Below, one piece after another: positions 1 to 64,000 of a DNA stretch of 64,000 bases (the stretch's first letter is position 1; every line of letters starts with the position of its first letter). The stretch covers positions 1 to 64,000 of the forward strand of contig CAKQCB010000007.1 in assembly GCA_934216615.1 (NCBI GenBank). The letters are read 5' to 3'. The notes beneath the pieces are model-generated. The model saw only the letters and a list, made by a program, of their open reading frames with translations. It ran no database searches and had not been told where the DNA came from. This DNA comes from an uncultured Anaerolineae bacterium (GTDB taxonomy: Bacteria; Chloroflexota; Anaerolineae; Aggregatilineales; Phototrophicaceae). The translations under genes and the position numbers were made by a program.

Positions 1-590
1 CCATTGGGGCCAGTCACGACGTAGTCCAAGTTGCCACTTGGCCCGCCATTGTTGGTGACGGTAAAGGTTAAGGTGTTGGTGACCACAGAACATTCAGGCA
101 CCACGGTCAGGTCTGCGTAATTGTTACAAACAACTGTCGTTTGTGTGCTGACATTGCCAAGACCGGTGATTGTGACTGTATACGTTCCCGGAGGCGTACT
201 ACCCAAGTCAATCACTCCACTTGTGCCACCCGTGGGGATGGAAGGAATGTTGCCTGTTTGTGAGTAGTTGTTCGGCCCAGTCACTGTGTAGGTCAAAGGC
301 CCGCTTGGCCCGCCATTGTTGGTGACGGTGAAGGTCAAGGTATTACTGACCACAGCACATTCTGCAATCACTGAAATATCTGGATATTGATTACAGACAA
401 CCGTGGTTTGGGCTGTGACGGCACCACCCGTGCTTGTGTCAACAATTTCTACCGTGTAAGTTCCCGGCGCGACACTACCCAAGTCAATCACTCCGCTTGT
501 GCCACCCGTGGGGATGGAAGGAATGTTGCCTGTTTGTGAGTAGTTGTTCGGCCCAGTCACTGTATAGGTCAAAGGCCCACTTGCTGTCGA
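1..590 (-). repeat. Tandem ~270-bp repeats encoding beta-sandwich domains
   Basis: Near-identical blocks recur at spacings of 267-276 bases. The block beginning cccaagtcaatcactcc is at 202 and again at 478, and the block ttggcccgccattgttgg is at 38 and again at 305. Both spacings are multiples of three, so frame is kept. Identity between copies is very high in places, pointing to recent duplication or gene conversion inside the surface-protein gene. Confidence 0.85.
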
Positions 591-3563
591 ACTATTGCTG
601 ACAGTGAACGTCAACGTATTGGTTGCCACAGAACATTCTGCCGACACGCTCAATTGAGCTGAAGGTGTAGGCGTGAATGTGGGCGTATTCGTTGGCGTGT
701 TGCTGGGCGTAAATGTTGACGTTGGCGTGTTCGTTGGCGTGTTGCTGGGCGTAAATGTTGACGTTGGCGTGTTCGTCGGCGTGTTGCTGGGCGTAAACGT
801 TGACGTTGGCGTGTTCGTCGGCGTGTTGCTCGGCGTAAACGTCGATGTAGGCGTATTCGTCGGTGTGTTGCTCGGCGTATACGTATTTGTCGGCGTATTG
901 CTTGGCGTAAACGTTGACGTTGGCGTGTTCGTCGGTGTGTTGCTGGGTGTATTGGTTGGTGTATTGCTGGGTGTCACCGTAAATGTTGGCGTATTTGTCG
1001 GGGTTGCTGTTGGACGAGGAATACATCCAGCATCCGACTCAAACGTAATCGTTCGTGAACCGCCCACTACGGACACGGAGTAAGAACCATAAACCAACGC
1101 ATTCGGGGCTAAGTTAGGAATGAGTACGCTATTACCCGTGCCTAATTGGAATGACACAGGCCCGTCAAGCGGTTGCCCTAACTCATCAATATAGTATTCA
1201 CCCGCAGTGGGCATGGGGCCACCCGTATTTATCAAGCTGAAGGTCGCGCTATCAGTCCCATTACACGTGATCGATACCTGAATACTTGGCGGTGGAACCG
1301 TCGTTGGGGTGAAGGTTGGCGTATACGTTGGTGTATTCGTGTTCGACGGCGTGAACGTAGGTGTACTCGTTGCCGTAGAGGTTGGCGTATACGTAGACGT
1401 CGGTGTATTTGACGGTGTCCGCGTTGGGGTATTCGTTGGGGTATTGCTCGGCGTCCGTGTTGGGGTACGGGTCGGCGTATTGCTTGCCGTGAACGTATTT
1501 GTTGGCGTATACGTGCTGGTTGCTGTTGGAGCCACGCAGCTTGTTATAGCCACAACCGAACTTAATGCGGGGTTAAAGACCGTATTGGGTGGCAAGTTTT
1601 GGCTTTCAAACCGAATACGCCAATCCACTCCATAGAATTGCCCAACATTAGTGTTGATCTGTTTGGTCTGATTATTGATCGGACTCAAACTGCCGTTGTT
1701 CACATATTGCCAATAACTATTATTGGCCCAACGTTCAATCACATAGAATACTTGCCACACACCTGTAACTGGTGTACCTGAATGCGTCACGCTCCAAGTG
1801 ATATTCCCTGTCGAATCGCACACGCCACTTGCAGACAAAACAATGGGCGGCAAATTCGTTGGGGTGTTCGTGGGCGTGCGTGTTGGGGTACGCGTTGCAG
1901 TATTACTTGGTGTGAACGTAATCGTCGGCGTGTTGCTCGGCGTACGTGTAAACGTCGGCGTGCGCGTCGGGGTACGTGTTGGCGTATTGCTTGGCGTGAA
2001 GGTATTCGTCGCCGTGCCCGTCGCCGTAGGCGTGGGCGTAATGCTTGGCGTATTCGTCGCCGTTGGCGTGTTGCTCGGCGTACGTGTAAACGTCGGCGTA
2101 CGCGTTGGGGTACGTGTTGGCGTATTGCTTGCCGTGAACGTATTTGTCGGCGTAAACGTGTTACTTGGAGTCGATGTCGCTGTAGGCGTATTACTCGGCG
2201 TAAACGTATTCGTCGGCGTATTGCTCGGCGTATTGCTCGGCGTATTGCTCGGCGTGAATGTATTCGTTGGGGTATTGCTGGGCGTAAACGTTGGCGTGAT
2301 GCTTGCCGTAAACGTCGCCGTTGGGGTGTTGCTCGGCGTACGTGTAAACGTTGGCGTGCGCGTCGGTGTACGCGTTGGCGTGTTGCTCGGCGTGAATGTG
2401 TTGGTTGGAGTATTTGACGGTGTGTTCGTTGGGGTATTGCTTGGCGTCAATGTATTGGTAGGTGTCGGGCTAGGTTGAATACAGGTTTGATACTGCTGAG
2501 CCTGTGAATCAAATTCGCCAACCGGCGTATTAGTAAATTGACGGTATTGGACACGCAAACCAGAACTGCCAACTCCAATCAGAACAAAATCCTGTGTCTG
2601 GCCTGCAGTTAAAAATATAGGTTGGGGAGCGCCAGTTACGCCGCCGTTACGGACGGTGACTTGGCCGTTCTCAAACATATCCCCACCATTATTTCGAACT
2701 GTGAAAAGCACTGAATTGTCGTCCGGCACAAAACATTGGCTAATAATTTCCAGAGAAGGAGGATCGCCCGGCGCTAAACCTAGCGGACTTACGGGCATTT
2801 CATCGGTAGTTTCTGGAAGACTGCCACGCCCAAAATTTTCTGTTGTTGGCGTCAGTGTCGGTAACTCAGCGGGTATTTCAGTTGCAGGTTCGTCTGTCGG
2901 TGGTACCTCTGTTGGAGGTACGTCTGTTGGTGGAATATCTGTCGGTGGTACTTCTGTTGGAGGAACCGCTGTCGGTGGCTCTGGTGTCGGCAAACACCCC
3001 CCTAAAGCAGGGTCACCCGCTTCATTCGGGCACATGTCAACATCATCGGTTAAACCATCCCCATCGCTATCGGGGACAGGTGTTGGTAAACACCCGCCTA
3101 AAGCAGGATCACCCGCTTCGTTCGGGCACATATCAACATCATCGGTTAAACCATCCCCGTCACTATCGGGAATACAACCATCTACGGTACCGGGCGCAGA
3201 AATATCTGGACATATGTCAAGATAATTAGGAACACCATCTCCATCATCATCTAAACATCCGTCTAATGTACCGGGCGCAGGTTCATTTGGGCACAAATCT
3301 AGATCATCTGTGATTCCATCACCATCGCTATCGGGCGGAGGTGCTTCTGGGCATCCCCCCGGCCCAGCTTCTGCAGGACACGGGTCCGAACTATCGGGAA
3401 TCCCGTCCCCATCTGTGTCAGGGTCTTGAGCAATTTGTTGGTTAACCGCTGTACCAGACAAATTCGTCCCACCCTGAGACAACAGAATAGCCCCGACGAC
3501 TAAAACGACGAGGGCTGCGGCGGCGACAATCACAATTTGCCTATTTCTTTTTCCGCTTTGCAT
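1..3563 (-). CDS. Giant cell-surface protein with TSP3 calcium repeats, Thr-Pro linkers and beta-sandwich repeats (C-terminus beyond window)
   Basis: One frame stays open from the ATG at 3563 to base 1, at least 1187 codons; the C-terminus is outside the window. AGGAG lies 10 bases before the start. A short basic N-terminus is followed by one hydrophobic segment (residues 9-30), so the protein is exported or anchored by its N-terminus. Next come five thrombospondin type 3-like repeats with DxDGDG calcium motifs and paired Cys (about residues 48-190), a Pro-Thr rich segment, a folded block near 2480-2800, and three long linkers built from TPTNT, TPSNT and TPTRT units (about 1852-2470, 1300-1532 and 667-1013) that separate globular blocks. 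Bases 1-660 encode three copies of a roughly 90-residue beta-sandwich repeat with motifs [12 protein letters not shown] and [10 protein letters not shown]. The order suggests rigid, possibly O-glycosylated stalks carrying adhesion modules; the role is inferred. Confidence 0.85.
1852..2470 (-). repeat. Thr-Pro coding minisatellite (longest of three)
   Basis: Degenerate short repeats code for TPSNTPTNT / TPTRTPT on the minus strand. Two shorter arrays with the same units lie at about 667-1013 and 1300-1532 in the same gene. The opposite strand and the other minus frame are also open here, giving artificial VGV-rich and histidine-rich ORFs. Confidence 0.85.
2990..3180 (-). repeat. Direct repeat of 96 bp encoding duplicated TSP3 units
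   Basis: The block starting cctaaagcagg at 3001 recurs at 3097 with few changes. It codes for two almost identical TSP3-like units ([14 protein letters not shown] followed by [12 protein letters not shown]). The spacing of 96 bases keeps frame. Confidence 0.8.
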
Positions 3564-3674
3564 CTTGTGATTTCTCCTACTTCACAATAAATAATAAACA
3601 CATCAAATTCACCTGACGTGGGAGAGCTATGAAATGGCACTCTCCTAAACCGCACATCGCTATCAACTTATAGG

Positions 3675-4319
3675 TTATCTCCTTCCGCTGGTGGCATTTG
3701 CGATCAACGATTGGCAAGCCAAACGTTGCCAGTACAAATCATCATCTTTAGGCAGTTCTAACGCAGTCCATGAAGACGGCATATTCGCTGCTTGCGACGA
3801 TGGTATCTGGTAATACATATAAAGTGCGTAGCCGTTCACGTTATAGGGGTTTTCATCAATGCCGAGGCATGCTGAAAAATCACCGTCAGAGGTAGACGTA
3901 AACAGCGGAGATGGGCGATCTGCTTGTGCGATTTCTGGAAGTTCGACCGCAGGCATGTTCGGAAGCGCTCGTTCAAAGGTGGGGTCTACGCCTGTCAACG
4001 CGGCGTATGAGCGCGCAAGGATATAATCCATGTCGGGTTGGGTTTCGCGTATTGTTTCAGAGAAAGTTTCGGTGGTGGTGAGGGTGTTCAGGCGTTCCAT
4101 AGCGGTAGCAATTATTTCGTCTTCTGTGGGGTACAATTCAGTGAGCCACTGCTCGGTTGTATCCATGTCTACGAGATAATATGCTGGGGTTGACCCGGGA
4201 ACTAAACCGGCGGTGCCAAACAAACTTAAGCGTAATTCTGGACTCGATAGCAAAATAAAACTGACCACGAGACCTGTGACAAGCCCGCCGACTAAAAATG
4301 CAATTTCTCTACTTTTCAT
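3675..4319 (-). CDS. Membrane-anchored protein of unknown function
   Basis: 214 residues starting MKSREIAFLV, with GGAG before the ATG. One hydrophobic segment (about residues 7-27) anchors or exports it; the rest is acidic, rich in Thr and Glu, and has two Cys. I recognise no family. It lies 111 bases upstream of the giant surface protein on the same strand, so the two could be cotranscribed and share an envelope role, but that rests only on position. Confidence 0.7.
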   Translation of the reverse strand: MKSREIAFLVGGLVTGLVVSFILLSSPELRLSLFGTAGLVPGSTPAYYLVDMDTTEQWLTELYPTEDEIIATAMERLNTLTTTETFSETIRETQPDMDYILARSYAALTGVDPTFERALPNMPAVELPEIAQADRPSPLFTSTSDGDFSACLGIDENPYNVNGYALYMYYQIPSSQAANMPSSWTALELPKDDDLYWQRLACQSLIANATSGRR

Positions 4320-4820
4320 TATCGCTCTCCACTTCGGTAACCCTTAGTGTGTATTCATCATATTGAAATATGTTGTAATAGTCGCGCGTTTAACCTAAAA
4401 AGGGTCGATTTTTTTACGTTATTCACAAAACTGATTCAAATTCGCTCAAATTCCTTTTTATCCCCTCGCTTTATTTCAAGAAATATTAAAACCGAATATT
4501 AAAATTCAGGTTTTATGCAGCTCATGATCCATAATTAGATAACAAGTGGCCTCATTGCGCAATAAATTCCATGCACTTCCTATGTACCAGTCAACCAAGA
4601 TGCAAGGTTCATACGTGAATGAAGGATGATATGTAAGAATTCACAAATATAATGAACTGACTGCCAACCTATTCATGGCTCAATCTTCATGAGTAGCGAC
4701 ACACTCCCTCTTAACCAGAGGGGTGAAGGGGATATCAATAAAAAAAGTGGAAGAATCAGAACGGGGTATTCTTTTGTTAAGAGAGAACCATCTAAGGTTT
4801 ATTTTTTCATACCATATATC
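4320..4820. other. Intergenic region, no gene recognised
   Basis: About 500 AT-rich bases. A 74-codon plus-strand ORF (4689-4913) runs into the end of the cyclic-nucleotide-binding gene and lacks a clear ribosome site, so I do not call it. CCCTC and GAGGG arms around 4704-4723 could form a small hairpin downstream of the minus-strand operon. No RNA gene was seen. Confidence 0.5.
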
Positions 4821-5402
4821 TTACTTTGGAGTTTGATCCCATTCCTGAACTTGTTTGACCATGCCAAGGAAGGTACTAATCAGCCCGCTGATTTCGTCCG
4901 AGTCTCCATCTAGTAGAATTTCATGAATCGCGCGTTCATATTCTTTGCTGGATAAAAGCTGGACCGCTTCAGCGACATGCTCAAGAAAATTGGTCGTGTA
5001 GCGAATCCGCTCGGCGAGACTGCGCATCATCTCGACGCCCAAGATAGGCCGTTCATTGAGGAACTTCACAAATTTACTGCGTTCCAATATCCAAACTTCG
5101 AGCGCGTCCACGGCATCCGCAAAAGCTGAGCGAGGTTGACCATCTAAAATCGAAAATTCCCCGACCAACTGGCCTTTGCCATAATGCCGAAATGTGATTT
5201 CGTGGCCTTGAGTGTCGCGCATGAAAACACGAATCTGCCCAGAGCGTATGAGATACATCGAATCACCCGGGTCACCTTTTGAAAAAAGCAGCGTCGAAGG
5301 CTCAAACTGTTTGATCTCCATCGTCTTTGCCAACGCTTCTAAATCGGCAAGATCGACAGAGCGAAACAGCGGGAAATCTTTTAATTCTTCAGCAAGACTC
5401 AT
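4821..5402 (-). CDS. Cyclic-nucleotide-binding domain protein
   Basis: 193 residues. Residues 10-125 form a CRP/PKA-type cyclic-nucleotide-binding domain. The phosphate-binding cassette is clear: GEFSILDGQPRSA with Glu82 and Arg91, the residues that normally contact the ribose and phosphate. No helix-turn-helix follows; the C-terminal 60 residues are acidic and helical, so this is a sensor or adaptor rather than a CRP-type repressor. It lies 28 bases after the PrsW-cNMP gene, and its domain closely resembles the C-terminal part of that protein (shared DGQPRSA and the ERxRYTT motif), suggesting duplication. A role as a second cAMP/cGMP receptor in the same pathway is inferred. Confidence 0.88.
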   Translation of the reverse strand: MSLAEELKDFPLFRSVDLADLEALAKTMEIKQFEPSTLLFSKGDPGDSMYLIRSGQIRVFMRDTQGHEITFRHYGKGQLVGEFSILDGQPRSAFADAVDALEVWILERSKFVKFLNERPILGVEMMRSLAERIRYTTNFLEHVAEAVQLLSSKEYERAIHEILLDGDSDEISGLISTFLGMVKQVQEWDQTPK

Positions 5403-5430
5403 TCACACAGCCCTTTTATGTGCATCATCG

Positions 5431-7197
5431 CTACGCTTTATCTGAAACAGAATCCTGCCCTTGCAATGTCGTGGCGAATCTTGCAAAGGCATGATCTAAC
5501 GTCACTTTCACATCAGAAGACAGTTCCGTGTTCTCTGTCGGTTTCGCAGTGACGGACTGGGCAGAACGTTGCGAAATTTCAGCAAAGCGTCCTTCAGCAA
5601 TTTGCCGTGCCGTGTTGATGCTATCCTCAACGGCGGATGTCGTGTATCGAGCGCGTTCAGCCAGCACTGCCAAGACAGCCAAGATCACCTGTGGACGACT
5701 TTGGATGAAAATCTTAAACATTTGCCGACGCAAAACCAACGCGACCAAATCCCCTTGAGCGCGGGCGCGGGCAGACCGAGGTTGACCATCTAGAACCGCA
5801 AAGTCACCGACCACTTGCCCTCGTTCAAAAACACGTAACTTTTTCTCGCGCCCCAGATCATCAACGGAATAAATAGCGATTCGCCCATCTTCAATGAGAT
5901 ACATCGCGTCACCCTCATCGCCCTGATCAAAAAGCTGTTCCTGATCAGAAAAGCGTGTGACTTCAATCGCCCGTCCTAAATTCTCTAGGTCAGCGAGAGA
6001 TACATTTTTGAAGATTTCGATGTGATGCAGACGTTCGGCCATCTCGCTCAACTGCGCCGCACTCAGCGAAGACGCAAGCCCCGATGTACGCATAAACACA
6101 TCAAAGGTGTGCACCATCGTCGGGTCACTGGATGAAAATTCTTCCAGAAGCCAGTTCCACATGCTTTCATCTTGGGTGGGGAATACCGTCTGTAAATAAC
6201 TCATCACAGTACGGTTGAGTTGTTTGCGAATCGCCTGAAATTCTATTTTTCGCTCTGTAATTTCAGCCGTCCACGCCTCTTGCAAGCGGTCGCTGATATT
6301 AGGGTTTTCCAAATTGTTCTGCAAAATGCCGATGTTGGCTTGTGTGAGCAAAAGTTTACGGATCAGTTCGATATTTTCGTCACCTAGCGAACGCTCCAAA
6401 TGATCCCAAATTTGATCTTTACTGCCTTCACCGAGGCTTTGAATCGCGATGCGCTCACCGTCAGAGACATCACTTTTTTGATTGAGCGATTGGGTGAAGC
6501 GTTGTTTTTCCTGTTTCAGCCCAAGGTTGATTTGAAGGCCGATAAACGCAGCGCCCCCTAAACCAAACAAAATCGCCACTAACAATAAAGCGGGGCCTGT
6601 CAGCGTATTCACGATGTTGTTATAGAGGATGTGTGCCAAAATCGCCAAGGCGATCCCAGCGAGAGGCAGTATCACACTCCCCCCCTGCTGACGGCGTAAG
6701 CGACCTAAAGAAATGCCGACGACACCGCTTGCCATCGCGTGCATCAACGAAGTGGACAACACACGGCTCACCGCCAATGAAAGCGCCGCTGTTCCACTGT
6801 TGGCAATATAGAAGTAGTTCTCCATCACAGCAAAGCCAATTCCGACAGAAAAGCCATAGATCGCGCCGTCCACAAAATAACGGAACGATGGACGTCTGAA
6901 GATGTAAATCAGAATGACGGCTTTGAGAACTTCTTCAATAATCGGAGCGACAAAGCGCACAATCGTCTGGTAACCTTCGCTGTTCGTCAAACCTAAATCG
7001 ACCAAAAGCTGCAACGCTTGGTTATTCACGATATAGGCGATACCAAACGCACCGAACAGCCCCCAAAGTGCGCAGGTAATCACGGTATCCCACTTGGAAG
7101 TACCAAAAAGGTCTAAAGCGCGGATGGCTAAGAATGCGATGACCGGAATAACAATAGCAACCAAATAAGCAATGAGTGTTGGTAGATTGATCGACAT
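5431..7197 (-). CDS. PrsW-family intramembrane protease fused to a cyclic-nucleotide-binding domain
   Basis: 588 residues. Residues 1-225 are polytopic and carry the PrsW/CAAX-protease-like motifs: EExxK (Glu88, Glu89, Lys92), a Glu in GFAVMEN (Glu126), His153 in LMHAMASG and His189 in LAHILYN. Residues 230-385 are a hydrophilic, mostly helical linker. Residues 390-515 are a cyclic-nucleotide-binding domain with cassette GDFAVLDGQPRSA and Arg474; the usual Glu is Asp465. Known PrsW enzymes (Bacillus subtilis) make the first cut in the anti-sigma factor RsiW. Here the gene follows an ECF sigma / membrane-protein pair on the same strand, so the likely substrate is the 144-residue neighbour and the likely signal a cyclic nucleotide; both points are inference. 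It has its own promoter at 7236-7264 and lies after a terminator. Confidence 0.88.
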   Translation of the reverse strand: MSINLPTLIAYLVAIVIPVIAFLAIRALDLFGTSKWDTVITCALWGLFGAFGIAYIVNNQALQLLVDLGLTNSEGYQTIVRFVAPIIEEVLKAVILIYIFRRPSFRYFVDGAIYGFSVGIGFAVMENYFYIANSGTAALSLAVSRVLSTSLMHAMASGVVGISLGRLRRQQGGSVILPLAGIALAILAHILYNNIVNTLTGPALLLVAILFGLGGAAFIGLQINLGLKQEKQRFTQSLNQKSDVSDGERIAIQSLGEGSKDQIWDHLERSLGDENIELIRKLLLTQANIGILQNNLENPNISDRLQEAWTAEITERKIEFQAIRKQLNRTVMSYLQTVFPTQDESMWNWLLEEFSSSDPTMVHTFDVFMRTSGLASSLSAAQLSEMAERLHHIEIFKNVSLADLENLGRAIEVTRFSDQEQLFDQGDEGDAMYLIEDGRIAIYSVDDLGREKKLRVFERGQVVGDFAVLDGQPRSARARAQGDLVALVLRRQMFKIFIQSRPQVILAVLAVLAERARYTTSAVEDSINTARQIAEGRFAEISQRSAQSVTAKPTENTELSSDVKVTLDHAFARFATTLQGQDSVSDKA

Positions 7198-7235
7198 AAA
7201 ATCCCGAAATCGAACAGCATCAATAGAGAAGTCAC

Positions 7236-7264
7236 ATTATGTACAAAAAACACAGGGTTAACAA
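7236..7264 (-). promoter_or_regulatory. Predicted sigma70-type promoter of the PrsW-cNMP gene
   Basis: On the minus strand TTGTTA (7264-7259) is followed by 17 bases and CATAAT (7241-7236), about 40 bases before the ATG. It lies just past the sigma/anti-sigma terminator, so the protease can be expressed apart from them. Confidence 0.5.
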
Positions 7265-7310
7265 AAACAAACGCACCCAAGCTTCTGAGAAACTTAGGTG
7301 CATTTTATAA
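7262..7310 (-). terminator. Rho-independent terminator of the sigma/anti-sigma pair
   Basis: On the minus strand GCACCTAAG pairs with CTTGGGTGC (one wobble) around a short loop, followed by GTTTGTTTTTGTT. It lies about 25 bases past the stop of the 144-residue gene. Confidence 0.65.
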
Positions 7311-7330
7311 GTTTTGTTTCTCTTTAGGAT

Positions 7331-7765
7331 TTATCCGCGGCGCCAGACCGCCACAATAATTGCAGTCACAATGACGATGGTCACGATGAGCACGACGGGT
7401 ATCACCCATATTGCCCCCTCAGCAGTGCCTAATAAATTAGGCTCTGTTTCATAAGTTAATAAGAACAGTACCGACGCAGCAACTAAGATCACCGCAGCAG
7501 CGCTCGCTAACATTATGAAGGGGCTTTTTCTAAACCTGCTTCTGCGAACCGTTCGTTTATTGAATTCAAACTCAAGGCGTTCGCGCAAACGTTCATCAAA
7601 TGCGGGAGGCAAAGACTCACTCGGGCGAATCAAATTATTCAATTGTTGTACAACAGAAACTAAGTCATCCATCTCCTCATGCGGAGTGAACCCTGCCGAT
7701 TGATTTTTCAGGACAGTGTCTGTCATCTTGGCTAACTCATCGTCTAATTGTTCATTACGATCCAT
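7331..7765 (-). CDS. Putative membrane anti-sigma factor (two C-terminal TM helices)
   Basis: 144 residues. The first 80 are hydrophilic and helical and would face the cytoplasm. Two hydrophobic helices follow (about 84-108 and 118-141) with only about ten residues between them, ending in WRRG. There is no Cys at all, so the zinc anti-sigma (HxxxCxxC) motif is absent and the assignment rests on context. The gene starts one base after the stop of an ECF sigma factor, the usual arrangement of a sigma and its inhibitor. The short periplasmic hairpin would leave little for a site-1 protease to sense, which fits control by an intramembrane protease; that is inference. Confidence 0.65.
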   Translation of the reverse strand: MDRNEQLDDELAKMTDTVLKNQSAGFTPHEEMDDLVSVVQQLNNLIRPSESLPPAFDERLRERLEFEFNKRTVRRSRFRKSPFIMLASAAAVILVAASVLFLLTYETEPNLLGTAEGAIWVIPVVLIVTIVIVTAIIVAVWRRG

Positions 7766-7766
7766 G

Positions 7767-8315
7767 CTAGCTGTCTACCTCATCCATGTTGTCGCGGATC
7801 GCCTGTATCGCTCTTCTATATAACGATTTGACCGCTTCTAATGATTGCCCACGTTGTTCTGCGATTTCGGCAAATGAAAGGCCGTCGGCAAACCGTTGAA
7901 GAACAATTTCCTGATAATGATCAGGAACATTCGCTAAGGCCACTTGTAAGATAATGCGCTGATCATTCGCCTGAATATCCGTATCGTCTGGAATGTCGCG
8001 CATCCCATCTTCCCCATCATCTAAAGATTGATTCGGAATCGAACGGTTGCGTCGGCGATAAAAGTCAGCAATTTGCCTATTCACAATGGTATAAAGCCAT
8101 GTGTTGAACTTCGACCGTTGTTCATAGGAATCTAAAGACCTTACTAAGGCGATAAAAACATCTTGAGTCACATCCTCAACATCTTGAGGAGGCACTTTGC
8201 TTTTCACGCGGTTATAAACACGCTTTAGATATCGATCATAAAGCGCGTAAAACGCGTCACGATCACCCAATTGAGCCTTCCTCGCCAGCAACTCATCACT
8301 CGTATAACCAAACAT
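7767..8315 (-). CDS. ECF-type RNA polymerase sigma factor
   Basis: 182 residues, the usual ECF size. Region 2 covers about residues 12-92, with DVEDVTQDVFIAL and the downstream NTWLYTIVNRQIADFYRR stretch. Region 4 covers about 125-175, with the helix-turn-helix FAEIAEQRGQSLEAVKSLY. An acidic linker (SLDDGEDGMRDIPDDTD) joins them. AAGGT lies five bases before the ATG. The stop is one base from the start of the membrane partner, implying translational coupling. The cyclase gene ends 113 bases upstream on the same strand, so the sigma may have its own promoter or be read from further up. Confidence 0.92.
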   Translation of the reverse strand: MFGYTSDELLARKAQLGDRDAFYALYDRYLKRVYNRVKSKVPPQDVEDVTQDVFIALVRSLDSYEQRSKFNTWLYTIVNRQIADFYRRRNRSIPNQSLDDGEDGMRDIPDDTDIQANDQRIILQVALANVPDHYQEIVLQRFADGLSFAEIAEQRGQSLEAVKSLYRRAIQAIRDNMDEVDS

Positions 8316-8428
8316 TGATTACCTTACATATTAGGTTAGTCGCAAAAAACCGTATAGAAGTGCCGAACCTTCATAAATTAATCATAAATCTATAAAAAGT
8401 CGAAAATTGCTTTGCTGAGGATGGGGAT

Positions 8429-11400
8429 TCAGGGCGACGGATTACGAAGCAATTCTAACTCTCGCTGTATACTTTTGTCGTTTGGCAAAAGGGTCAAAGC
8501 AAAAAGATAATATTCTTCTGCCTTCTCAATATCTCCTGCAGTCTTTGCGATGGACGCGCCTTCTTGCAGGATTTCTATCGCTTGTGGCAGTTGTCCCGTT
8601 TTCAATAGATGATGTACCCGTTGACGACGGACGATATCACCTTGCGGGTGGTTATCCAATGCTTTTAAAGCAAGTTGATGATATTTCAAACGTTGTGCTC
8701 GTGAAAGGGTCTCATATATTGCATTTTGTGTTACGCCGTGTTGAAAGACATACGCGTTTGGCATGGATTGTTCAATCAAGTGCTGTTGAATCAAGTCCAA
8801 CAAGACTTTTTCGATTTCTTCGCGTTCTAAGTTGGTCAGCAGAATTAAGTCTTCTATCGTGAAGTCGATCTCTAAAACAGCGGCGGCCCGCAAAACAGTT
8901 TGGGCGTAGGAAGTTAGATGATCCAACCGGCTGACGATGAGCTTGCGTATATCTTCGGGGACTTTATCTAAAGAAAAATCCGCTTTTAATTCGGTGCGTG
9001 TATCATTCATTTCTAGCGCCAATTCTGATTTCAACAAACGGATTAAAGATTCGATGAATAATGGCCGTCCGCTCGAACGATCCCAAATCAACTGATGTAA
9101 GCGCTTCCCAATCTCATGGACATTTAAAAACTGCGCCGCAATTTTGATCGTTTCCGCCTCAGACAAGTCAGGAACTTTAAATTCCTTCATGCTAGTGCTC
9201 ACGTCGGCGCTGGATTCGCTGGTGAGCAAGAACACCACCTGCCCTTGCGTGATCTGCTCGATCATCTGGTTGATGTAACCTTTAGCTAGCTCATTTTCAT
9301 TCTGAAAATCATCAATCACAATATAGGTAGGGAACTTACGCACAAACGCCTTCAAGAAGGTGATGCAGACCGAAACGGTATTTGTACTTTGTTCCACAGC
9401 GAACCACATCCCCGTGGTACGGGTATCTTCACTCGGCGTTTGGGCAACACGTTTTTCAGATTCACGGGTTAAGAAACTGAATAGCCCAGATCGTTTTTTA
9501 TCGTCAGAAGACATTTTAGAAACTCGGTCATAAATGTCTGTGACAGAGGCTTTATTTACGGTAGGGGTTGATTCTCGCTTCCATAAAAGATCGGCAAGCG
9601 CGGGTTCTAACCGAGCGATATTTAAAGACTCAAGCAACGCTTTCAGTTTCGGCCGTTCAACACGGCTTTTTTCATTCGGGTTGATGCCCACAAGCTGTGC
9701 GACGATAGTTGCTAAGGTAGATACATGGTCGTTTCGCGATTGGCAAGTTGCCCATGCATGCTTGAAGCCTTTTTCCAGCGATTGGTCAAACATGTGCTTG
9801 GCGATTCGTGTTTTGCCGATTCCGGCATCCCCCACCAACATGATGGCACGGCGACGGCGTGCCGTCGTCACTTGTAACAAGGCCAATTCTAAAGGCAATA
9901 AAAATTCGCTATGCCCAACAATTTTATTTTCAGAGGTTTGCGCCGCCGTTGCCGACGTATTCACTTCCCGTTCAACCGAATACACCTCAACAGGCTTGCT
10001 CTTTCCTTTTAAGTGCATCACTTCTAAAGGATGCATCACAAACGCATTAGCTACTTTTGAGTGTAAGTCTTGCGCAATGATGATTTCATTCGGGCCAGCC
10101 TTCGACATCAAGCGAGCAGCGAGGTTGATCGCATCGCCCATCAATGTATATTCACGTCGATTTTGAGAGCCGACTTCCCCCGCAAAACTTTCACCTTGCG
10201 TGATGCCGATGGAGACATTTACGCTTGGGTTTGCAAAGGCCAAATCATGAGGCAGATCGGCTAAAATACGATCAGTGAATGCTATGGCTTCTTTGCGTAT
10301 TTCAATTGCGGTTTGAACTGCGCGGAGGGGATCATCTGGGTAGGCGACGGGGGCACCAAACGTCACCAACATTTTAATGCCCAGCTTATACGGGTCAGTG
10401 CGGGCTAAAACGCCATTGTTTCCGGAAATAATCTCTTGCACACGCCTGTAAAAACGATCTAGATAACTGGTCACACGGCTCACTTCGATATCGCCCCACT
10501 GCGTGAGCATCTCGCTAAAGCCTGTCACATGGATGAATAGCGTGGTCGTGAAACGGTTCTCACTGCGCACTCTATAATCGGCGCTCGCCAACAGTTGATC
10601 TAAAACGGTCGGGGAAATATACGCCGCAATATTAATAACGCGATCCACTTGCTCGGTGACTGAGTGGGCTAAACTGTCCACCTCAAAATCAAATAGCCAT
10701 TTGGCCGCTTGGTTGCGTTTGCGCGTGGAGCGTATCAACTCGAATGAGTCGAGCTTCTCACCTAGCGTATCCAAAACGTGATAGAAACCGCCCTCAAGCG
10801 CTTTTAAGTCAAACTCGTCGGCGATGACCTGCGCAATTTCCTGTGTAACGAGGACATCATCACGATCACCATACGATTCGGCCTCCATCGCTAAACCGGG
10901 CAGAATCCCCTGAATGACATGATCACGCTGAACTCGTCCGCGTCGTTCATCGCTAAAAGCACGTCCCTGTTGAACGCCCATCCCGACTAAAGTTTCAAAC
11001 AAAACCCCATTGGCGATGCCGATGGACATCATCAAAGCGATATGATGATTTTCACCCAGAATTTCATTCACTTGTGGGTTCTGAATTGGCTGGAAAAATT
11101 CGGCCATTTTCCGCTGCATACGTAACCCCGCACGTACAGCTTTATAAATGGTACTGGGGCTGTCTTCAGGGAAGAAAACTAAGAGTGCGTCACCGGCGAA
11201 CTTTAAGAGATGCCCGCCAGAAGCCGCGACTGCTTCCAGCATCATGCCGAAATAATCATTGATCGTGTCGGTGAGCGCTTCCGCGCCTTCGGCACCGCGC
11301 GCGTTTTGTAACCGTTCGGAAAGTGCCGTGAACCCTGAAACGTCAGCAAACATAAACACGCCCGACTGCAACGCGTAATATTGTCCGTCGAGGATGGCTT

Positions 11401-11563
11401 CATTTTCGCTGATGTACGTGGGTAAAAATGAGGAGATGGCAATATGCAGGCCCGTTAGATGGCGCAGCATCGTTTGTAAAGATTCAACACTCAAGTCATC
11501 AGGGACAGGTGTATTAGGCAATAAGCGCTTCAGATTTTTGAGAGTTGTCTCATCAAATCCCAT
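8429..11563 (-). CDS. Class III adenylate/guanylate cyclase, soluble-AC-like, with NTPase and TPR-like tail
   Basis: 1044 residues with the layout of animal soluble adenylyl cyclase: two cyclase domains and an NTPase module. The first (about 65-250) has both metal-binding Asp, in FADVSGFT (Asp74) and KFAGDALLVFF (Asp125, with Lys121). In the second (about 335-530) the first metal Asp is replaced by His345 (FIHVTGF), but the transition-state Asn480 and Arg484 are present in INLAARLM. The two should build one active site. A P-loop GDAGIGKT (578-585) and a Walker-B-like IVIDD follow, and helical repeats end the protein. The product is probably cAMP (inferred). Two cyclic-nucleotide-binding proteins are encoded downstream on the same strand. 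Confidence 0.92.
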   Translation of the reverse strand: MGFDETTLKNLKRLLPNTPVPDDLSVESLQTMLRHLTGLHIAISSFLPTYISENEAILDGQYYALQSGVFMFADVSGFTALSERLQNARGAEGAEALTDTINDYFGMMLEAVAASGGHLLKFAGDALLVFFPEDSPSTIYKAVRAGLRMQRKMAEFFQPIQNPQVNEILGENHHIALMMSIGIANGVLFETLVGMGVQQGRAFSDERRGRVQRDHVIQGILPGLAMEAESYGDRDDVLVTQEIAQVIADEFDLKALEGGFYHVLDTLGEKLDSFELIRSTRKRNQAAKWLFDFEVDSLAHSVTEQVDRVINIAAYISPTVLDQLLASADYRVRSENRFTTTLFIHVTGFSEMLTQWGDIEVSRVTSYLDRFYRRVQEIISGNNGVLARTDPYKLGIKMLVTFGAPVAYPDDPLRAVQTAIEIRKEAIAFTDRILADLPHDLAFANPSVNVSIGITQGESFAGEVGSQNRREYTLMGDAINLAARLMSKAGPNEIIIAQDLHSKVANAFVMHPLEVMHLKGKSKPVEVYSVEREVNTSATAAQTSENKIVGHSEFLLPLELALLQVTTARRRRAIMLVGDAGIGKTRIAKHMFDQSLEKGFKHAWATCQSRNDHVSTLATIVAQLVGINPNEKSRVERPKLKALLESLNIARLEPALADLLWKRESTPTVNKASVTDIYDRVSKMSSDDKKRSGLFSFLTRESEKRVAQTPSEDTRTTGMWFAVEQSTNTVSVCITFLKAFVRKFPTYIVIDDFQNENELAKGYINQMIEQITQGQVVFLLTSESSADVSTSMKEFKVPDLSEAETIKIAAQFLNVHEIGKRLHQLIWDRSSGRPLFIESLIRLLKSELALEMNDTRTELKADFSLDKVPEDIRKLIVSRLDHLTSYAQTVLRAAAVLEIDFTIEDLILLTNLEREEIEKVLLDLIQQHLIEQSMPNAYVFQHGVTQNAIYETLSRAQRLKYHQLALKALDNHPQGDIVRRQRVHHLLKTGQLPQAIEILQEGASIAKTAGDIEKAEEYYLFALTLLPNDKSIQRELELLRNPSP

Positions 11564-11603
11564 GAAAATTCATTCTACTTTGTCGGCGAACAGAGTATTC
11601 GTG

Positions 11604-11960
11604 CTATGTATCGTTGGAGAGCCGCCCAGAAAGTAACGACCATAAACCTTCTGTAGAGTTATTACCCTTTTTAGGTCGTAAATTGACGCGATAGCGAAAA
11701 TTAGGAGCCTCGCCCGAAATAATGAGCCACCCGTTTTGTTCCAATATGTTTAAAACAGGTTCGAATTCCGTAACTTTATCACCAACTCGCGTTTTTAGCA
11801 TCTCCAACGTCACCCCCCCCCGCGAAGCCGCCGGGTCGCGAAGCATTGCGACAAGGATGATTCGTTGTTCGGATGGAAGATCGGCAATATCTAATGCAGT
11901 AACCCCAGACGGTTCTTCACTGCCTAAAGAATTTTTGAGATGGTCATATAAGCCGGGCAT
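11604..11960 (-). CDS. Small winged-helix-like protein of unknown function
   Basis: 118 residues if started at the ATG at 11960, which has AAGGA seven bases upstream and lies ten bases after the preceding stop. A longer in-frame start at 12044 would overlap the zinc-finger gene and has no such support. The region LPSEQRIILVAMLRD through LEMLKTRV and LEQNGWLII resembles a winged helix with a closing beta wing (FRYRVNL). The tail is basic and Ser-rich. DNA or protein binding is possible. It appears to form a two-gene unit with the zinc-finger gene upstream. Confidence 0.65.
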   Translation of the reverse strand: MPGLYDHLKNSLGSEEPSGVTALDIADLPSEQRIILVAMLRDPAASRGGVTLEMLKTRVGDKVTEFEPVLNILEQNGWLIISGEAPNFRYRVNLRPKKGNNSTEGLWSLLSGRLSNDT

Positions 11961-11970
11961 ACGAATATCC

Positions 11971-12189
11971 TTAATAAAATTCAGGCATTTCGATGGGTTC
12001 ACCTTGAGGGCGACAAATTCCACACCAAATCGCATCCGCAACAATCACTGCTTTGGGCGTGTTATTCGCCCCAACATAGATTGTAAGGATAAATGGCATT
12101 TTGGATGCGTGATCTTTACACACAAAACGACCACAAAAACGGCATGAGGCGCTCACCACGCCTTCACAAACCCAACAAGCTACACCCAT
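11971..12189 (-). CDS. Small treble-clef-like zinc-finger protein
   Basis: 72 residues with a dense set of metal ligands: CWVC (Cys5, Cys8), CRFCGRFVCKDH (Cys16, Cys19, Cys24, His27) and CGIC (Cys56, Cys59). Enough ligands exist for two zinc sites, and the middle part looks B-box-like. The function is unknown. It is followed after ten bases by the winged-helix-like gene, so the two products may act together. Confidence 0.7.
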   Translation of the reverse strand: MGVACWVCEGVVSASCRFCGRFVCKDHASKMPFILTIYVGANNTPKAVIVADAIWCGICRPQGEPIEMPEFY

Positions 12190-12764
12190 AGAATTTTCCA
12201 GCGATATTTCTCAATGATGACACTCATCTTCATTGTAAACGCTTTTTTAAAATACTAGCAAGGATTTAGAAAATCGTTACATTTAACTCTGAAATAAAAT
12301 ACAAACTGTTTTTTCCGAAGTGGTATACCTGAAACGTAAATATCAGCCGATTGGCTAGGGAAGCATCACACATACAAAGTGAAAGATTCTAGTTCATTTT
12401 AGCCCTATCCAAATCAGCTTCTATCCCTCTTTTACAGTCTTATTTTATGATTCTATTGAGTTGAGTATAAACCCACTTTAGTTGTGATTTTATTGTGTCC
12501 TTGTAAAAATTGAGACCTATTGACCACAGAGGGTTCTCAGCTCACCTTCTCGTCCTTCATTCATAAAGACATGATTTTGTCTAAAATCATCCCGTAGTAT
12601 TTTTCTGAAACTTGCTATATCATCTCATAAATAATCTACACAGTATTGCATAATTACACGTTTGAATAATATTACTCGTCAGCCTCACAAATTATTTTTC
12701 ACTTAATTTACGGAATAATTTAGCAGTTTTTCTAGAGCATCAATTATTTGATGAGGTGATCATC
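12190..12764. other. AT-rich intergenic region between divergent genes
   Basis: About 575 bases between the start of the zinc-finger gene and the RND permease leader. It must hold promoters for both directions, but none is clear enough to place. No ORF, tRNA or repeat was recognised. Confidence 0.5.
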
Positions 12765-12812
12765 GTGCGCATAAAACAGGGGAAAGATAAAGTTAATGAA
12801 AAGCCTATTTAA
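12765..12812 (+). CDS. Candidate leader peptide overlapping the RND permease start
   Basis: A 15-codon frame (MRIKQGKDKVNEKPI) begins with GTG six bases after a strong AGGTG ribosome site (GAGGTGAT at 12753-12760). It ends at a TAA 16 bases inside the permease gene, in another frame. The permease ATG itself has only a distant AGGGGA. Translation of the leader could open or couple the permease start. This is a prediction from spacing alone. Confidence 0.35.
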   Translation: MRIKQGKDKVNEKPI

Positions 12813-15800
12813 TCAGATAACAGCGTTATCACTACGATTTCGCGGCATCACCATTTTATTGAGCTTGTTAATTTCCGTTATTGGCATCATTGCAATTACG
12901 CAGTTGAAGCAAGAACTCATTCCGGGGATCGAATTTCCACAAACCATCATCCTGTCACAAGCCACAGGGATGACCAGCGAGCAAGTGCTGACCGTCGTCA
13001 CAGAACGGTTAGAAGACGCGCTCGATACGGTACCCGACATCGTGAACGTCGAAAGCACCACGACAGGCTCGTTTGGGGCGATTATTACGGCACGCAATGA
13101 TTTTGGGATTAATGCAAACCGTCTCAGAGCAGAAATCCAAACAGCGCTGGATGGCGTATGGTTCCCGCAACGTCGCATCGTCCCAACGGACGGGACAGAC
13201 GGGCGTGCCTTCGCTGAAGGGCTGTTGGCCGATTTGCCTGCCGACGTGCTCATCTACATTCAAGAACGAGATGAGAATTTCTTATTCCAACTCAGCCCCG
13301 ACGTTTGGAATACGCTTTCAGAACAAACCACCCGCGACTTAATCGCGTACCTTGCGGCAGAAACCCAAACCAGCAATCAAGGTAACGCGCTCAGACAATT
13401 AGTTGAACAAGAAATCATCCCTATCATTGACAGTATTCCGCTGGTAGCGAGCATTTCGATCAGCGGTGGCCAGCTTCTTCCCGACGAAATGGGAGAAGTC
13501 GCCCCCACATCAGCACCCGATACTACCACAGTCAGCGCACTGCTCCACCTCTCGAATGATGTATGGTCAGTGGTGAGTGCCAAATTGAGCTACAGCGGCG
13601 TGCTCAACCAAGAAGCGGTTGATACCTTTAGTCCAGAAGCGCCAACCGTTCCAAGCACAACACCGTTACTACCCGAAAGCTGGCAATTCGAACATTTCAG
13701 CGAAGCTCAAGACTTGCTCGAACTCAGCACTTTGACCCGTACCAACGGCGCGATCTTCAATAGTTTCTTAGAAACAGGGCGTATTATCGGCGCGTTAGGT
13801 CAAACCAATGACTTAACCGCGAACGATATTGAGCAGATGATCGCCATTGAGCCTTCCATGCTCGAGTATTTTGAAGCGGAACAAATTGCCGCCTTAGCGC
13901 CTGAAGTCTTCGACGCTCTGCCAGAATCGTTTGTGGCGAACCTTGACGCTTTCACGCGGGATGCACTCGCCGCCGCTGCCATCGCCCAATCACTGGTTGG
14001 CGATTCCGCGCCCGCAACGCCCGTAGACCTGCCCCAAGCATGGCGCTTACAAGCACCGCAATTGGTGACCTTTAGCTTCTCTGACTTGCCCTTAGCTACC
14101 TTCAGCATTTCCAGCACAGAAGAGTTTACGCCTAGCACAGAAACAGTCGTCCCTGAAACTGAAGGGGCTGTCGCAGGCAACAACACTTTAAATACCCTGT
14201 TGGGCGCGCTGAGTGGGTTGTTCAATACGGGAAGCAATCAACCATCAACGCCTATTTTAGGCAATGCATGGAATAACCTTTCCAACCAACCGCAGTTTGC
14301 AAATTCACCGTTGGTGACAGCACAAGACTTAGTCAACATTAGCGAAAACCAACCTGCGGCATTTTTGAATGCGATCAATAATAATGTCCCTGAAGCCTTC
14401 AGCGGGTATGAAATTCGCTTATTCAACAGTTTAAGTCCCGAAACATGGGCTTATCTCACCGATGCTCAAGCAGATTTTTATGAGGTGATTGAGCCGAGTG
14501 TTTTGACGAAACTCAACCCTGACACACTCGCCAGCATCCCCGAATCCGCCCTTGAAACTTTAGATTCGGAAACCGTTGTAACGCTGAGCGCGATTGCGAG
14601 TGGGGAACAACCTGCGGCGATTGAATCCCTCGGCATCATCGAAAGCGATGATCAACCTGCGGCAGACCCCAACGCTCCAGCACTCAATAGCGACTGGAAT
14701 ATGGTCGCGGGTTTCATCGGCATCGAACTCGACACCGCCGACGATTTCTTACGCTTGCCCGCCATCTCGTCTGGTGAACCTCAAACCCCAGATGAATTTA
14801 TGAACAGCATCTTCGACTCACCACAGGGCGCATCATTTGCAGGCGGTTTGTTTGGCAATCTTTCCATCGAAGCGCTGAATTACATCCAAGAACAACAGCC
14901 GACCTTCTTGGAAAACTTACGCGTTGAAGCATTACGTGCGCTCAACCCCAGCGTGCTGGCGCAGTTACCGGAAGCCGTTCAAGAACGCGCGTTGAGTGCT
15001 GAAGTGCCCTTCATCGCGGTAGATGCGGTCACCCGCACCAACGGCGATTCCAGCATCAATGTCACAATTTTTAAGACGAGCGACGCGAACACTGTCGAAG
15101 CCTATCACTTGGTTGCTGACGCGCTCCGTGAAATCGACGATACGGATGACAGCATCTTCGTCAATGTGTCGTTTGAACAAGCCAGCTTCATTGAAGAATC
15201 GATCAGCGGGGTCGCGCGTGAAGGGGGCTTAGGCGCTGTCTTTGCGATTGTGGTGATCCTCGCGTTCTTGAGCAGTGGTGTCTGGAGAGGGTCAGGTCGC
15301 CGTGTGACGGGGATCGTCCTCATCGTCCTATTTACTGCCGCACTTGCCGCCATCGTCTTGATGACCGCCAATGGTGGCAATGATTTAGCGCGCGCCTTCG
15401 AACAAACGGATGTTGTCATTCGCATCTTGCTCATCGGCGGCATCATCATCGGCTTCATCATCTTGCTTTACCCGGGCAACCTACCCAACCCTGCATGGCG
15501 CAGTACGATTGTTTCTGGCGTCAGCATCCCTCTCTCAATTTTGATGGCGATGGCGATCATGCGTTGGATTCCGCCCGCAGTACATGACCTGCTCGCACCT
15601 GCCGCAGAAGGGTCTGCTTTCCTCACCTTCATTCTGCGGTTGTTCCCAGAAAGCCTGACGCTCAATATCATGACCTTATCGGGTCTCACCGTCGCCATTG
15701 GTCGTGTGGTCGATGACTCGATTGTGGTTTTGGAAAACATCTTCCGCCAAGTGCAAGAAGGCGGTGACAAACGTACCGCGATCCTCACCGGAACCCGTGA

Positions 15801-17343
15801 TGTTTCTGTGGCGATTTTTGCGGCAACTGTCATCACCGTTGTGGTGTTCTTACCGCTCGGCCTCACAGGGGGCATCATTGGTGAGTTCTTCCTGCCCTTC
15901 GGTCTCGCGGTAACCTATGCCCTCTTAGCCTCATTCATCATTGCGATCACCGTCGTGCCTGTCATGGCATACCTGTTGTTAGACGCAAGCGAAGCCAGCG
16001 ATGAACACGAAGGCCTGCTGGAACGTGTTTACCAATCCATCTTGCATTGGGCGCTTCGTTCTCGCCTGACCCGCTGGTCCGTTTTGGGCATCGCCTTCCT
16101 GTCACTGGTCTTTAGTGGGGTTTTGTTCGCAGGCCGCCCACAAGCCTTTCTGCCCGCATTTGGTGAACCGCAGATCAGCATTTCCGTGAGTATGCCCACA
16201 GGCACGCCGATTTTAGAGACCAATGCGCTCGTCGAAGCATTTGAAATGTACTTGCAGGACCTTGATTCAGAAGCGTTTGGCACAGTTCAAGTTTCGGTGG
16301 GTAGCAGTGGCAATGATATCGAAAGTCTATTCCTCGGCACATCGACAATCGACAGTTCGATTGCCGCCATCACCATCGGGATTGAAGACGCGTCCCGTCT
16401 CGACACACTCGCGGGTGAATTACGCAGTGAAGCGACGCGCATCTTTGGTGAAGGCAACGTCACCGTTTCCGCGGCCTCTTTATCTGAACAAGGTTTAGGT
16501 GGTTTCGCGCTCATCCTCAGCGGGCCACAAGAAGAATTGATCGCGGTCAACCAACAAGTGATCGACGCGCTGAACAATGTTCCCGGGTTGGCAAATGTCT
16601 CCAGCACGCTCGAAAGTTTTGGTGGGGCGGCGGGTGGTTCTTCCACGTATATCCGTATTGATGGCGAGTCTGCATTACAGTACACAGGCGAGCTGGAAAC
16701 GGAAAACACATTAGGCGTCACGGCAGATGCTAAAGCCGCTGTTGCCGCGATTCCTAACTTCCCTGCCGATATTGTCGTCAGTGAAGGCTTTGAAACCCAA
16801 CTTCAAACCGAAGGGTTTGCAAACTTGTTTGTAGCGATGGGAATCGCCATCGCCATTGTGATCGTCATCTTGATCATCACGTTTGGTTCGCTGGTTCACT
16901 GGTTGGCGATCATCATCAGCATCATCGTCGCCCCTGTCGGCGCGGCGATCATGCTTGCGGCGACCAACCGCGTCTTAGGGATTTCCGCCATGATCGGGCT
17001 GTTAATGCTCATCGGCATTGTGGTGACCAACGCCGTCGTGTTAATTGACCGCGTACAAAGCAACATTCGCGAACGCAAGATGAACGTCTATGATGCGTTG
17101 ATCGAAGCGGGTGGCCGTCGTCTACGTCCGATTTTGATGACCGCGCTTGCAACCATTATGGCGCTCTTGCCTCTCGCGGTTGGGTTATCACACGGTGCGA
17201 TCATCGCGTCTGAATTAGGAACCGTCGTGATTGGTGGGTTGTTCAGCAGTACCCTACTCACATTGATCGTGGTGCCTGTCGCTTACATGATGCTCTCGCC
17301 TCTACACCGCTGGTTATCCGGCTTAGTTGGGCGCAAAAGCTAA
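12796..17343 (+). CDS. RND-family efflux/export permease with very large extracytoplasmic insert
   Basis: 1515 residues against about 1030-1050 for AcrB-type permeases. The N-terminal helix and first porter segment look normal up to about residue 145. About 500 residues of helical repeats with LSPE, LPES and LNP motifs then interrupt the porter domain, with the usual VASISISGG motif inside. The porter resumes near VPFIAVDAV (about 735). TM2 is followed by roughly 90 extra residues with two more hydrophobic helices before TM3. TM4 keeps the proton-relay Asp pair in GRVVDDSIVVLENI. The C-terminal half repeats the fold and ends in a normal helical bundle. No membrane-fusion or outer-membrane gene is adjacent, as expected if the cell has a single membrane. 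The substrate is unknown. A terminator follows directly. Confidence 0.88.
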   Translation: MKSLFNQITALSLRFRGITILLSLLISVIGIIAITQLKQELIPGIEFPQTIILSQATGMTSEQVLTVVTERLEDALDTVPDIVNVESTTTGSFGAIITARNDFGINANRLRAEIQTALDGVWFPQRRIVPTDGTDGRAFAEGLLADLPADVLIYIQERDENFLFQLSPDVWNTLSEQTTRDLIAYLAAETQTSNQGNALRQLVEQEIIPIIDSIPLVASISISGGQLLPDEMGEVAPTSAPDTTTVSALLHLSNDVWSVVSAKLSYSGVLNQEAVDTFSPEAPTVPSTTPLLPESWQFEHFSEAQDLLELSTLTRTNGAIFNSFLETGRIIGALGQTNDLTANDIEQMIAIEPSMLEYFEAEQIAALAPEVFDALPESFVANLDAFTRDALAAAAIAQSLVGDSAPATPVDLPQAWRLQAPQLVTFSFSDLPLATFSISSTEEFTPSTETVVPETEGAVAGNNTLNTLLGALSGLFNTGSNQPSTPILGNAWNNLSNQPQFANSPLVTAQDLVNISENQPAAFLNAINNNVPEAFSGYEIRLFNSLSPETWAYLTDAQADFYEVIEPSVLTKLNPDTLASIPESALETLDSETVVTLSAIASGEQPAAIESLGIIESDDQPAADPNAPALNSDWNMVAGFIGIELDTADDFLRLPAISSGEPQTPDEFMNSIFDSPQGASFAGGLFGNLSIEALNYIQEQQPTFLENLRVEALRALNPSVLAQLPEAVQERALSAEVPFIAVDAVTRTNGDSSINVTIFKTSDANTVEAYHLVADALREIDDTDDSIFVNVSFEQASFIEESISGVAREGGLGAVFAIVVILAFLSSGVWRGSGRRVTGIVLIVLFTAALAAIVLMTANGGNDLARAFEQTDVVIRILLIGGIIIGFIILLYPGNLPNPAWRSTIVSGVSIPLSILMAMAIMRWIPPAVHDLLAPAAEGSAFLTFILRLFPESLTLNIMTLSGLTVAIGRVVDDSIVVLENIFRQVQEGGDKRTAILTGTRDVSVAIFAATVITVVVFLPLGLTGGIIGEFFLPFGLAVTYALLASFIIAITVVPVMAYLLLDASEASDEHEGLLERVYQSILHWALRSRLTRWSVLGIAFLSLVFSGVLFAGRPQAFLPAFGEPQISISVSMPTGTPILETNALVEAFEMYLQDLDSEAFGTVQVSVGSSGNDIESLFLGTSTIDSSIAAITIGIEDASRLDTLAGELRSEATRIFGEGNVTVSAASLSEQGLGGFALILSGPQEELIAVNQQVIDALNNVPGLANVSSTLESFGGAAGGSSTYIRIDGESALQYTGELETENTLGVTADAKAAVAAIPNFPADIVVSEGFETQLQTEGFANLFVAMGIAIAIVIVILIITFGSLVHWLAIIISIIVAPVGAAIMLAATNRVLGISAMIGLLMLIGIVVTNAVVLIDRVQSNIRERKMNVYDALIEAGGRRLRPILMTALATIMALLPLAVGLSHGAIIASELGTVVIGGLFSSTLLTLIVVPVAYMMLSPLHRWLSGLVGRKS

Positions 17344-17402
17344 TCTCGTTCACAACGAGAAATAAAAATAACCTTCTCAAATTTGAGAAGGTTATTTTTT
17401 TG
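17344..17402 (+). terminator. Rho-independent terminator with preceding hairpin
   Basis: AACCTTCTCAAA and TTTGAGAAGGTT form a perfect palindrome (about 17369-17392), flanked by A-rich and T-rich tracts, so it may act in both directions. Just before it TCTCGTT-cac-AACGAGA (17344-17360) forms a second small hairpin. It lies between the permease and the convergent synthase gene. The same CCTTCTCA / TGAGAAGG stem is used after rpoC. Confidence 0.85.
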
Positions 17403-17459
17403 TCCTGTATCTAAACGTAAACCTTTACAGGCCACTTTTGAATGATGATCAGCGCTGTG

Positions 17460-18665
17460 TTATTTCGCTTCTGCTTCAGAGTGGCTAATCAAGTCCAGCG
17501 CATCGCCGATATTCTCAAAGCCTTTTAATGCGCGGTCGAGATGTTCTTTCTCATGGGTTGCCATATAGCTGGTGCGAAGTAAGCTGTTTTCAGGAGGTAC
17601 GCCCGGGGGAACCACAGGGTTAGTATAGACCCCTTGTTCGATCAGCGCGTGCCACGCCATCAAGGTGCGGAAATCGTCGCGCGTATACACAGGGATGATC
17701 GGCGTATTGCTCTTGCCTGTATCATAGCCAATGCGCTTGAAACCTTGACGCATGTATTCCGCGTTTTCCCACAGTTTATCAACCAATTGAGGTTCGGTTT
17801 CCATAATATCTAATGCTGCCAACGCCGCCGCCGCGCTGGATGCGGTCAATGCAGCGGAGAAGATTAACGAACGGGCGTGATGTTGAATGTAATGGATAGC
17901 ATCTTTATCACCAGCGATGAAGCCCCCAATCGACGCGAAGCTCTTGCTGAATGTGCCCATGATGAGATCGACATCGTCAGTCAAACCGAAGTGGTGCGCC
18001 GTCCCGCGCCCTCGCCCCGTAACGCCAATGCCATGCGCATCATCCACCATGATGCGAGCGCCATATTTTTTGCAGATTTCAACAATTTCAGGAAGCGGTG
18101 CAATATCCCCGCCCATGCTGTACACGCCATCCACAACGACGAGTTTCCCCGCATCTGTCGGAAGTTTGGCGAGTACTTCTTCTAAACTGCTCACATCATT
18201 ATGACGGAAACGACGCATTTCACCGCGTGCCATAAAACAACCATCGACAATACTGGCGTGGTCGTCTTTGTCGATAATAATGTAATCACCTTTTTGCACG
18301 ATGGCGGAAATCGTCCCGACGTTCGTTTGATACCCCGTCGCAAACACCAACGCGGCTTCTTTATTCATAAATTTAGCAAGACGACGGTCTAACTCTAAGT
18401 GCAATTCCAACGTCCCGTTCAAGAAACGTGAACCCGTTACGCTGGTGCCATAACGTTCAACCGCTTCAACCGCCGCTTTGCGAACGCGTGGGTCTGTGGT
18501 CAAACCAAGATAATTGTTTGACCCGATCATCACCACTTCTTTGCCTTCAAACATCGCTACGGCGCCTTCAGTATCACTCAAAGCCCGAAAGTATGGGTAA
18601 ACGCCAGCCTCCATCGCTTCTTTTGCGCGGGTGAAATTACGCACTTTATCAAATAATTCGGCCAC
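17460..18665 (-). CDS. PLP-dependent alpha-oxoamine synthase (KBL / BioF / serine palmitoyltransferase family)
   Basis: 401 residues, full length for the family. It starts with GTG, with GGGGG seven bases upstream. Motifs include SNNYLGL, GTSVTGSRFLNGT, DDAHGIGVTGRGRG, and the PLP-binding Lys in TFSKSFASIGG. These enzymes condense an acyl-CoA with an amino acid and release CO2: glycine to 2-amino-3-ketobutyrate (Kbl), alanine to KAPA (BioF), or serine to 3-ketosphinganine (SPT). The GSRFLNGT and SKSFASIGG forms look closest to bacterial SPT-like members, but I cannot fix the substrate. Neither tdh nor other biotin genes are adjacent, so threonine breakdown or biotin synthesis gains no support from context. 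Confidence 0.88.
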   Translation of the reverse strand: MAELFDKVRNFTRAKEAMEAGVYPYFRALSDTEGAVAMFEGKEVVMIGSNNYLGLTTDPRVRKAAVEAVERYGTSVTGSRFLNGTLELHLELDRRLAKFMNKEAALVFATGYQTNVGTISAIVQKGDYIIIDKDDHASIVDGCFMARGEMRRFRHNDVSSLEEVLAKLPTDAGKLVVVDGVYSMGGDIAPLPEIVEICKKYGARIMVDDAHGIGVTGRGRGTAHHFGLTDDVDLIMGTFSKSFASIGGFIAGDKDAIHYIQHHARSLIFSAALTASSAAAALAALDIMETEPQLVDKLWENAEYMRQGFKRIGYDTGKSNTPIIPVYTRDDFRTLMAWHALIEQGVYTNPVVPPGVPPENSLLRTSYMATHEKEHLDRALKGFENIGDALDLISHSEAEAK

Positions 18666-18923
18666 GAAGTGCCCCCTTCAAATTACAGTTCAACAATATC
18701 TCACAGGTATGCAGACTTGAGTTGATACACATAGTTCTCAATGATGTGTTCACCTTCACAAGCCTAAAACACCTAAACAGCATTATCGTGTCGGTTATCG
18801 CCATTGGGTATGCAATATATAACTCTAATTCTGAATTGTAGATTCATTCAAACTGAACTACAAGAACAAGACTTAATTGTGCATGATATGTAGGATAAAC
18901 GCACGGACGATCAAAAATTGAGA

Positions 18924-18942
18924 TCACCACAAGTTTTGGTGA
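18924..18942. promoter_or_regulatory. Inverted repeat just upstream of a promoter
   Basis: TCACCA and TGGTGA arms flank seven bases, ending five bases before the -35 box at 18947. The position suits an operator, though arms this short can occur by chance. Confidence 0.3.
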
Positions 18943-18946
18943 CATC

Positions 18947-18976
18947 TTGCACAATCGATAGATACGCGGTTAAAAT
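18947..18976 (+). promoter_or_regulatory. Predicted sigma70-type promoter of the small membrane protein gene
   Basis: TTGCAC (18947-18952), an 18-base spacer and TAAAAT (18971-18976), about 37 bases before the ATG. The remainder of 18666-19013 contains no gene that I can see. Confidence 0.6.
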
Positions 18977-19013
18977 ATAACTTAGATTTGCTTGAAAGTT
19001 CAGGAGTCAGTGA

Positions 19014-19250
19014 ATGTCATCATTATCCATTAAACGGATTGTTGCCTTTGCCGTTTCTATGGCCTTAGGGTTTGGCCTCGCCGCATTATTTGTAACGACT
19101 ATTTTGCCATGGATGGGCCCCAATAATGGCATGGCGATTTCTGTCGCTAAATATGGAACCCAATATTTCTTCTGGACAGCATTCCCACTGGGACTTTTCT
19201 TCCTCGTGTGGTTTGACCACTTTATGGACACCCGCATTTTCCCAGATTAG
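19014..19250 (+). CDS. Small two-helix membrane protein
   Basis: 78 residues with AGGAG eight bases before the ATG. Two hydrophobic segments (about 9-31 and 50-66) are joined by a loop containing PWMGPNNG. The family is not recognised. A promoter upstream and a strong terminator downstream make it a single-gene unit, which supports it as a real gene despite its size. Confidence 0.7.
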   Translation: MSSLSIKRIVAFAVSMALGFGLAALFVTTILPWMGPNNGMAISVAKYGTQYFFWTAFPLGLFFLVWFDHFMDTRIFPD

Positions 19251-19277
19251 TCGATCTCGGTTGATTGCACGCAGTTC

Positions 19278-19316
19278 AAAACAGCCTTCATGATTCAATC
19301 TGAAGGCTGTTTTTGT
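19278..19316 (+). terminator. Bidirectional terminator between convergent genes
   Basis: AAAACAGCCTTCA pairs with TGAAGGCTGTTTT around a ten-base loop. A tracts and T tracts on both sides suit termination of the small membrane gene and of the polysaccharide deacetylase gene. Confidence 0.85.
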
Positions 19317-19321
19317 GCGCG

Positions 19322-20164
19322 TTATGAATTCCACCCCAACAGTTGTTGTAAGCCATTCACCCCTGTTTCGTGGGTGATGCGCAGACGGGTCATCTCCAAA
19401 CGGTTATCAGAAGTATGGAGCGCGCCCGGTTGGGTCGTGACGGCTCTCCAAATCGGCATTGTTGCTAGGGTGCTCAGGGTATTGTCATCGTAACTGCCCA
19501 CGGGATAGCTAAACATGCGTGACGGTCGGCCTGTATACACCTGCAAACTCTCTAAACTGCCTAATACTTCATAAACCAAGAAATCATAATCACGGTTATC
19601 CAGTTCTGCATGGGTCTTGGTATGCGCTTCCATATCCATACCTGCATTCGCCATTTCGCTCACCTGCGCCCAATTCATATAAGCGGGGTTATTCGCGTCC
19701 ACCTGCCCCGTAATAATGAAGAAAGTCGCGGTGAAGCCATACTGACGAAGCATCGGAAATACAATCGAATAATGGTCGATATAGCCGTCATCAAACGTTA
19801 GGATGACGGGCTTAGCGGGTAAGCTCGCCCCTGTGAGCAACGCATTATTCAAGGCATAGAGCGAAATTGGGGTATAGCCTTCATAAAAGAAATATTCCAA
19901 ATGCTGACGAAATAAGGTGGGCGAGAGCGTCAATTGACGGCGCATCTCATCGGCATTTTCCGGCGCTTCGCTGACATAGTGGTACATCAAAATCGGCACA
20001 TGAATACGCCGATAAGTGCCATCCCATGCAGGTTCACCATAAAACTGCAAATACTGCTGAGGGGGAATCGTCGCATCTTGTGAATGGACAGGCACCCAAT
20101 ACAACACCCCAGTGATAAGGAACATCAGCAGAAGCCGATACCGCTGTTGAATCAATTGGCGCAC
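19322..20164 (-). CDS. Polysaccharide deacetylase (NodB / carbohydrate esterase 4 family), exported
   Basis: 280 residues. An N-terminal hydrophobic segment (about 10-27) exports or anchors it. The CE4 fold is marked by VPILMYHYVSE, the TFDDGY motif that supplies catalytic Asp and a metal Asp, the metal-binding His pair in AHTKTHAEL, and RPSRMFSYPVGSYDD. Enzymes of this family remove N-acetyl groups from peptidoglycan, chitin or exopolysaccharide. The spacing of the motifs is normal and nothing suggests inactivation. The substrate cannot be told from context. Confidence 0.9.
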   Translation of the reverse strand: MRQLIQQRYRLLLMFLITGVLYWVPVHSQDATIPPQQYLQFYGEPAWDGTYRRIHVPILMYHYVSEAPENADEMRRQLTLSPTLFRQHLEYFFYEGYTPISLYALNNALLTGASLPAKPVILTFDDGYIDHYSIVFPMLRQYGFTATFFIITGQVDANNPAYMNWAQVSEMANAGMDMEAHTKTHAELDNRDYDFLVYEVLGSLESLQVYTGRPSRMFSYPVGSYDDNTLSTLATMPIWRAVTTQPGALHTSDNRLEMTRLRITHETGVNGLQQLLGWNS

Positions 20165-20231
20165 AGAACCCCCTTACTCTATTTTTCAGAGCATACGTTA
20201 AGAGGGTTGATGTCGTCAATGTTTGGGGGTG

Positions 20232-20244
20232 TGAGAGACTCTCA
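20232..20244. promoter_or_regulatory. Perfect 13-bp palindrome upstream of HMG-CoA reductase gene
   Basis: TGAGAG-A-CTCTCA lies about 72 bases before the reductase start and eight bases before a GATAAT -10-like hexamer (20252-20257). It could be an operator for the mevalonate cluster; no family is assigned. Confidence 0.3.
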
Positions 20245-20316
20245 AAACAGCGATAATCGTGCGAGTTTTCACAACCTGATAGCTTTTGACAGTTGGCTAC
20301 CAGTAGGATCGAAGGC

Positions 20317-21615
20317 ATGATGAGCGAAAAAACTTCACGAATTTCCGGTTTTTATAAATTAGATACGCAAAGTCGCCAAAACCTTTTGGCACAATGGGCT
20401 GAACTCACCTCTGAAGAAGTTCAGTCCTTGCATCCAGAACACGGCCTCAGCCTAGAGGCGGCGTCTCATATGATTGAAAATGCCGTCGGTGTGTTTGGGA
20501 TGCCTTTTGGCATCGCGACCAATTTTCTAATCAATGGGCGTGATTATCTGATTCCCATGGTGATCGAAGAACCTTCCGTTGTGGCGGCAATCAGTAATGC
20601 CGCCCGTTTCTTCCGCGAAGGGGGCGGTTTTCAAACATCCAGCGATGACCCGATCATGATTGGGCAGATTCAAGTTTTGGATGTCCCGAATATCCCCGCG
20701 GCCATCGAAGCCATTCAAGCAGAAAAAACCTCCCTCCTAGCCGAAGTAGATCAAATGGGTGGAAGCATCGTTAAACGAGGCGGAGGCGCGCGCGACCTTG
20801 AAACCCGTGTGATCGATCATCCTGCAACCGGCCCGATGTTGATCATTCATCTGTTGATGGATACACGAGACGCGATGGGGGCAAACGCCATCAATACGGC
20901 AGTTGAACATCTCGCACCCCGTATCGAAAGCCTCACCCAAGGGCGCGTGAACTTACGCATTTTAAGCAACCTCACCGACCGTCGCAAAGCGCGTGTCGAA
21001 GGGGTGATCCCCGCAGAAACCCTCAAAACGGAGCACTTCACAGGCCAAGATGTGGTCAAAGCCATTGTTGAAGCGGGAGCATTTGCGGAAGCCGATCCCT
21101 ACCGTGCGGCGACCCATAATAAAGGGGTGATGAACGGCATTGATGCCGTCGTCATCGCCACCGGCAATGATTGGCGCGCCATCGAAGCGGGCGCACATGC
21201 ATATGCCGCTCGTAACGGACGCTACACCAGTTTTACCCACTGGTGGCAAGATGCAGATGGAAATTTACGCGGTTCGTTAGAGATGCCCCTTTCGGTAGGA
21301 ATTGTGGGCGGGGCAACGCGCGTACACCCCACCGCCAAACTTGCCATGAAAATTCTGAATGTTCGTTCGGCCAGCGAATTGGCAGAAATTATCGTCGCGG
21401 TTGGGTTGGCGCAGAACCTCGCCGCCATCCGCGCATTGGCGACAGACGGGATTCAACAGGGACACATGCGCATGCACGCCCGACAAATTGCTGTAGCCGC
21501 AGGCGCATCAGATCATCAAGTTGCAGAGGTTGCGGCACAACTGATTAAAAGCAATAACATCCGTTTAGAAAACGCTCTGAACATTGTGCAATCCATGAAG
21601 GAAAATTCCGAATGA
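20317..21615 (+). CDS. Hydroxymethylglutaryl-CoA reductase, class II type
   Basis: I start at ATG 20317 ([12 protein letters not shown]), with AGGA about ten bases upstream; an in-frame TTG at 20293 is less likely. About 432 residues. Motifs are those of the short class II enzymes: [14 protein letters not shown], the catalytic Glu in EEPSVVAA, Lys in [12 protein letters not shown], the Asp in that same motif, and the C-terminal His in [11 protein letters not shown]. It interconverts HMG-CoA and mevalonate with NAD(P)H, feeding isoprenoid synthesis. No membrane anchor is present. It is the first gene of the mevalonate cluster and overlaps the next start by four bases (ATGA). Several class II enzymes work in catabolism, but pairing with an HMG-CoA synthase argues for biosynthesis here. 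Confidence 0.95.
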
Positions 21616-22703
21616 CCACTTATTCACAGAACGGCACTCAGCCCCACTCGACCGACTTACTCCAACCAGACCGTAAAGTAGGGATCGTGGGCTATGGCGC
21701 ATATATTCCGCGCTATCGTTTACCCGGCAGTGAAGTCGCCCGCGTTTGGACAGGTAGCCCCACGGGAAGCCCTGTCACAGAAAAGGCAGTCGCTGGCCCT
21801 GATGAAGATGTCACCACAATGTCGATAGAAGCGGCGCGTAATGCCCTCGCCCGCGCCGCCATTGACCCGCGTGAATTACGCGCTGTATGGATTGGCAGTG
21901 AAAGCCACCCGTATGCGGTAAAACCGACCAGCACCATCGTCGCGGAAAGCATCGGCGCGTCGCCGAATATTCAAGCCGCAGACTGGGAATTTGCTTGTAA
22001 AGCGGGAACCGAAGCCGTGCAAGCATCGATTGGGCTTGTCGGTAGTGGGATGGGCAATTACACCCTCAGCATTGGCATGGACACGGCACAATCTCGTCCG
22101 GGGGATGCGCTCGAATATACCGCAGCTTCAGGTGGGGCGGCCTTCATCATCGGCCCAGCAGAAAAATCTGTCGCTGTGTATCAAGGCAGTTACAGCTTCG
22201 TGACCGACACGCCGGACTTCTGGCGTCGTGCGGATGAAAGTTATCCCAGTCACGGGGAACGTTTCACAGGGGAACCAGCCTACTTCAACCATGTGATTTC
22301 GTCCGCCGGCAAGTTGATGGAAATGCTCGGCACCACTGCGGAAGATTACACCTATGCCGTCTTTCATCAACCCAATGTGAAGTTCCCTGCCCGCGCCGCC
22401 GCCATGTTAGGGTTTAAAGACGAACAGATCAAACATGGACTTTTGGCTGACAAAGTGGGCAATGTGTATTCTGGCTCTTGTATGTTAGGGCTTACCGCAA
22501 TTTTGGATATTGCTCAGCCCGGCGACCGTATCCTGATGGTCAGTTATGGTTCAGGCGCAGGGTCAGATTCATTCGATCTCGTCGTGACGGACCGCATCAA
22601 AGAGGTGCCTGCGCGCGCACCCCGCACCGCCGATTATATTCAACGACGCACACAAATTGATTACGCGACCTACTGCCGTTATCGCGGCTTACTAAAAGGG
22701 TAA
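21612..22703 (+). CDS. Hydroxymethylglutaryl-CoA synthase, archaeal type
   Basis: 363 residues, close to the archaeal enzymes rather than the longer eukaryotic or Gram-positive ones. The nucleophilic Cys129 lies in FACKAGTEA and the catalytic His252 in [22 protein letters not shown] and [10 protein letters not shown] are also family motifs. It condenses acetyl-CoA with acetoacetyl-CoA to HMG-CoA. About 20 extra residues precede the usual start. Translation is coupled to the reductase through the four-base overlap, and the thiolase-fold gene follows after six bases. In archaea this enzyme works in a complex with an acetoacetyl-CoA thiolase bridged by a DUF35 protein; all three parts are encoded here, but two are altered. 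Confidence 0.95.
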
Positions 22704-22709
22704 AACCTG

Positions 22710-23876
22710 ATGACAAACGTAGCAATTATTGGGATTGGTCAAACACCTGTAGGCGAGCATTGGGAAAGCAGTTTGCGCACCCTCGCAACAGATGCCGTCG
22801 AAGCCGCGCTCCAAGACGCAGGTCTAGCTGATCAAGTAGGAAGCATTGACGCGGTCGTGGTGGGGAATGCCTACGGCGCCACCTTCAGCAGTCAAGCACA
22901 GCTCGCACCCCTCATCGCCGACCATGTGGGTCTGCGTGGGGTAGAAGCCTTCACCGTTGAAGCGGGCGATGCCAGTGGCGGCGCCGCTTTGCGATCCGGC
23001 GCCGCCTTGATCGCGTCAGGCATGGCGCGTCGTGTGCTGGTGGTCGGGGTCGAAAAATCGAGCGATATGGTCGGAAGTGCCCATCTGAGCGCGCGCAATA
23101 TCAGCTTAGATGCTGACTATGAATCGATTCAAGGCGTCACCTTGCCCAGCCTCGCGGCGCTTTTGATGCGCCGTTACATGCACGAATATCAAGTTCCGCT
23201 CAGCGCCTTTGAACCATTCAGCATCAACGCCCATGCTAATGGCTCAAAAAACCGTTATTCAATGTACAAAAATCAGATCAAACCCGGCGCGTTTGGCAAA
23301 GCACCGATGGTTGCCGACCCTGTCACCTTATTTGACGCCGCACCTGATGCGGATGGAGCGGCAGCGGTGATTTTGACCGCGTCTCAACACGCGGGCGATC
23401 TTGTCCCGAAGCCGATTCAAATCGCGTCTAGCACCAGTGCCAGTGACAGCCTCGCTCTGCATGATCGTGACGAATTGTTATGGCTAGAAGCGATTGCGCG
23501 TTCTACCCGTCAAGCTTTAGAACAGGCTGGAATTGATGGCAGTGCCATCGACTTATTCGAATTGCAAGATGCCTACACAATTTTGTCTGTACTCACCTTA
23601 GAGGCCGCAGGGTTTGCGAACGTTGGCGAAGGTTGGAAGCTGGCAGAAAATGGCGGTGTGGGGTTAACGGGGACGCTGCCCATCTCAACGTTTGGCGGAA
23701 TGAAAAGTCGTGGCAACCCAGCAGGCGCATCCGGTGTTTACCAAGCCGTCGAAGCGGTGCTTCAACTGCGTGGTGACGCAGGTGCTAACCAAGTTGCTGA
23801 TGCAAAATATGCCATGATCCAAAATGTCGGGGGGTTGGCAAGCACAGTGGTGACACACATCCTCAAAACCATTTAG
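22710..23876 (+). CDS. Thiolase-fold (SCP2/archaeal type) protein lacking the catalytic residues
   Basis: 388 residues, full length and colinear with archaeal acetoacetyl-CoA thiolases (MTNVAIIGIGQTPVGE start, LVVGVEKSSDM, PISTFGGMKSRG). The three residues that define catalysis are all changed. The nucleophilic Cys of VEAACASG is Asp in VEAGDASGG. The His of the HDCF motif is Gln in ELQDAYT. The His of GHPxGA is Asn in GNPAGASG. The frame is intact, so this is a maintained protein. It may be a scaffold for HMG-CoA synthase, or act in another way, as the Cys-less SCP2-thiolase-like aldolases (Ltp2) do with their DUF35 partners. Ordinary thiolase activity looks unlikely. Confidence 0.88.
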   Translation: MTNVAIIGIGQTPVGEHWESSLRTLATDAVEAALQDAGLADQVGSIDAVVVGNAYGATFSSQAQLAPLIADHVGLRGVEAFTVEAGDASGGAALRSGAALIASGMARRVLVVGVEKSSDMVGSAHLSARNISLDADYESIQGVTLPSLAALLMRRYMHEYQVPLSAFEPFSINAHANGSKNRYSMYKNQIKPGAFGKAPMVADPVTLFDAAPDADGAAAVILTASQHAGDLVPKPIQIASSTSASDSLALHDRDELLWLEAIARSTRQALEQAGIDGSAIDLFELQDAYTILSVLTLEAAGFANVGEGWKLAENGGVGLTGTLPISTFGGMKSRGNPAGASGVYQAVEAVLQLRGDAGANQVADAKYAMIQNVGGLASTVVTHILKTI

Positions 23877-23976
23877 AGGCGTATTTCGCTTCTATTTGAG
23901 AGTGGATGATAGCAATGAACGGGGTATTGATAGGTTTTGATAGTCGATTTCCCCTATTCTAAAACTATCTTGTGCA

Positions 23977-23989
23977 GTTTGTAACAAAC
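23977..23989. promoter_or_regulatory. Perfect palindrome before the DUF35 gene
   Basis: GTTTGT-A-ACAAAC lies 53 bases before the DUF35 N-terminal ORF, in the 166-base gap after the thiolase-fold gene. It could be an operator; there is no further evidence. Confidence 0.25.
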
Positions 23990-24042
23990 AAAATGACGCA
24001 AGCATTTGATTCAGTAAATTGTTGTATACGAAGGACAACACT

Positions 24043-24210
24043 ATGCAAATTTCACGTCATTGGAGAATGAAACCACTGCGTTATCGTTTAGAAGCAATGG
24101 TCAACCAAAAAGGCGAAGTTGCATTCCAAAAGCGCACACGCAGTTCTGACATGAACAAAGACACCAAAGTGGTTGAAACAGAAGCACAAAAAGTTGTTAC
24201 AACACGCTAA
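24043..24210 (+). CDS. DUF35 N-terminal (rubredoxin-like) segment without its cysteines
   Basis: 55 residues from the ATG at 24043, with AAGGA seven bases upstream. The opening SRHWRMKPLRYRLE matches the start of DUF35 (acyl-CoA-associated OB-fold) proteins, which normally continue with a CxxCG...FPPR..CPxC zinc ribbon. Here no Cys is left; the region reads AMVNQKGEVAFQKRTRSS. The frame stops at TAA (24208-24210). The next ORF, which holds the OB-fold half, is in exactly the same frame. Either this is a real split gene or a single nonsense codon has cut a DUF35 gene. In the archaeal complex the intact protein ties thiolase to HMG-CoA synthase. Confidence 0.75.
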   Translation: MQISRHWRMKPLRYRLEAMVNQKGEVAFQKRTRSSDMNKDTKVVETEAQKVVTTR

Positions 24211-24240
24211 ACGGGTCTATACACAGAAAAGATAGACACT

Positions 24241-24543
24241 ATGGAAGTACGTAAACAAGTTGAAGTTCAACCAGAAAAAGTAACCCTTTCTGGTTTTGGG
24301 ACGGTGTACAGCTTTACCACCGTCACAGAAGCCCCAGAAGGCTATGAAGAACAAGCACCTTACCTTCTCGCCCTTGTCCAGCTCGACGAAGGGCCGATGC
24401 TCACCGCACAAATCACCGATGGCGATGGGGAATTGGCTATTGGCGACCGTGTGGAAATGGTCACACGCAAGCTCACAACCGAAGGGCCACGCGGAATGAT
24501 CGTCTATGGTTACAAATTCCGTAAAGTGTTGGCTTCTCAATAA
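24241..24543 (+). CDS. DUF35 OB-fold protein (C-terminal half of the thiolase / HMG-CoA synthase partner)
   Basis: 100 residues from the ATG at 24241. The sequence GFGTVYSFTTV, PEGYEEQAPYLLALVQLDEG, LTAQITD and the ending GMIVYGYKFRK is a typical DUF35 OB fold. It starts 30 bases after the TAA of the N-terminal piece, in the same frame and with no other stop between them; no strong ribosome site precedes it. The OB fold in this family binds the thiolase and provides shared access to acyl-CoA. It closes the mevalonate cluster and is followed by a terminator, so it is likely read together with the N-terminal piece. Confidence 0.85.
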   Translation: MEVRKQVEVQPEKVTLSGFGTVYSFTTVTEAPEGYEEQAPYLLALVQLDEGPMLTAQITDGDGELAIGDRVEMVTRKLTTEGPRGMIVYGYKFRKVLASQ

Positions 24544-24569
24544 AATCAACTTTTGAATAGAATGGACTG

Positions 24570-24599
24570 AGCGCACCTTAAAAAGTGCGCTTTTTCTTT
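24570..24599 (+). terminator. Rho-independent terminator of the mevalonate/DUF35 cluster
   Basis: AGCGCAC pairs with GTGCGCT around an eight-base loop and is followed by a T-rich run, 26 bases after the DUF35 stop. Confidence 0.85.
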
Positions 24600-24635
24600 A
24601 ATATGCTCAATAGATATTGGCTATCCATCCTCTAA

Positions 24636-25019
24636 ATGACTATGGGAAAATCAAAGCCTTCAGCCAAACAAAGAACAGGTCAGCGGGGTGAAACGCTGGC
24701 GACTGAATTTCTCATTCAAGCAGGATGGGTGATTGTAGAGAGAAATTGGCGCTGCGCATCCGGCGAGATTGACATCATCGCGAAAGACGGCGAGACGCTG
24801 ATTTTTGTTGAAGTGCGCACCCGTCACAGCGCCAATACGGAACCGAACTTTGAAAGTTTTACGCCGCGCAAACGTGCCAAGATGATCGCCACATCAGACG
24901 AGTATCTGTCAACACACCAATTGGAAGATAGCCCTTACCGCATTGATGCCATCGCGATCAGTTTTGCACCGCATAGCGCGCCGATCATCGAACATATCCC
25001 CGACGTTTTGAACTGGTAA
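24636..25019 (+). CDS. YraN / UPF0102 family nuclease-fold protein
   Basis: 127 residues, the normal size. It has the restriction-endonuclease-like core of UPF0102: RGETLATEFL, then WRCASGEIDIIAKDGETLIFVEVRTR, where the GExD and ExK-like residues lie (here EVR), and the TPRKRAKM stretch. Proteins of this family are widely conserved; proposed roles are in DNA processing, and no definite function is settled. A start a few codons later (MGKSK) is equally possible. It is followed by miaA after a promoter. Confidence 0.9.
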   Translation: MTMGKSKPSAKQRTGQRGETLATEFLIQAGWVIVERNWRCASGEIDIIAKDGETLIFVEVRTRHSANTEPNFESFTPRKRAKMIATSDEYLSTHQLEDSPYRIDAIAISFAPHSAPIIEHIPDVLNW

Positions 25020-25033
25020 CCTACGAAACACGG

Positions 25034-25039
25034 TATAAT
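25034..25039 (+). promoter_or_regulatory. Likely -10 box upstream of miaA
   Basis: A perfect TATAAT lies about 40 bases before the miaA start. The best -35 candidate, TTGAAC near 25008, sits at a long 20-base spacing, so only the -10 is marked. Confidence 0.45.
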
Positions 25040-25079
25040 TACGTTTGCATACCACCCTACTGAATGAAAGATTGTACGC

Positions 25080-26039
25080 TTGTTGAAATCCTCAAAGTCA
25101 CTCATTCCTCTTTTAGTTGTTTTAGGGCCAACGGCTGTAGGAAAAACAGCGCTTGCTATCGAATTAGCCGAGACGTATAACGGTGAGATCATTAATGCCG
25201 ACAGCCGTCAAATTTACCGCTACATGGATATTGGCACAGCTAAGCCTACGTCTGAACAACAAAGCCGTGTTCCGCACCACATGGTGAGCATTGTTGACCC
25301 CGACGAAACACTCACTGTCGCACAGTATCAAGAGATGGCGAATCAGCAGATTTGTGAAATTCATCAACGCGGAAAAATCCCCATTCTCGCAGGCGGAACA
25401 GGACAATACATCACGGCCATTCTGGAAGGCTGGTCGATTCCTAAAGTTGCGCCCAATGCAGAAATCCGCGCTGAGTATGAGAACTTCGCTCAAACCTATG
25501 GTGTCCGAGCACTGTATGAGGAGCTTCAAAAAGTCGATGCTGAAGCGGCTCAACAAATCCACCCCAATAACACCCGCCGTGTGATCCGTGCGTTAGAAGT
25601 GATTCGTGTGACGGGTCAACGGTTTAGCGAGCAACGACGCAAAACGCCCCCACCCTATCATGTATTGCAGTTCGGACTGACGATGGAGCGTGAAACGCTG
25701 TATCAACAAGCAGATCAACGTGTGCATACGATGATTGAGATGGGTTTTGTCGAAGAGGTAAAAAGCCTGCTCATGCGGTATGATCGACGTTTAAGTTCGA
25801 TGTCTGGCTTAGGCTATCGTGAATTAGCCTCGCATCTTTTGGATGGCATTTCATTAGAGCAGGCCATCACCGAAACATGTTTCCAAACTCATAATTTCAT
25901 ACGGCGACAATATACATGGTTTCGCAATCATGATGACGGTATTCAATGGATTGACCGAAAACAGATGGATCAGGATCATATTCATATGCTGGTTGAAACT
26001 TGGCTTCAAGCCAATCCAACATCTGTGGCTGAGGAGTAA
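25080..26039 (+). CDS. miaA: tRNA dimethylallyltransferase
   Basis: 319 residues, normal for MiaA. The P-loop GPTAVGKT (about 18-25) is followed by the DSRQIYRYMDIGTAKP motif, GGTGQYITA and RRVIRALEVIRVTG. It transfers a dimethylallyl group from DMAPP to N6 of A37 in tRNAs reading codons that start with U. The start is one of two adjacent TTG codons (25080 or 25083); I keep the first. Its substrate DMAPP comes from the isoprenoid pathway, to which the mevalonate cluster just upstream contributes. The next gene starts six bases after the stop. Confidence 0.95.
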   Translation: MLKSSKSLIPLLVVLGPTAVGKTALAIELAETYNGEIINADSRQIYRYMDIGTAKPTSEQQSRVPHHMVSIVDPDETLTVAQYQEMANQQICEIHQRGKIPILAGGTGQYITAILEGWSIPKVAPNAEIRAEYENFAQTYGVRALYEELQKVDAEAAQQIHPNNTRRVIRALEVIRVTGQRFSEQRRKTPPPYHVLQFGLTMERETLYQQADQRVHTMIEMGFVEEVKSLLMRYDRRLSSMSGLGYRELASHLLDGISLEQAITETCFQTHNFIRRQYTWFRNHDDGIQWIDRKQMDQDHIHMLVETWLQANPTSVAEE

Positions 26040-26045
26040 CACATT

Positions 26046-26723
26046 ATGTTTGACAGTTTAAGAGCACAGCCCGCCATTATTGGGCTGGTTTTAGTGATGC
26101 TCTTGGCTTTTCTGGTCAGCCCGAATATTTTGCCCGAATTTCTCTCCAACTCGATCCCCGGGTTTTATGAGGGTATTCCTTGTATTTGGTTACGAAATGC
26201 CCAAGACCGCGCCAATCATCAATCACTTATCGGGCGTGGAAACCCTAACCCGCTGGCGGTGAGCGTTGAAACTAGCGCCCTTCCTACTGACCCCGCAGGC
26301 TTCCTTTATATTCGGATTGTGATTGCAAATAATTCTCTAGGCACAGTTCCGTTTGTGTATGATCCGGCACAAATCATCGTCGGGGATAATGGCACCAGTG
26401 GTTTAGGCATCGCTTTTAGCCCGCAAAACTCACTGATCACAGGGGCACAACGGCAAGATCAAAACCCGATTCCAGAAGCAAACATACGCTTATTAGGCCC
26501 GCGTCAACGGTGTGTGCACACCTTAGAATTCCCTGCGGGCAACGTTATGATTGATCCCGCCATCAACAGCGGAACGGCGCAAGTCGTGGCCTTCTATCGG
26601 AATAATAGTGATAGCCAGACCATCCCAACCAGTTCGATTGCAACGCCTATTTTTTCAACCCATGGACTCTGGACAGGGTTGATCCAATCATCCCCTGTTG
26701 TGATTCCTGTGGCAGCAGGGTAA
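26046..26723 (+). CDS. Exported or anchored protein of unknown function
   Basis: 225 residues. One hydrophobic segment near the N-terminus (about 10-25) is followed by a soluble extracytoplasmic part. The body (PLAVSVETSALPTDPAGFLYIRIVIANNS through VPFVYDPAQIIVGDNGTSG) looks like a single beta-sandwich domain of the kind that handles accessory surface contacts, but I recognise no family. Two Cys (in GIPCIWL and RQRCVHTL) could form a disulfide. It follows miaA by six bases and is probably cotranscribed, with no functional link evident. Confidence 0.75.
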   Translation: MFDSLRAQPAIIGLVLVMLLAFLVSPNILPEFLSNSIPGFYEGIPCIWLRNAQDRANHQSLIGRGNPNPLAVSVETSALPTDPAGFLYIRIVIANNSLGTVPFVYDPAQIIVGDNGTSGLGIAFSPQNSLITGAQRQDQNPIPEANIRLLGPRQRCVHTLEFPAGNVMIDPAINSGTAQVVAFYRNNSDSQTIPTSSIATPIFSTHGLWTGLIQSSPVVIPVAAG

Positions 26724-26754
26724 TAAATTTCGAACAGGAATTGCAAGGCTATAG

Positions 26755-26760
26755 TATAAT
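26755..26760 (+). promoter_or_regulatory. Likely -10 box of the FHA-winged-helix gene
   Basis: TATAAT lies about 55 bases before the ATG at 26816. No convincing -35 at normal spacing. Confidence 0.35.
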
Positions 26761-26815
26761 CATTGAAAATTGCGGTTCATTTCTTATCTGAAATTCAATA
26801 GAGGAGTGTCGCTAC

Positions 26816-27478
26816 ATGGCTGACTCAGCTATGGAACGCCCCATTTTGCTTATGCTTGGCGATAGTAAATTGAGCGATCAGCAGTGGACGTTATCAAAAG
26901 ACAATGTCATTTTAGGGCGTGATGATGACTGTGAAGTGGTATTGCCAGAGCGGCAAGTTTCAAGACAGCATGCCCGCATTTTCCGTGAAGATGATTCTTT
27001 TTACTTAGAAGACCTTGAAAGCCGTAATGGCACATGGGTAAACCAAGAGCAGTTGAAGGGAACACGTCGCCTGTATGACAATGACGTGATTTCTATTGCA
27101 ACCGTTTTTCGTTTGCAGTTCGTCGGTTCTGGTGCAACGGCTCCCCTCCCCTATGAAGTGCCGATGAGCTTGACCACTGGACGCATTAAAATTGATCCCC
27201 AGTCGCGACGGGTTTTCGTGAATGGTTATGAGCTTGACCCGCCGTTAAGCCCACCGCAATACCGTCTATTAGAAATGTTGTACCTCAATGCAGGGCGCAT
27301 TTGTACCCGTGAACAAGTGGTGCAAAATGTCTGGCCGGACGTTATTGGCGAAGGGGTGAGCGAACAAGCGATTGATGCGCTCGTTCGGCGCTTACGCGAC
27401 CGCATCAGCGAGATTGACCCAGACCACCAATATATTGTGACGGTGCGCGGTCATGGTTTCCGACTTGAAGAAGAATAA
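26816..27478 (+). CDS. FHA domain fused to an OmpR-type winged-helix DNA-binding domain
   Basis: 220 residues. Residues 12-103 are a forkhead-associated domain with the phosphothreonine-binding residues in ILGRDDDCEVVL, VSRQHARI and SRNGTWVN. Residues 120-220 are an OmpR/PhoB-type winged helix (INPQ-like strand, then LSPPQYRLLEML, TREQVVQNVWP, IDALVRRLRDRI and the closing RGHGFRLEE). There is no receiver domain. A regulator of this shape would be recruited or switched by Thr phosphorylation, probably from a Hanks-type kinase such as the one at 62013-63923; the pairing is inference. GAGGAG precedes the start. Confidence 0.93.
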   Translation: MADSAMERPILLMLGDSKLSDQQWTLSKDNVILGRDDDCEVVLPERQVSRQHARIFREDDSFYLEDLESRNGTWVNQEQLKGTRRLYDNDVISIATVFRLQFVGSGATAPLPYEVPMSLTTGRIKIDPQSRRVFVNGYELDPPLSPPQYRLLEMLYLNAGRICTREQVVQNVWPDVIGEGVSEQAIDALVRRLRDRISEIDPDHQYIVTVRGHGFRLEEE

Positions 27479-27502
27479 TTTACGCTGACAGTGAATACAT
27501 TC

Positions 27503-27552
27503 ATGAGCGGTAAAGCAAGAGAAAGTTTGCTTGCTATACCGCTCATTTTGAC
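27503..27552 (+). terminator. Long-stem Rho-independent terminator
   Basis: ATGAGCGGTAAAGCAAG pairs with CTTGCTATACCGCTCAT with one mismatch, then TTTTG. It follows the FHA regulator gene by 24 bases. Confidence 0.8.
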
Positions 27553-27697
27553 TAGCATCTTAGACAAATCAACGTTGGCGGGAACGTCACCATTGTGTAA
27601 ACTCTGCACCATAGATGTAGAGACTTACCTTTAAAAACAGTTCGCTCATTTCTGCGTTCGCCCGAATGAACGCCACGTACAACATGGAACTCACGAC

Positions 27698-29773
27698 ATG
27701 CTGAAACGACTTCAAATAGAATGGCTCGCTATTTTTGCATGGCTAGAAAGTGCTTTGATCGGTTTATTTTTCATCGAAGCACTACGCTTTTTAGTCGGGA
27801 TGTTGTACAGCCGTGTTGCCGGCGCCAGCACTGTTTTAACGCTATATTCGCTCAACGTACCGATTGAGTCGGTCACCGCGCCGAACCCAAGCCTCGTTCA
27901 AACTGAAATCACCATCTCCATTTATCTGTTATTGCTGCCGTTGATCGGCGTTTTATTAGGGCGCATCAAGTTTTTAATCCCGCTGTCCGTCGTCGGGATC
28001 GCTGTCGCCCGCGCCCTCATGACAGCCAACTTGGGCCTTACACAAACGGCATCTGCCGCGTTAGTCGTCAGCATCGGCTTGTTATATTTCACCCTGATTG
28101 CACGCCACCGCGCAACCCAATTCCCGTATATTTTTGTCTTGGGGTTATCGCTCGACCAAATCTTACGCGCGTATGGCAACACGTTAGACCCCTCATGGCA
28201 GGCAGGTTATATCAATATTCAATTTGTCTTGTCGGGTATCGTGATTTTATTTGCATTGATCCTCGCAATTCAGAGCAATCGGCGCGTTCGCAACGACGAA
28301 AACGGCGTTGATCCCGATCAAGGCTTGCTGCCCTTCTGGAGTGGGATTGGGATTGGCGCACTGCTCTTTTTACAACTGAGCCTACTCGCCGTCCCGAATG
28401 CGATTGCAGGACGTGCCGATGTCGATTACACCACCTTTGTCCCGCTCGTCTTAGGTGCGACACTCTTGCCGATTGTGCCTTTCTTCCGCAGTCGCGCACG
28501 CGGGTTCATCGCCCTCTTTGATGGCGGTGTGCGCGGGTGGATATGGATGTTATTGGCGATGCTTCTGCTAATATTCGGCACCCGCCTGCAAGGGATCATT
28601 GCAGGGGTAGCGCTGGTGATCGCTCAATTTGCGGCCTCAATGTTATGGTGGTGGTTTGTGCGCCCCCGTATGGAAAAGGAACGTTATTTCGGTGGCCTAT
28701 GGCTGATCCTTGCGGCGGTGATCTTCGGCGTGTTTGTCGTCGCGGATAACTTCACCTACGAATATGCTTTTGTCCGTGAGTTTACGGGGAATCTACGCTT
28801 CTTAAACAATGCCATCACGCCCCTACTGCGCGGTTTTCGTGGGTTTGGCGTGGGCGTGATTTTAGTCTCGCTGGTCTTAGCCACCTTACCGATGATCCAA
28901 GCACGGCGACGCATCGCTTGGGTGGGCGACCACGTCAGCCGTTCGATCCTCAACTTGCTGATTGTCGTCGTAGCCTGTGTCACCGCCGCCTATTTTGCCC
29001 GCCCACCGTTGATCACTTCTGCCGTGAACAGCGACGAACTGCGCGTAGGAACGTACAATATCCACAGCGGTTTTGATGAATATTATGTGTTCTCTCTGGA
29101 AGAAGTTGCGCAAACGATCCATCGTGGGGGCACCAATATGGTTCTGCTCCAAGAAGTGGATGCAGGACGTCTAACCAGTTTTGGGGTCGATCAATCGCTG
29201 TGGTTGGCGCGCCGTCTCGGGTATGACCGTCGTTTCTACCCCACGAATGAAGGGCTTCAGGGGTTAGCAGTACTTTCCCAAATCCCGATTGCTTATGACG
29301 ATGGCGTGTTACTCACCAGTAATTATCAGCAAACCGGCTTGCAACGAGTGCAGATTCAGCCCGCCCCTAACACCGTGATCACGGTCTACAACACATGGCT
29401 CAGCCCACTCTTTGAAGTGGTCGGAAGTGAAGTCGCCGAGCAAGAACAAGATCAACAACAGCAATTGAATGAGATTTTTGCCTTGATCGCCAGTCATCAT
29501 CCCAATGGGGTATTAGGGCGAACGATCATTGGCGGGACGTTTAATAATGTGCCGGATTCCCCGCTGATTCAGCAAATGCGTTCAGCAGGGTTTAACGATC
29601 CGTTTGCAGGGTTGACGATTGAACTGTCCGCGACGCTCGTCCGCACAGGAGTGAACCGCGCCCGCTTCGACTACATCTTCACGCGCAATTTGGACGCGCT
29701 AGGCGTAGTCGTCATCAATAGCGAAGCCTCGGATCATCGCATGGCGGTAGTCGGGTTACGCATCACACGATAA
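27698..29773 (+). CDS. Polytopic membrane protein with C-terminal endonuclease/exonuclease/phosphatase-like domain
   Basis: 691 residues. Residues 1-430 contain about ten or more hydrophobic helices. Residues 445-691 are an EEP (DNase I-like) domain on the far side of the last helix: RVGTYNIHSG, VLLQEVD and the final SDHRMAVVG match the family. Two catalytic positions differ. The GGDFN motif reads GGTFNNVPDS, and NTHLSP reads NTWLSP. The loss of that Asp and His would be expected to weaken or remove hydrolysis, so this may be a binding domain or use another mechanism. Similar membrane-EEP proteins occur in several bacteria. The neighbours give no hint of substrate. Confidence 0.85.
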   Translation: MLKRLQIEWLAIFAWLESALIGLFFIEALRFLVGMLYSRVAGASTVLTLYSLNVPIESVTAPNPSLVQTEITISIYLLLLPLIGVLLGRIKFLIPLSVVGIAVARALMTANLGLTQTASAALVVSIGLLYFTLIARHRATQFPYIFVLGLSLDQILRAYGNTLDPSWQAGYINIQFVLSGIVILFALILAIQSNRRVRNDENGVDPDQGLLPFWSGIGIGALLFLQLSLLAVPNAIAGRADVDYTTFVPLVLGATLLPIVPFFRSRARGFIALFDGGVRGWIWMLLAMLLLIFGTRLQGIIAGVALVIAQFAASMLWWWFVRPRMEKERYFGGLWLILAAVIFGVFVVADNFTYEYAFVREFTGNLRFLNNAITPLLRGFRGFGVGVILVSLVLATLPMIQARRRIAWVGDHVSRSILNLLIVVVACVTAAYFARPPLITSAVNSDELRVGTYNIHSGFDEYYVFSLEEVAQTIHRGGTNMVLLQEVDAGRLTSFGVDQSLWLARRLGYDRRFYPTNEGLQGLAVLSQIPIAYDDGVLLTSNYQQTGLQRVQIQPAPNTVITVYNTWLSPLFEVVGSEVAEQEQDQQQQLNEIFALIASHHPNGVLGRTIIGGTFNNVPDSPLIQQMRSAGFNDPFAGLTIELSATLVRTGVNRARFDYIFTRNLDALGVVVINSEASDHRMAVVGLRITR

Positions 29774-29776
29774 TAA

Positions 29777-29803
29777 AAACGCCCTTGTTACAAGGGCGTT
29801 TCA
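29777..29803 (+). terminator. Bidirectional terminator overlapping the rnc stop codon
   Basis: AAACGCCCTTG pairs perfectly with CAAGGGCGTTT around a three-base loop. The loop is the rnc stop (TAA on the minus strand at 29790-29788), so the last rnc codons form one arm. Confidence 0.85.
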
Positions 29804-30519
29804 ATAATTAATTCACCGCGATCCAGCTTGTCGAGTGCAAACTTGGCGGCGGCAAATGATGCGGACTGCTTGCTGTGTCCGACGCCGATGCCGACCACCT
29901 GCGCCCCAATCATCACTTCAACTGTGAACTCGCGCTTATGATCCGGCCCTGTCATATTCACCGTGTGATACTGAGGGGTCTTGTTATATTCAGATTGAAT
30001 TCTCGCTTGTAAGGTACTGCGCGGGTCTTTATCCAAATCCCGCTGGACGATCTGTTCCAATTGAGCGCCGAGCAGTGGCGTTAACCATGCCTGCACGCGC
30101 TCAATTCCTTGATCGAGAAAATAAGCGCCGATCACCGCTTCAAAGGCATCACACAAAACATTTTCGCGCTGTCGCCCGCCATTCAGTTCTTCACCGCGTC
30201 CAATTCGCAGTTGAGTATCAATGCGAAGCTGGATGGCAAATTTCGCCAGTGTATCCGCGCGGACTAAAGCGGCGCGCAGACGGGTTAAATCGCCTTCGGG
30301 CGCGTCGGGAAGCTGTTCATATAACATCTTCCCCGTAATAAAATTGAGGACCGCGTCCCCCAAAAACTCCAAACGTTCATTATCTGCCGCCGCAATATCA
30401 GCATGTTCATTGGCAAATGAACGGTGCGTCAACGCCTGCAACAGTAAGTTTTCATCGTTAAACCGCAATTGTGTTGTCTCTTGAAACACTTGCAACGAGG
30501 GCATTTCCCTCTTTTTCAT
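29788..30519 (-). CDS. rnc: Ribonuclease III
   Basis: 243 residues, normal size. The catalytic domain has the signature NERLEFLGDAVL and the second acidic cluster DAFEAVIGAYFLDQG. A double-stranded-RNA-binding domain follows (PQYHTVNMTGPDHKREFTVEVMI... ending in AAAKFALDKL, cited by its ends). The enzyme cuts structured RNAs such as rRNA precursors. It starts two bases after fabF stops and lies last in the moaC-moaX-fabF-rnc run. The rnc-fabF neighbourhood is common in bacteria. Confidence 0.96.
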   Translation of the reverse strand: MKKREMPSLQVFQETTQLRFNDENLLLQALTHRSFANEHADIAAADNERLEFLGDAVLNFITGKMLYEQLPDAPEGDLTRLRAALVRADTLAKFAIQLRIDTQLRIGRGEELNGGRQRENVLCDAFEAVIGAYFLDQGIERVQAWLTPLLGAQLEQIVQRDLDKDPRSTLQARIQSEYNKTPQYHTVNMTGPDHKREFTVEVMIGAQVVGIGVGHSKQSASFAAAKFALDKLDRGELIIETPL

Positions 30520-30521
30520 AC

Positions 30522-31766
30522 TTAGTCTTCAAACCTCTTAAACACTAATGAAACATTATGTCCGCCAAACCCAAAGGAATTGCTCATGACACAGCGCATG
30601 GCAACTTCACGCGCCACATTCGGCACGTAGTCGAGATCACACTCTGGATCAGGGGTATTCAAATTGATGGTGGGCGGTGCAATTTGATCGCGCAAAGCCA
30701 GCATACAGAAGACCGCCTCAAACGCGGCAGTTGCCCCCATCGCATGGCCCGTCATACTTTTTGTAGAACTCATCGGCACTTGGTACGCGCGCGCCCCAAA
30801 CACAGTCTTGACGGCTTTGGTCTCCATCGCATCGTTGAGGGTTGTCCCTGTCCCGTGTGCATTGATGTAATGGACATCTTCTGGCATAACTTTCGCGTCG
30901 TCCATCGCTAGTTTGAGCGCCGCGCTCGCGCCTTTGCCTTCAGGTTCGGGGGCGGTGATGTGAAATGCGTCCGAAGTAGACCCATAACCGACGATCTCAC
31001 CGTAGATTTGTGCACCCCGCGCCTTTGCCGAATCCAATGCTTCTAAGACCAGCACGCCTGCCCCTTCACTGAACACCAATCCGGTACGGGTTAAGTCGAA
31101 CGGACGCACCGCTTGATGGGGGGTGTCATTATCGCGCGAACAAGCGCCGGTACGGTCAAAGGCGGCGATCCCAATCGTGAAGATGGGCGCTTCGCCTGCA
31201 CCTGCTAAAGCGCGGTCAATACGTCCCAGTCGAATCAGGTCAAAGGCATGGCCGATACAATCCGCACCCGTCGCACAGGCCGAGATCGGCGTGTAAGAAG
31301 GGCCTGTGATGCCCAAATTGATCGCCACATGATCGCTACCCCCATTCGCCATAAACATCGGAATGCCAAACGGCGTTACACGACGTGGGTCACCCGTGTT
31401 GTATAAAATCTCAGCTTCTTTGTAATAGCTGGATACGCCCCCTACAGCCGAGCCAATGATGACCCCGGTACGCGCGCGGTTTTCATCCGTGATTTCGAGT
31501 CCCGCGTGTTCCACCGCTTGCATGGCGGCGGCAATACTAAATTGTTGATACAAATCTAAGCGACGCGCTTCTTTCATATTCACGTATTGGGTAGGGTCAA
31601 AATCCTTGACTTCCGCGGCGATCTTCACATTGAAGCGTTCCGTGTCAAAGCGTGTGATGTCCCCAATTCCACAACGCCCTTCAAGAATATTTTGCCAAGA
31701 ACTTTCTACAGTATTTCCAACTGGAGACAACAACCCCATGCCGGTAATCACTACACGCCGAGACAT
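30522..31766 (-). CDS. fabF: 3-oxoacyl-[acyl-carrier-protein] synthase II
   Basis: 414 residues from the ATG at 31766, which has GGAG six bases upstream; a start five codons earlier is weaker. The KAS II active site is intact: Cys in SACATGADCIGHA, His in NAHGTGTTLND and His in KSMTGHAMGA. It elongates acyl-ACP by condensing it with malonyl-ACP. No acpP or other fab gene is adjacent. Its stop lies two bases before the rnc start, giving tight coupling. Confidence 0.96.
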   Translation of the reverse strand: MSRRVVITGMGLLSPVGNTVESSWQNILEGRCGIGDITRFDTERFNVKIAAEVKDFDPTQYVNMKEARRLDLYQQFSIAAAMQAVEHAGLEITDENRARTGVIIGSAVGGVSSYYKEAEILYNTGDPRRVTPFGIPMFMANGGSDHVAINLGITGPSYTPISACATGADCIGHAFDLIRLGRIDRALAGAGEAPIFTIGIAAFDRTGACSRDNDTPHQAVRPFDLTRTGLVFSEGAGVLVLEALDSAKARGAQIYGEIVGYGSTSDAFHITAPEPEGKGASAALKLAMDDAKVMPEDVHYINAHGTGTTLNDAMETKAVKTVFGARAYQVPMSSTKSMTGHAMGATAAFEAVFCMLALRDQIAPPTINLNTPDPECDLDYVPNVAREVAMRCVMSNSFGFGGHNVSLVFKRFED

Positions 31767-31826
31767 AGAAACTCCATTCAATACCTTAAATTAAATTTGT
31801 GAACTGCCGTTTTATCACAGGCTAAA

Positions 31827-32570
31827 CTAGTTTGCCACAGGCGGGCGGTCATCTTCATTAGGATAATAATGCCCTTCTACCCATGCTTCGCCTTGAATAC
31901 CAATTTCTTTCTTCCATACAGGCACGATCTCTTTCAGACGATCAATGCCATATCGCGCCGCTTCAAAACAACCCTCATCACGGTGACTCGATGCGCACGC
32001 AATTACAATAGTGTTTTGACCAACCTCTAAACGCCCGACGCGCTGTACAATCGCAACGCCCTGAACCAAAGGGAACTGAACGCGGATTTCGGCAATCACC
32101 TGTCGCATTTTTGCGACAGCCATCGTTTCGTAAGCCTCATAAAAAAGGTGATCGGTTTGCGCCAATGCAGAGCGGTCTGTCCGTTGGGTCTCGCCACGTA
32201 CCATACCACTGAACACGCAGACCGCGCCCGTTTTCTCGGTGGTGATGGCGTTGATCAGCTCGTCTGTGCTGAAGGGATGTTCGGCCAAGCGGGTGATCTC
32301 TGGAAATACTGGCGTCGTTTCATCACCCCCGCTCACAGGCGGAAAGATCGCAATTTCATCCCCATCATTCAGCGTGTCACTATCAAACGCATATTCTTGA
32401 TTCACCGCAAAAATAGCGCTCTTAAAATGCGCTTCCATATGGGGATACTGCGCGATCAAGTATTTTTTGAGGTCGCTCAGGGTTGAGGGCATCGTCCCTG
32501 TTTGAAGCTCCAACGTGGGCATCCCCATTTTATCCTTGATCGTGGCAAAAAATCTCAACGAAAAACCCAT
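31827..32570 (-). CDS. moaX: MoaD-MoaE fusion, molybdopterin synthase
   Basis: 247 residues. Residues 1-86 are a MoaD (ubiquitin-like) domain ending in FPPVSGGDE, where the Gly-Gly would be the C-terminal thiocarboxylate of a free MoaD. Residues 90-247 are MoaE, with GAVCVFSGMVRGETQ, FYEAYETMAVAKM, the IVIACASSHRDEGCFEA core and the catalytic Lys region PVWKKEI. It converts cyclic pyranopterin monophosphate to molybdopterin. The same fusion order, MoaX, is known in mycobacteria, where the chain is cut after the Gly-Gly. It starts three bases after moaC stops. Confidence 0.93.
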   Translation of the reverse strand: MGFSLRFFATIKDKMGMPTLELQTGTMPSTLSDLKKYLIAQYPHMEAHFKSAIFAVNQEYAFDSDTLNDGDEIAIFPPVSGGDETTPVFPEITRLAEHPFSTDELINAITTEKTGAVCVFSGMVRGETQRTDRSALAQTDHLFYEAYETMAVAKMRQVIAEIRVQFPLVQGVAIVQRVGRLEVGQNTIVIACASSHRDEGCFEAARYGIDRLKEIVPVWKKEIGIQGEAWVEGHYYPNEDDRPPVAN

Positions 32571-32573
32571 TGA

Positions 32574-33074
32574 TTAACCTTCTGACTGGCGTTCACGCGC
32601 GACATAATCACCGCGTTGACCGCCATGCTTTTCCAATAAACGAATATCACTGATGCGCATTTCGCGGTCAACCGCTTTCGCCATATCATAAATGGTCAGC
32701 GCGGCGACGCTCACCGCCGTGAGCGCTTCCATCTCGACCCCCGTTTTTCCGCGTGTTCGAGCGGTTGCAGTAATATCTATCGAGTGTTCTTCCGCATTGA
32801 GTGTGATTTCAACATCAATTTTATTTAATGGAATCGGGTGACAGAGTGGAATCAACTCCGATGTACGTTTTGCCCCCATGATCCCCGCAATTTGTGCGAT
32901 GGTTAAAACATCGCCTTTTTTCAGGTTCCCGGCTTGGATCAAATCGAAAGTCGCTTGATGCATCCATACGCGACCTGTCGCCACTGCGGTTCGATCCGTT
33001 TCTGGTTTCCCCCCCACGTCCACCATGCGCGCGTTTCCTTGCGCATCGACATGCGTTAATTGATCGCTCATCAT
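32574..33074 (-). CDS. moaC: Cyclic pyranopterin monophosphate synthase
   Basis: 166 residues, normal size. Typical motifs are [54 protein letters not shown] and the C-terminal [10 protein letters not shown]. It rearranges the MoaA product into cyclic pyranopterin monophosphate in molybdenum-cofactor synthesis. Two ATG codons are in tandem at the start; the AGGGG is very close to them, so the exact start is uncertain. It is the first gene of a minus-strand run (moaC, moaX, fabF, rnc) and diverges from ftsY. moeA lies elsewhere in the window. Confidence 0.95.
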
Positions 33075-33202
33075 CCCCTACTTGAATGAATCTTGTTTTG
33101 CCCCTCAGCCATGACTATAATTCTCATGTTTATTAAAGAGTGTTTTATCAAACATTCTTTCTATATTCTACCTTTAAAATCCAGTCTGAATGGAGAATCA
33201 CA

Positions 33203-34108
33203 TTGAGTATATTCCGCAGTGGCATGTCGAAAACACGTCAATCATTTTTTGGGCGAATCGGTCAGCTTTTTGCGGGCAATGAACTTGATGATAGTGTGTG
33301 GGACGATGTTGAAGCCTTACTGATCCAAGCAGACCTCGGCGTAAATACCACCCAAGCAGTCGTTGAAGATGCACAGCGACGCGCCCGCCAGCAGAACATC
33401 AAACGGGCCGACCAAATCACCCCTGTCTTAAAAGAATCTCTAAGAAGCATGCTCATGAGTCCGCCGACGATGAATATCAGCGGGCGCGAGTTGTCGATTG
33501 TTTTGATCGTCGGGGTGAATGGTGCGGGCAAAACCACGACTATTGGCAAACTGGCGCATCGTCTAAATAATATCAATAATCGTAAGGTGATCCTCGCCGC
33601 AGGCGATACGTTCCGCGCCGCCGCCATTGATCAACTACAAACGTGGGGTGAACGTGTGGGTGTGCCAGTGGTTGCCAACAAACCGGGTTCTGACCCCGCC
33701 GCCGTCGTCTATGATGCTACCGCCGCCGCAAAAGCCCGTAACCGTGATGTCCTGTTAGTAGACACCGCAGGACGTCTTCATACCAATCACAACTTGATGG
33801 AAGAACTGGCGAAAATCAAAGCCGTATCCGCAAAGATCATTCCGGACGCACCGCACGAAGTCCTGCTCATCCTCGACGGGACGACAGGGCAAAATGCCTT
33901 GCAACAAGCGGAAAAATTCCGTGAAATGGTCGATATCACCGGCGTGATTGTGACGAAATTAGACAGTTCAGCCAAAGGGGGCATGTTATTCGCCATCAAC
34001 CACGATTTAAAACTGCCTATCCACTATATTGGCTTAGGTGAAAAGGTCACTGATCTGGTCTTTTTCCAACCGGATTATTTTGTAGACAGCCTATTTGACG
34101 AGAATTAA
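33203..34108 (+). CDS. ftsY: Signal recognition particle receptor FtsY
   Basis: 301 residues from TTG 33203, chosen because GGAG lies seven bases upstream and the product MSIFRSGMSKTRQSFFGRI begins like other FtsY NG domains; an upstream in-frame start at 33140 has no such support. The N domain (DDSVWDDVEALLIQADLG) is followed by the SRP-type GTPase with GVNGAGKTTTIGKLA, DTFRAAAIDQL, DTAGR and TKLDSSAKGG. The long acidic A domain seen in E. coli is absent, as in many bacteria. It docks SRP-ribosome complexes at the membrane. Confidence 0.96.
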   Translation: MSIFRSGMSKTRQSFFGRIGQLFAGNELDDSVWDDVEALLIQADLGVNTTQAVVEDAQRRARQQNIKRADQITPVLKESLRSMLMSPPTMNISGRELSIVLIVGVNGAGKTTTIGKLAHRLNNINNRKVILAAGDTFRAAAIDQLQTWGERVGVPVVANKPGSDPAAVVYDATAAAKARNRDVLLVDTAGRLHTNHNLMEELAKIKAVSAKIIPDAPHEVLLILDGTTGQNALQQAEKFREMVDITGVIVTKLDSSAKGGMLFAINHDLKLPIHYIGLGEKVTDLVFFQPDYFVDSLFDEN

Positions 34109-34219
34109 ACAGTTTTTGTGAGTGAACCAGAACCTTTTAGGCTCTGAAACTGCCATGAACTCATGTAAAATCATCTTTACCAGTTGATTTATTTTAGCTT
34201 TTTGAGGAACCCAGCCTGA

Positions 34220-35347
34220 ATGGAAAATCTAATACCAAAATTGGAATCGATGCGTACACACCTTGAAACATTGATGACACAAATTGATGTCGATGGGAAA
34301 GCACGCCTCCTTACACAGCGCGAAGCTGAAAGTAGCACTACCGAGTTTTGGTCTAACCCTGAAGCTGCTCAAAAAGTTATGCAGGAAATTTCGCGTTTAA
34401 AAAGCGAAGTCGATACATGGAATAGTATTTTACTCCGTCTGAATGATGCGATTGAATTGGCCGAGCTGAATGATGAATCGCTCGAAAATGAACTGTCCCG
34501 CGAAACTAATGAACTTGAACACGCCGTCGAACGCATGTCATTACAAACGATGCTGTCCGGCCCTTATGACAACGAAAATGCGATCCTTGCCATCCATGCA
34601 GGTGCTGGCGGGACTGATTCCCAAGATTGGGCGGTCATGCTGGAGCGGATGTATCTGCGTTGGGCAGAAGAAAACCAATACAAAGTCGAAATCATCGAAC
34701 GGATGGAAGGCGAAGAAGCAGGCATTAAAAGCGTCACGATGTCGATCAAAGGGGATTATGCCTACGGCTATCTCCAAAGTGAGCAAGGCGTGCATCGTTT
34801 AGTGCGCATCAGCCCCTTTGATTCGGCAAAACGTCGCCATACCTCCTTCACCAAAGTTGAATTATGGCCGGACATTCAAGGCAATATCGAGCTGGACATC
34901 AACGAAAAAGACCTGCGCATTGAAACCTATCGTTCCAGCGGGGCGGGCGGTCAAAACGTGCAGAAAAATGATACTGCCGTCAGGATCATCCATATTCCCA
35001 GCGGGATCGTGGTTCAATGTCAAAACCAACGCAGTCAAGTTCAAAACCGTGAACGTGCCCTGCAAATTTTGAAAGCCCGCCTGTTTGAAATCGAACGGCA
35101 AAAGCGGGAAGCTCAACTCGCCCAACTGAAAGGTGAAAACGTGACAGCGGAATGGGGAAACCAAATCCGTTCCTACGTCTTACACCCCTATCATTCAGTC
35201 AAAGATCATCGTACAGGGTTTGAAGACGGTAACACCGATGCAGTCCTCAACGGACGCTTGATGCCCTTCATGGAAGCCTACTTAAAAGCGAAGATCAGCT
35301 CTGGCATTTTAGAACCTGAAATTGTCAGTGACATTGAAGAATCGTAA
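34220..35347 (+). CDS. prfB: Peptide chain release factor 2
   Basis: 375 residues, full length. The RF2-type SPF codon-recognition motif is in RISPFDSAKRRHTSF and the GGQ hydrolysis motif in SSGAGGQNVQKNDTAVR. It ends translation at UGA and UAA. The frame is open from the ATG without the internal UGA and +1 shift that regulate prfB in many bacteria, so that autoregulation is absent here. GAGG lies about twelve bases before the start. It follows ftsY by about 110 bases. Confidence 0.96.
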   Translation: MENLIPKLESMRTHLETLMTQIDVDGKARLLTQREAESSTTEFWSNPEAAQKVMQEISRLKSEVDTWNSILLRLNDAIELAELNDESLENELSRETNELEHAVERMSLQTMLSGPYDNENAILAIHAGAGGTDSQDWAVMLERMYLRWAEENQYKVEIIERMEGEEAGIKSVTMSIKGDYAYGYLQSEQGVHRLVRISPFDSAKRRHTSFTKVELWPDIQGNIELDINEKDLRIETYRSSGAGGQNVQKNDTAVRIIHIPSGIVVQCQNQRSQVQNRERALQILKARLFEIERQKREAQLAQLKGENVTAEWGNQIRSYVLHPYHSVKDHRTGFEDGNTDAVLNGRLMPFMEAYLKAKISSGILEPEIVSDIEES

Positions 35348-35417
35348 CTCGCGGCATTTTCATTTCGCGTTACAATCAAAATTTATGTGACCGCTTCACT
35401 TCCGCAGGTTGGTTGGC

Positions 35418-37508
35418 ATGCCCTATCTGAATTTTCGCCTTGATTTTAGTACGCTAACAGAAAATCAAGTTCGGATTACAGCAACCAGTCCATTGGGTGA
35501 AACCCAAGTGGATGTTCCTTTTCCCTTTACCGAAGCGGATTTGGATTCGTGGCTGGTTGCCCTCACCCCAACGGGTGGCGGTCGTACACGTTCACAAATG
35601 ACACAGGCCGCCCGTGATTTTGGCGCGGCACTTTTCAATTTCGCCATCGGCAACCATCCAGAAATTCGTGCCTTATACAGCGCGTCATTAGACCGTGCCC
35701 AGCAAACGGCAACGTATGAAGGGTTGCGCCTGCGCATCACCACCCAAGGCGCTCTGCTCAAAAAGATTCCTTGGGAATTCACCCGCGACCCCCAGCGCGA
35801 TTTTCTGGCGCTGTCGCGCATCACCCCCATTGTGCATTACACGACGACGCTCAGCAGTCGCAATCCACCGAATATCACACTACCCCTGCGCGCGTTGGTG
35901 ATGCTCTCGAACCCCGAAGGGGTTGAGCCGATTGACATCGAAACCGAATGGGCGAATTTACAGGCCGCCACTGCCGATTTAACTCAGCGTGGCCTACTCG
36001 TCCTCGAACGGATGGATCACGCCTCTTTGCTGGCGCTTCAAAGAAAACTGCGCAAAGAGACGTATCATATCTTTCATTTTGTCGGTCACAGTGACTATAA
36101 CGCCAACACAAAACAAAGTTACTTAGTCTTTGAAGATGATGCCGACCCCACCCGCATGCGCATCATCACAGGGGAAGATTTAGGCCGTGAACTAGGCGAA
36201 GAAATCACCTTGCGCTTGGTGGTGATGAATTCGTGTCACAGCGCCGAACAACCCGAACGCGACGCCCTCCAAGGGATTGCCAGCGGGTTGGTCATGCGCG
36301 GAATCCCTGCCGTAATTGCGATGCAATTCGCCATCACCGACCGCGCCGCCAACGCCTTTTCTGAAGAACTCTACCGCGCCATCGCCGATAATCTTCCTGT
36401 AGAAGCGGCAGTGAGCGAAGGCCGACGCGCCATCAGTCACCGTTTGCAAAACAATGAATGGGCAACGCCTGTCTTATTTCTGCGTGGGGATCACAGTCGC
36501 TTATTTGATGTCACCCCATCCACAACCATCGCCAAAGTGCCAGCGCCTGTCTCATCTCCACTCCATTGGATACGCATCGCTGGCCCTGTTCTGATGATAT
36601 TATTTCTAGGGGTGATTTTATTCGCGGTACTGCGAGAGAACTCACTCGAGCCGACGCCGACGAATACCCCGTTATTGCCCACAGAGACGACGCCTATCGA
36701 TTTGCCCGACCTTGCGATCACCAACGCGCGTATTTATCCTAGTGCGATTGCGCCCGGCCAAATCTTCCGCTTGACGATCACCATCAGCAATCTAGGCACA
36801 GCCGATAGTGGCCCATTCACCTACACATGGGATTCAAGTTTTCCCACAGAGTTAGAATCCATCGTTCAACAGGTGGATAATATCCCTCCCGGCGCATCAA
36901 AAAATGTCTTTTTCCCCTTCAGCTATGGGTGGTGGGGCGTTTACAACACGCAGATTTTTGTGGATATTAATTCCGTCGTGCATGAAAGTAATGAGGTAAA
37001 TAACCGCCGTACCCTCGCGGTCACTGTTTCAGAAGACCCGTTTCTCGTCTCGTTTGATTTACTGCCCAACAACGACTTAAGCGAAATCGGTCAGTTGGTA
37101 GATTCGGCCATGTTTGAACGTTGGAATATGCGTTTCAGCTTAGCGGATTCTGTCGCCTGCCCCAACTTACAATTTGATGCGCTCGAAGACAGTTTCTTCA
37201 TCCGTTCTGCCGACACCAATCCTGAAGCATGTCGCGCACAACCGCTCAACATCATCCTCTTTAACGAACCGGTGCGCACAGCCTCTATTCAATTGATACC
37301 GCAAGCGGGTGCTTATACCGTTAACTATTACGCAAACCTTGAAAAAACCATTCTAATTGACACCGAAACCATCTCTGCCGAAAATAACTTTGCTTTCAGC
37401 GTCACAAATTCTGTGGAGACATCCGCTACAATTCATGTTATTGAAATTATTCCCCCTGCTGACCAAGCCGTCTGGCTGGAAGGGCTAACCTTCACACGGG
37501 CGGAGTGA
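35418..37508 (+). CDS. CHAT-domain (caspase-like) protease with TM helix and extracellular CARDB-type domain
   Basis: 696 residues from ATG 35418; a TTG nine bases earlier is less likely. Residues 1-115 are an unassigned N-terminal domain. Residues 120-370 form a CHAT domain with both catalytic residues: His224 in FHFVGHS and Cys273 in VVMNSCHSA. A single TM helix lies at about 385-405. A Thr-Pro linker leads to a CARDB-type adhesive domain (about 428-540) with DLAITNARIYPSAIAPGQ and VDINSVVHESNEVNNRR, and a further beta domain closes the protein. The protease would face the cytoplasm and the beta domains the outside. An extracellular contact switching a death- or signal-type protease is a reasonable idea but unproven. 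Confidence 0.88.
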   Translation: MPYLNFRLDFSTLTENQVRITATSPLGETQVDVPFPFTEADLDSWLVALTPTGGGRTRSQMTQAARDFGAALFNFAIGNHPEIRALYSASLDRAQQTATYEGLRLRITTQGALLKKIPWEFTRDPQRDFLALSRITPIVHYTTTLSSRNPPNITLPLRALVMLSNPEGVEPIDIETEWANLQAATADLTQRGLLVLERMDHASLLALQRKLRKETYHIFHFVGHSDYNANTKQSYLVFEDDADPTRMRIITGEDLGRELGEEITLRLVVMNSCHSAEQPERDALQGIASGLVMRGIPAVIAMQFAITDRAANAFSEELYRAIADNLPVEAAVSEGRRAISHRLQNNEWATPVLFLRGDHSRLFDVTPSTTIAKVPAPVSSPLHWIRIAGPVLMILFLGVILFAVLRENSLEPTPTNTPLLPTETTPIDLPDLAITNARIYPSAIAPGQIFRLTITISNLGTADSGPFTYTWDSSFPTELESIVQQVDNIPPGASKNVFFPFSYGWWGVYNTQIFVDINSVVHESNEVNNRRTLAVTVSEDPFLVSFDLLPNNDLSEIGQLVDSAMFERWNMRFSLADSVACPNLQFDALEDSFFIRSADTNPEACRAQPLNIILFNEPVRTASIQLIPQAGAYTVNYYANLEKTILIDTETISAENNFAFSVTNSVETSATIHVIEIIPPADQAVWLEGLTFTRAE

Positions 37509-37537
37509 TTGACATCCCAAAGTAAAAGCTGTAGTAT
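37509..37537 (+). promoter_or_regulatory. Upstream rpoC promoter P1 (predicted)
   Basis: TTGACA, a 17-base spacer and TAGTAT. The -35 matches consensus and the -10 has two mismatches. It starts at the stop of the CHAT gene. Confidence 0.55.
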
Positions 37538-37578
37538 CAGAGAAATATCAATTTTTCTGTAAATACAGATTCCCCTGC

Positions 37579-37607
37579 TTGACGGTTGATCTTTCAACCG
37601 TTATAAT
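37579..37607 (+). promoter_or_regulatory. Strong rpoC promoter P2 with embedded inverted repeat
   Basis: TTGACG, exactly 17 bases and TATAAT, nearly consensus. ACGGTTGA and TCAACCGT (37582-37589 and 37594-37601) form a perfect 8-bp inverted repeat with a 4-base centre. It fills the spacer from the end of the -35 to the base before the -10. A protein bound there would cover the promoter. Confidence 0.75.
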
Positions 37608-37613
37608 TTTGCT

Positions 37614-37875
37614 ATTCATGGCTGTCTTAATTGTTTTGACCCCACCTGATAACCAGCAGCGATAGGATGAATTGTCATCTCTATACGCTGTTTTGTCGTC
37701 TAGGGTCCAAACATAAGACAATAGATTGTGCGCTAGTGGCGTGATGATGCTTTGGGCGGTGGCATTAGGGTCTGACGGCACACAAATAATCTTGCTAAAA
37801 CCACATCCGCCAGAGCCTATTTTAGTACCACTGTTTACCCCATTCGTCTGTTCATAGCGCAGAGGAGATTATGCC
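37614..37875 (+). other. Long rpoC 5-prime leader
   Basis: About 260 bases separate the P2 start region from the TTG of rpoC. No known riboswitch or intrinsic terminator was recognised. A 15-codon frame (MAVLIVLTPPDNQQR) opens at 37618 but has no ribosome site. A minus-strand ORF across 37548-37781 is discounted because it covers P2. Confidence 0.45.
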
Positions 37876-40800
37876 TTGGAGGCAAAAGATTTTAGCGCAC
37901 TCCGCGTAAGCCTTGCATCCCCAGAGCAAATCTTAACTTGGTCGTATGGCGAGGTCACCAAGCCAGAGACGATTAACTATCGTCGTTTACGTCCAGAAAA
38001 AGACGGTTTGTTTTGCGAAGCAATTTTTGGCCCCACACGGGACTGGCAATGTTATTGTGGCAAATATAAGAACGTCCGTTATCGCGGGATTGTCTGCGAT
38101 AAATGCGGTGTCGAAGTCACCCGTGCGGCTGTACGGCGTGAACGTATGGGCCACATTCAATTGGCTGCCCCCGTTGCACACGTTTGGTATACCCGCCGTG
38201 TGCCCAGCTATTTAGGTTTACTGCTTGATATTAGCCGCCGTAACCTTGACCGCGTCTTATATTTTGCGCAGTATGTGATCACCTCCGTCGATGAAGAAGC
38301 TCGCCATAAAGCATTGTCACGTCTTGAACGTGACCTCGCTCAAAAACGGGCTGCCCTAAGTGGCGACCTTGAAGCCCAAGAAGCAGCGTCACAATCCCGT
38401 AATAACGGGCTGCTTAAAGAGCTTGAAGACCAAACAAAAGCGATCAATCAACACTTTGAAGATGAGCTTTCTCGTTTAAGCGATGAAGTCATGCGTGAAG
38501 CACAAACCGTGCAGAAACGTGTTGAAACTTTCATCAATGAAAATTCACCTTCAGATATTGATTTCCCCAGCGCGAACACTGTGATCGTAGCGAAGGGTGA
38601 ATTGGTCACCAATGACCACATTTCACGTATTCAAAACATCGTCAATGCGCGCTTAAATGGCTTGCAAGAAGAAGTTGACGAAATGCGTCGGCAAGAACTC
38701 GTCCGCTTGAATGATGAAGCCAACTTGCTCACTGGTGGCAACAACGCCATCACTACCGATGATGAAATTCACTCACGTTTGAATTTGATCGAGCAAAATG
38801 CTGAAAAAGCGCGGACCGAACTTGAAGACTTGCGCGCCTTACAATTCCTGTCGGAAACCCGTTACCGTGAATTAAAACAACGTTACGGTCAAGTTTTCCA
38901 AGCGGACATGGGCGCTGAAGCGTTCTATGACATTCTCAAGACGATGGATATGGAAAAATTATCTGTCGAATTGTGGCAAGAAGTTCGTACAACAAAATCC
39001 AAGCAACGTAAGAAGAAGGCGACCAAGCGTTTACGTGTAGTAGAAAGCCTGCGTAAGAGCTTCAACCGTCCAGAATGGATGATCCTCACCGTTCTGCCCG
39101 TCATCCCGCCCGACTTACGTCCCATGGTTCAATTAGACGGTGGTCGTTTTGCAACCAGCGACTTAAACGACTTGTACCGTCGTGTGATCAACCGCAACAA
39201 CCGTCTTAAGCACCTGCTCGAATTAGGTGCGCCAGACGTCATCGTGCGCAACGAAAAGCGTATGCTCCAAGAAGCGGTTGACAGCTTGATTGATAACAGC
39301 CAACGCGGTAAAGCCTTGAGCCGTCGCGGTCGTCGCGAACTCAAATCTTTGAGCGACATGCTCAAAGGGAAGAAGGGTCGTTTCCGCCGTAACTTGCTCG
39401 GTAAGCGCGTGGACTATTCCGGTCGTTCGGTCATCGTCATTGGCCCTAAACTCAAACTGCATCAATGCGGTTTGCCCAAGACCATGGCGCTCGAACTCTA
39501 CCGTCCATTTGTCATCAGCCGTTTGGTGAAATATGGATATGCCAGCAACGTGAAGGGTGCAAAGCGCATCATCGAACGTGAAAAGCCCGAAGTTTGGGAA
39601 GTGCTGGAAGAAGTTATTAAAGAACGTCCTGTCCTGCTCAACCGTGCGCCAACCTTGCACCGTTTGGGCATCCAAGCGTTCGAACCTCAATTGGTCGAAG
39701 GGAAAGCCATTCAAATTCACCCGTTAGTCTGTTCCGCGTTCAACGCTGACTTTGACGGTGATCAAATGGCGGTTCACGTTCCGTTAAGTGATCGTGCAGT
39801 ACAAGAAGCACGCGAACTGATGTTGAGCACCAAGAACTTGCTCAAACCTGCGGACGGCCAACCTATCGTTGCCCCTGCGAAGGACATGGTGTTGGGGATT
39901 TACTACCTCACCCTTGATCCGAGCATTGAGGTGGTTGCTCGCGCTGATCGTGCTGACCAATTCCGCACGCTGGACAGCATTTACAATGCCGATGTCAAAG
40001 TCGGGGTTGCTCACCGTAGCAACGGCTATTATTTCGCTCAACAGCACGAAATTCCCAGCGCTGTTCATTACAAAGACCTCATTGAAGAAGTAGATGGTCG
40101 TCGTAAAGTCACCGCCAAAGCGTTAGACCTTACCGTACAAGCTGTTTTGGATGGTGAAGTCGATTGTTTGATCACAAACACGCTGGAAATCAGCGCGTAC
40201 ATCAAGAAGAACAAACTCGAAGATCAATTGGTGATTGCCAACCTCCACGAACGTCGTCACATTGTGGACATGGATGAAGTCGAATATCTGTACAACCTTG
40301 GGCTAGTCGGGTTACACACCCCGATCCTCTTGGGCAACTATAACGACAATTCCGAAGCGCAAGCTGAACCGGAACCTACGACCATAGGCCGCGCCATTTT
40401 CAACCGCATTTTGCCGGACGAAATGCGCTTTGTTCAGGAAACCTTTGACAAGAAGAAATTGCAAGAGTTGGTGGACAAGTCCTACCGCCGTTTAGGGCCA
40501 GACCTCACCACCGATATTGTCGATGCGATTAAAGACATGGGCTTCCATTATGCAACCATCTCCGGTACCACCGTCGCCGTAGCTGACTTGACGATCCCTG
40601 AAGAACGTGCGGACATCCTCGCAGAAGCAGATCGTTTTGTCGAACGTACAGAACGTGACTTCCGCCGTGGTTTGATGACTGAAGATGAACGTTATCAAAA
40701 GACGGTCGATATGTGGAACCGTACCAAAGATCGTCTGCAAGACTTGATTCGCGAAACCCTGAATCCGTTTGGCCCCATCGCTGTAATGGCGATCTCCGGC

Positions 40801-42447
40801 TCAACCAAAGGTGGTTTCGGCCCGATCACTCAGCTTGCGGGGATGCGTGGTTTGATGGCTGACCCGTCCGGTCGTATCATCGACTTGCCCATCCGCAGTC
40901 ACTTCCGTGAAGGGCTGACGGCGTTAGAATACTTCATCTCCACACACGGCGCTCGTAAAGGGCTGGCGGATACCGCGCTTCGTACTGCCGATGCTGGTTA
41001 CCTCACCCGCCGTTTGGTCGATGTCGCGCAAGACATGATTATCAACCGTACCGACTGCGGTACTCACGCAGGGTTGTGGGTACGCCGTTCTGAAGACATC
41101 GCCGGACAAAAGATGTCAGAACGTATTGTTGGACGTTGTGCCGCAAGCAATACATTTGACCCAGAAACGGGTGAATTGATCGTCGCGCGCAATCAAATGA
41201 TTGATGAAGACGTCGCTGAAACCATCCAAAAGAGCGCGCTCGAAGAAATGCACGTCCGCAGTCCAATGACCTGCTCATTGATTCATGGCATCTGCGCGCT
41301 GTGTTATGGTCGTGACCTCGGTCGTGGTGAAATGGTCGAAATCGGGACGGCTGTTGGTATTGTCGCCGCCCAGTCCATCGGTGAACCGGGGACACAACTC
41401 ACGCTCCGTACCTTCCACACAGGGGGTACTGCGGCAGCGGGTGGTGACATCACAAGCGGTCTTCCCCGCGTGGAAGAACTCTTTGAAGCCCGCAAAACAC
41501 CGAAAGGTGAAGCGGTCGTTACCGACCTCACAGGGACACTGCGCCTGACCAAACGTGAAGGTGTACGTATTGCCACCGTCACCAATAGTGAAGTGGTCAA
41601 CGAAGAACACAAACTTCCGGGCGGTTGGGAAGTCTTAGTTGCAGACGAAAGCAAAGTCAAAGCAGGCGATATTCTTGCTCATGACGTTGACAGCGGTGAA
41701 AAGATTGTTGCCAAGATGGGCGGTATCGTTCACCTTGAACGCAAGAAGATATTCATCCGTTATGAAACGGTGCAAGAAGTTGAATACGAAATTCCTTCAA
41801 CCGCTCGCTTCTTGCCCGGCGTTGAAGAAGGTGGCGAAGTTCAAGCTGGTCAACAGTTGACCGAAGGCGCGCAAAACCCGCACCGCGTATTACGTATCTT
41901 GGGTTCTGAAGCAACCATGCTCTACTTGCTGACAGAAGTTCAAAAAGTGTACCGTAACCAAGGTGTGAATATTGCTGACAAGCACTTTGAAATCGTCATC
42001 CGTAAGATGCTCTCACGTGTTCAAGTTACCAAGATCGGTGGCGGCAACATGTTGCCGGGTGAATTGATCGACAAATTGCAATTGATCGACATCAATGATA
42101 AGTTGATCGCTAAAGGTCTTGAACCTGCTTCCGCCGTTCCCATCTTGCTCGGCGTTACAAAAGCAGCGCTCAGCACAGATAGCTACTTGTCTGCCGCCAG
42201 CTTCCAACACACCATCCGCGTGTTGGCGGGCGCAGCCATTGAAGGCCGTGAAGATAAGCTGTACGGCTTGAAAGAAAATGTCATCATCGGTAAGCTGATT
42301 CCGGCAGGGACAGGTTTCCATACCTACCAAGACCGTGAACTGGTTGCCCCAACGATTTCGTTGGAAGAACAAGGTGCGATGGATTACGATCCTGAAGCCT
42401 ATGACGATGATAGCGAAACAGAAGACAGCCGTAGTGGTGAAGAATAA
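37876..42447 (+). CDS. rpoC: DNA-directed RNA polymerase subunit beta-prime
   Basis: 1523 residues from TTG 37876, with GGAG eight bases upstream. The first zinc site is [19 protein letters not shown]; the catalytic Mg motif is [12 protein letters not shown]; the second zinc region is DCGT, then [21 protein letters not shown]. Residues about 150-350 form a long charged coiled-coil insertion in the clamp region, a feature of several bacterial lineages. The sequence ends in an acidic tail. No rpoB is adjacent, although rpoB-rpoC is one of the most conserved gene pairs in bacteria. The upstream neighbour is the CHAT gene, and rpoC has its own tandem promoters, so it must be balanced with rpoB from a distance. 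A terminator follows. Confidence 0.97.
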
Positions 42448-42483
42448 GCGTCATCTGCCTTTTTCGCAGATGAACTCGTAAAA

Positions 42484-42522
42484 CAAAAGACCTTCTCAAA
42501 TTTCTGAGAAGGTCTTTTTTAT
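42484..42522 (+). terminator. Rho-independent terminator after rpoC
   Basis: AAGACCTTCTCA pairs with TGAGAAGGTCTT around a short loop, then a T tract. The stem core CCTTCTCA/TGAGAAGG is shared with the terminator at 17344-17402. Confidence 0.88.
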
Positions 42523-42558
42523 TTATGCAGACTCAACTACTTAAATAGGTCGATCCAT

Positions 42559-44322
42559 TTATGTACACCAACTGGTTAAGTTTTGATCGTGGCGAACTGC
42601 ATCGAATAACATCCAATGCAACGGGCGTTCAGTCGCTTCATCTGAGTGAGGATGTAGTTGGCATCCATTCCCCGGGATGAGGATGCTATAACCGATCTGT
42701 TCATTCCCCTGCTCTACGAGTGGGCGTTGCAAGGCAAAGTCGAGATTCCATAAAATCATCGGCCCCATATAACCGCTGGATTCACCAATCTCTAAGGCAC
42801 GTAAAACATATTCACCCTGCTGAATACGGTCTACATAGCGCATGAATCCGCTGTCCGCAGGGGGTTCACCGGGGAAACCATCCCATGTGGCCCAACCAAA
42901 TTCGGTCGTCCATAATTTGACCGAGCCATGATTATTGCTACTCATAATATTGTGATAGGCTTCGATGGTCTCTAAGAAGAAGAAGTGCGGGTCGTCATCC
43001 CAGCCTCGCCCTTCAATCATGTTACAACAGCGATCATCCGGCGCATTTCCCCATCCATACGGATGCACGCCGACATAAATATCTCGGTAATTGGCAAGCC
43101 CACCGGCGTACATTTGACGCAAATAATCGCGATCATCCACGCTTACAGCAGACGTGCTCGTCGGCGCTAAGCCAGCGGTGATGATGTCGATCCGTGTGCC
43201 GTGTGCATTGGTATAATTCCGAATCACTTCATAGGCTGGGGCAAAAAGTTGCATATACCCCTGCCCTGAAAATGGTAATGTCCCTTGCCATTCGCGCATC
43301 AGGTTAGGCTCATTCCAAATTTCAATCGCGTCGATGAACTCACCCAACATCGGTCGGGCAAGCCCTGGGTTGATTTCTTCCAGCAGAATATTGATGAAAT
43401 TCGCAAGGTCAGCAGGGTTATCCGGTGGCCCTGCTTCGTTATGATTTGAACGCGCCCAGCTCGGCGCTTTCGCGATGCTAATCAACACGCTAAAGCCAGC
43501 ATTTGCCGCCGCTTCAAGGTTCTGTTCTAATAAGCGGAAGGTATCGTTACTGCGCTCATCACGGTTGTTGGGTTGCATTTCTGCCCACATCACTTGAACT
43601 TTGATCCAACGCACGCCGAGCGTTTCTAAGCGGGCAAGCGTCAAATTCCAATCGTCACGAGAGCGGTTGACCAACACCTGTAACCCGACAAATTCAGGGT
43701 TTAAATTCGGGATGGTAATGTCACCCACGACTGATGTTGGTGGTGGGACAGGCGTTTCTACAGGCGTGACATCCGGCGGAAGTGTGGGCGCAAGCCCTTC
43801 AGTTTGTGTCGGTGGCACTACGGGCGTAGATGTTGGGGGCAATGAATAATCCGTGCCGATGATTGGCCCGCGCCATGTGACTTCGGGCGTAGGCGTCGCG
43901 CTCAACTGGATGGTTTCCTGCGTTTGTGTCAAAGCCGCAGCTTGTGTCCCTTGCATTTGAATGGTAAGTTCATGAGAAGCCGTTTCCAATGCAGATTGGC
44001 TGGCGAGAGCGGCAGCGGTCAATTCGGCTTCTAAAGTCGCATTCGCTGACTGTGTTGCAAGTGCATCACTCGTAGCGGTCATGCTTTGTTGCGTTTCTAA
44101 AGCAGACTGCGTTTCTAAAATGACATCCACCGTGGGCGGTTCAGTCGGTACAACGGCCAACGCCGTCGCTTCCACTATAACAGGGCTTGGCTCTGCTGGT
44201 TGATCTGTAGGCATGGGCGTTGGTGTCACATAAATAATGATCGTTGGCCGTGAATCGCACGCGACCAATAGCATAAGCAACAACCCAAATAAGGCATAGA
44301 ATAGATGCCGAGTTTTTTTCAT
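42559..44322 (-). CDS. Lipoprotein with glycoside-hydrolase clan A-like TIM barrel
   Basis: 587 residues. The signal peptide ends in a lipobox, LLVAC, with Cys22. Residues 25-215 are low in complexity, with Thr-Pro linkers and an Ala/Gln/Ser/Thr-rich helical stretch. Residues 220-587 look like a TIM-barrel glycosidase of clan GH-A. The acid/base Glu is in IEIWNEPN and a likely nucleophile Glu in LWTTEFGW, with the aromatic HPYGW between them. It would act outside the cell on polysaccharide; the exact GH family and substrate cannot be told. Several Cys in the C-terminal part may form disulfides. It runs convergently with rpoC. Confidence 0.82.
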   Translation of the reverse strand: MKKTRHLFYALFGLLLMLLVACDSRPTIIIYVTPTPMPTDQPAEPSPVIVEATALAVVPTEPPTVDVILETQSALETQQSMTATSDALATQSANATLEAELTAAALASQSALETASHELTIQMQGTQAAALTQTQETIQLSATPTPEVTWRGPIIGTDYSLPPTSTPVVPPTQTEGLAPTLPPDVTPVETPVPPPTSVVGDITIPNLNPEFVGLQVLVNRSRDDWNLTLARLETLGVRWIKVQVMWAEMQPNNRDERSNDTFRLLEQNLEAAANAGFSVLISIAKAPSWARSNHNEAGPPDNPADLANFINILLEEINPGLARPMLGEFIDAIEIWNEPNLMREWQGTLPFSGQGYMQLFAPAYEVIRNYTNAHGTRIDIITAGLAPTSTSAVSVDDRDYLRQMYAGGLANYRDIYVGVHPYGWGNAPDDRCCNMIEGRGWDDDPHFFFLETIEAYHNIMSSNNHGSVKLWTTEFGWATWDGFPGEPPADSGFMRYVDRIQQGEYVLRALEIGESSGYMGPMILWNLDFALQRPLVEQGNEQIGYSILIPGNGCQLHPHSDEATERPLHWMLFDAVRHDQNLTSWCT

Positions 44323-44534
44323 ACGTCATCTTTCTCTTTCTTTTGAAGGATAATGCTCGTATGCTATCACAGCATTCTGTGAAAAAGATGAGTGAAGATA
44401 CTTGAGTATTTGAAGTGCATTTTAAAAGCAGATATGGTACAATGCAGTCTTATTTAGAACATTTGTTCACATTGACATTCTGTTATTCACTCTCGTAGAA
44501 TGACCAACTCTTATAGATCCATCAGGAATTGAGC

Positions 44535-47012
44535 ATGACATTAGGGGTCGTCCGACAAGTTAATATTGGTCAAGAAATGCGTGAGGCGTATCTCGATTAT
44601 GCAATGAGCGTAATCGTCGCCCGCGCTTTACCGGATGCGCGTGACGGTTTAAAACCCGTTCATCGTCGCATCCTTTATGCAATGTATGATTTAGGGATTC
44701 GTTCTGACAGCGCTTATAAAAAATGCGCGCGTATTGTGGGTGAAGTACTCGGTAAATACCATCCGCATGGAGATGGTGCAGTCTATGAAGCGTTAGTGCG
44801 TATGGCGCAGGATTTTTCGTTGCGCTATCCCCTCATTGATGGGCAAGGTAACTTCGGCAGTATCGACGGTGATGGCGCTGCGGCCATGCGTTATACCGAG
44901 TCGCGCATGATGCAAATGGGCGAAGAACTGCTGAGCGATATCGAGAAGCAGACCGTCAATTTTAGCGATAATTTCGACGGCACATTACGCGAACCTACGG
45001 TATTGCCCTCCAGCCTACCCAATTTATTGTTGAATGGCTCATCAGGTATCGCCGTTGGGATGTCTACAAACATCCCCCCGCACAACATCAACGAAATTTG
45101 TGATGCGCTCGTTTACATGTTGAATAAATGGGACAACCTTGATGATGTCACCGTCCACGACTTAATGCAGTTCGTGAAAGGGCCAGACTTCCCTACAGGG
45201 GGCTTGGTTTATCATCAAAGCAATGTGGGTGACCCTGAAAGCAATTCGCTCATCAGCGCATATGCAACCGGGCGCGGACGCATCACCATGCGCGCGAAAG
45301 TTCACCTTGAAGAAATGGGACGCGGAAAATCACGCTTAATTGTGAGCGAACTGCCCTATCAAACCAACAAAGCCTCATTGATTGAACGTATCGCTACGTT
45401 AGCGCGCGATGGCCGTATTGAAGGCATCGCTGACCTACGTGATGAGAGTGACCGTCAAGGCTTACGCTTAACCATCGAATTACAGCGTAATGTCGAACCT
45501 GAAGCGATTTTAAAGAAATTATTTCAGCTCACCCCATTACAAGAAACTTACGGCATCATCATGCTGGCGTTGGTCAATGGCGAGCCACGCACCTTAAGTT
45601 TAAAACAAGCGCTCAAGGTGTATCTCGACCATCGTATTGAAGTGGTTCGTCGTCGCAGTGAATATGACCTGAACAAAGCTAAAGATCGTGCGCACATTTT
45701 AGAAGGTCTGTTAAAAGCCCTCGACATGATGGACGAAGTGATTCAGACCATCCGCGCGTCCCGTAACGTGGATACCGCGCGTACCAATTTAATGCGTTTG
45801 CTCAAGATCACTGACGTGCAAGCCCGCGCCATCTTAGATATGCAGTTGAGACGGCTGGCCGCGTTAGAGCGCAAAGCAATTGATGATGAATACAAAGAAA
45901 AACGCGAACTCATCACCTATCTGGAAGACCTACTCGCCACGCCTACCAAGATGCGCCAAGTGATTTCAGATGAGATGTTGACCATCAAACAAGCCTATGG
46001 CGACCCTCGGCGCACGGTCATCGTCGATAGCGAAGCCACCGCTGTGACCAGCGCGTCGATGTTGATGCCCCAAGAAAAGACATGGGTGACACTCACGGTT
46101 GAAGGCAAATTAGGGCGCACCTTCGACGCGGAAGCGCCGAAAATTTTGGCTGATAATAAAGAAGCGCCCGCGTTCATCGTTGAAAGTGATACCGCCCATA
46201 TCATCTATCTCTTTAGTGAACAAGGGATGTGTACGACTCTACCGGTTCACCAAATCCCACAAACGCATGAACCTAGCGAAGGGACTTCCTATCACGATCA
46301 AACGGATTTCCGCAACGGTGAGCAAATCACCGCGATGCTCAGTTTGTCGCCAAACCAAGAAGACGGTTTGTTATTCTTTGCGACGCGTGGGGGGGAAGTC
46401 AAACGGTTACGCATCAGTGACTTACCGGGGATGATGGCGAACGCATTCAAAGTCATGGATGTTGAGCCAGATGATGCCCTCCAGTGGGTCATCCCGACCA
46501 CCAATGAAAATGAAGTTACCCTCACCACCCGCGAAGGGCAAACCATCCGCTTTAAAGAGACGGATGTACGCCCAACAGGTGTAGGCGCAGGCGGGATGCG
46601 TGGCATCAAGCTGGGCAGTGAGCAAGATCAAGTTATCGGTGCAGGCATCGCCAGCGATGAGCGTATTCTCGTGGTCGCCACAGAGACCGGCGTCCTCAAA
46701 GGCACCGCGATGAGCGAGTATCCCACACAAGGGCGTGCAGGCAGTGGTGTGATCACTATGAAACTGCCGACAGATTCACCCGCGCTTGTAACCGCCACCG
46801 TAATTGATCCTAATTCCCTCTTGGTTGTCCTCACCAATAAAGGCCGAGGGCGCACGATCCGTTACAACACGATTCCGATTGTGAAACGTGCGGCAAAAGG
46901 CGAACCGATCATCACATTGGTGGCGAAAGAAAGCGTCAAACGTTTTGTGACGTACGACAAACAAACAGAGATTATTCCGCAGCCCACCGAAGAAGAAGCA
47001 CCCGCCTCATAA
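44535..47012 (+). CDS. gyrA: DNA gyrase / topoisomerase IV subunit A
   Basis: 825 residues from ATG 44535 with AGGA eight bases upstream. The N-terminal breakage-reunion domain is canonical: [20 protein letters not shown], and the catalytic Tyr in [11 protein letters not shown]. The C-terminal beta-pinwheel is present, but I find no GyrA box (QRRGGKG-like) where it should be; the stretch reads [18 protein letters not shown]. Gyrases need that box to wrap DNA and introduce negative supercoils, and ParC-type enzymes lack it, so either a divergent gyrase or a topoisomerase IV A subunit is possible. No gyrB or parE is adjacent. Confidence 0.88.
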
Positions 47013-47015
47013 ACA

Positions 47016-47050
47016 AAAACGTTCGAGATAAAAATCTCGAACGTTTTTTT
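47016..47050 (+). terminator. Rho-independent terminator after gyrA
   Basis: AACGTTCGAGAT pairs with ATCTCGAACGTT around a short A-rich loop, followed by seven T. Confidence 0.88.
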
Positions 47051-47079
47051 ATAACATACAGATTCACATAATCAGTTCG

Positions 47080-48240
47080 TTAGGCTTTTAAACTCGTGGC
47101 GAAGTCCTGTAATTGACGCGCCGGAACCACGCCTAACGTATCGTTCAGTTCGCGTTCTAACCGCGCATAGATCGAAAGCGCATCTGCCTTCATCCCAAAA
47201 TGCTGATACAATTTCATGACCGAAAGCGTTAAATCTTCTCTGCACACATTGGAAGAAAGCGCTTGTAAATAACGGGTCAATGCTCTTTCTTTTTCGCCAT
47301 GTGCCTCATAATATTTCGCCACCTGAACCAGCATTTCACAATAATTTTGGCGCAGGTCATTTCGGCGACGAACGACCCAAGGCATATCCAGTTCAGAGAG
47401 AAAATCCCCTTTATAAAGGGTCATGATTTGCTGTGACGCTTCAAAATATTCCTTCTCGTCAATCACCATATCTAAGTCAGAGATATTTTTGGTGAAGATC
47501 GACACATCATAGATCAAGCGAATGTTCGAAGCGATGTAATAGAGGCTTGTCCCATATGATGTGAGTTCAAAACCCAGAATATCTTTGATTTTGCGTTTGG
47601 TGACGTGAAAAACATTCGTGGCTTCGCTGGCGCTGAACTGGGGCCAAAAGACTTGAAATATCTCATCCCGCGAGACCATACCCCGATCAATGAAATAGAA
47701 GAATAAGGCGCGGGGCAAAATTCCATCCCAAGACGTGATTTCTTTGCCATTGATGAAACAGCGCCCTACCCCAAAAGAATGGACTTCGACAATATGCTCA
47801 GACGAATTGACATCTTGAGATAAATCTCGAAATAGGGTTTGGTCATGAATTGGCAAGACAGCCGTGAGTGCGTTTAAATGCTCGTCGGCAAACAAGCCCG
47901 TTAACGTTGTGCGCCCCGCAAGCATGATACGCCCGCGAAACTTCGCCAACAGATCATGAAGGAAGCGTAATAAATCCGCTTCGATAGCACGGTCCGTCTC
48001 ATCAATGATGAGGATGGTCTTGGCCGTGAGTTTAGGCCCACCTTCCGCAAACGTTTGATATTGTTCTTGGAGCTGTTCATAAGTGACCTGCTCGCCTTGA
48101 AGCGAAAAATAAATGCTTTGATTTTTTATTTCCGCGAACAGCGGTTTGCACAAGTCAAAATTCGGGTGAATATAGATCACCTTCATTTTCGAATCAAGCT
48201 GGTTTAGTTGAGTCAGCAATTGCTTGATTAAGTAATTCAC
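47080..48240 (-). CDS. SARP-like transcriptional regulator with vestigial ATPase domain
   Basis: 386 residues, starting at GTG 48240 with GAGG six bases upstream. Residues 1-150 resemble the second half of a RecA/STAND ATPase: a Walker-B-like ILIIDETDR and a GRIMLAGRT strand, but no P-loop. Residues 155-250 are a winged helix (LPRALFFYFIDRG, EIFQVFWP, NVFHVTKRKIKDIL) as in SARP regulators. Residues 270-386 are a BTAD-type helical repeat domain. ATP binding in the usual way looks impossible. It starts seven bases after the relA stop, so its level should follow that of the (p)ppGpp enzyme. Confidence 0.8.
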   Translation of the reverse strand: MNYLIKQLLTQLNQLDSKMKVIYIHPNFDLCKPLFAEIKNQSIYFSLQGEQVTYEQLQEQYQTFAEGGPKLTAKTILIIDETDRAIEADLLRFLHDLLAKFRGRIMLAGRTTLTGLFADEHLNALTAVLPIHDQTLFRDLSQDVNSSEHIVEVHSFGVGRCFINGKEITSWDGILPRALFFYFIDRGMVSRDEIFQVFWPQFSASEATNVFHVTKRKIKDILGFELTSYGTSLYYIASNIRLIYDVSIFTKNISDLDMVIDEKEYFEASQQIMTLYKGDFLSELDMPWVVRRRNDLRQNYCEMLVQVAKYYEAHGEKERALTRYLQALSSNVCREDLTLSVMKLYQHFGMKADALSIYARLERELNDTLGVVPARQLQDFATSLKA

Positions 48241-48247
48241 GATAGCC

Positions 48248-50437
48248 TCATTGAAGATTCCGACGCCGAGCTTCTACTACACTTGGAATAGCCCCTACCC
48301 GCGTCAATACACGTGTCAGATGATTTAAATCTACCAGATCAATGACCAATTGGAGCGTTGCGATATTTTGACGGACATCCACACGGACATCGCTCATATT
48401 CACTTTCTCATCGCTCACAATGGTGCTAATATCTCGCATCAGCCCTTCGCGGTCATAGGCGATGACTTCCACAGGCACGCTGTACCGCTGTTCTACCATC
48501 GCATTTCCCCACGACACTTCGATCAAGCGTTCAGGTTCAGCACGAATGTTGACACAATCATTACGATGCACCGTCACCCCACGCCCACGGGTCACATAAC
48601 CCACAATCGGGTCACCCGGCACAGGGTTACAACAGTTGGCGACATTCACCATTAACCCACTGCTACCCCGCACTGTGATGCCTTGTGAGATGTCCTGTGT
48701 GGGAACTGATGGATGTGCTTTGAGGATATCGCGCTCACGTTCAATTTGTTCGCGCCGTTCGGCCTCCAAAATCTTGTTGCCGATCTGCGCACCATTGATT
48801 TCCCCTTCACCCACATGCGCCAAGAAATCTTCTAATTTCTCGTGCTGGAAAAGGGTCGCGACGGATTCCATCGCCATCGTATCCACAAGCCCCAAGCGCT
48901 TGAGTTCACGCTCCAGAACATCCCGCCCATCAGAGACGTGCTTCTCACGGTTCTGCTTGCGGAAGTAGTATTGAATCTTGCTTCGTGCACGCGCCGTGTT
49001 CACAAACCCGTGATTTGGATTTAACCAGTCTAAACTAGGTCCCCCGCGGTTTGTCGTTAAGATTTCTACACGATCCCCAGACCGCAAAACATACTCAAGC
49101 CCCACCAACTTCCCATTCACCCGCGCACCACGGCAGCGATGACCGATATCGGTATGGATGTGATACGCAAAATCAACAGGGGTTGCGCCAGCCGGCAGGT
49201 CGATGATGTCACCTTTCGGGGTAAACGCATAAACGCGGTTTTGAAAGACGTCAGTGCGCATACTATCGACATAAGACTGCGCATCTTCTTTGTCTTCGGT
49301 GACTTCGAGCAAACGCCGTAAATACGCGATCCGATCTTCAAAATTCTGATCAGGCGCGCCCTTGCCACCTTCTTTATAGCGCCAGTGGGCGGCGACGCCA
49401 TATTCAGCATGTTCGTGCATATCAAGGGTACGGATTTGGACTTCGAGGGTATTTCCACGATCATCGATAACGGCAGTGTGGAGGCTTTGGTAAAAGTTGT
49501 CTTTAGGGGCAGCGATATAATCGTCAAATTCACCAGGGATGGGATGCCAGAGGTTATGGACATAGCCAAGCGCCATATAACATTCTGGGATGGTGTTCAC
49601 AATCACGCGCACCGCGCGAACGTCGTACACTTCCTCAAACGGCACGCCTTTGCGCACCATCTTCTTATAAATGCTGTAGTTATGCTTAGGGCGCCCGCTG
49701 ATCTTCACTTGGGTAATGCCATGCTTTTCGAGTTCTTGGCGCAGTTGATTAGACACGTCGCCCATATATTTTTCACGGTCAACACGTCGTTCATCGATGG
49801 ATTCAGCGATTTTCTTATACGCTTCGGGTTGTAAATAGCGAAAGCTCAAGTCTTCTAATTCCCACTTGAACTGCCACATCCCCAAACGGTTTGCCAAAGG
49901 CGCGAAGATATCTAACGTTTCTTGTGCAATCTTGGCTTGCTTTTCTGGCTTCATAAAGCCGAGCGTGCGCATGTTATGCAAACGGTCAGCCAGCTTGACC
50001 AGCATCACGCGAATATCATCCCCCATCGCCATGGTCATCTTGCGGATGTATTCAAGTTCTCGGTCGGCATTACGCCCTTTTTTATCAGGTTCTTTAATCG
50101 ACATCATCGCGATTTTGGTCACACCGCGCACAATATCGGCGACGGTCTTGCCAAATTCACGTTCAATTTCTTCTTCGGTGATCGAGGTGTCCTCAACAAC
50201 ATCATGCAGTAAGGCCGCGGCAATCGCCTCAGAATCCAACTTCATTTCGGCCAAAATCTGCGCGACAGCAACAGGATGTGTGAAGTAAGGCTCACCGCTT
50301 TTACGCAGAACCCCTGCGTGAGCCGCTTCTGCCTTTAGATACGCCCGTTCGATCAAACTACGATCATTCGGCGTGAGATTCGGCAGAAGGTCAAACAAAC
50401 TTTGAAGGTCGATTGGTTTTATATCGGATTGAATCAT
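48248..50437 (-). CDS. relA: Bifunctional (p)ppGpp synthetase/hydrolase (RelA/SpoT family)
   Basis: 729 residues from ATG 50437, with AGGA eight bases upstream; an in-frame TTG at 50470 is less supported. The HD hydrolase domain is intact, with AALLHDVVEDT. The synthetase domain (about 220-330), a TGS domain (RVYAFTPKGDIIDLPAGATP), a helical and Cys-containing part (VANCCNPVPGDPIVGY) and a C-terminal ACT domain follow. It should both make and remove the alarmone in stringent response. It is read with the SARP-like regulator that follows. Confidence 0.95.
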   Translation of the reverse strand: MIQSDIKPIDLQSLFDLLPNLTPNDRSLIERAYLKAEAAHAGVLRKSGEPYFTHPVAVAQILAEMKLDSEAIAAALLHDVVEDTSITEEEIEREFGKTVADIVRGVTKIAMMSIKEPDKKGRNADRELEYIRKMTMAMGDDIRVMLVKLADRLHNMRTLGFMKPEKQAKIAQETLDIFAPLANRLGMWQFKWELEDLSFRYLQPEAYKKIAESIDERRVDREKYMGDVSNQLRQELEKHGITQVKISGRPKHNYSIYKKMVRKGVPFEEVYDVRAVRVIVNTIPECYMALGYVHNLWHPIPGEFDDYIAAPKDNFYQSLHTAVIDDRGNTLEVQIRTLDMHEHAEYGVAAHWRYKEGGKGAPDQNFEDRIAYLRRLLEVTEDKEDAQSYVDSMRTDVFQNRVYAFTPKGDIIDLPAGATPVDFAYHIHTDIGHRCRGARVNGKLVGLEYVLRSGDRVEILTTNRGGPSLDWLNPNHGFVNTARARSKIQYYFRKQNREKHVSDGRDVLERELKRLGLVDTMAMESVATLFQHEKLEDFLAHVGEGEINGAQIGNKILEAERREQIERERDILKAHPSVPTQDISQGITVRGSSGLMVNVANCCNPVPGDPIVGYVTRGRGVTVHRNDCVNIRAEPERLIEVSWGNAMVEQRYSVPVEVIAYDREGLMRDISTIVSDEKVNMSDVRVDVRQNIATLQLVIDLVDLNHLTRVLTRVGAIPSVVEARRRNLQ

Positions 50438-50549
50438 TGCAATCGTCCTAACCTCAAAAACAAACCCCAAGTCTTATATGAATTATCATTGTACCGCACT
50501 TGTATATGAACAACGCATAATAATCACCACACGCTTAAAGTAAACCCGC

Positions 50550-50555
50550 TATAAT
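50550..50555 (+). promoter_or_regulatory. Likely -10 box of moeA
   Basis: A perfect TATAAT about 47 bases before the GTG start; no clear -35. Confidence 0.35.
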
Positions 50556-50601
50556 ATTTCTTAATGTGTTGTTCTACCTGAATCAGCAAGGAAATTCTTG
50601 A

Positions 50602-51867
50602 GTGTCACTTACAGCCTCTCAGTTGCTCAGCGTTTCTGAAGCCTTACAGCGTATTTTAGCCACAATCCAACCGCTAGAAGCCGAAGCTGTTGCATTACTG
50701 TTGGCTCAAGACCGTGTCCTCGCCCAAGACGTGATTTCTGATATCAATTTACCGCCCTTTGCCAACTCAAGCATGGATGGGTATGCCGTCTATGCGGAAG
50801 ACATCGCCACCGCATCATCTGATGCGCCTGCATCTCTCACCGTGAGCATGGATATCCCTGCGGGGGTCTTTCCCAATCAACCCTTACGACGCGGGCATGC
50901 GGCGCGTATCATGACCGGCGCCGCCCTACCGGATGGCGCAAATGCGATTGTCCCTGTGGAAAACACATCCCCTCAGTGGGATAAACACACCTCAGCCCCA
51001 CCCCCTGTGATTCACGTCTATCATCCCAGCAAACACGGCGATTACATCCGCCTTATGGGTGAAGATATTCAGCGTAAAGAAACGGTTTTAAAAGCGGGTC
51101 AAGTCATTCGTCCCGCAGACATCGGCATCCTTGCCGCGTTAGGTCGTCACACGGTCTGGGTGGTTCAACGCCCCAAAGTGGCGATCCTGAGCAGTGGTGA
51201 TGAATTGGTCGAGCCACACGAACCTTTAACCGATGGCAAAATTCGCAACAGCAATAGTTATATTTTAGCGGCGCTGGTCATTCAGTATGGGGGTGCGCCA
51301 ATCATCATCCCCACCGCTAAAGATACCCTTCAAGACACCCGTCGCAGTTTCCAAGACGCGCTTCGCCCCCAACCGAATTTGATCTTAAGTTCGGCGGGGG
51401 TTTCTGTCGGCGCATTTGATCATGTACGCACAGTGTTAGAAGAACTGGGACAAATTGATTTTTGGCGGATCAACCTACGCCCGGGAAAGCCGCTCGCCTA
51501 TGGGACGATTCAAGGCATCCCATTTTTTGGGTTACCCGGCAACCCCGTCAGCGCGATGGTCACATTTGATGTATTCGTTCGCCCCACCCTATCCATCATG
51601 GCACAACGCGATCAAAATACGCAGACAATCTATGCCAAAACCACCGAATCTTTTCAATCTGATGGAAGGAGAAGCTATCTCCGTGTTATGTTAGATAAAC
51701 GTGATGATGAATGGACTGCCACCCTGACAGGCACACAAAGCTCAGGCGCGCTCTCTTCAATGGTGAAAGCGGATGGATTACTCATCGTCCCAGAAGAGGT
51801 TCGCGATATCCAAGCCGGAGACACCTTTGAGGTCAGGTTATTACGACCTTTATCTGCACTATCCTAA
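50602..51867 (+). CDS. moeA: Molybdopterin molybdenumtransferase
   Basis: 421 residues with GTG start and AAGGA nine bases upstream. MoeA motifs are clear: PPFANSSMDGYAV, RIMTGAALPDGANAIVP, ILSSGDELV, GKIRNSNSY, and RPGKPLAYG with FFGLPGNPVSAMV. It inserts molybdenum into adenylated molybdopterin. moaC and the moaD-moaE fusion are about 18 kb away, so the pathway is spread over several loci; moaA, mogA and moeB are not in the window. Confidence 0.96.
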   Translation: MSLTASQLLSVSEALQRILATIQPLEAEAVALLLAQDRVLAQDVISDINLPPFANSSMDGYAVYAEDIATASSDAPASLTVSMDIPAGVFPNQPLRRGHAARIMTGAALPDGANAIVPVENTSPQWDKHTSAPPPVIHVYHPSKHGDYIRLMGEDIQRKETVLKAGQVIRPADIGILAALGRHTVWVVQRPKVAILSSGDELVEPHEPLTDGKIRNSNSYILAALVIQYGGAPIIIPTAKDTLQDTRRSFQDALRPQPNLILSSAGVSVGAFDHVRTVLEELGQIDFWRINLRPGKPLAYGTIQGIPFFGLPGNPVSAMVTFDVFVRPTLSIMAQRDQNTQTIYAKTTESFQSDGRRSYLRVMLDKRDDEWTATLTGTQSSGALSSMVKADGLLIVPEEVRDIQAGDTFEVRLLRPLSALS

Positions 51868-51926
51868 ATCTATAATCGTTATCTAATGCAATCTTGTTAT
51901 CTCTTTAGTGATTTTTGAGGACAATC

Positions 51927-52430
51927 ATGGTTTCACACACCCCTACAACCGAATTTACGCCGACAACACAAAAATCAAGCTCAAAGATATGGCGTATCAT
52001 GCTCATCATCGTCATCCCTTATTTATTGGTTTCGGGTTATCTTGCGTATACAAAAATTACCAATCAATCAACCGTATGTTTAGAAACGTCTGTTTTTAAT
52101 TGTGATGCGGTGCAAACCAGCCGTTGGTCAGAATTTGCTGGCCTTTCCGTTGCCGCATGGGCTTTTGGCCTGATGAGTCTCGTTGGCATCACGCTGATTT
52201 TGGAGAAACGGGTCGCATTTTTTGCCAAGTATGGGGTCGCGATTGTCTTTGGGTTGGTGCTCTTTGGCTTTTTATACCATTCGTATCTCACCATTATGGC
52301 GGCTACCAGAATCCGCGCGTTATGCCCGTGGTGCTTAAGCGCCCATGCCATGATGCTCATCCAACTGATCCTCGCCAGCATCCGCTTAAAACAAACCTAT
52401 TTATCTTCCAATTCAACGCCCAATGCCTAA
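51927..52430 (+). CDS. Vitamin K epoxide reductase (VKOR) family protein
   Basis: 167 residues from ATG 51927, with GAGGA seven bases upstream. Four hydrophobic helices. The loop has the Cys pair of VCLETSVFNC followed by the conserved Ser/Gly region SRWSEFAGLSVAAWAFG, and the active-site CPWC is in the last part. Bacterial VKOR re-oxidises DsbA-like thiol oxidases using quinone, so it supports disulfide formation outside the cytoplasm. Neither a fused thioredoxin domain nor a dsbA-like gene is present nearby. Several exported proteins in this window have paired Cys and could be clients. Confidence 0.92.
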   Translation: MVSHTPTTEFTPTTQKSSSKIWRIMLIIVIPYLLVSGYLAYTKITNQSTVCLETSVFNCDAVQTSRWSEFAGLSVAAWAFGLMSLVGITLILEKRVAFFAKYGVAIVFGLVLFGFLYHSYLTIMAATRIRALCPWCLSAHAMMLIQLILASIRLKQTYLSSNSTPNA

Positions 52431-52433
52431 ATT

Positions 52434-52470
52434 AAAAAGCCTTCAAGCAAATTGACTTGGAGGCTTTTTC
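52434..52470 (+). terminator. Terminator of the VKOR gene
   Basis: AAAAAGCCTTCAAG pairs with CTTGGAGGCTTTTT (one wobble), closely after the stop. Confidence 0.8.
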
Positions 52471-52517
52471 TAACCGTTATAAATCGTTCTAGTCATAATG
52501 ACATAAGGGCTAGAAAA

Positions 52518-52549
52518 CAAAACAGGCGCCTATGAGAGCGCCTATTTTA
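52518..52549 (-). terminator. Terminator of the S1-domain gene
   Basis: AGGCGC pairs with GCGCCT, with A and T runs on both sides (AAAACAGGCGC and GCGCCTATTTT). It lies just past the minus-strand stop at 52572. Confidence 0.65.
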
Positions 52550-52571
52550 TTCTTCATGTGAGTCTAGCTGA

Positions 52572-53282
52572 TTAGTTTCCGCGCAGGGTGCGTTGAATCA
52601 CATCATCTAACGCATTTTGCTTACCGCGCTTTTCGTTCTTTTCATCACGTTTGGCTTCACGTGAACCGCCGTTATCCATGGCGCGGCGTAAGGCCAATGC
52701 CATTGCGGTGGGAACTTCTTCTTCAGCTTCTTCAGGTTCGTAAGTTTCTACGGGGGGTGGGGTTTCCAGCGCTTTGATGCTCAAGTCAATACGACGCGCA
52801 CGGCGGTCAACCTTGATGATCTGCGCTTTAATTTCATCGCCCACTTTAACAATGTCAGAAGGTGAGTTGACATACGCATTCGCCAATTCAGACACGTGAA
52901 TCATGCCCGGACGTTCTGCGCCAATGTCCACAAACACGCCAAAGTTTTCGATACGAAGCACTTTACCTGTGATCGTTTCGCCCTTCTTCAGAGCATCCCA
53001 CGACACAGCGGCGGGTTTTGTCAGCGATAAAGCGATACGCTTTTGTTCTTTATCGACTTTCAAAACATAAACGGTGACGGTTTCTTCGGGCTTGACCACG
53101 TCTTCAACATTCTTGACGTTTGCCTTGCCTAATTGAGAGATGTGCAGCAGACCATCCATCCCAATGCCGATATCGACAAACGCACCGTACAGCTCAATAC
53201 GTTTGACGGTACCGCTCAATTCCATCCCTACTTCCAATTCATCAACTGAACTGGGTTTTGCAACAACGACTTCTTCGCTCAT
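52572..53282 (-). CDS. S1 RNA-binding domain protein (two S1 repeats)
   Basis: 236 residues with AGGAG seven bases upstream. Two S1 domains lie at about 15-88 (GTVKRIELYGAFVDIG, GLLHISQL) and 99-175 (GKVLRIENFGVFVDIG, GMIHVSELA). A basic, low-complexity tail (about 195-236) follows. This is shorter than ribosomal protein S1 (four to six repeats) and matches the small S1-like proteins of several Gram-positives and Chloroflexota, which bind mRNA or ribosomes. Its exact role is not known. The tail could give general RNA affinity. Confidence 0.9.
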   Translation of the reverse strand: MSEEVVVAKPSSVDELEVGMELSGTVKRIELYGAFVDIGIGMDGLLHISQLGKANVKNVEDVVKPEETVTVYVLKVDKEQKRIALSLTKPAAVSWDALKKGETITGKVLRIENFGVFVDIGAERPGMIHVSELANAYVNSPSDIVKVGDEIKAQIIKVDRRARRIDLSIKALETPPPVETYEPEEAEEEVPTAMALALRRAMDNGGSREAKRDEKNEKRGKQNALDDVIQRTLRGN

Positions 53283-53348
53283 AACTGCGCTCCTAGCATG
53301 TACTTATCTTGAACCCCATCAAACTTATGAATGAGGACGGTATTGATA

Positions 53349-54116
53349 TTACTCTTCTACAGTTGCTTCAGGTGTTACTTCCAACGCGCCATCAAGGATC
53401 GATTCCAATGTTGGTAATACGGGCACTTCAGCGCCATCGTTCGTAGGTACTGGGGTGATCGCAAATTCACCCGCCACATAATTTTGAATGGGGCCGAAAC
53501 CATCCCAAGCATACAAATTATTGGTTAAAAGAATTTCATCCATCACATCAGCTTCCATGAGCAGATACCCGATGATGGGATTACCTGCACCCAAGTTGCC
53601 TTCGGCACCCGCCACCACAATGTAAACCACAGAGCTGATTTCGGGATAGAGAAGGTTTACGAGAGTTTCTTCTTCGCTATATTCAGAGCTGATGAGATAG
53701 GCTGGTTCGCCGTAAACTTCGATAAAGTCGGCGAGGGTGTGATCTGGAGCTGTACGTAACCACAAGAAATCGAGCGTAGCGCCTGTTTCTGATCCACCTC
53801 GACAACAAATGGTTTCTTGACCCGCTTGTTGAAATTGAATGACCGCAGCGCCCGTTTCCTCATCTTGCTCAAGTTGCATATTTTGCAGGGTCGCATCATC
53901 CTCAACTTGGGTTAGCACATCACGCCACACACTTTGACCGGGGATGATCCCACGCCAGCAGGGTAACGAACATTCTGTGTTTGTGAAAATGGTGTCATCA
54001 ATGAGAAGTGTATCGTCGCGTAATGGAGGGTTTGGTGTACACGCAACAATCAAAACAAGCACTGCCACAAGGCTTGGCAGGAGAAAACGTAATTTCATAG
54101 ACGTGACAACTTTCAT
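53349..54116 (-). CDS. Lipoprotein of unknown function
   Basis: 255 residues from ATG 54116 (MKVVTSMKLRFLL); a start six codons later gives a more typical lipoprotein signal. The lipobox is LIVAC, so the mature protein is lipid-anchored. The mature part is acidic with four more Cys, two in tandem (ICCRGG), and conserved-looking stretches TECSLPCWRGI and LADFIEVYGEPAYLI. The family is not recognised. The start lies within an upstream hairpin region and no clear ribosome site was found. Confidence 0.72.
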   Translation of the reverse strand: MKVVTSMKLRFLLPSLVAVLVLIVACTPNPPLRDDTLLIDDTIFTNTECSLPCWRGIIPGQSVWRDVLTQVEDDATLQNMQLEQDEETGAAVIQFQQAGQETICCRGGSETGATLDFLWLRTAPDHTLADFIEVYGEPAYLISSEYSEEETLVNLLYPEISSVVYIVVAGAEGNLGAGNPIIGYLLMEADVMDEILLTNNLYAWDGFGPIQNYVAGEFAITPVPTNDGAEVPVLPTLESILDGALEVTPEATVEE

Positions 54117-54133
54117 ATTGGAAACTTGCACGA

Positions 54134-54161
54134 TTTGGAGCAGCTTGAAGGCTGCTCCAAA
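54134..54161 (-). terminator. Strong hairpin after the PPC-domain gene
   Basis: TTTGGAGCAGC pairs perfectly with GCTGCTCCAAA around a six-base loop, directly past the stop at 54187. There is no long T run, so it could be a stabilising or weakly terminating hairpin ahead of the lipoprotein gene. Confidence 0.55.
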
Positions 54162-54186
54162 TAACATGCTAAATTATTGTGAGAAT

Positions 54187-56304
54187 TTATTGTGAAAAGG
54201 TGAGTTGGTAATTTCCAATAGTACCACCATAACGCCCACCAAAGTGAGTGGCAATAATAATGTATTGCCCTGTTTCTGACAAGGTAATGTTCGCTATTGC
54301 CGAGTTTCGGTCTTCACCAGCAACGATATCATCGTTCTCTGCAACAACATTTCCGCTCGGCCCTAAGAGGTACAAATAAGGGTCTAATGTACCGGACGTG
54401 TTGATCATTGTCACGTTGATGACATCGCCCGCGTTACCATCAAACACGTACAGATCAAACTTGTTTGCAAACTCAATCGAACCCGAAACCGGACTTCCCG
54501 CAGTAAGGGGAATCGCGGTATCCAAAATGCTCATATAGTCAATATCTTGGATGCCACGAATGATGCCGGCATCGCTCACTTGAACACTTCCATCTGCCAA
54601 GATGGTGAAGCTCATCAAGTAACGTTGCCCCATGATGAAAGACGTATTTTCATTGAAAATTTGCAGGCCGTTATAAGCAATCCCCAAGTTGAAATTCACA
54701 GGGGTGGTATCCGCACAATCATTTTGATACCAAACTTCAACCTCGTAGGTTCCGGGGCGTGGGGTGACATTAGCAGGCCATAACAAGTAGGAATAAGGTG
54801 CCCCACCCGCTTCGGCAGTACGGCAGTTGATATTGCCTTGTGCTGCTAATTGACCACCGCTCGCAGCGATCAAGTTGTCATCATAAATCGCTTCGCCCGA
54901 AGGGTCGCGCACAAGCAGTTGCAAGTCGGCATTGGTTGACCACAGCAGACGGAATTCCAGCGTACCGCGGGGCAAGCTGGTGAAGGCTTCAGGGATTTGA
55001 GCGGTATCTTGGTACACGCTCAGTTCAAAGTCACCTTCTGTACCGCCTAGAGCCTTGGCATAGCGGGTCGCAACAATGGTATAGGTTCCATTATTTGGAA
55101 GCAGAACATTTTGAATCAAAGAATCGGTGATGCCTACGGACTGGTCATCGTTAAATGCAATGATGTTGCCCGCAGAATCCAACAGCGCGAGATATGTATC
55201 TAAACTGCCGGAAATCGCTTGGATGCCGATGCTCAACACTTGATTAGCTTCGCCCGTAAAGCTGTAGGATTGATAAGGCAGATTATTGGTGATCGTGCCG
55301 ATGACAATCCCGCCATCTACAAAAACAGGCGAGGCGTTCGCAATCGCTTCACTCGGTTCAATCGGCAATTGCTGTGTTGTCGTTAACCCTTGCATCGGAT
55401 TTAATTCTTCGGTGCCATCGGCGTACAAGGTAAAGCTGGCTACATACGATTGGGATGGCAGTAATGAGGCTTGGATTGGGGTCAAGGCAACGCCGTCTAT
55501 GGTGATATTGACCGTGAATGAAGTCGCATCGGTGCCTTCACATGCTTGTTGGAAATAGATCAAAACTTCATAACTGCCCGTAGGAACACCGCCCGGTGTC
55601 CATTGAGCCGTTTCAGTCGGGCTGTCCGCAGTGGGGTCTACACACCCTTGGTTGACATTGGGGCCCATCGTTCCACCACTATTCACCGTGGGGGTTTGCC
55701 AATATAACGACCCACCAACTGGATCACGGATTTCAAGGTCGAGGTCGTCATTGGTTTCCCACGTCAAAGACACTTGAATCCCTTGTGTGGTCAAGACTTG
55801 TCCGGTATCCACAACGGTTTCTGTGACTTCGGGCGCATCTACGGCAACCGTTGGAGCGGGGGTCACGGCTTCAGTCGTTTCGGCAGAGGCTAACGCATCT
55901 AATACCAACGTGAAATTCACAGTCTCTAACGCATCTGCGGAAGGGACTTGTAACACGGTGATGTAATACACGCCTGTGGTGTCCACAACCAGTTCATCAA
56001 CGGTGAGTGTCCCATCCCCATCGGTATCATTTGCTTGGGCAACAGGCAAACCAGATACGCTGGTGACCACTGCGGCGAGCGCAGCTTCATCCGCTGTGGC
56101 AATCGTCAGCGAATAGCCTACATCTGACGTCGCATTGAATGAATAGACCTGAATCAGGTTATCCTCGTCTAAAACACCGCTTACTTCAGCGGCAATTGTC
56201 AGCGGCAGCCGTTCAGTTTCAGCCTGAGCAAAAGTCTGCCCAACAAAAACACCCATGATGATGACAAACACAATCAAGAGTGACTGTTTCGTTCTTACAC
56301 GCAT
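54187..56304 (-). CDS. Secreted multidomain protein with PPC and DUF2135/YfaP-like domains
   Basis: 705 residues with a signal peptide ending near FAQAE, and GGAGG eight bases before the start. Three pre-peptidase C-terminal (PPC)-like beta domains (about 30-135, 335-440 and 605-705) alternate with two domains that share LxWxTNxDLxLxxRDPxG and a paired-Cys pattern (about 170-290 and 450-570), resembling YfaP/DUF2135. PPC signature patterns include YSFTGEANQVLSIGI and GTLDPYLYLLGPSGNVVAEN. No peptidase is attached, so it may be a stand-alone surface or matrix protein. It lies in the envelope gene block. Confidence 0.8.
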   Translation of the reverse strand: MRVRTKQSLLIVFVIIMGVFVGQTFAQAETERLPLTIAAEVSGVLDEDNLIQVYSFNATSDVGYSLTIATADEAALAAVVTSVSGLPVAQANDTDGDGTLTVDELVVDTTGVYYITVLQVPSADALETVNFTLVLDALASAETTEAVTPAPTVAVDAPEVTETVVDTGQVLTTQGIQVSLTWETNDDLDLEIRDPVGGSLYWQTPTVNSGGTMGPNVNQGCVDPTADSPTETAQWTPGGVPTGSYEVLIYFQQACEGTDATSFTVNITIDGVALTPIQASLLPSQSYVASFTLYADGTEELNPMQGLTTTQQLPIEPSEAIANASPVFVDGGIVIGTITNNLPYQSYSFTGEANQVLSIGIQAISGSLDTYLALLDSAGNIIAFNDDQSVGITDSLIQNVLLPNNGTYTIVATRYAKALGGTEGDFELSVYQDTAQIPEAFTSLPRGTLEFRLLWSTNADLQLLVRDPSGEAIYDDNLIAASGGQLAAQGNINCRTAEAGGAPYSYLLWPANVTPRPGTYEVEVWYQNDCADTTPVNFNLGIAYNGLQIFNENTSFIMGQRYLMSFTILADGSVQVSDAGIIRGIQDIDYMSILDTAIPLTAGSPVSGSIEFANKFDLYVFDGNAGDVINVTMINTSGTLDPYLYLLGPSGNVVAENDDIVAGEDRNSAIANITLSETGQYIIIATHFGGRYGGTIGNYQLTFSQ

Positions 56305-56452
56305 GGAGTCAACCTCCCTGTTTCTGGTCGAATTCTTACTAAAACAATTGCTTTCGCAAAATCAAGTGTAATCGATTGCCTATAAACGCGCTATGGTCGA
56401 ACCCAACGCTTACCTGACGTTAAGCTTAATATCGGGGTGAGAATACTCAATT

Positions 56453-57691
56453 CTAATTTGAGCTGTTTGCAAGTTGTTGTAGGCTCAATTCGACAAATGA
56501 GGTCGTCCCTTCGACAACATCGACAATTTGCGAAACGCGGTTGCCATAGATCGTCGTGATGACTTCATAGCGCCCAACGGGGACATCTGCCACAACAAAA
56601 TTTTCATTCCAAACGGGGTCACTATTCATATCGACGGTTGTGCCACGAAAGATATACGTAGTCGTCGTGTCAGTGATCAGGCCACGCGCCCAATCGCGCA
56701 CTGTCACATCCGCATCCAAGACCCAATCACCATTTTGATCGGTCACACGTCCCGCAATGATGCCAGTGCCGACATAGGGAACCATCCACAAAGCGGGGTT
56801 CACCGTCGAACCATACTCATCACGGTCTAGGCGAATTTCAAAATGGACGTGCGGGCCGGTCACATTTCCGGTGTTGCCAACCAACCCAATCGGGTCGCCT
56901 GCTTGCACATACTGGCCAGGCACAACCAACACGGAAGCCAAGTGCGCATACAACGAATATAACCGCTGTCCGTCATAGCCAAAATCATGTTCGATGCGCA
57001 CAACAATCCCGTAACTTGAAGTTTGTTGGAAACCCGACCCTGCCCACGTCACAAAACCCGAACCAGCCGCGCGGACGGTCTCGCCAATCGGGTTCGGCAT
57101 ATCTAAACCTGAGTGGATACGCCATTCATTATCGGGGCCGTCAGAGCCATAGGGATAGTAGAACAAACCGCGATTATTCGCGTTCGAATCCACCGGACGC
57201 ATGAACCAGTAATGATCTCGCCCTAATGGGTCACGCGACAATGGCGGGATTAACGGCGGTGGCTGCCACGCTTGTGGGGGTTGTGTGACATAAATTGCCG
57301 TGACGGGAATTTGCGTTGCGGCAACTTGTAACACGCTGGTGGCTTGGGGGATAGTCGGCGTTGCGCCCAAAACCACTTGCGAAGAATTCCCACTTGCGAT
57401 TTCTTCCGGCAGTAACGGTGACGCCGTCGCAACTGCGGCTAAAGCCAGTGTTGGCGGAATAAACGCGCCCGTCGGAATCGCAATCGTCGGTAAGGGCGTG
57501 CTTTGACTTCCAAAGCCGTCGCGCAGAATACTTTCCCACGCATTTTCTTCTGCTGTCGGTTGCACTTCTGTTGGGATAATCACCCGTACAGGGGCCGCGG
57601 GCGTGGCATTCTGCGCTAACAAGATGCCGAATATGCCCAACACGACCATCACAATCAATATTGCGGGAATTCCTCCACCCTGCCGTTGCAT
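56453..57691 (-). CDS. M23-family peptidoglycan DD-endopeptidase, membrane-anchored
   Basis: 412 residues. An N-terminal TM helix (about 8-26) and a long Ala/Thr/Pro-rich linker lead to an M23 (lysostaphin-like) domain at about 190-310. The metal ligands are in HSGLDM (His and Asp), YAHL, and HVHFE. The C-terminal part (GTGIIAGRVTDQNGDWVLDADVTV and on) is a carboxypeptidase-regulatory-like beta domain. It would cut cross-links in peptidoglycan outside the membrane. It starts three bases after the TolB-like gene, and its ribosome site (GGGGA) lies inside that gene. Confidence 0.9.
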   Translation of the reverse strand: MQRQGGGIPAILIVMVVLGIFGILLAQNATPAAPVRVIIPTEVQPTAEENAWESILRDGFGSQSTPLPTIAIPTGAFIPPTLALAAVATASPLLPEEIASGNSSQVVLGATPTIPQATSVLQVAATQIPVTAIYVTQPPQAWQPPPLIPPLSRDPLGRDHYWFMRPVDSNANNRGLFYYPYGSDGPDNEWRIHSGLDMPNPIGETVRAAGSGFVTWAGSGFQQTSSYGIVVRIEHDFGYDGQRLYSLYAHLASVLVVPGQYVQAGDPIGLVGNTGNVTGPHVHFEIRLDRDEYGSTVNPALWMVPYVGTGIIAGRVTDQNGDWVLDADVTVRDWARGLITDTTTTYIFRGTTVDMNSDPVWNENFVVADVPVGRYEVITTIYGNRVSQIVDVVEGTTSFVELSLQQLANSSN

Positions 57692-57694
57692 TGA

Positions 57695-59902
57695 TTATTC
57701 CCCTTGCTGTCCTTCAGCGATGGGTTCTTCCACCACTTCCGGATTTTGTATTTCTGTTTCTTCAGGAATTGGCGTTGGCGCCAACTGCTGAATGATCGCT
57801 GTAGGTGTCACGTTACTGCTGTTTGCGCTGGGTATGGCTGTTGGCGCAAAATTGATCAACTGCCCTTCTGGGTAGATTTCACGCATCGCATCGTACCAAT
57901 CTAAGCCGTTGCGCTGTTCAAACAACCAATAATTCATGGTGTTTGAATTGGCGCGCCAATCGTTCCCCGCAGGCGCACGATTCCATAAATAGTCGAGCGC
58001 GAGTTGGGTGAAATCGATGTAATAACCTTCAGGCATTTGTGACCGAATCCGCCCACCTTGATCATAGGCTTGGATATCCCCTTGGGTACGGCTGGCAAAG
58101 TCCCAAGGCATCATCCGTAAGGGTTCGCCCAATTGCCCTGACTGGGCATCATCTGCGGCACGGACATACACACGCCACAAGGTTTCGACACCAATATCTT
58201 CCCGCACAACTTCGATGAACGGCGGGAAGCCGACAATCGAATTACGGGTGATAGAAAACGCCCGTCCCGTAAGTAACCAACTACGGCGCGGAATACCGGG
58301 TTCCGGTGGACGATCCAAAGGCCAGAATGCATCATCTAACCGCCCGAGGAAATCCCACCCTGCGGTAAGCAAGGTCGCTTCGCGCAAGGCGTTGAAAGAA
58401 TCATTCACGGTACTGCTTAAAGCGGGGTTCTCCACGTTCACACTGACAAGTGAGTTCAATGCAAAGGGTGGATCGCCCGGCCGTTCATCCACTTGTTCGA
58501 TAAAAAGCGGTTCGGTGCGAGCAGGTGGTAAACTTCCCCGATTGACGAGCGCAGGCGGCAAAGGGGATTCGGTCCACACAGGGCTGTTAGACCCTAACGG
58601 GACAGGTAGAATCGTCGTGATCAACCCTGCGTTAGAATACGGGCTGGCGATGAGTTGTGTACCGTCGATGGTGTCTACGGTGAAAATCACGCTGCTACCA
58701 TCAGGTGACCATGACGGAATCCGTCCCCGATCTAAGACCTGCGCGGGCGAACCGATATCCGACGCAGACTTCACAAAAATCTTTTCCACGCCTTGATCGT
58801 ATGCGCTGTACGCCAGCAAATTGGTATTCGAATCTGGATGCCATGCGGCGTAGTCTTCATTACGGTCAGGGGTATTGGTGACATTCACCACACTTTGATC
58901 GTCCAGCGAGAAGACATAAATATCTTGGTTGCCATCGCGCCAGCTTGTGAAGGCGATACGACGGCCATCAGGCGACCATGCAGGCGAAAAATCCGGCGCG
59001 TCGGAATTTCCCGGAAGGCGGATCGGCGCTTGTGAGCCGTCAATGCGCATGATGTAAATATCGAGGTTATTCCCCTGATAGCTTTCATAAACAAGCCATT
59101 CACCATCAGGACTCCAATTCGCGCCAGCTTGGAATGACAGGTCATACGTCATACGGGTAGATTCGCCTGTCGCGACCTCATAGACATAAATTTCCCAGTT
59201 GTCATCTTGACGAGAAGCATAGGCTAAACGGGTGCCATCCGGCGACCATGCCGGGTCACGATCATCTTCGAGACTGTTGGTGATGCGAATGGGCGAACGG
59301 CTGCCTACAGGCACGACCCAAATATCTTGCTGTCCGTTTTCGCGCACCACATAAGCGAGGCTTCCTTGTACCGATAACACCGAAGGCAACGGGGTCACCG
59401 TCGGCACAGGCGTCGATAAAACGGAGACTTGCGTCGGCATCCCCTGTCCGACATCAGTGCTTGCAAAGAGGTTTGACGCGGAAGAATCCACCCCCAGCGG
59501 TGAGCCTGTGATGGCGCCGTTGTTCAAACGGCTGGGCGATGTCGCCCATAGAACCACCCCCACCAACGCCAGCAAAAGAATGACTGTCAGCGCGCTCAGC
59601 GTTCTATTTTGTCGTTTTAAGGGGTCTTCGACGACAACGGCGGTCATTTCGGCGCGGGCCGCCCGCCGTGCCATCATATTGGCAGTTGTGCCGCGTATGC
59701 CTTCAGCGCCGCCCCTGTTCAACCGTTTGCCGAGAAGCGCATTGAAAATGAAAATAATAGGTTTCAGAAGCAGGCTTAAGATTGCCCCCAATATCCCGGT
59801 GAGGATACTCAGACCATCAAGCGTTAGCTCAACGACACCTACTAAAGTTTTTAATGCAACGATGCTAAGTTTGTCTGTAAGCCGGTATGCGCGAACGAGC
59901 AT
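57695..59902 (-). CDS. Membrane-anchored TolB-like beta-propeller protein
   Basis: 735 residues. A short basic segment and TM helices lie within residues 1-130, with one clear helix near ALTVILLLALVGVVLWA. Residues 165-420 hold PD40/TolB-like propeller blades marked by repeated WSPDG motifs (AWSPDGTRLAYAS, NWSPDGEWLVYES, AWSPDGRRIAFTS). Residues 440-700 are an unassigned domain. In this lineage such proteins are extracytoplasmic and probably bind other envelope components. It is read with the M23 peptidase that follows after three bases. Confidence 0.87.
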   Translation of the reverse strand: MLVRAYRLTDKLSIVALKTLVGVVELTLDGLSILTGILGAILSLLLKPIIFIFNALLGKRLNRGGAEGIRGTTANMMARRAARAEMTAVVVEDPLKRQNRTLSALTVILLLALVGVVLWATSPSRLNNGAITGSPLGVDSSASNLFASTDVGQGMPTQVSVLSTPVPTVTPLPSVLSVQGSLAYVVRENGQQDIWVVPVGSRSPIRITNSLEDDRDPAWSPDGTRLAYASRQDDNWEIYVYEVATGESTRMTYDLSFQAGANWSPDGEWLVYESYQGNNLDIYIMRIDGSQAPIRLPGNSDAPDFSPAWSPDGRRIAFTSWRDGNQDIYVFSLDDQSVVNVTNTPDRNEDYAAWHPDSNTNLLAYSAYDQGVEKIFVKSASDIGSPAQVLDRGRIPSWSPDGSSVIFTVDTIDGTQLIASPYSNAGLITTILPVPLGSNSPVWTESPLPPALVNRGSLPPARTEPLFIEQVDERPGDPPFALNSLVSVNVENPALSSTVNDSFNALREATLLTAGWDFLGRLDDAFWPLDRPPEPGIPRRSWLLTGRAFSITRNSIVGFPPFIEVVREDIGVETLWRVYVRAADDAQSGQLGEPLRMMPWDFASRTQGDIQAYDQGGRIRSQMPEGYYIDFTQLALDYLWNRAPAGNDWRANSNTMNYWLFEQRNGLDWYDAMREIYPEGQLINFAPTAIPSANSSNVTPTAIIQQLAPTPIPEETEIQNPEVVEEPIAEGQQGE

Positions 59903-60158
59903 AAGAGAATGGCGAACCTATTCTAATTTGAAGTTGAATGAATTTAACCAAAAACCGCAAAAAGTTTCTACACAAGATATCCATTGTAGCTTTGAACAGT
60001 CACTGTAGCAATTTATCATATTTCCTAAGCGTGCATAAAGCGTCAGGTTACCTTCATTGACCGTTTCTCAAACCTGATGTAACTTAAAAACAACTTGATT
60101 GCATGAAATTCCATACATCAATCTCTTATTATTCGAATTATTTTTGGGGGAAACCGCT

Positions 60159-61349
60159 ATGCTTTTCTCGCTACGTCCATTTAAGCGTATCGTTGCCATT
60201 GCCATACCCTGCGTTATATTGGGCGTACTACCAGCGTTTGCCCAACAAAACACGTATGTTGTTCAAGCGGGGGATAGCCTTTTTCGCATTGCTCAAAATT
60301 ACGGACTGAGCGTGAATGATCTCGCCGCCGCCAATAATATTGTGAATACATGGCAAATTTTCGCGGGACAAACGTTGGTTATCCCAAGTGCAACAGCGCC
60401 CGACCCCGTTTTTCAAACGATTGATCCTACATCCCTTTTGCCCGTTGATCCCATCACGGGGGCGCCGAGTTTCCCAATCAGCCAATTAAGCGCCGAAACC
60501 TTGATTGAAAGCGCCCCTGCCCCCGTGGAAGTAGCCGCTGCTCCCACAACAGTGAACACCAGCTATCACACCATTCAACGCGGGGAAACATTGGCTTCTA
60601 TCGCCTCGCAATATGGTTTGACCAGCGACCAGCTTGCCGCGCAAAACAATATCAGCAATCCTAACTTGATCTACGCAGGCCAACAGCTCATCGTCGGGAC
60701 TGTCGCCACCGCTGTGATGGAAGTCCCTGTTCAACCTGTTGAAGTGAATTCCGTTCCGCCAGTGGTCAGCAATATCCCGACAGAGAATGTGTATCATCTG
60801 GTTCAGCCCGGGGAACATCTCGCCCAAATCGCCAGTAGATATGGCGTGAGTTGGACAGCCATCGCATCGGTTAATAATATTTATAACCCGAACCAAGTTT
60901 TTGCAGGGCAAGAACTCATCATCCCCTTCAGCGCTTCGGCGGAACTGAACAATGGCATCAACCTTGTGGCCGCCGCACCGCCTGCCCCGACGGGGATTGG
61001 CCGTGAAATCCTTGTAGATTTGAGCGATTCGCGCATTTACGCCTATGAAAACGGTGTTCTGCTTCGGAATGTCCTCGTCTCGACGGGCTTACCTGCAACC
61101 CCAACCGTATTAGGCGATTACACGGTTCAACGGAAGTATGTGAGCAGTCCCATGAGCGGGCCGGGATATTACCTGCCGGATGTGCCCTATTCGATGTATT
61201 TCTTTGAAGGCTATGCGATTCACGGGACTTACTGGCATAGTAACTTCGGCCAACCGATGAGCCATGGTTGTGTCAATTTGCCCACGCCTGAAGCCGAATG
61301 GTTCTATAATTTCGCCCCTATCGGCACGCCTGTCCGCGTTCAACCGTAA
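60159..61349 (+). CDS. L,D-transpeptidase (YkuD) with three LysM domains, exported
   Basis: 396 residues from ATG 60159, with GGGGGA seven bases upstream; an in-frame start at 60099 is weaker. A signal peptide (to about FAQQN) is followed by three LysM domains, each opening YxxxQxGE/DxL and ending LIxP (about 35-80, 140-185 and 220-265). A YkuD domain follows (about 285-396) with the catalytic motif SHGCVNLP and an upstream HGTYWH. It binds peptidoglycan and makes 3-3 cross-links or attaches proteins. It lies opposite the M23/TolB pair, so the region carries several cell-wall enzymes. Confidence 0.93.
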   Translation: MLFSLRPFKRIVAIAIPCVILGVLPAFAQQNTYVVQAGDSLFRIAQNYGLSVNDLAAANNIVNTWQIFAGQTLVIPSATAPDPVFQTIDPTSLLPVDPITGAPSFPISQLSAETLIESAPAPVEVAAAPTTVNTSYHTIQRGETLASIASQYGLTSDQLAAQNNISNPNLIYAGQQLIVGTVATAVMEVPVQPVEVNSVPPVVSNIPTENVYHLVQPGEHLAQIASRYGVSWTAIASVNNIYNPNQVFAGQELIIPFSASAELNNGINLVAAAPPAPTGIGREILVDLSDSRIYAYENGVLLRNVLVSTGLPATPTVLGDYTVQRKYVSSPMSGPGYYLPDVPYSMYFFEGYAIHGTYWHSNFGQPMSHGCVNLPTPEAEWFYNFAPIGTPVRVQP

Positions 61350-61353
61350 ATCA

Positions 61354-61427
61354 AAAGTGAGGGATGATCCTCTCACCTTTTTCACGAAATTCTAAAACAA
61401 AAAGATGCTCATATGAGCATCTTTTTT
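61354..61427 (+). terminator. Tandem terminators after the LysM/YkuD gene
   Basis: A first hairpin (GTGAG...CTCAC at about 61357-61376, then T5) is followed by a perfect AAAGATGCTCATATGAGCATCTTT palindrome (61401-61424) with a T tract. The second also suits the convergent HD-protein gene. Confidence 0.78.
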
Positions 61428-61445
61428 ATTCGCTATATGCGTTCC

Positions 61446-62009
61446 TTAAACGCCATTTAACCCTAATTCTTCAGCATGGGCTTGCATGGAACGAAGCACA
61501 AGGGGCACATGAAATTCCCACAAGTCCACCTCTAAGGTGGATGCACCATGCACAATATCATCGCGGTTCACACCAGCAGCAAAGGTTTTATCTTTCCACT
61601 TCTTTTTGATGGATGAAACTTCCACGTCTTGAATATTTTTTGAAGGGCGCACTAAGGTCACCGCGGTGATCAACCCTGTGAGTTCATCCACAGCATAGAG
61701 CGCTTTATCGCGCAAGGTGATGCGTTCATCCGCTGCCAGTGGCCCATGACTGAGGATCGTGCGAACATCTTCTTCGCCGAGTCCACGTTCCCGTAAAATC
61801 GGCGCGCCATCCATCGGGTGTTGTTCGAGTGTCGGGTGAATTTCCCAATCAAAGTCATGGAGTAAGCCGACCAACCCCCAACTGTCTTCATCTTCACCAT
61901 AGTGTTGAGCGTAGCCACGCATCGCAAACTCTACAGAGAGCATGTGTTTACGCAAACTATCTGACTTCACAAATTCACACACGATATCCCATGCTTGCTG
62001 ACGATCCAT
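61446..62009 (-). CDS. HD-domain phosphohydrolase-like protein
   Basis: 187 residues. The HD domain has GLLHDFDWE, a second His in EQHPMDGAPIL, and Asp in YAVDELTGLITAV; it looks like a small metal-dependent phosphohydrolase. It starts three bases after the kinase gene stops, so the two are translated together. The substrate is unknown. A role on nucleotides or a signalling molecule would be typical of the family. Confidence 0.87.
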   Translation of the reverse strand: MDRQQAWDIVCEFVKSDSLRKHMLSVEFAMRGYAQHYGEDEDSWGLVGLLHDFDWEIHPTLEQHPMDGAPILRERGLGEEDVRTILSHGPLAADERITLRDKALYAVDELTGLITAVTLVRPSKNIQDVEVSSIKKKWKDKTFAAGVNRDDIVHGASTLEVDLWEFHVPLVLRSMQAHAEELGLNGV

Positions 62010-62012
62010 GCT

Positions 62013-63923
62013 TTACTGTCCTTCAAATACATTCACGCTAATTTGTATCGGGTCACCAATAATGATTTGTCCCGGGGTGAGCAGTTGCCAAGTTCCCACG
62101 TATAGCGCGCCACGTACAGGGGTACGCCCTGCAAACACCAACGTGATAGCTTCGCCTACGGAAACCCGTTGGGGAATGAAGATACGCGGGCCTACGTCGA
62201 AGTCCTCACCTTGAATGAACGTGAGCGATGTGAGACGTTCCCATGCACAAGTTCCCGTATTCAATAGGGTGATTTCGCGGGTATACGTGCGGTTCGCCTC
62301 ATAAAAATCACCATCAATGCGCGACTGTTCCACGATGGCGTAATCAAAGTCACAAGCGGCGATGGTCGCAGTTTGGATCTCTAAGAGATGTGTCGCTTGG
62401 ATCAACGTCAAGGTGATGTCTTGCGTCGGCGTTAAGGTGAGGGTGGGCACCAGCGTCTCTGTCGGTGTTAAGGTGGTTGTCGGCGTTGTCGTTGGGCTTA
62501 ACGTCACGGTTGGTGTGTTGGTGATCACCGTCGGTGTAATCGTCGGCGTTGAGGTGTTTGAAGGCCGTGTCGTCGGCGTTAACGTGGATGTCGGGGTTGG
62601 GGTTGGGCTTAATGTCACAGTCGGCGTGAACGTTGCGGTTTCAGTGGGCACCAGCAGTAACGCTTCCGCCGTTTGGGTCGGGCGTGTATCCTCTGTCGCG
62701 GTGAACGTAGGCGTTGGTGTAGATGTCGGCGCTTCAATGCCTAGTATCATCCCCCACTGGTCGCGCAGGCCGATAAACACGATCACCAATGCTAAGAAAA
62801 CAACACTTAATAACCAGAACCATAACGGTACACTGCGCGCAGGCCGTACAGGAACGGCTTCGATATATTCTGATTTTTGATTGGTAATTTCATTGTCAGT
62901 GGCGGTTTGAGCGCGACGGCGAAAGGCTTCTTCGACTAACTGCGTAGTTTGAACGATCCTACCTGTGCGCTCAATCGGTAAGGCTTCGGCTATATTCTCC
63001 GTATTTAAGATAAGCGTCTTTTGTACCGCGCCAGCAATCTTGGCAGGGGCATCAACCGTCACCGCATTGGGATAGGTCAGATTGTCCTGTTTCTCTATTT
63101 CCTCAAGGTCAGCAATTAGTTCTGACGCTTTTTGATAACGGTCTACAGGTTCTTTGGCAAGTAGTTTATACACCACTCGCTCTAAAGCAGAGGGTAGTTC
63201 AGGGTTAAATTGACGCGGTGAAGGCACGACTTCACCAATGTGCATGAGCGCAACGCCTAATGGGGTATCGGCATCAAAGGGTAAACGTCCAGTCACCATT
63301 TGATATAAGATCACCCCAAGCGAGTATAAGTCAGAGCGTTCGTCGCCCGCTTCGCCCATCGCTTGTTCAGGGGCCATATATGCAGGCGTGCCGATCATCC
63401 CCCCACTGGCCGTTTGTTGGTTTCGGTTCACGATCTTGGCAATACCAAAATCGGTCAAGACCACACGGCAGTTTTGGGCTTCGTCTAACATCAAGTTGCC
63501 GGGTTTGACATCACGGTGAATCATGCCTTGCGAATGTGCGTAATCGAGCGCGCTGGCCGCCTGCCGTATAAAGCGCAAGACTTCATGCAAAGGCAGTAAG
63601 GAACGTTGAATTTCTAGCTCAGTCAAAACCTCTTTCAGGGACGGGCCTTCGATGAGTTCCATCACCATGTAATAGGTTTCAGTTTCGGTGTCTAAATCAA
63701 AGTCATAGGCTTGGACAATGTTCGGATGGCGAAGCTGCCCAACATTTCCCGCTTCATTTTCAAAGCGCGCTTTGAATTCGGAATCATCCGCCAAGTTCGC
63801 ATGAAGCATTTTGATTGCGACATAGCGTTTTAGCGAAGGATGAAAGGCGCGAAATACATCCGCCGTTCCGCCCCGCCCTAACCGATCTACAATCTCGTAT
63901 TTGCCAATTCGACGAATTACCAC
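62013..63923 (-). CDS. Hanks-type Ser/Thr protein kinase with NBR1-like Ig C-terminal domain
   Basis: 636 residues, starting at GTG 63923. The kinase domain (about 5-270) has LGRGGTADVFR, the Lys in AIKML, IHRDVKPGNLML, DFGIAK and GTPAYMAPEQ, so it should be active. A TM helix at about 370-390 (WFWLLSVVFLALVIVFIGL) separates it from the outside. A Thr-Pro linker (about 400-495) follows, and the last about 115 residues resemble the NBR1-type Ig domain, with ITLLNTGTCAW as the mark, instead of PASTA repeats. It could sense a wall or surface ligand and phosphorylate cytoplasmic targets such as the FHA regulator; this is inferred. The HD protein gene follows. Confidence 0.93.
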   Translation of the reverse strand: MVIRRIGKYEIVDRLGRGGTADVFRAFHPSLKRYVAIKMLHANLADDSEFKARFENEAGNVGQLRHPNIVQAYDFDLDTETETYYMVMELIEGPSLKEVLTELEIQRSLLPLHEVLRFIRQAASALDYAHSQGMIHRDVKPGNLMLDEAQNCRVVLTDFGIAKIVNRNQQTASGGMIGTPAYMAPEQAMGEAGDERSDLYSLGVILYQMVTGRLPFDADTPLGVALMHIGEVVPSPRQFNPELPSALERVVYKLLAKEPVDRYQKASELIADLEEIEKQDNLTYPNAVTVDAPAKIAGAVQKTLILNTENIAEALPIERTGRIVQTTQLVEEAFRRRAQTATDNEITNQKSEYIEAVPVRPARSVPLWFWLLSVVFLALVIVFIGLRDQWGMILGIEAPTSTPTPTFTATEDTRPTQTAEALLLVPTETATFTPTVTLSPTPTPTSTLTPTTRPSNTSTPTITPTVITNTPTVTLSPTTTPTTTLTPTETLVPTLTLTPTQDITLTLIQATHLLEIQTATIAACDFDYAIVEQSRIDGDFYEANRTYTREITLLNTGTCAWERLTSLTFIQGEDFDVGPRIFIPQRVSVGEAITLVFAGRTPVRGALYVGTWQLLTPGQIIIGDPIQISVNVFEGQ

Positions 63924-64000
63924 AGTAGTCTTTAGTAGGATGAATTACACAACTAATAAAAGTGAAGCTGTATTCGATCATGAAATAACGTATGAGGAAG

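Follow-up and report, generated by a model that had tools for sequence, protein, structure and literature searches.

The locus analyzed here raises the question of whether an ECF sigma factor may be released by a PrsW-type protease that responds to a cyclic nucleotide. The window, a stretch of 64,000 nucleotides from an uncultured Anaerolineae bacterium, holds five minus-strand genes in a row that an earlier note had read as such a pathway, and this reading as a whole was found to be partly supported. The genetic part of the claimed sigma circuit stood (linkage, fusion, residues, motifs, and promoters on the SIG and DN214 genes described below); binding of SIG to the membrane protein P144, cleavage of P144 and the site of this cut are steps that we infer. 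The reading that we favor, at a probability of about 0.6, is a second-messenger-gated circuit of regulated intramembrane proteolysis, in which a nucleotide would act on PrsW, PrsW would cut P144, and SIG would serve a regulon of box-bearing proteins. The parts of this circuit for which the sequences speak are the linkage, the fusion, the intact residues, and the sharing of promoter and box.

Gene cluster and its linkage to PrsW

The five open reading frames were each recovered in the window where they had been placed, and the domains named for CYC, SIG, PrsW-CNB and CNB gave Pfam matches above cut-offs. All on the minus strand, the genes encode a sAC-like tandem class III cyclase with an AAA/NTPase part (CYC, 8429..11563; PF00211 and AAA_16 in Pfam), an ECF sigma factor with sigma-70 regions 2 and 4 (SIG, 7767..8315), a presumed anti-sigma factor with a helical N-terminal domain and two transmembrane helices (P144, 7331..7765), a PrsW-type intramembrane protease with a C-terminal cyclic-nucleotide-binding domain (PrsW-CNB, 5431..7197; PF13367 matched at about 6583-7092 and PF00027 at about 5698-5955) and a stand-alone cyclic-nucleotide-binding protein (CNB, 4821..5402; PF00027). 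P144 had been described as translated from the stop codon of SIG, but its start lies one base past this stop (TAG-C-ATG). The conserved unit exceeds the five genes: UP146, a small conserved protein of unknown function (11604..12044, minus; likely true start 11960), lies upstream, and DN214 (3675..4319, minus) and the gene of a giant surface protein (3..3563, minus; cut by the window edge) lie downstream. The promoter, the shared box and the membership of the downstream genes in the cluster had been missed by the earlier note.

A terminator-like hairpin with a T run is found between P144 and PrsW (7269..7305, minus); its 17 pairs form the longest stem among 11 matches, a number to be read against the 9.2 of any strength that shuffled sequences yield. 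Because of this hairpin and of SIG's own predicted promoter, the five genes are unlikely to be transcribed as one unit, and PrsW in the window is probably transcribed separately from P144.

The PrsW part of the fused protein matched PF13367 at 104.7 bits (cut-off 23.5), and E88E89xxK92, F122xxxE126, H153 and H189xxxN193 were invariant across 30 rows. These correspond to EExxK, FxxxE, H and HxxxD/N, the motif list given for PrsW (M82) glutamic intramembrane proteases in a passage of PMC12943098, so that the window protein may be placed in this family by its motifs. The NCBIfam PrsW equivalog NF033739 scored 53.5 bits and its cut-off of 225 was not reached; the window PrsW is therefore a relative and not an equivalog. 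On the tree, which omitted 13 near-copies or duplicates, matches of <250 residues and all generic rows except six, the PrsW-CNB fusion would require at least two changes, most simply two gains. A separate CNB gene is present in 30 of the 45 unfused close loci.

Linkage was assessed by comparing 81 close PrsW loci (same subfamily as the PrsW of the window) with 29 generic PrsW loci. The 81 do not include L140 and L141, which duplicate L044 and L069, and five loci with a middling PrsW score were kept out of the comparison. SIG was found near PrsW in 38 close loci and in 1 generic locus, and none of the generic loci had the tandem cyclase, UP146, P144 (counted at E<1e-3) or a separate CNB gene, which were near PrsW in 30, 39, 42 and 44 of the close loci, respectively; all p values of the analysis are uncorrected for shared ancestry. 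All 38 SIG-bearing close loci also had a P144 match within 9 kb. The four P144 loci (of 42) without SIG are L036, L039, L069 and L147, where the match may be to the membrane part only, and one generic locus (L169) paired a sigma factor with a marginal P144 match (8e-4). The order from UP146 to DN214 was repeated in L002, L005 and L007, as well as in L012, where it is cut by the contig end. Since this order recurs and generic PrsW loci are nearly without linkage, the co-occurrence is, on these counts, more than chance, and the gene cluster is, as judged from sequence, conserved among Chloroflexota bacteria.

The fused gene itself gave a mixed result on the question of whether it lies mostly away from sigma/anti-sigma and cyclase genes, which the earlier note had held would count against the pathway. 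Sigma and P144 were within 9 kb in 17 of 36 fused loci and neither was in the other 19; in 10 of these 19 the assembly also holds a sigma-linked copy. A cyclase was within 9 kb in 8 of the 36 fused loci and absent from this range in 28. At the level of genomes, for which the best 9 or 5 candidates per genome were scored, the P144 profile at E<1e-10 was matched in 26 of 396, and each of the 26 belongs to the 35 genomes in which a close PrsW was found (E<1e-100); this co-occurrence is biased upward because the profile was seeded from PrsW loci. In 22 of these 26 genomes PrsW lies downstream of P144 on the same strand at ≤7.5 kb; in the other four it is on another contig.

Sigma factor, promoters and presumed anti-sigma factor

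SIG matched PF04542 and PF08281 (regions 2 and 4) with no match to region 3, and scored 98.9 bits with TIGR02937 (cut-off 42.9), a predicted domain content that is that of an ECF sigma factor. Upstream of SIG, a predicted autoregulatory ECF-type promoter (8337..8364, minus) reads GGCACTTC...CGACTA, with 22 nt from the start of the -35 to the start of the -10 element. By use of a model built from the sigma promoters of 15 other loci, the best match in the window was a predicted SIG-dependent promoter of DN214 (4379..4406, minus), and the window's own SIG promoter ranked third. Results in relatives varied: over 400 kb of G001 the DN214 site was first and SIG only seventh, in G007 the best matches were SIG and three box genes, and in G004 the best match was outside the cluster. 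Thirteen non-SIG sites in close loci scored ≥17, and nine of these precede anchored box genes, two of which (L049 and L145) we read as carrying box variants, missed by one search pattern and matched by another. The model gave no match on DN214 of L005 and L007, though the spacing is kept there, and two non-cluster sites before metabolic genes scored 20.3 and 24.4.

The gene of P144 lies beside sigma and behind the predicted autoregulated promoter, and its product is membrane-anchored (first helix at residues 82-105, an outer loop, second helix at 121-143). By this position, topology and promoter, P144 is presumed to be the anti-sigma factor. As a member of a recognizable anti-sigma family it was rejected, for Pfam, PDB profile and Foldseek searches were all without a match of this kind. 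P144 matched nothing in Pfam or NCBIfam, no anti-sigma family was among the 25/30 Pfam families listed for 26 members, a PDB profile search returned no anti-sigma protein, and the predicted model, with three helices before the first membrane helix (pTM 0.37), had a best Foldseek E of 8.4. A single-sequence protein search with P144 recovered only the window's own copy. Profile search extended this to 279 relatives, and of the 120 listed nearly all were unnamed, hypothetical or LPXTG-like; one is called anti-sigma-K factor RskA by its source.

The L-x-G-T-A box

The outer loop of P144 carries, after the first membrane helix, an L-x-G-T-A box (7421..7435, minus) whose G is one of six P144 positions conserved at 90% or more. 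DN214, which has an N-terminal membrane anchor and no Pfam match, carries LFGTA after this anchor (4209..4223, minus). The giant protein, composed of an N-terminal anchor, thrombospondin type 3 repeats and T/P-rich linkers, likewise carries LSGTA (3447..3461, minus). Of the 17 transmembrane genes in the window, 3 have [LMI]xGTA after the first transmembrane helix, as do 2 of the 328 in two long contig stretches, and all five lie in the cluster; the cluster genes were checked by homology, as the ORF caller of the contig scan missed P144 and DN214 of G004. Outside the clusters, in the window and 2.0 Mb of sequence from three relatives, two of 202 single-anchored genes carry a looser box; one of them, in G018, shows the exact [LMI]xGTA, which there falls within a hydrophobic stretch. 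A box-like DLFGT after PrsW's own first helix was set aside, because this loop should face the cytoplasm.

Anchored box genes were present in 14 of the 38 close loci with SIG and in 0 of the 43 without. By comparison, the overall count was 14/81 in close and 1/29 in generic loci (p 0.11), a difference that is not significant: anchored box genes follow sigma rather than PrsW. With this full count, the case for the box as a general marker of PrsW loci became weaker; a first count on 26 chosen loci (23 of the 45 unfused plus 3 of the second fusion) had given 10/26 versus 1/29. As a proteome-wide sorting signal the box was rejected: over 1.2 Mb of two relatives, GTA after the first transmembrane helix was near background (3 observed versus 3.4 expected from composition, and 3 versus 2.0), in strict counts that miss the variants GSA, GSG, GAA and GTG.

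These data bear on whether the box might be nothing more than a signal-peptidase site, such that signal peptidase would make the site-1 cut in P144, the envelope proteins would be normal secreted proteins, and PrsW-CNB would act elsewhere in the pathway. Signal peptidase requires small residues at -3 and -1, a rule that G-T-A obeys and with which the box is thus compatible. There is also precedent for signal peptidase as site-1 enzyme, as passages of PMC10202637 name SipS/SipT and SipP as the site-1 proteases of RsiV and RsiP and a passage of PMC8844934 has signal peptidase acting on RsiP. Yet the commonest tripeptides after the first transmembrane helix in the same 1.2 Mb include AQD and VAA, with GTA near its expected level, and the exact [LMI]xGTA was confined to cluster genes in the stretches of the two relatives. 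The box is also found after lipobox cysteines, the site of signal peptidase II, and its flanking L and G are conserved. We consider this explanation improbable, though it is the best placed of the alternatives to the favored circuit.

The proposed nucleotide control and circuit

The two CNB proteins of the window scored 68.9 and 75.3 bits with PF00027 (cut-off 27.5), and both CNB parts retain GE/D...PRSA and RYTT. The match and the Arg/Ser of the phosphate-binding cassette point to predicted cyclic-nucleotide-binding domains, and cAMP-bound Clr ranks among the best structural matches of the CNB part. Among 84 CNB parts, G[EDQ]...R[ST]A was found in 73, with the C-helix [TSN]T as well in 60. 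CYC has tandem domains, D74 and D125, which we take to be the catalytic metal Asp residues, as well as T473, N480 and R484, the latter two presumably acting on the transition state; the metal Asp was kept in 32 of 33 rows and N480 and R484 in all 33. By these residues CYC appears to be a soluble-AC-like class III cyclase. T473 and K121 align with T405 and K95 of human sAC, and no CYC position could be placed for the second adenine-contacting Lys. The product of CYC would probably be cAMP; in 18 of 33 cyclases the K121/T473 positions are E/N, and the nucleotide therefore may not be cAMP everywhere. Binding of cyclic nucleotide by the CNB parts and the direction of gating are likewise inferred.

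The CNB parts might instead bind no cyclic nucleotide and serve as scaffolds or as sensors of another ligand, with the cyclase a neighbor by coincidence. Many proteins of the CNB fold are ligand-free, the motif was missing from 11 of the 84 CNB parts (six of them fused: L029, L031, L033, L034, L038 and L052), and 51 of the 81 close loci are without an adjacent cyclase. This is quite unlikely, however, as the window's two CNB parts keep GE/D...PRSA and RYTT like most relatives, the cyclase linkage is 30/81 versus 0/29, and the catalytic residues of the cyclase are kept.

In the nucleotide-gated circuit that we favor, the cyclase would form a cyclic nucleotide, probably cAMP, that would bind the cytoplasmic CNB domain of PrsW and the partner CNB protein and switch the protease on. 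PrsW would then cleave the two-helix P144 on the outer face at the L-x-G-T-A box, and its breakdown would be completed, and SIG released, by a site-2 protease of the M50 family together with proteases of the cytosol. The site-2 protease family (PF02163) was found in 10 of 10 genomes searched and also in 14 of 14 controls and is therefore weak evidence for an RsiW-type pathway. SIG would transcribe its own sigma/anti-sigma operon and the envelope-protein genes, here DN214 and the giant gene. As these envelope proteins bear the same box by their anchor, the same protease would probably process or shed them, or they may be competitors of P144 for it. A bolder form of this scheme, which we regard as tentative and rather doubtful in its entirety, is that PrsW-CNB is a nucleotide-gated sheddase for which a juxtamembrane L-x-G-[TSA]-[AG] marks the anti-sigma factor and the envelope proteins of the sigma regulon alike; one nucleotide pulse would bring both release and resynthesis of surface proteins, and P144 would gauge substrate occupancy of the protease.

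Alternatively, PrsW-CNB could be a maturation or shedding protease of the box envelope proteins only, in which case DN214, the giant protein or P144 itself would inform sigma of the state of the envelope, and sigma release would be free of nucleotide control. Two-helix or short box proteins do occur near PrsW in L032, L036, L039 and L069, where sigma was not recognized, the 19 of 36 fused loci without sigma fit this alternative, and PrsW of the window is probably its own transcript. Nevertheless, the loop of P144 has the box too, on the same side of a membrane anchor, anchored box genes were 0/43 in sigma-less close loci, and strong P144 matches were confined to genomes with a close PrsW, which makes such a role very unlikely. 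Least probable of all is that the box is a docking motif by which envelope proteins and P144 share a partner and report to the anti-sigma factor, with PrsW cutting P144 elsewhere or not at all: anchored box genes do go with sigma (14/38 versus 0/43) and not with PrsW (14/81 versus 1/29, p 0.11), yet a site-1 cut would be expected just where the box is, at the surface of the membrane, and the residues of the box are small, as is often the case at protease sites.

The proposed circuit resembles SigW-RsiW-PrsW-RasP of Bacillus subtilis in an ECF sigma factor adjoining a membrane protein, a PrsW with the four motifs, genome-encoded M50 proteases and sigma autoregulation (predicted here). It differs in that PrsW bears a CNB domain and is found in linkage with a cyclase, and in that a box is common to the regulon genes. 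P144, for its part, has two membrane helices with a short loop on the outer side, and is without a match among anti-sigma families. RsiV and RsiP, as described in passages of PMC10202637 and PMC8844934, likewise undergo a site-1 cut of a membrane anti-sigma factor followed by RasP; the site-1 enzyme there is signal peptidase, and these passages make no mention of cyclic nucleotide. A PrsW-type protease fused to a second-messenger domain is also described for Leptospira LIC_20173, where the fusion is to PilZ (c-di-GMP) instead of CNB; it is predicted to be active and its authors suggest anti-sigma cleavage (PMC12943098). By contrast to the present locus, the passages of that report describe neither a sigma/anti-sigma pair or cyclase linked to the gene nor a box or regulon.

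With a fused nucleotide sensor, an intramembrane protease would come directly under the control of a second messenger, an input from inside the cell. How PrsW gets activated is, to our knowledge, unclear, and no paper among the matches listed in open PMC full text reported a PrsW with a cyclic-nucleotide-binding domain. The shared box supplies a specific candidate for the cut site along with a list of predicted substrates, and the mechanism is therefore directly testable. Similar to cyclic-nucleotide-gated channels and Clr/CRP regulators, the window protein fuses CNB to a membrane or output domain and has the PRSA and C-helix residues; the output here, unlike in those proteins, is a predicted intramembrane protease.

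Conserved linkage of the cyclase, sigma factor and PrsW genes

The five minus-strand open reading frames (ORFs) of the cluster were present where an earlier note had placed them, and its domain assignments were confirmed by Pfam. The 144-residue presumed anti-sigma factor (P144) matched no Pfam or NCBIfam family; the claim that it is translated from the sigma stop was not borne out, as its start lies one base past that stop. Because a terminator-like hairpin of 17 pairs and a T run (7305-7269, minus strand) separates P144 from PrsW, the sigma/P144 and PrsW/cyclic-nucleotide-binding (CNB) genes of the window are probably separate transcripts. Just upstream of UP146, a small conserved gene preceding the cyclase (CYC), a 72-residue ORF (11971-12189, minus strand) was judged zinc-finger-like by eye (CxxC...C..C...C...H...CxxC); its overlap with the longest UP146 ORF makes 11960 the probable start of UP146. 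A C-terminus resembling that of the 72-residue ORF was found just upstream of the ECF sigma factor gene (SIG) in L021.

PrsW loci were collected by a scan of GTDB genome contigs, with the best 80 of 257 relatives kept (77 loci), and 40 further loci were fetched. Loci of the window's PrsW subfamily (close; 81 distinct) were compared within 9 kb to those of other PrsW (generic; 29); the per-locus table lists 83 loci, including two duplicates. By this approach, UP146 was detected in 39/81 close vs 0/29 generic loci, CYC in 30/81 vs 0/29, SIG in 38/81 vs 1/29, P144 in 42/81 vs 0/29 and a separate CNB gene in 44/81 vs 0/29, the close-locus counts being lower bounds as contig ends cut many loci. The sole generic locus with a sigma (L169) also had a marginal P144 match (8e-4). 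Gene order UP146-CYC-SIG-P144-PrsW/CNB-CNB-DN214 (DN214, a downstream membrane-anchored gene) was kept in L002, L005 and L007, was kept in L012 as far as the contig end, and was partial or rearranged in L001, L006, L013, L017 and L021. The proposal that fused PrsW-CNB adjoins sigma and cyclase genes held only in part: a sigma was found in only 17 and a cyclase in only 8 of the 36 fused loci, which counts against this reading. SIG occurred without CYC in 14 loci and CYC without SIG in 6. Fused paralogues without a linked sigma were observed at L014, L016, L028, L057 and L058, and at L029, L031, L033, L034 and L038, where the CNB domain has no binding motif; all these assemblies also carry a sigma-linked copy.

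P144 and the shared outer-face box

A P144 match was found in all 38 close loci with SIG, usually as the next gene. In this family, a helical N-terminal part leads into a basic stretch, then a pair of membrane helices and finally a basic tail; by the positive-inside rule, this arrangement puts the N- and C-termini in the cytoplasm. A single residue, D16, is invariant, with D8, L11, L35, L64 and G113 conserved at 90% or more. G113, the one of these six positions outside the N-terminal part, is the first residue of an outer-loop G-T-A that is exact in 19/26 rows. For three P144 relatives (P0153, P0169, P0184), the source gives the name LPXTG cell wall anchor protein or anti-sigma-K factor RskA; the combination of box, helix and basic tail resembles a sorting signal.

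Searched against 396 genomes of the class, the profile for P144 matched 26 at E<1e-10 and 74 at E<1e-3 (most of these in part only); the corresponding PrsW search matched 35 at E<1e-100 and 245 at E<1e-10. All 26 strong-P144 genomes fell among the 35 strong-PrsW genomes (Fisher p 1.9e-33, which overstates independence, since PrsW loci supplied the seeds for the P144 profile and the genomes are related to one another). Of the 26, 22 have PrsW no more than 7.5 kb downstream of P144, on the same strand, and 4 have it on another contig.

The box (L-x-G-T-A or a small-residue variant) was also found just outside the N-terminal anchor in 8/8 DN214 genes and in 8/8 downstream giant genes with matching N-termini, the window included, with variants GAS in L017, GSA in L005 and GSG in L007; two further matches via repeats alone (L023, and L079 2131-3960) had no box. 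An exact [LMI]xGTA after the first transmembrane helix was detected in 3/17 membrane genes of the window (P144, DN214 and the giant) and in 2/328 from 1.2 Mb of two relatives, both cluster genes. In a third relative (G018, 800 kb), it occurred in 1/73 single-anchored genes, a non-cluster gene, within a hydrophobic stretch; a looser box was found outside clusters in 2/202 single-anchored genes overall. In 4/20 genomes, the P144 profile also matched other genes through their helix and box. Loci of Anaerolineales type encode lipoproteins with L-x-G-[TSA]-[AG]-G shortly past the lipobox Cys. In the simplest reading, the box of P144 would be the site of PrsW cleavage; alternatively, a signal peptidase may act at the box, or the box may be a docking motif.

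Anchored box genes were present in 14/81 close loci (7/36 fused, 7/45 unfused) vs 1/29 generic (p 0.11). They were found in 14/38 close loci with SIG vs 0/43 without, and thus track the sigma. Four loci in which no sigma was recognised have differently built box proteins in the vicinity of PrsW: [LM]xG[TA]A membrane proteins at L036 4027-4479, L039 5357-5743 and 6467-7009, L069 4915-5394 and L032 19476-19937, some with a VRxWRE part. These are possible further box substrates.

The predicted sigma promoter

A two-part ECF-like element of fixed spacing is common to relatives upstream of SIG, and a strict pattern matched 23/38 listed SIG loci. A matrix was trained on 15 loci, with the window and the relative G001 left out, and the window was scanned on both strands. 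Its best match (4379-4406, score 22.7) lies 59 bases before DN214, the second (16.0) inside the giant's repeat, and the third (15.4) is the SIG promoter. DN214 was likewise preceded by the best match in G001 (400 kb), with SIG only seventh; in G004 (800 kb), the top match was non-cluster and SIG was second; in G007, the best matches belonged to DN214, two giant genes and SIG, the last having the same sequence as a training site. Among 13 non-SIG sites scoring at least 17 in close loci, 9 precede anchored box genes (four DN214, two giants, three lipoproteins) and 4 precede doubtful ORFs of 72-103 residues. With a first matrix, DN214 of the window and G001 were the top two non-training matches among 1027 upstream regions; in L005 and L007, the DN214 score stood at background level. 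Strong matches before metabolic genes in 1.2 Mb (G001:C20:158375 and G004:C22:25681) are either chance or additional regulon members; the genes that follow were named by eye as alcohol-dehydrogenase-like and short-chain-dehydrogenase-like, respectively. In L047 (14855-17252, minus strand), a promoter-like site (16.6) lies ahead of an FAD-oxidoreductase-like gene; next come a propeller-like lipoprotein with an FLAGGAG box and then the cyclase, these names being assigned by eye.

Proposed circuit and its nucleotide input

The simplest reading of these sequences is a closed circuit from cyclase to sigma regulon. The cyclase would make a cyclic nucleotide that acts on PrsW-CNB, which would cut P144 at the outer-face box; site-2 cleavage would follow and release the sigma, which would transcribe the sigma/anti-sigma and box-protein genes. 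The linkage, fusion, residues, promoter and box are seen in the sequences, whereas the biochemical steps are all inferred. M50 proteases, the site-2 candidates, were found in 10/10 genomes searched, but also in 14/14 controls. Alternatively, PrsW may be a maturation enzyme only, or the CNB domains may bind no nucleotides.

The model system for such a circuit is B. subtilis SigW/RsiW/PrsW/RasP, as outlined in PMC3498285 and PMC10202637. The closest published fusion is Leptospira PrsW-PilZ (PMC12943098); no CNB fusion appears in the consulted passages of a survey from 2012 that covers PrsW among polymorphic toxins (PMC3482391), and full-text literature searches returned, among the matches listed, none on PrsW with a CNB domain. 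New relative to known regulated intramembrane proteolysis would be the second-messenger input and a regulon that has a sequence box in common with the presumed anti-sigma factor.

A maximum-likelihood tree was built from 76 PrsW domains, and the PrsW sequences nearest to the window's on it come from MAGs of Chloroflexota: Anaerolineae CFX9 (62% over 369 columns) and one Aggregatilineales MAG. Two changes of the fused state are required, even using well-supported branches alone, which is most simply read as two gains of the CNB fusion, in the window's clade and in L025/L026/L037, nested among unfused Anaerolineales genes. A separate CNB gene was found in 30/45 unfused close loci, and a CNB, fused or separate, in 66/81 close loci. 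The L007 PrsW groups firmly inside Chloroflexota, though its record says Pleurocapsa minor (a cyanobacterium); the bin is probably mislabelled. In 18/33 cyclases (in L025, L026, L037, L041-L061 and L142-L149), E and N jointly take the places of K121 and T473, a correlated switch that could reflect a different nucleotide; 15 of these cyclases come from unfused loci and 3 from the second fusion.
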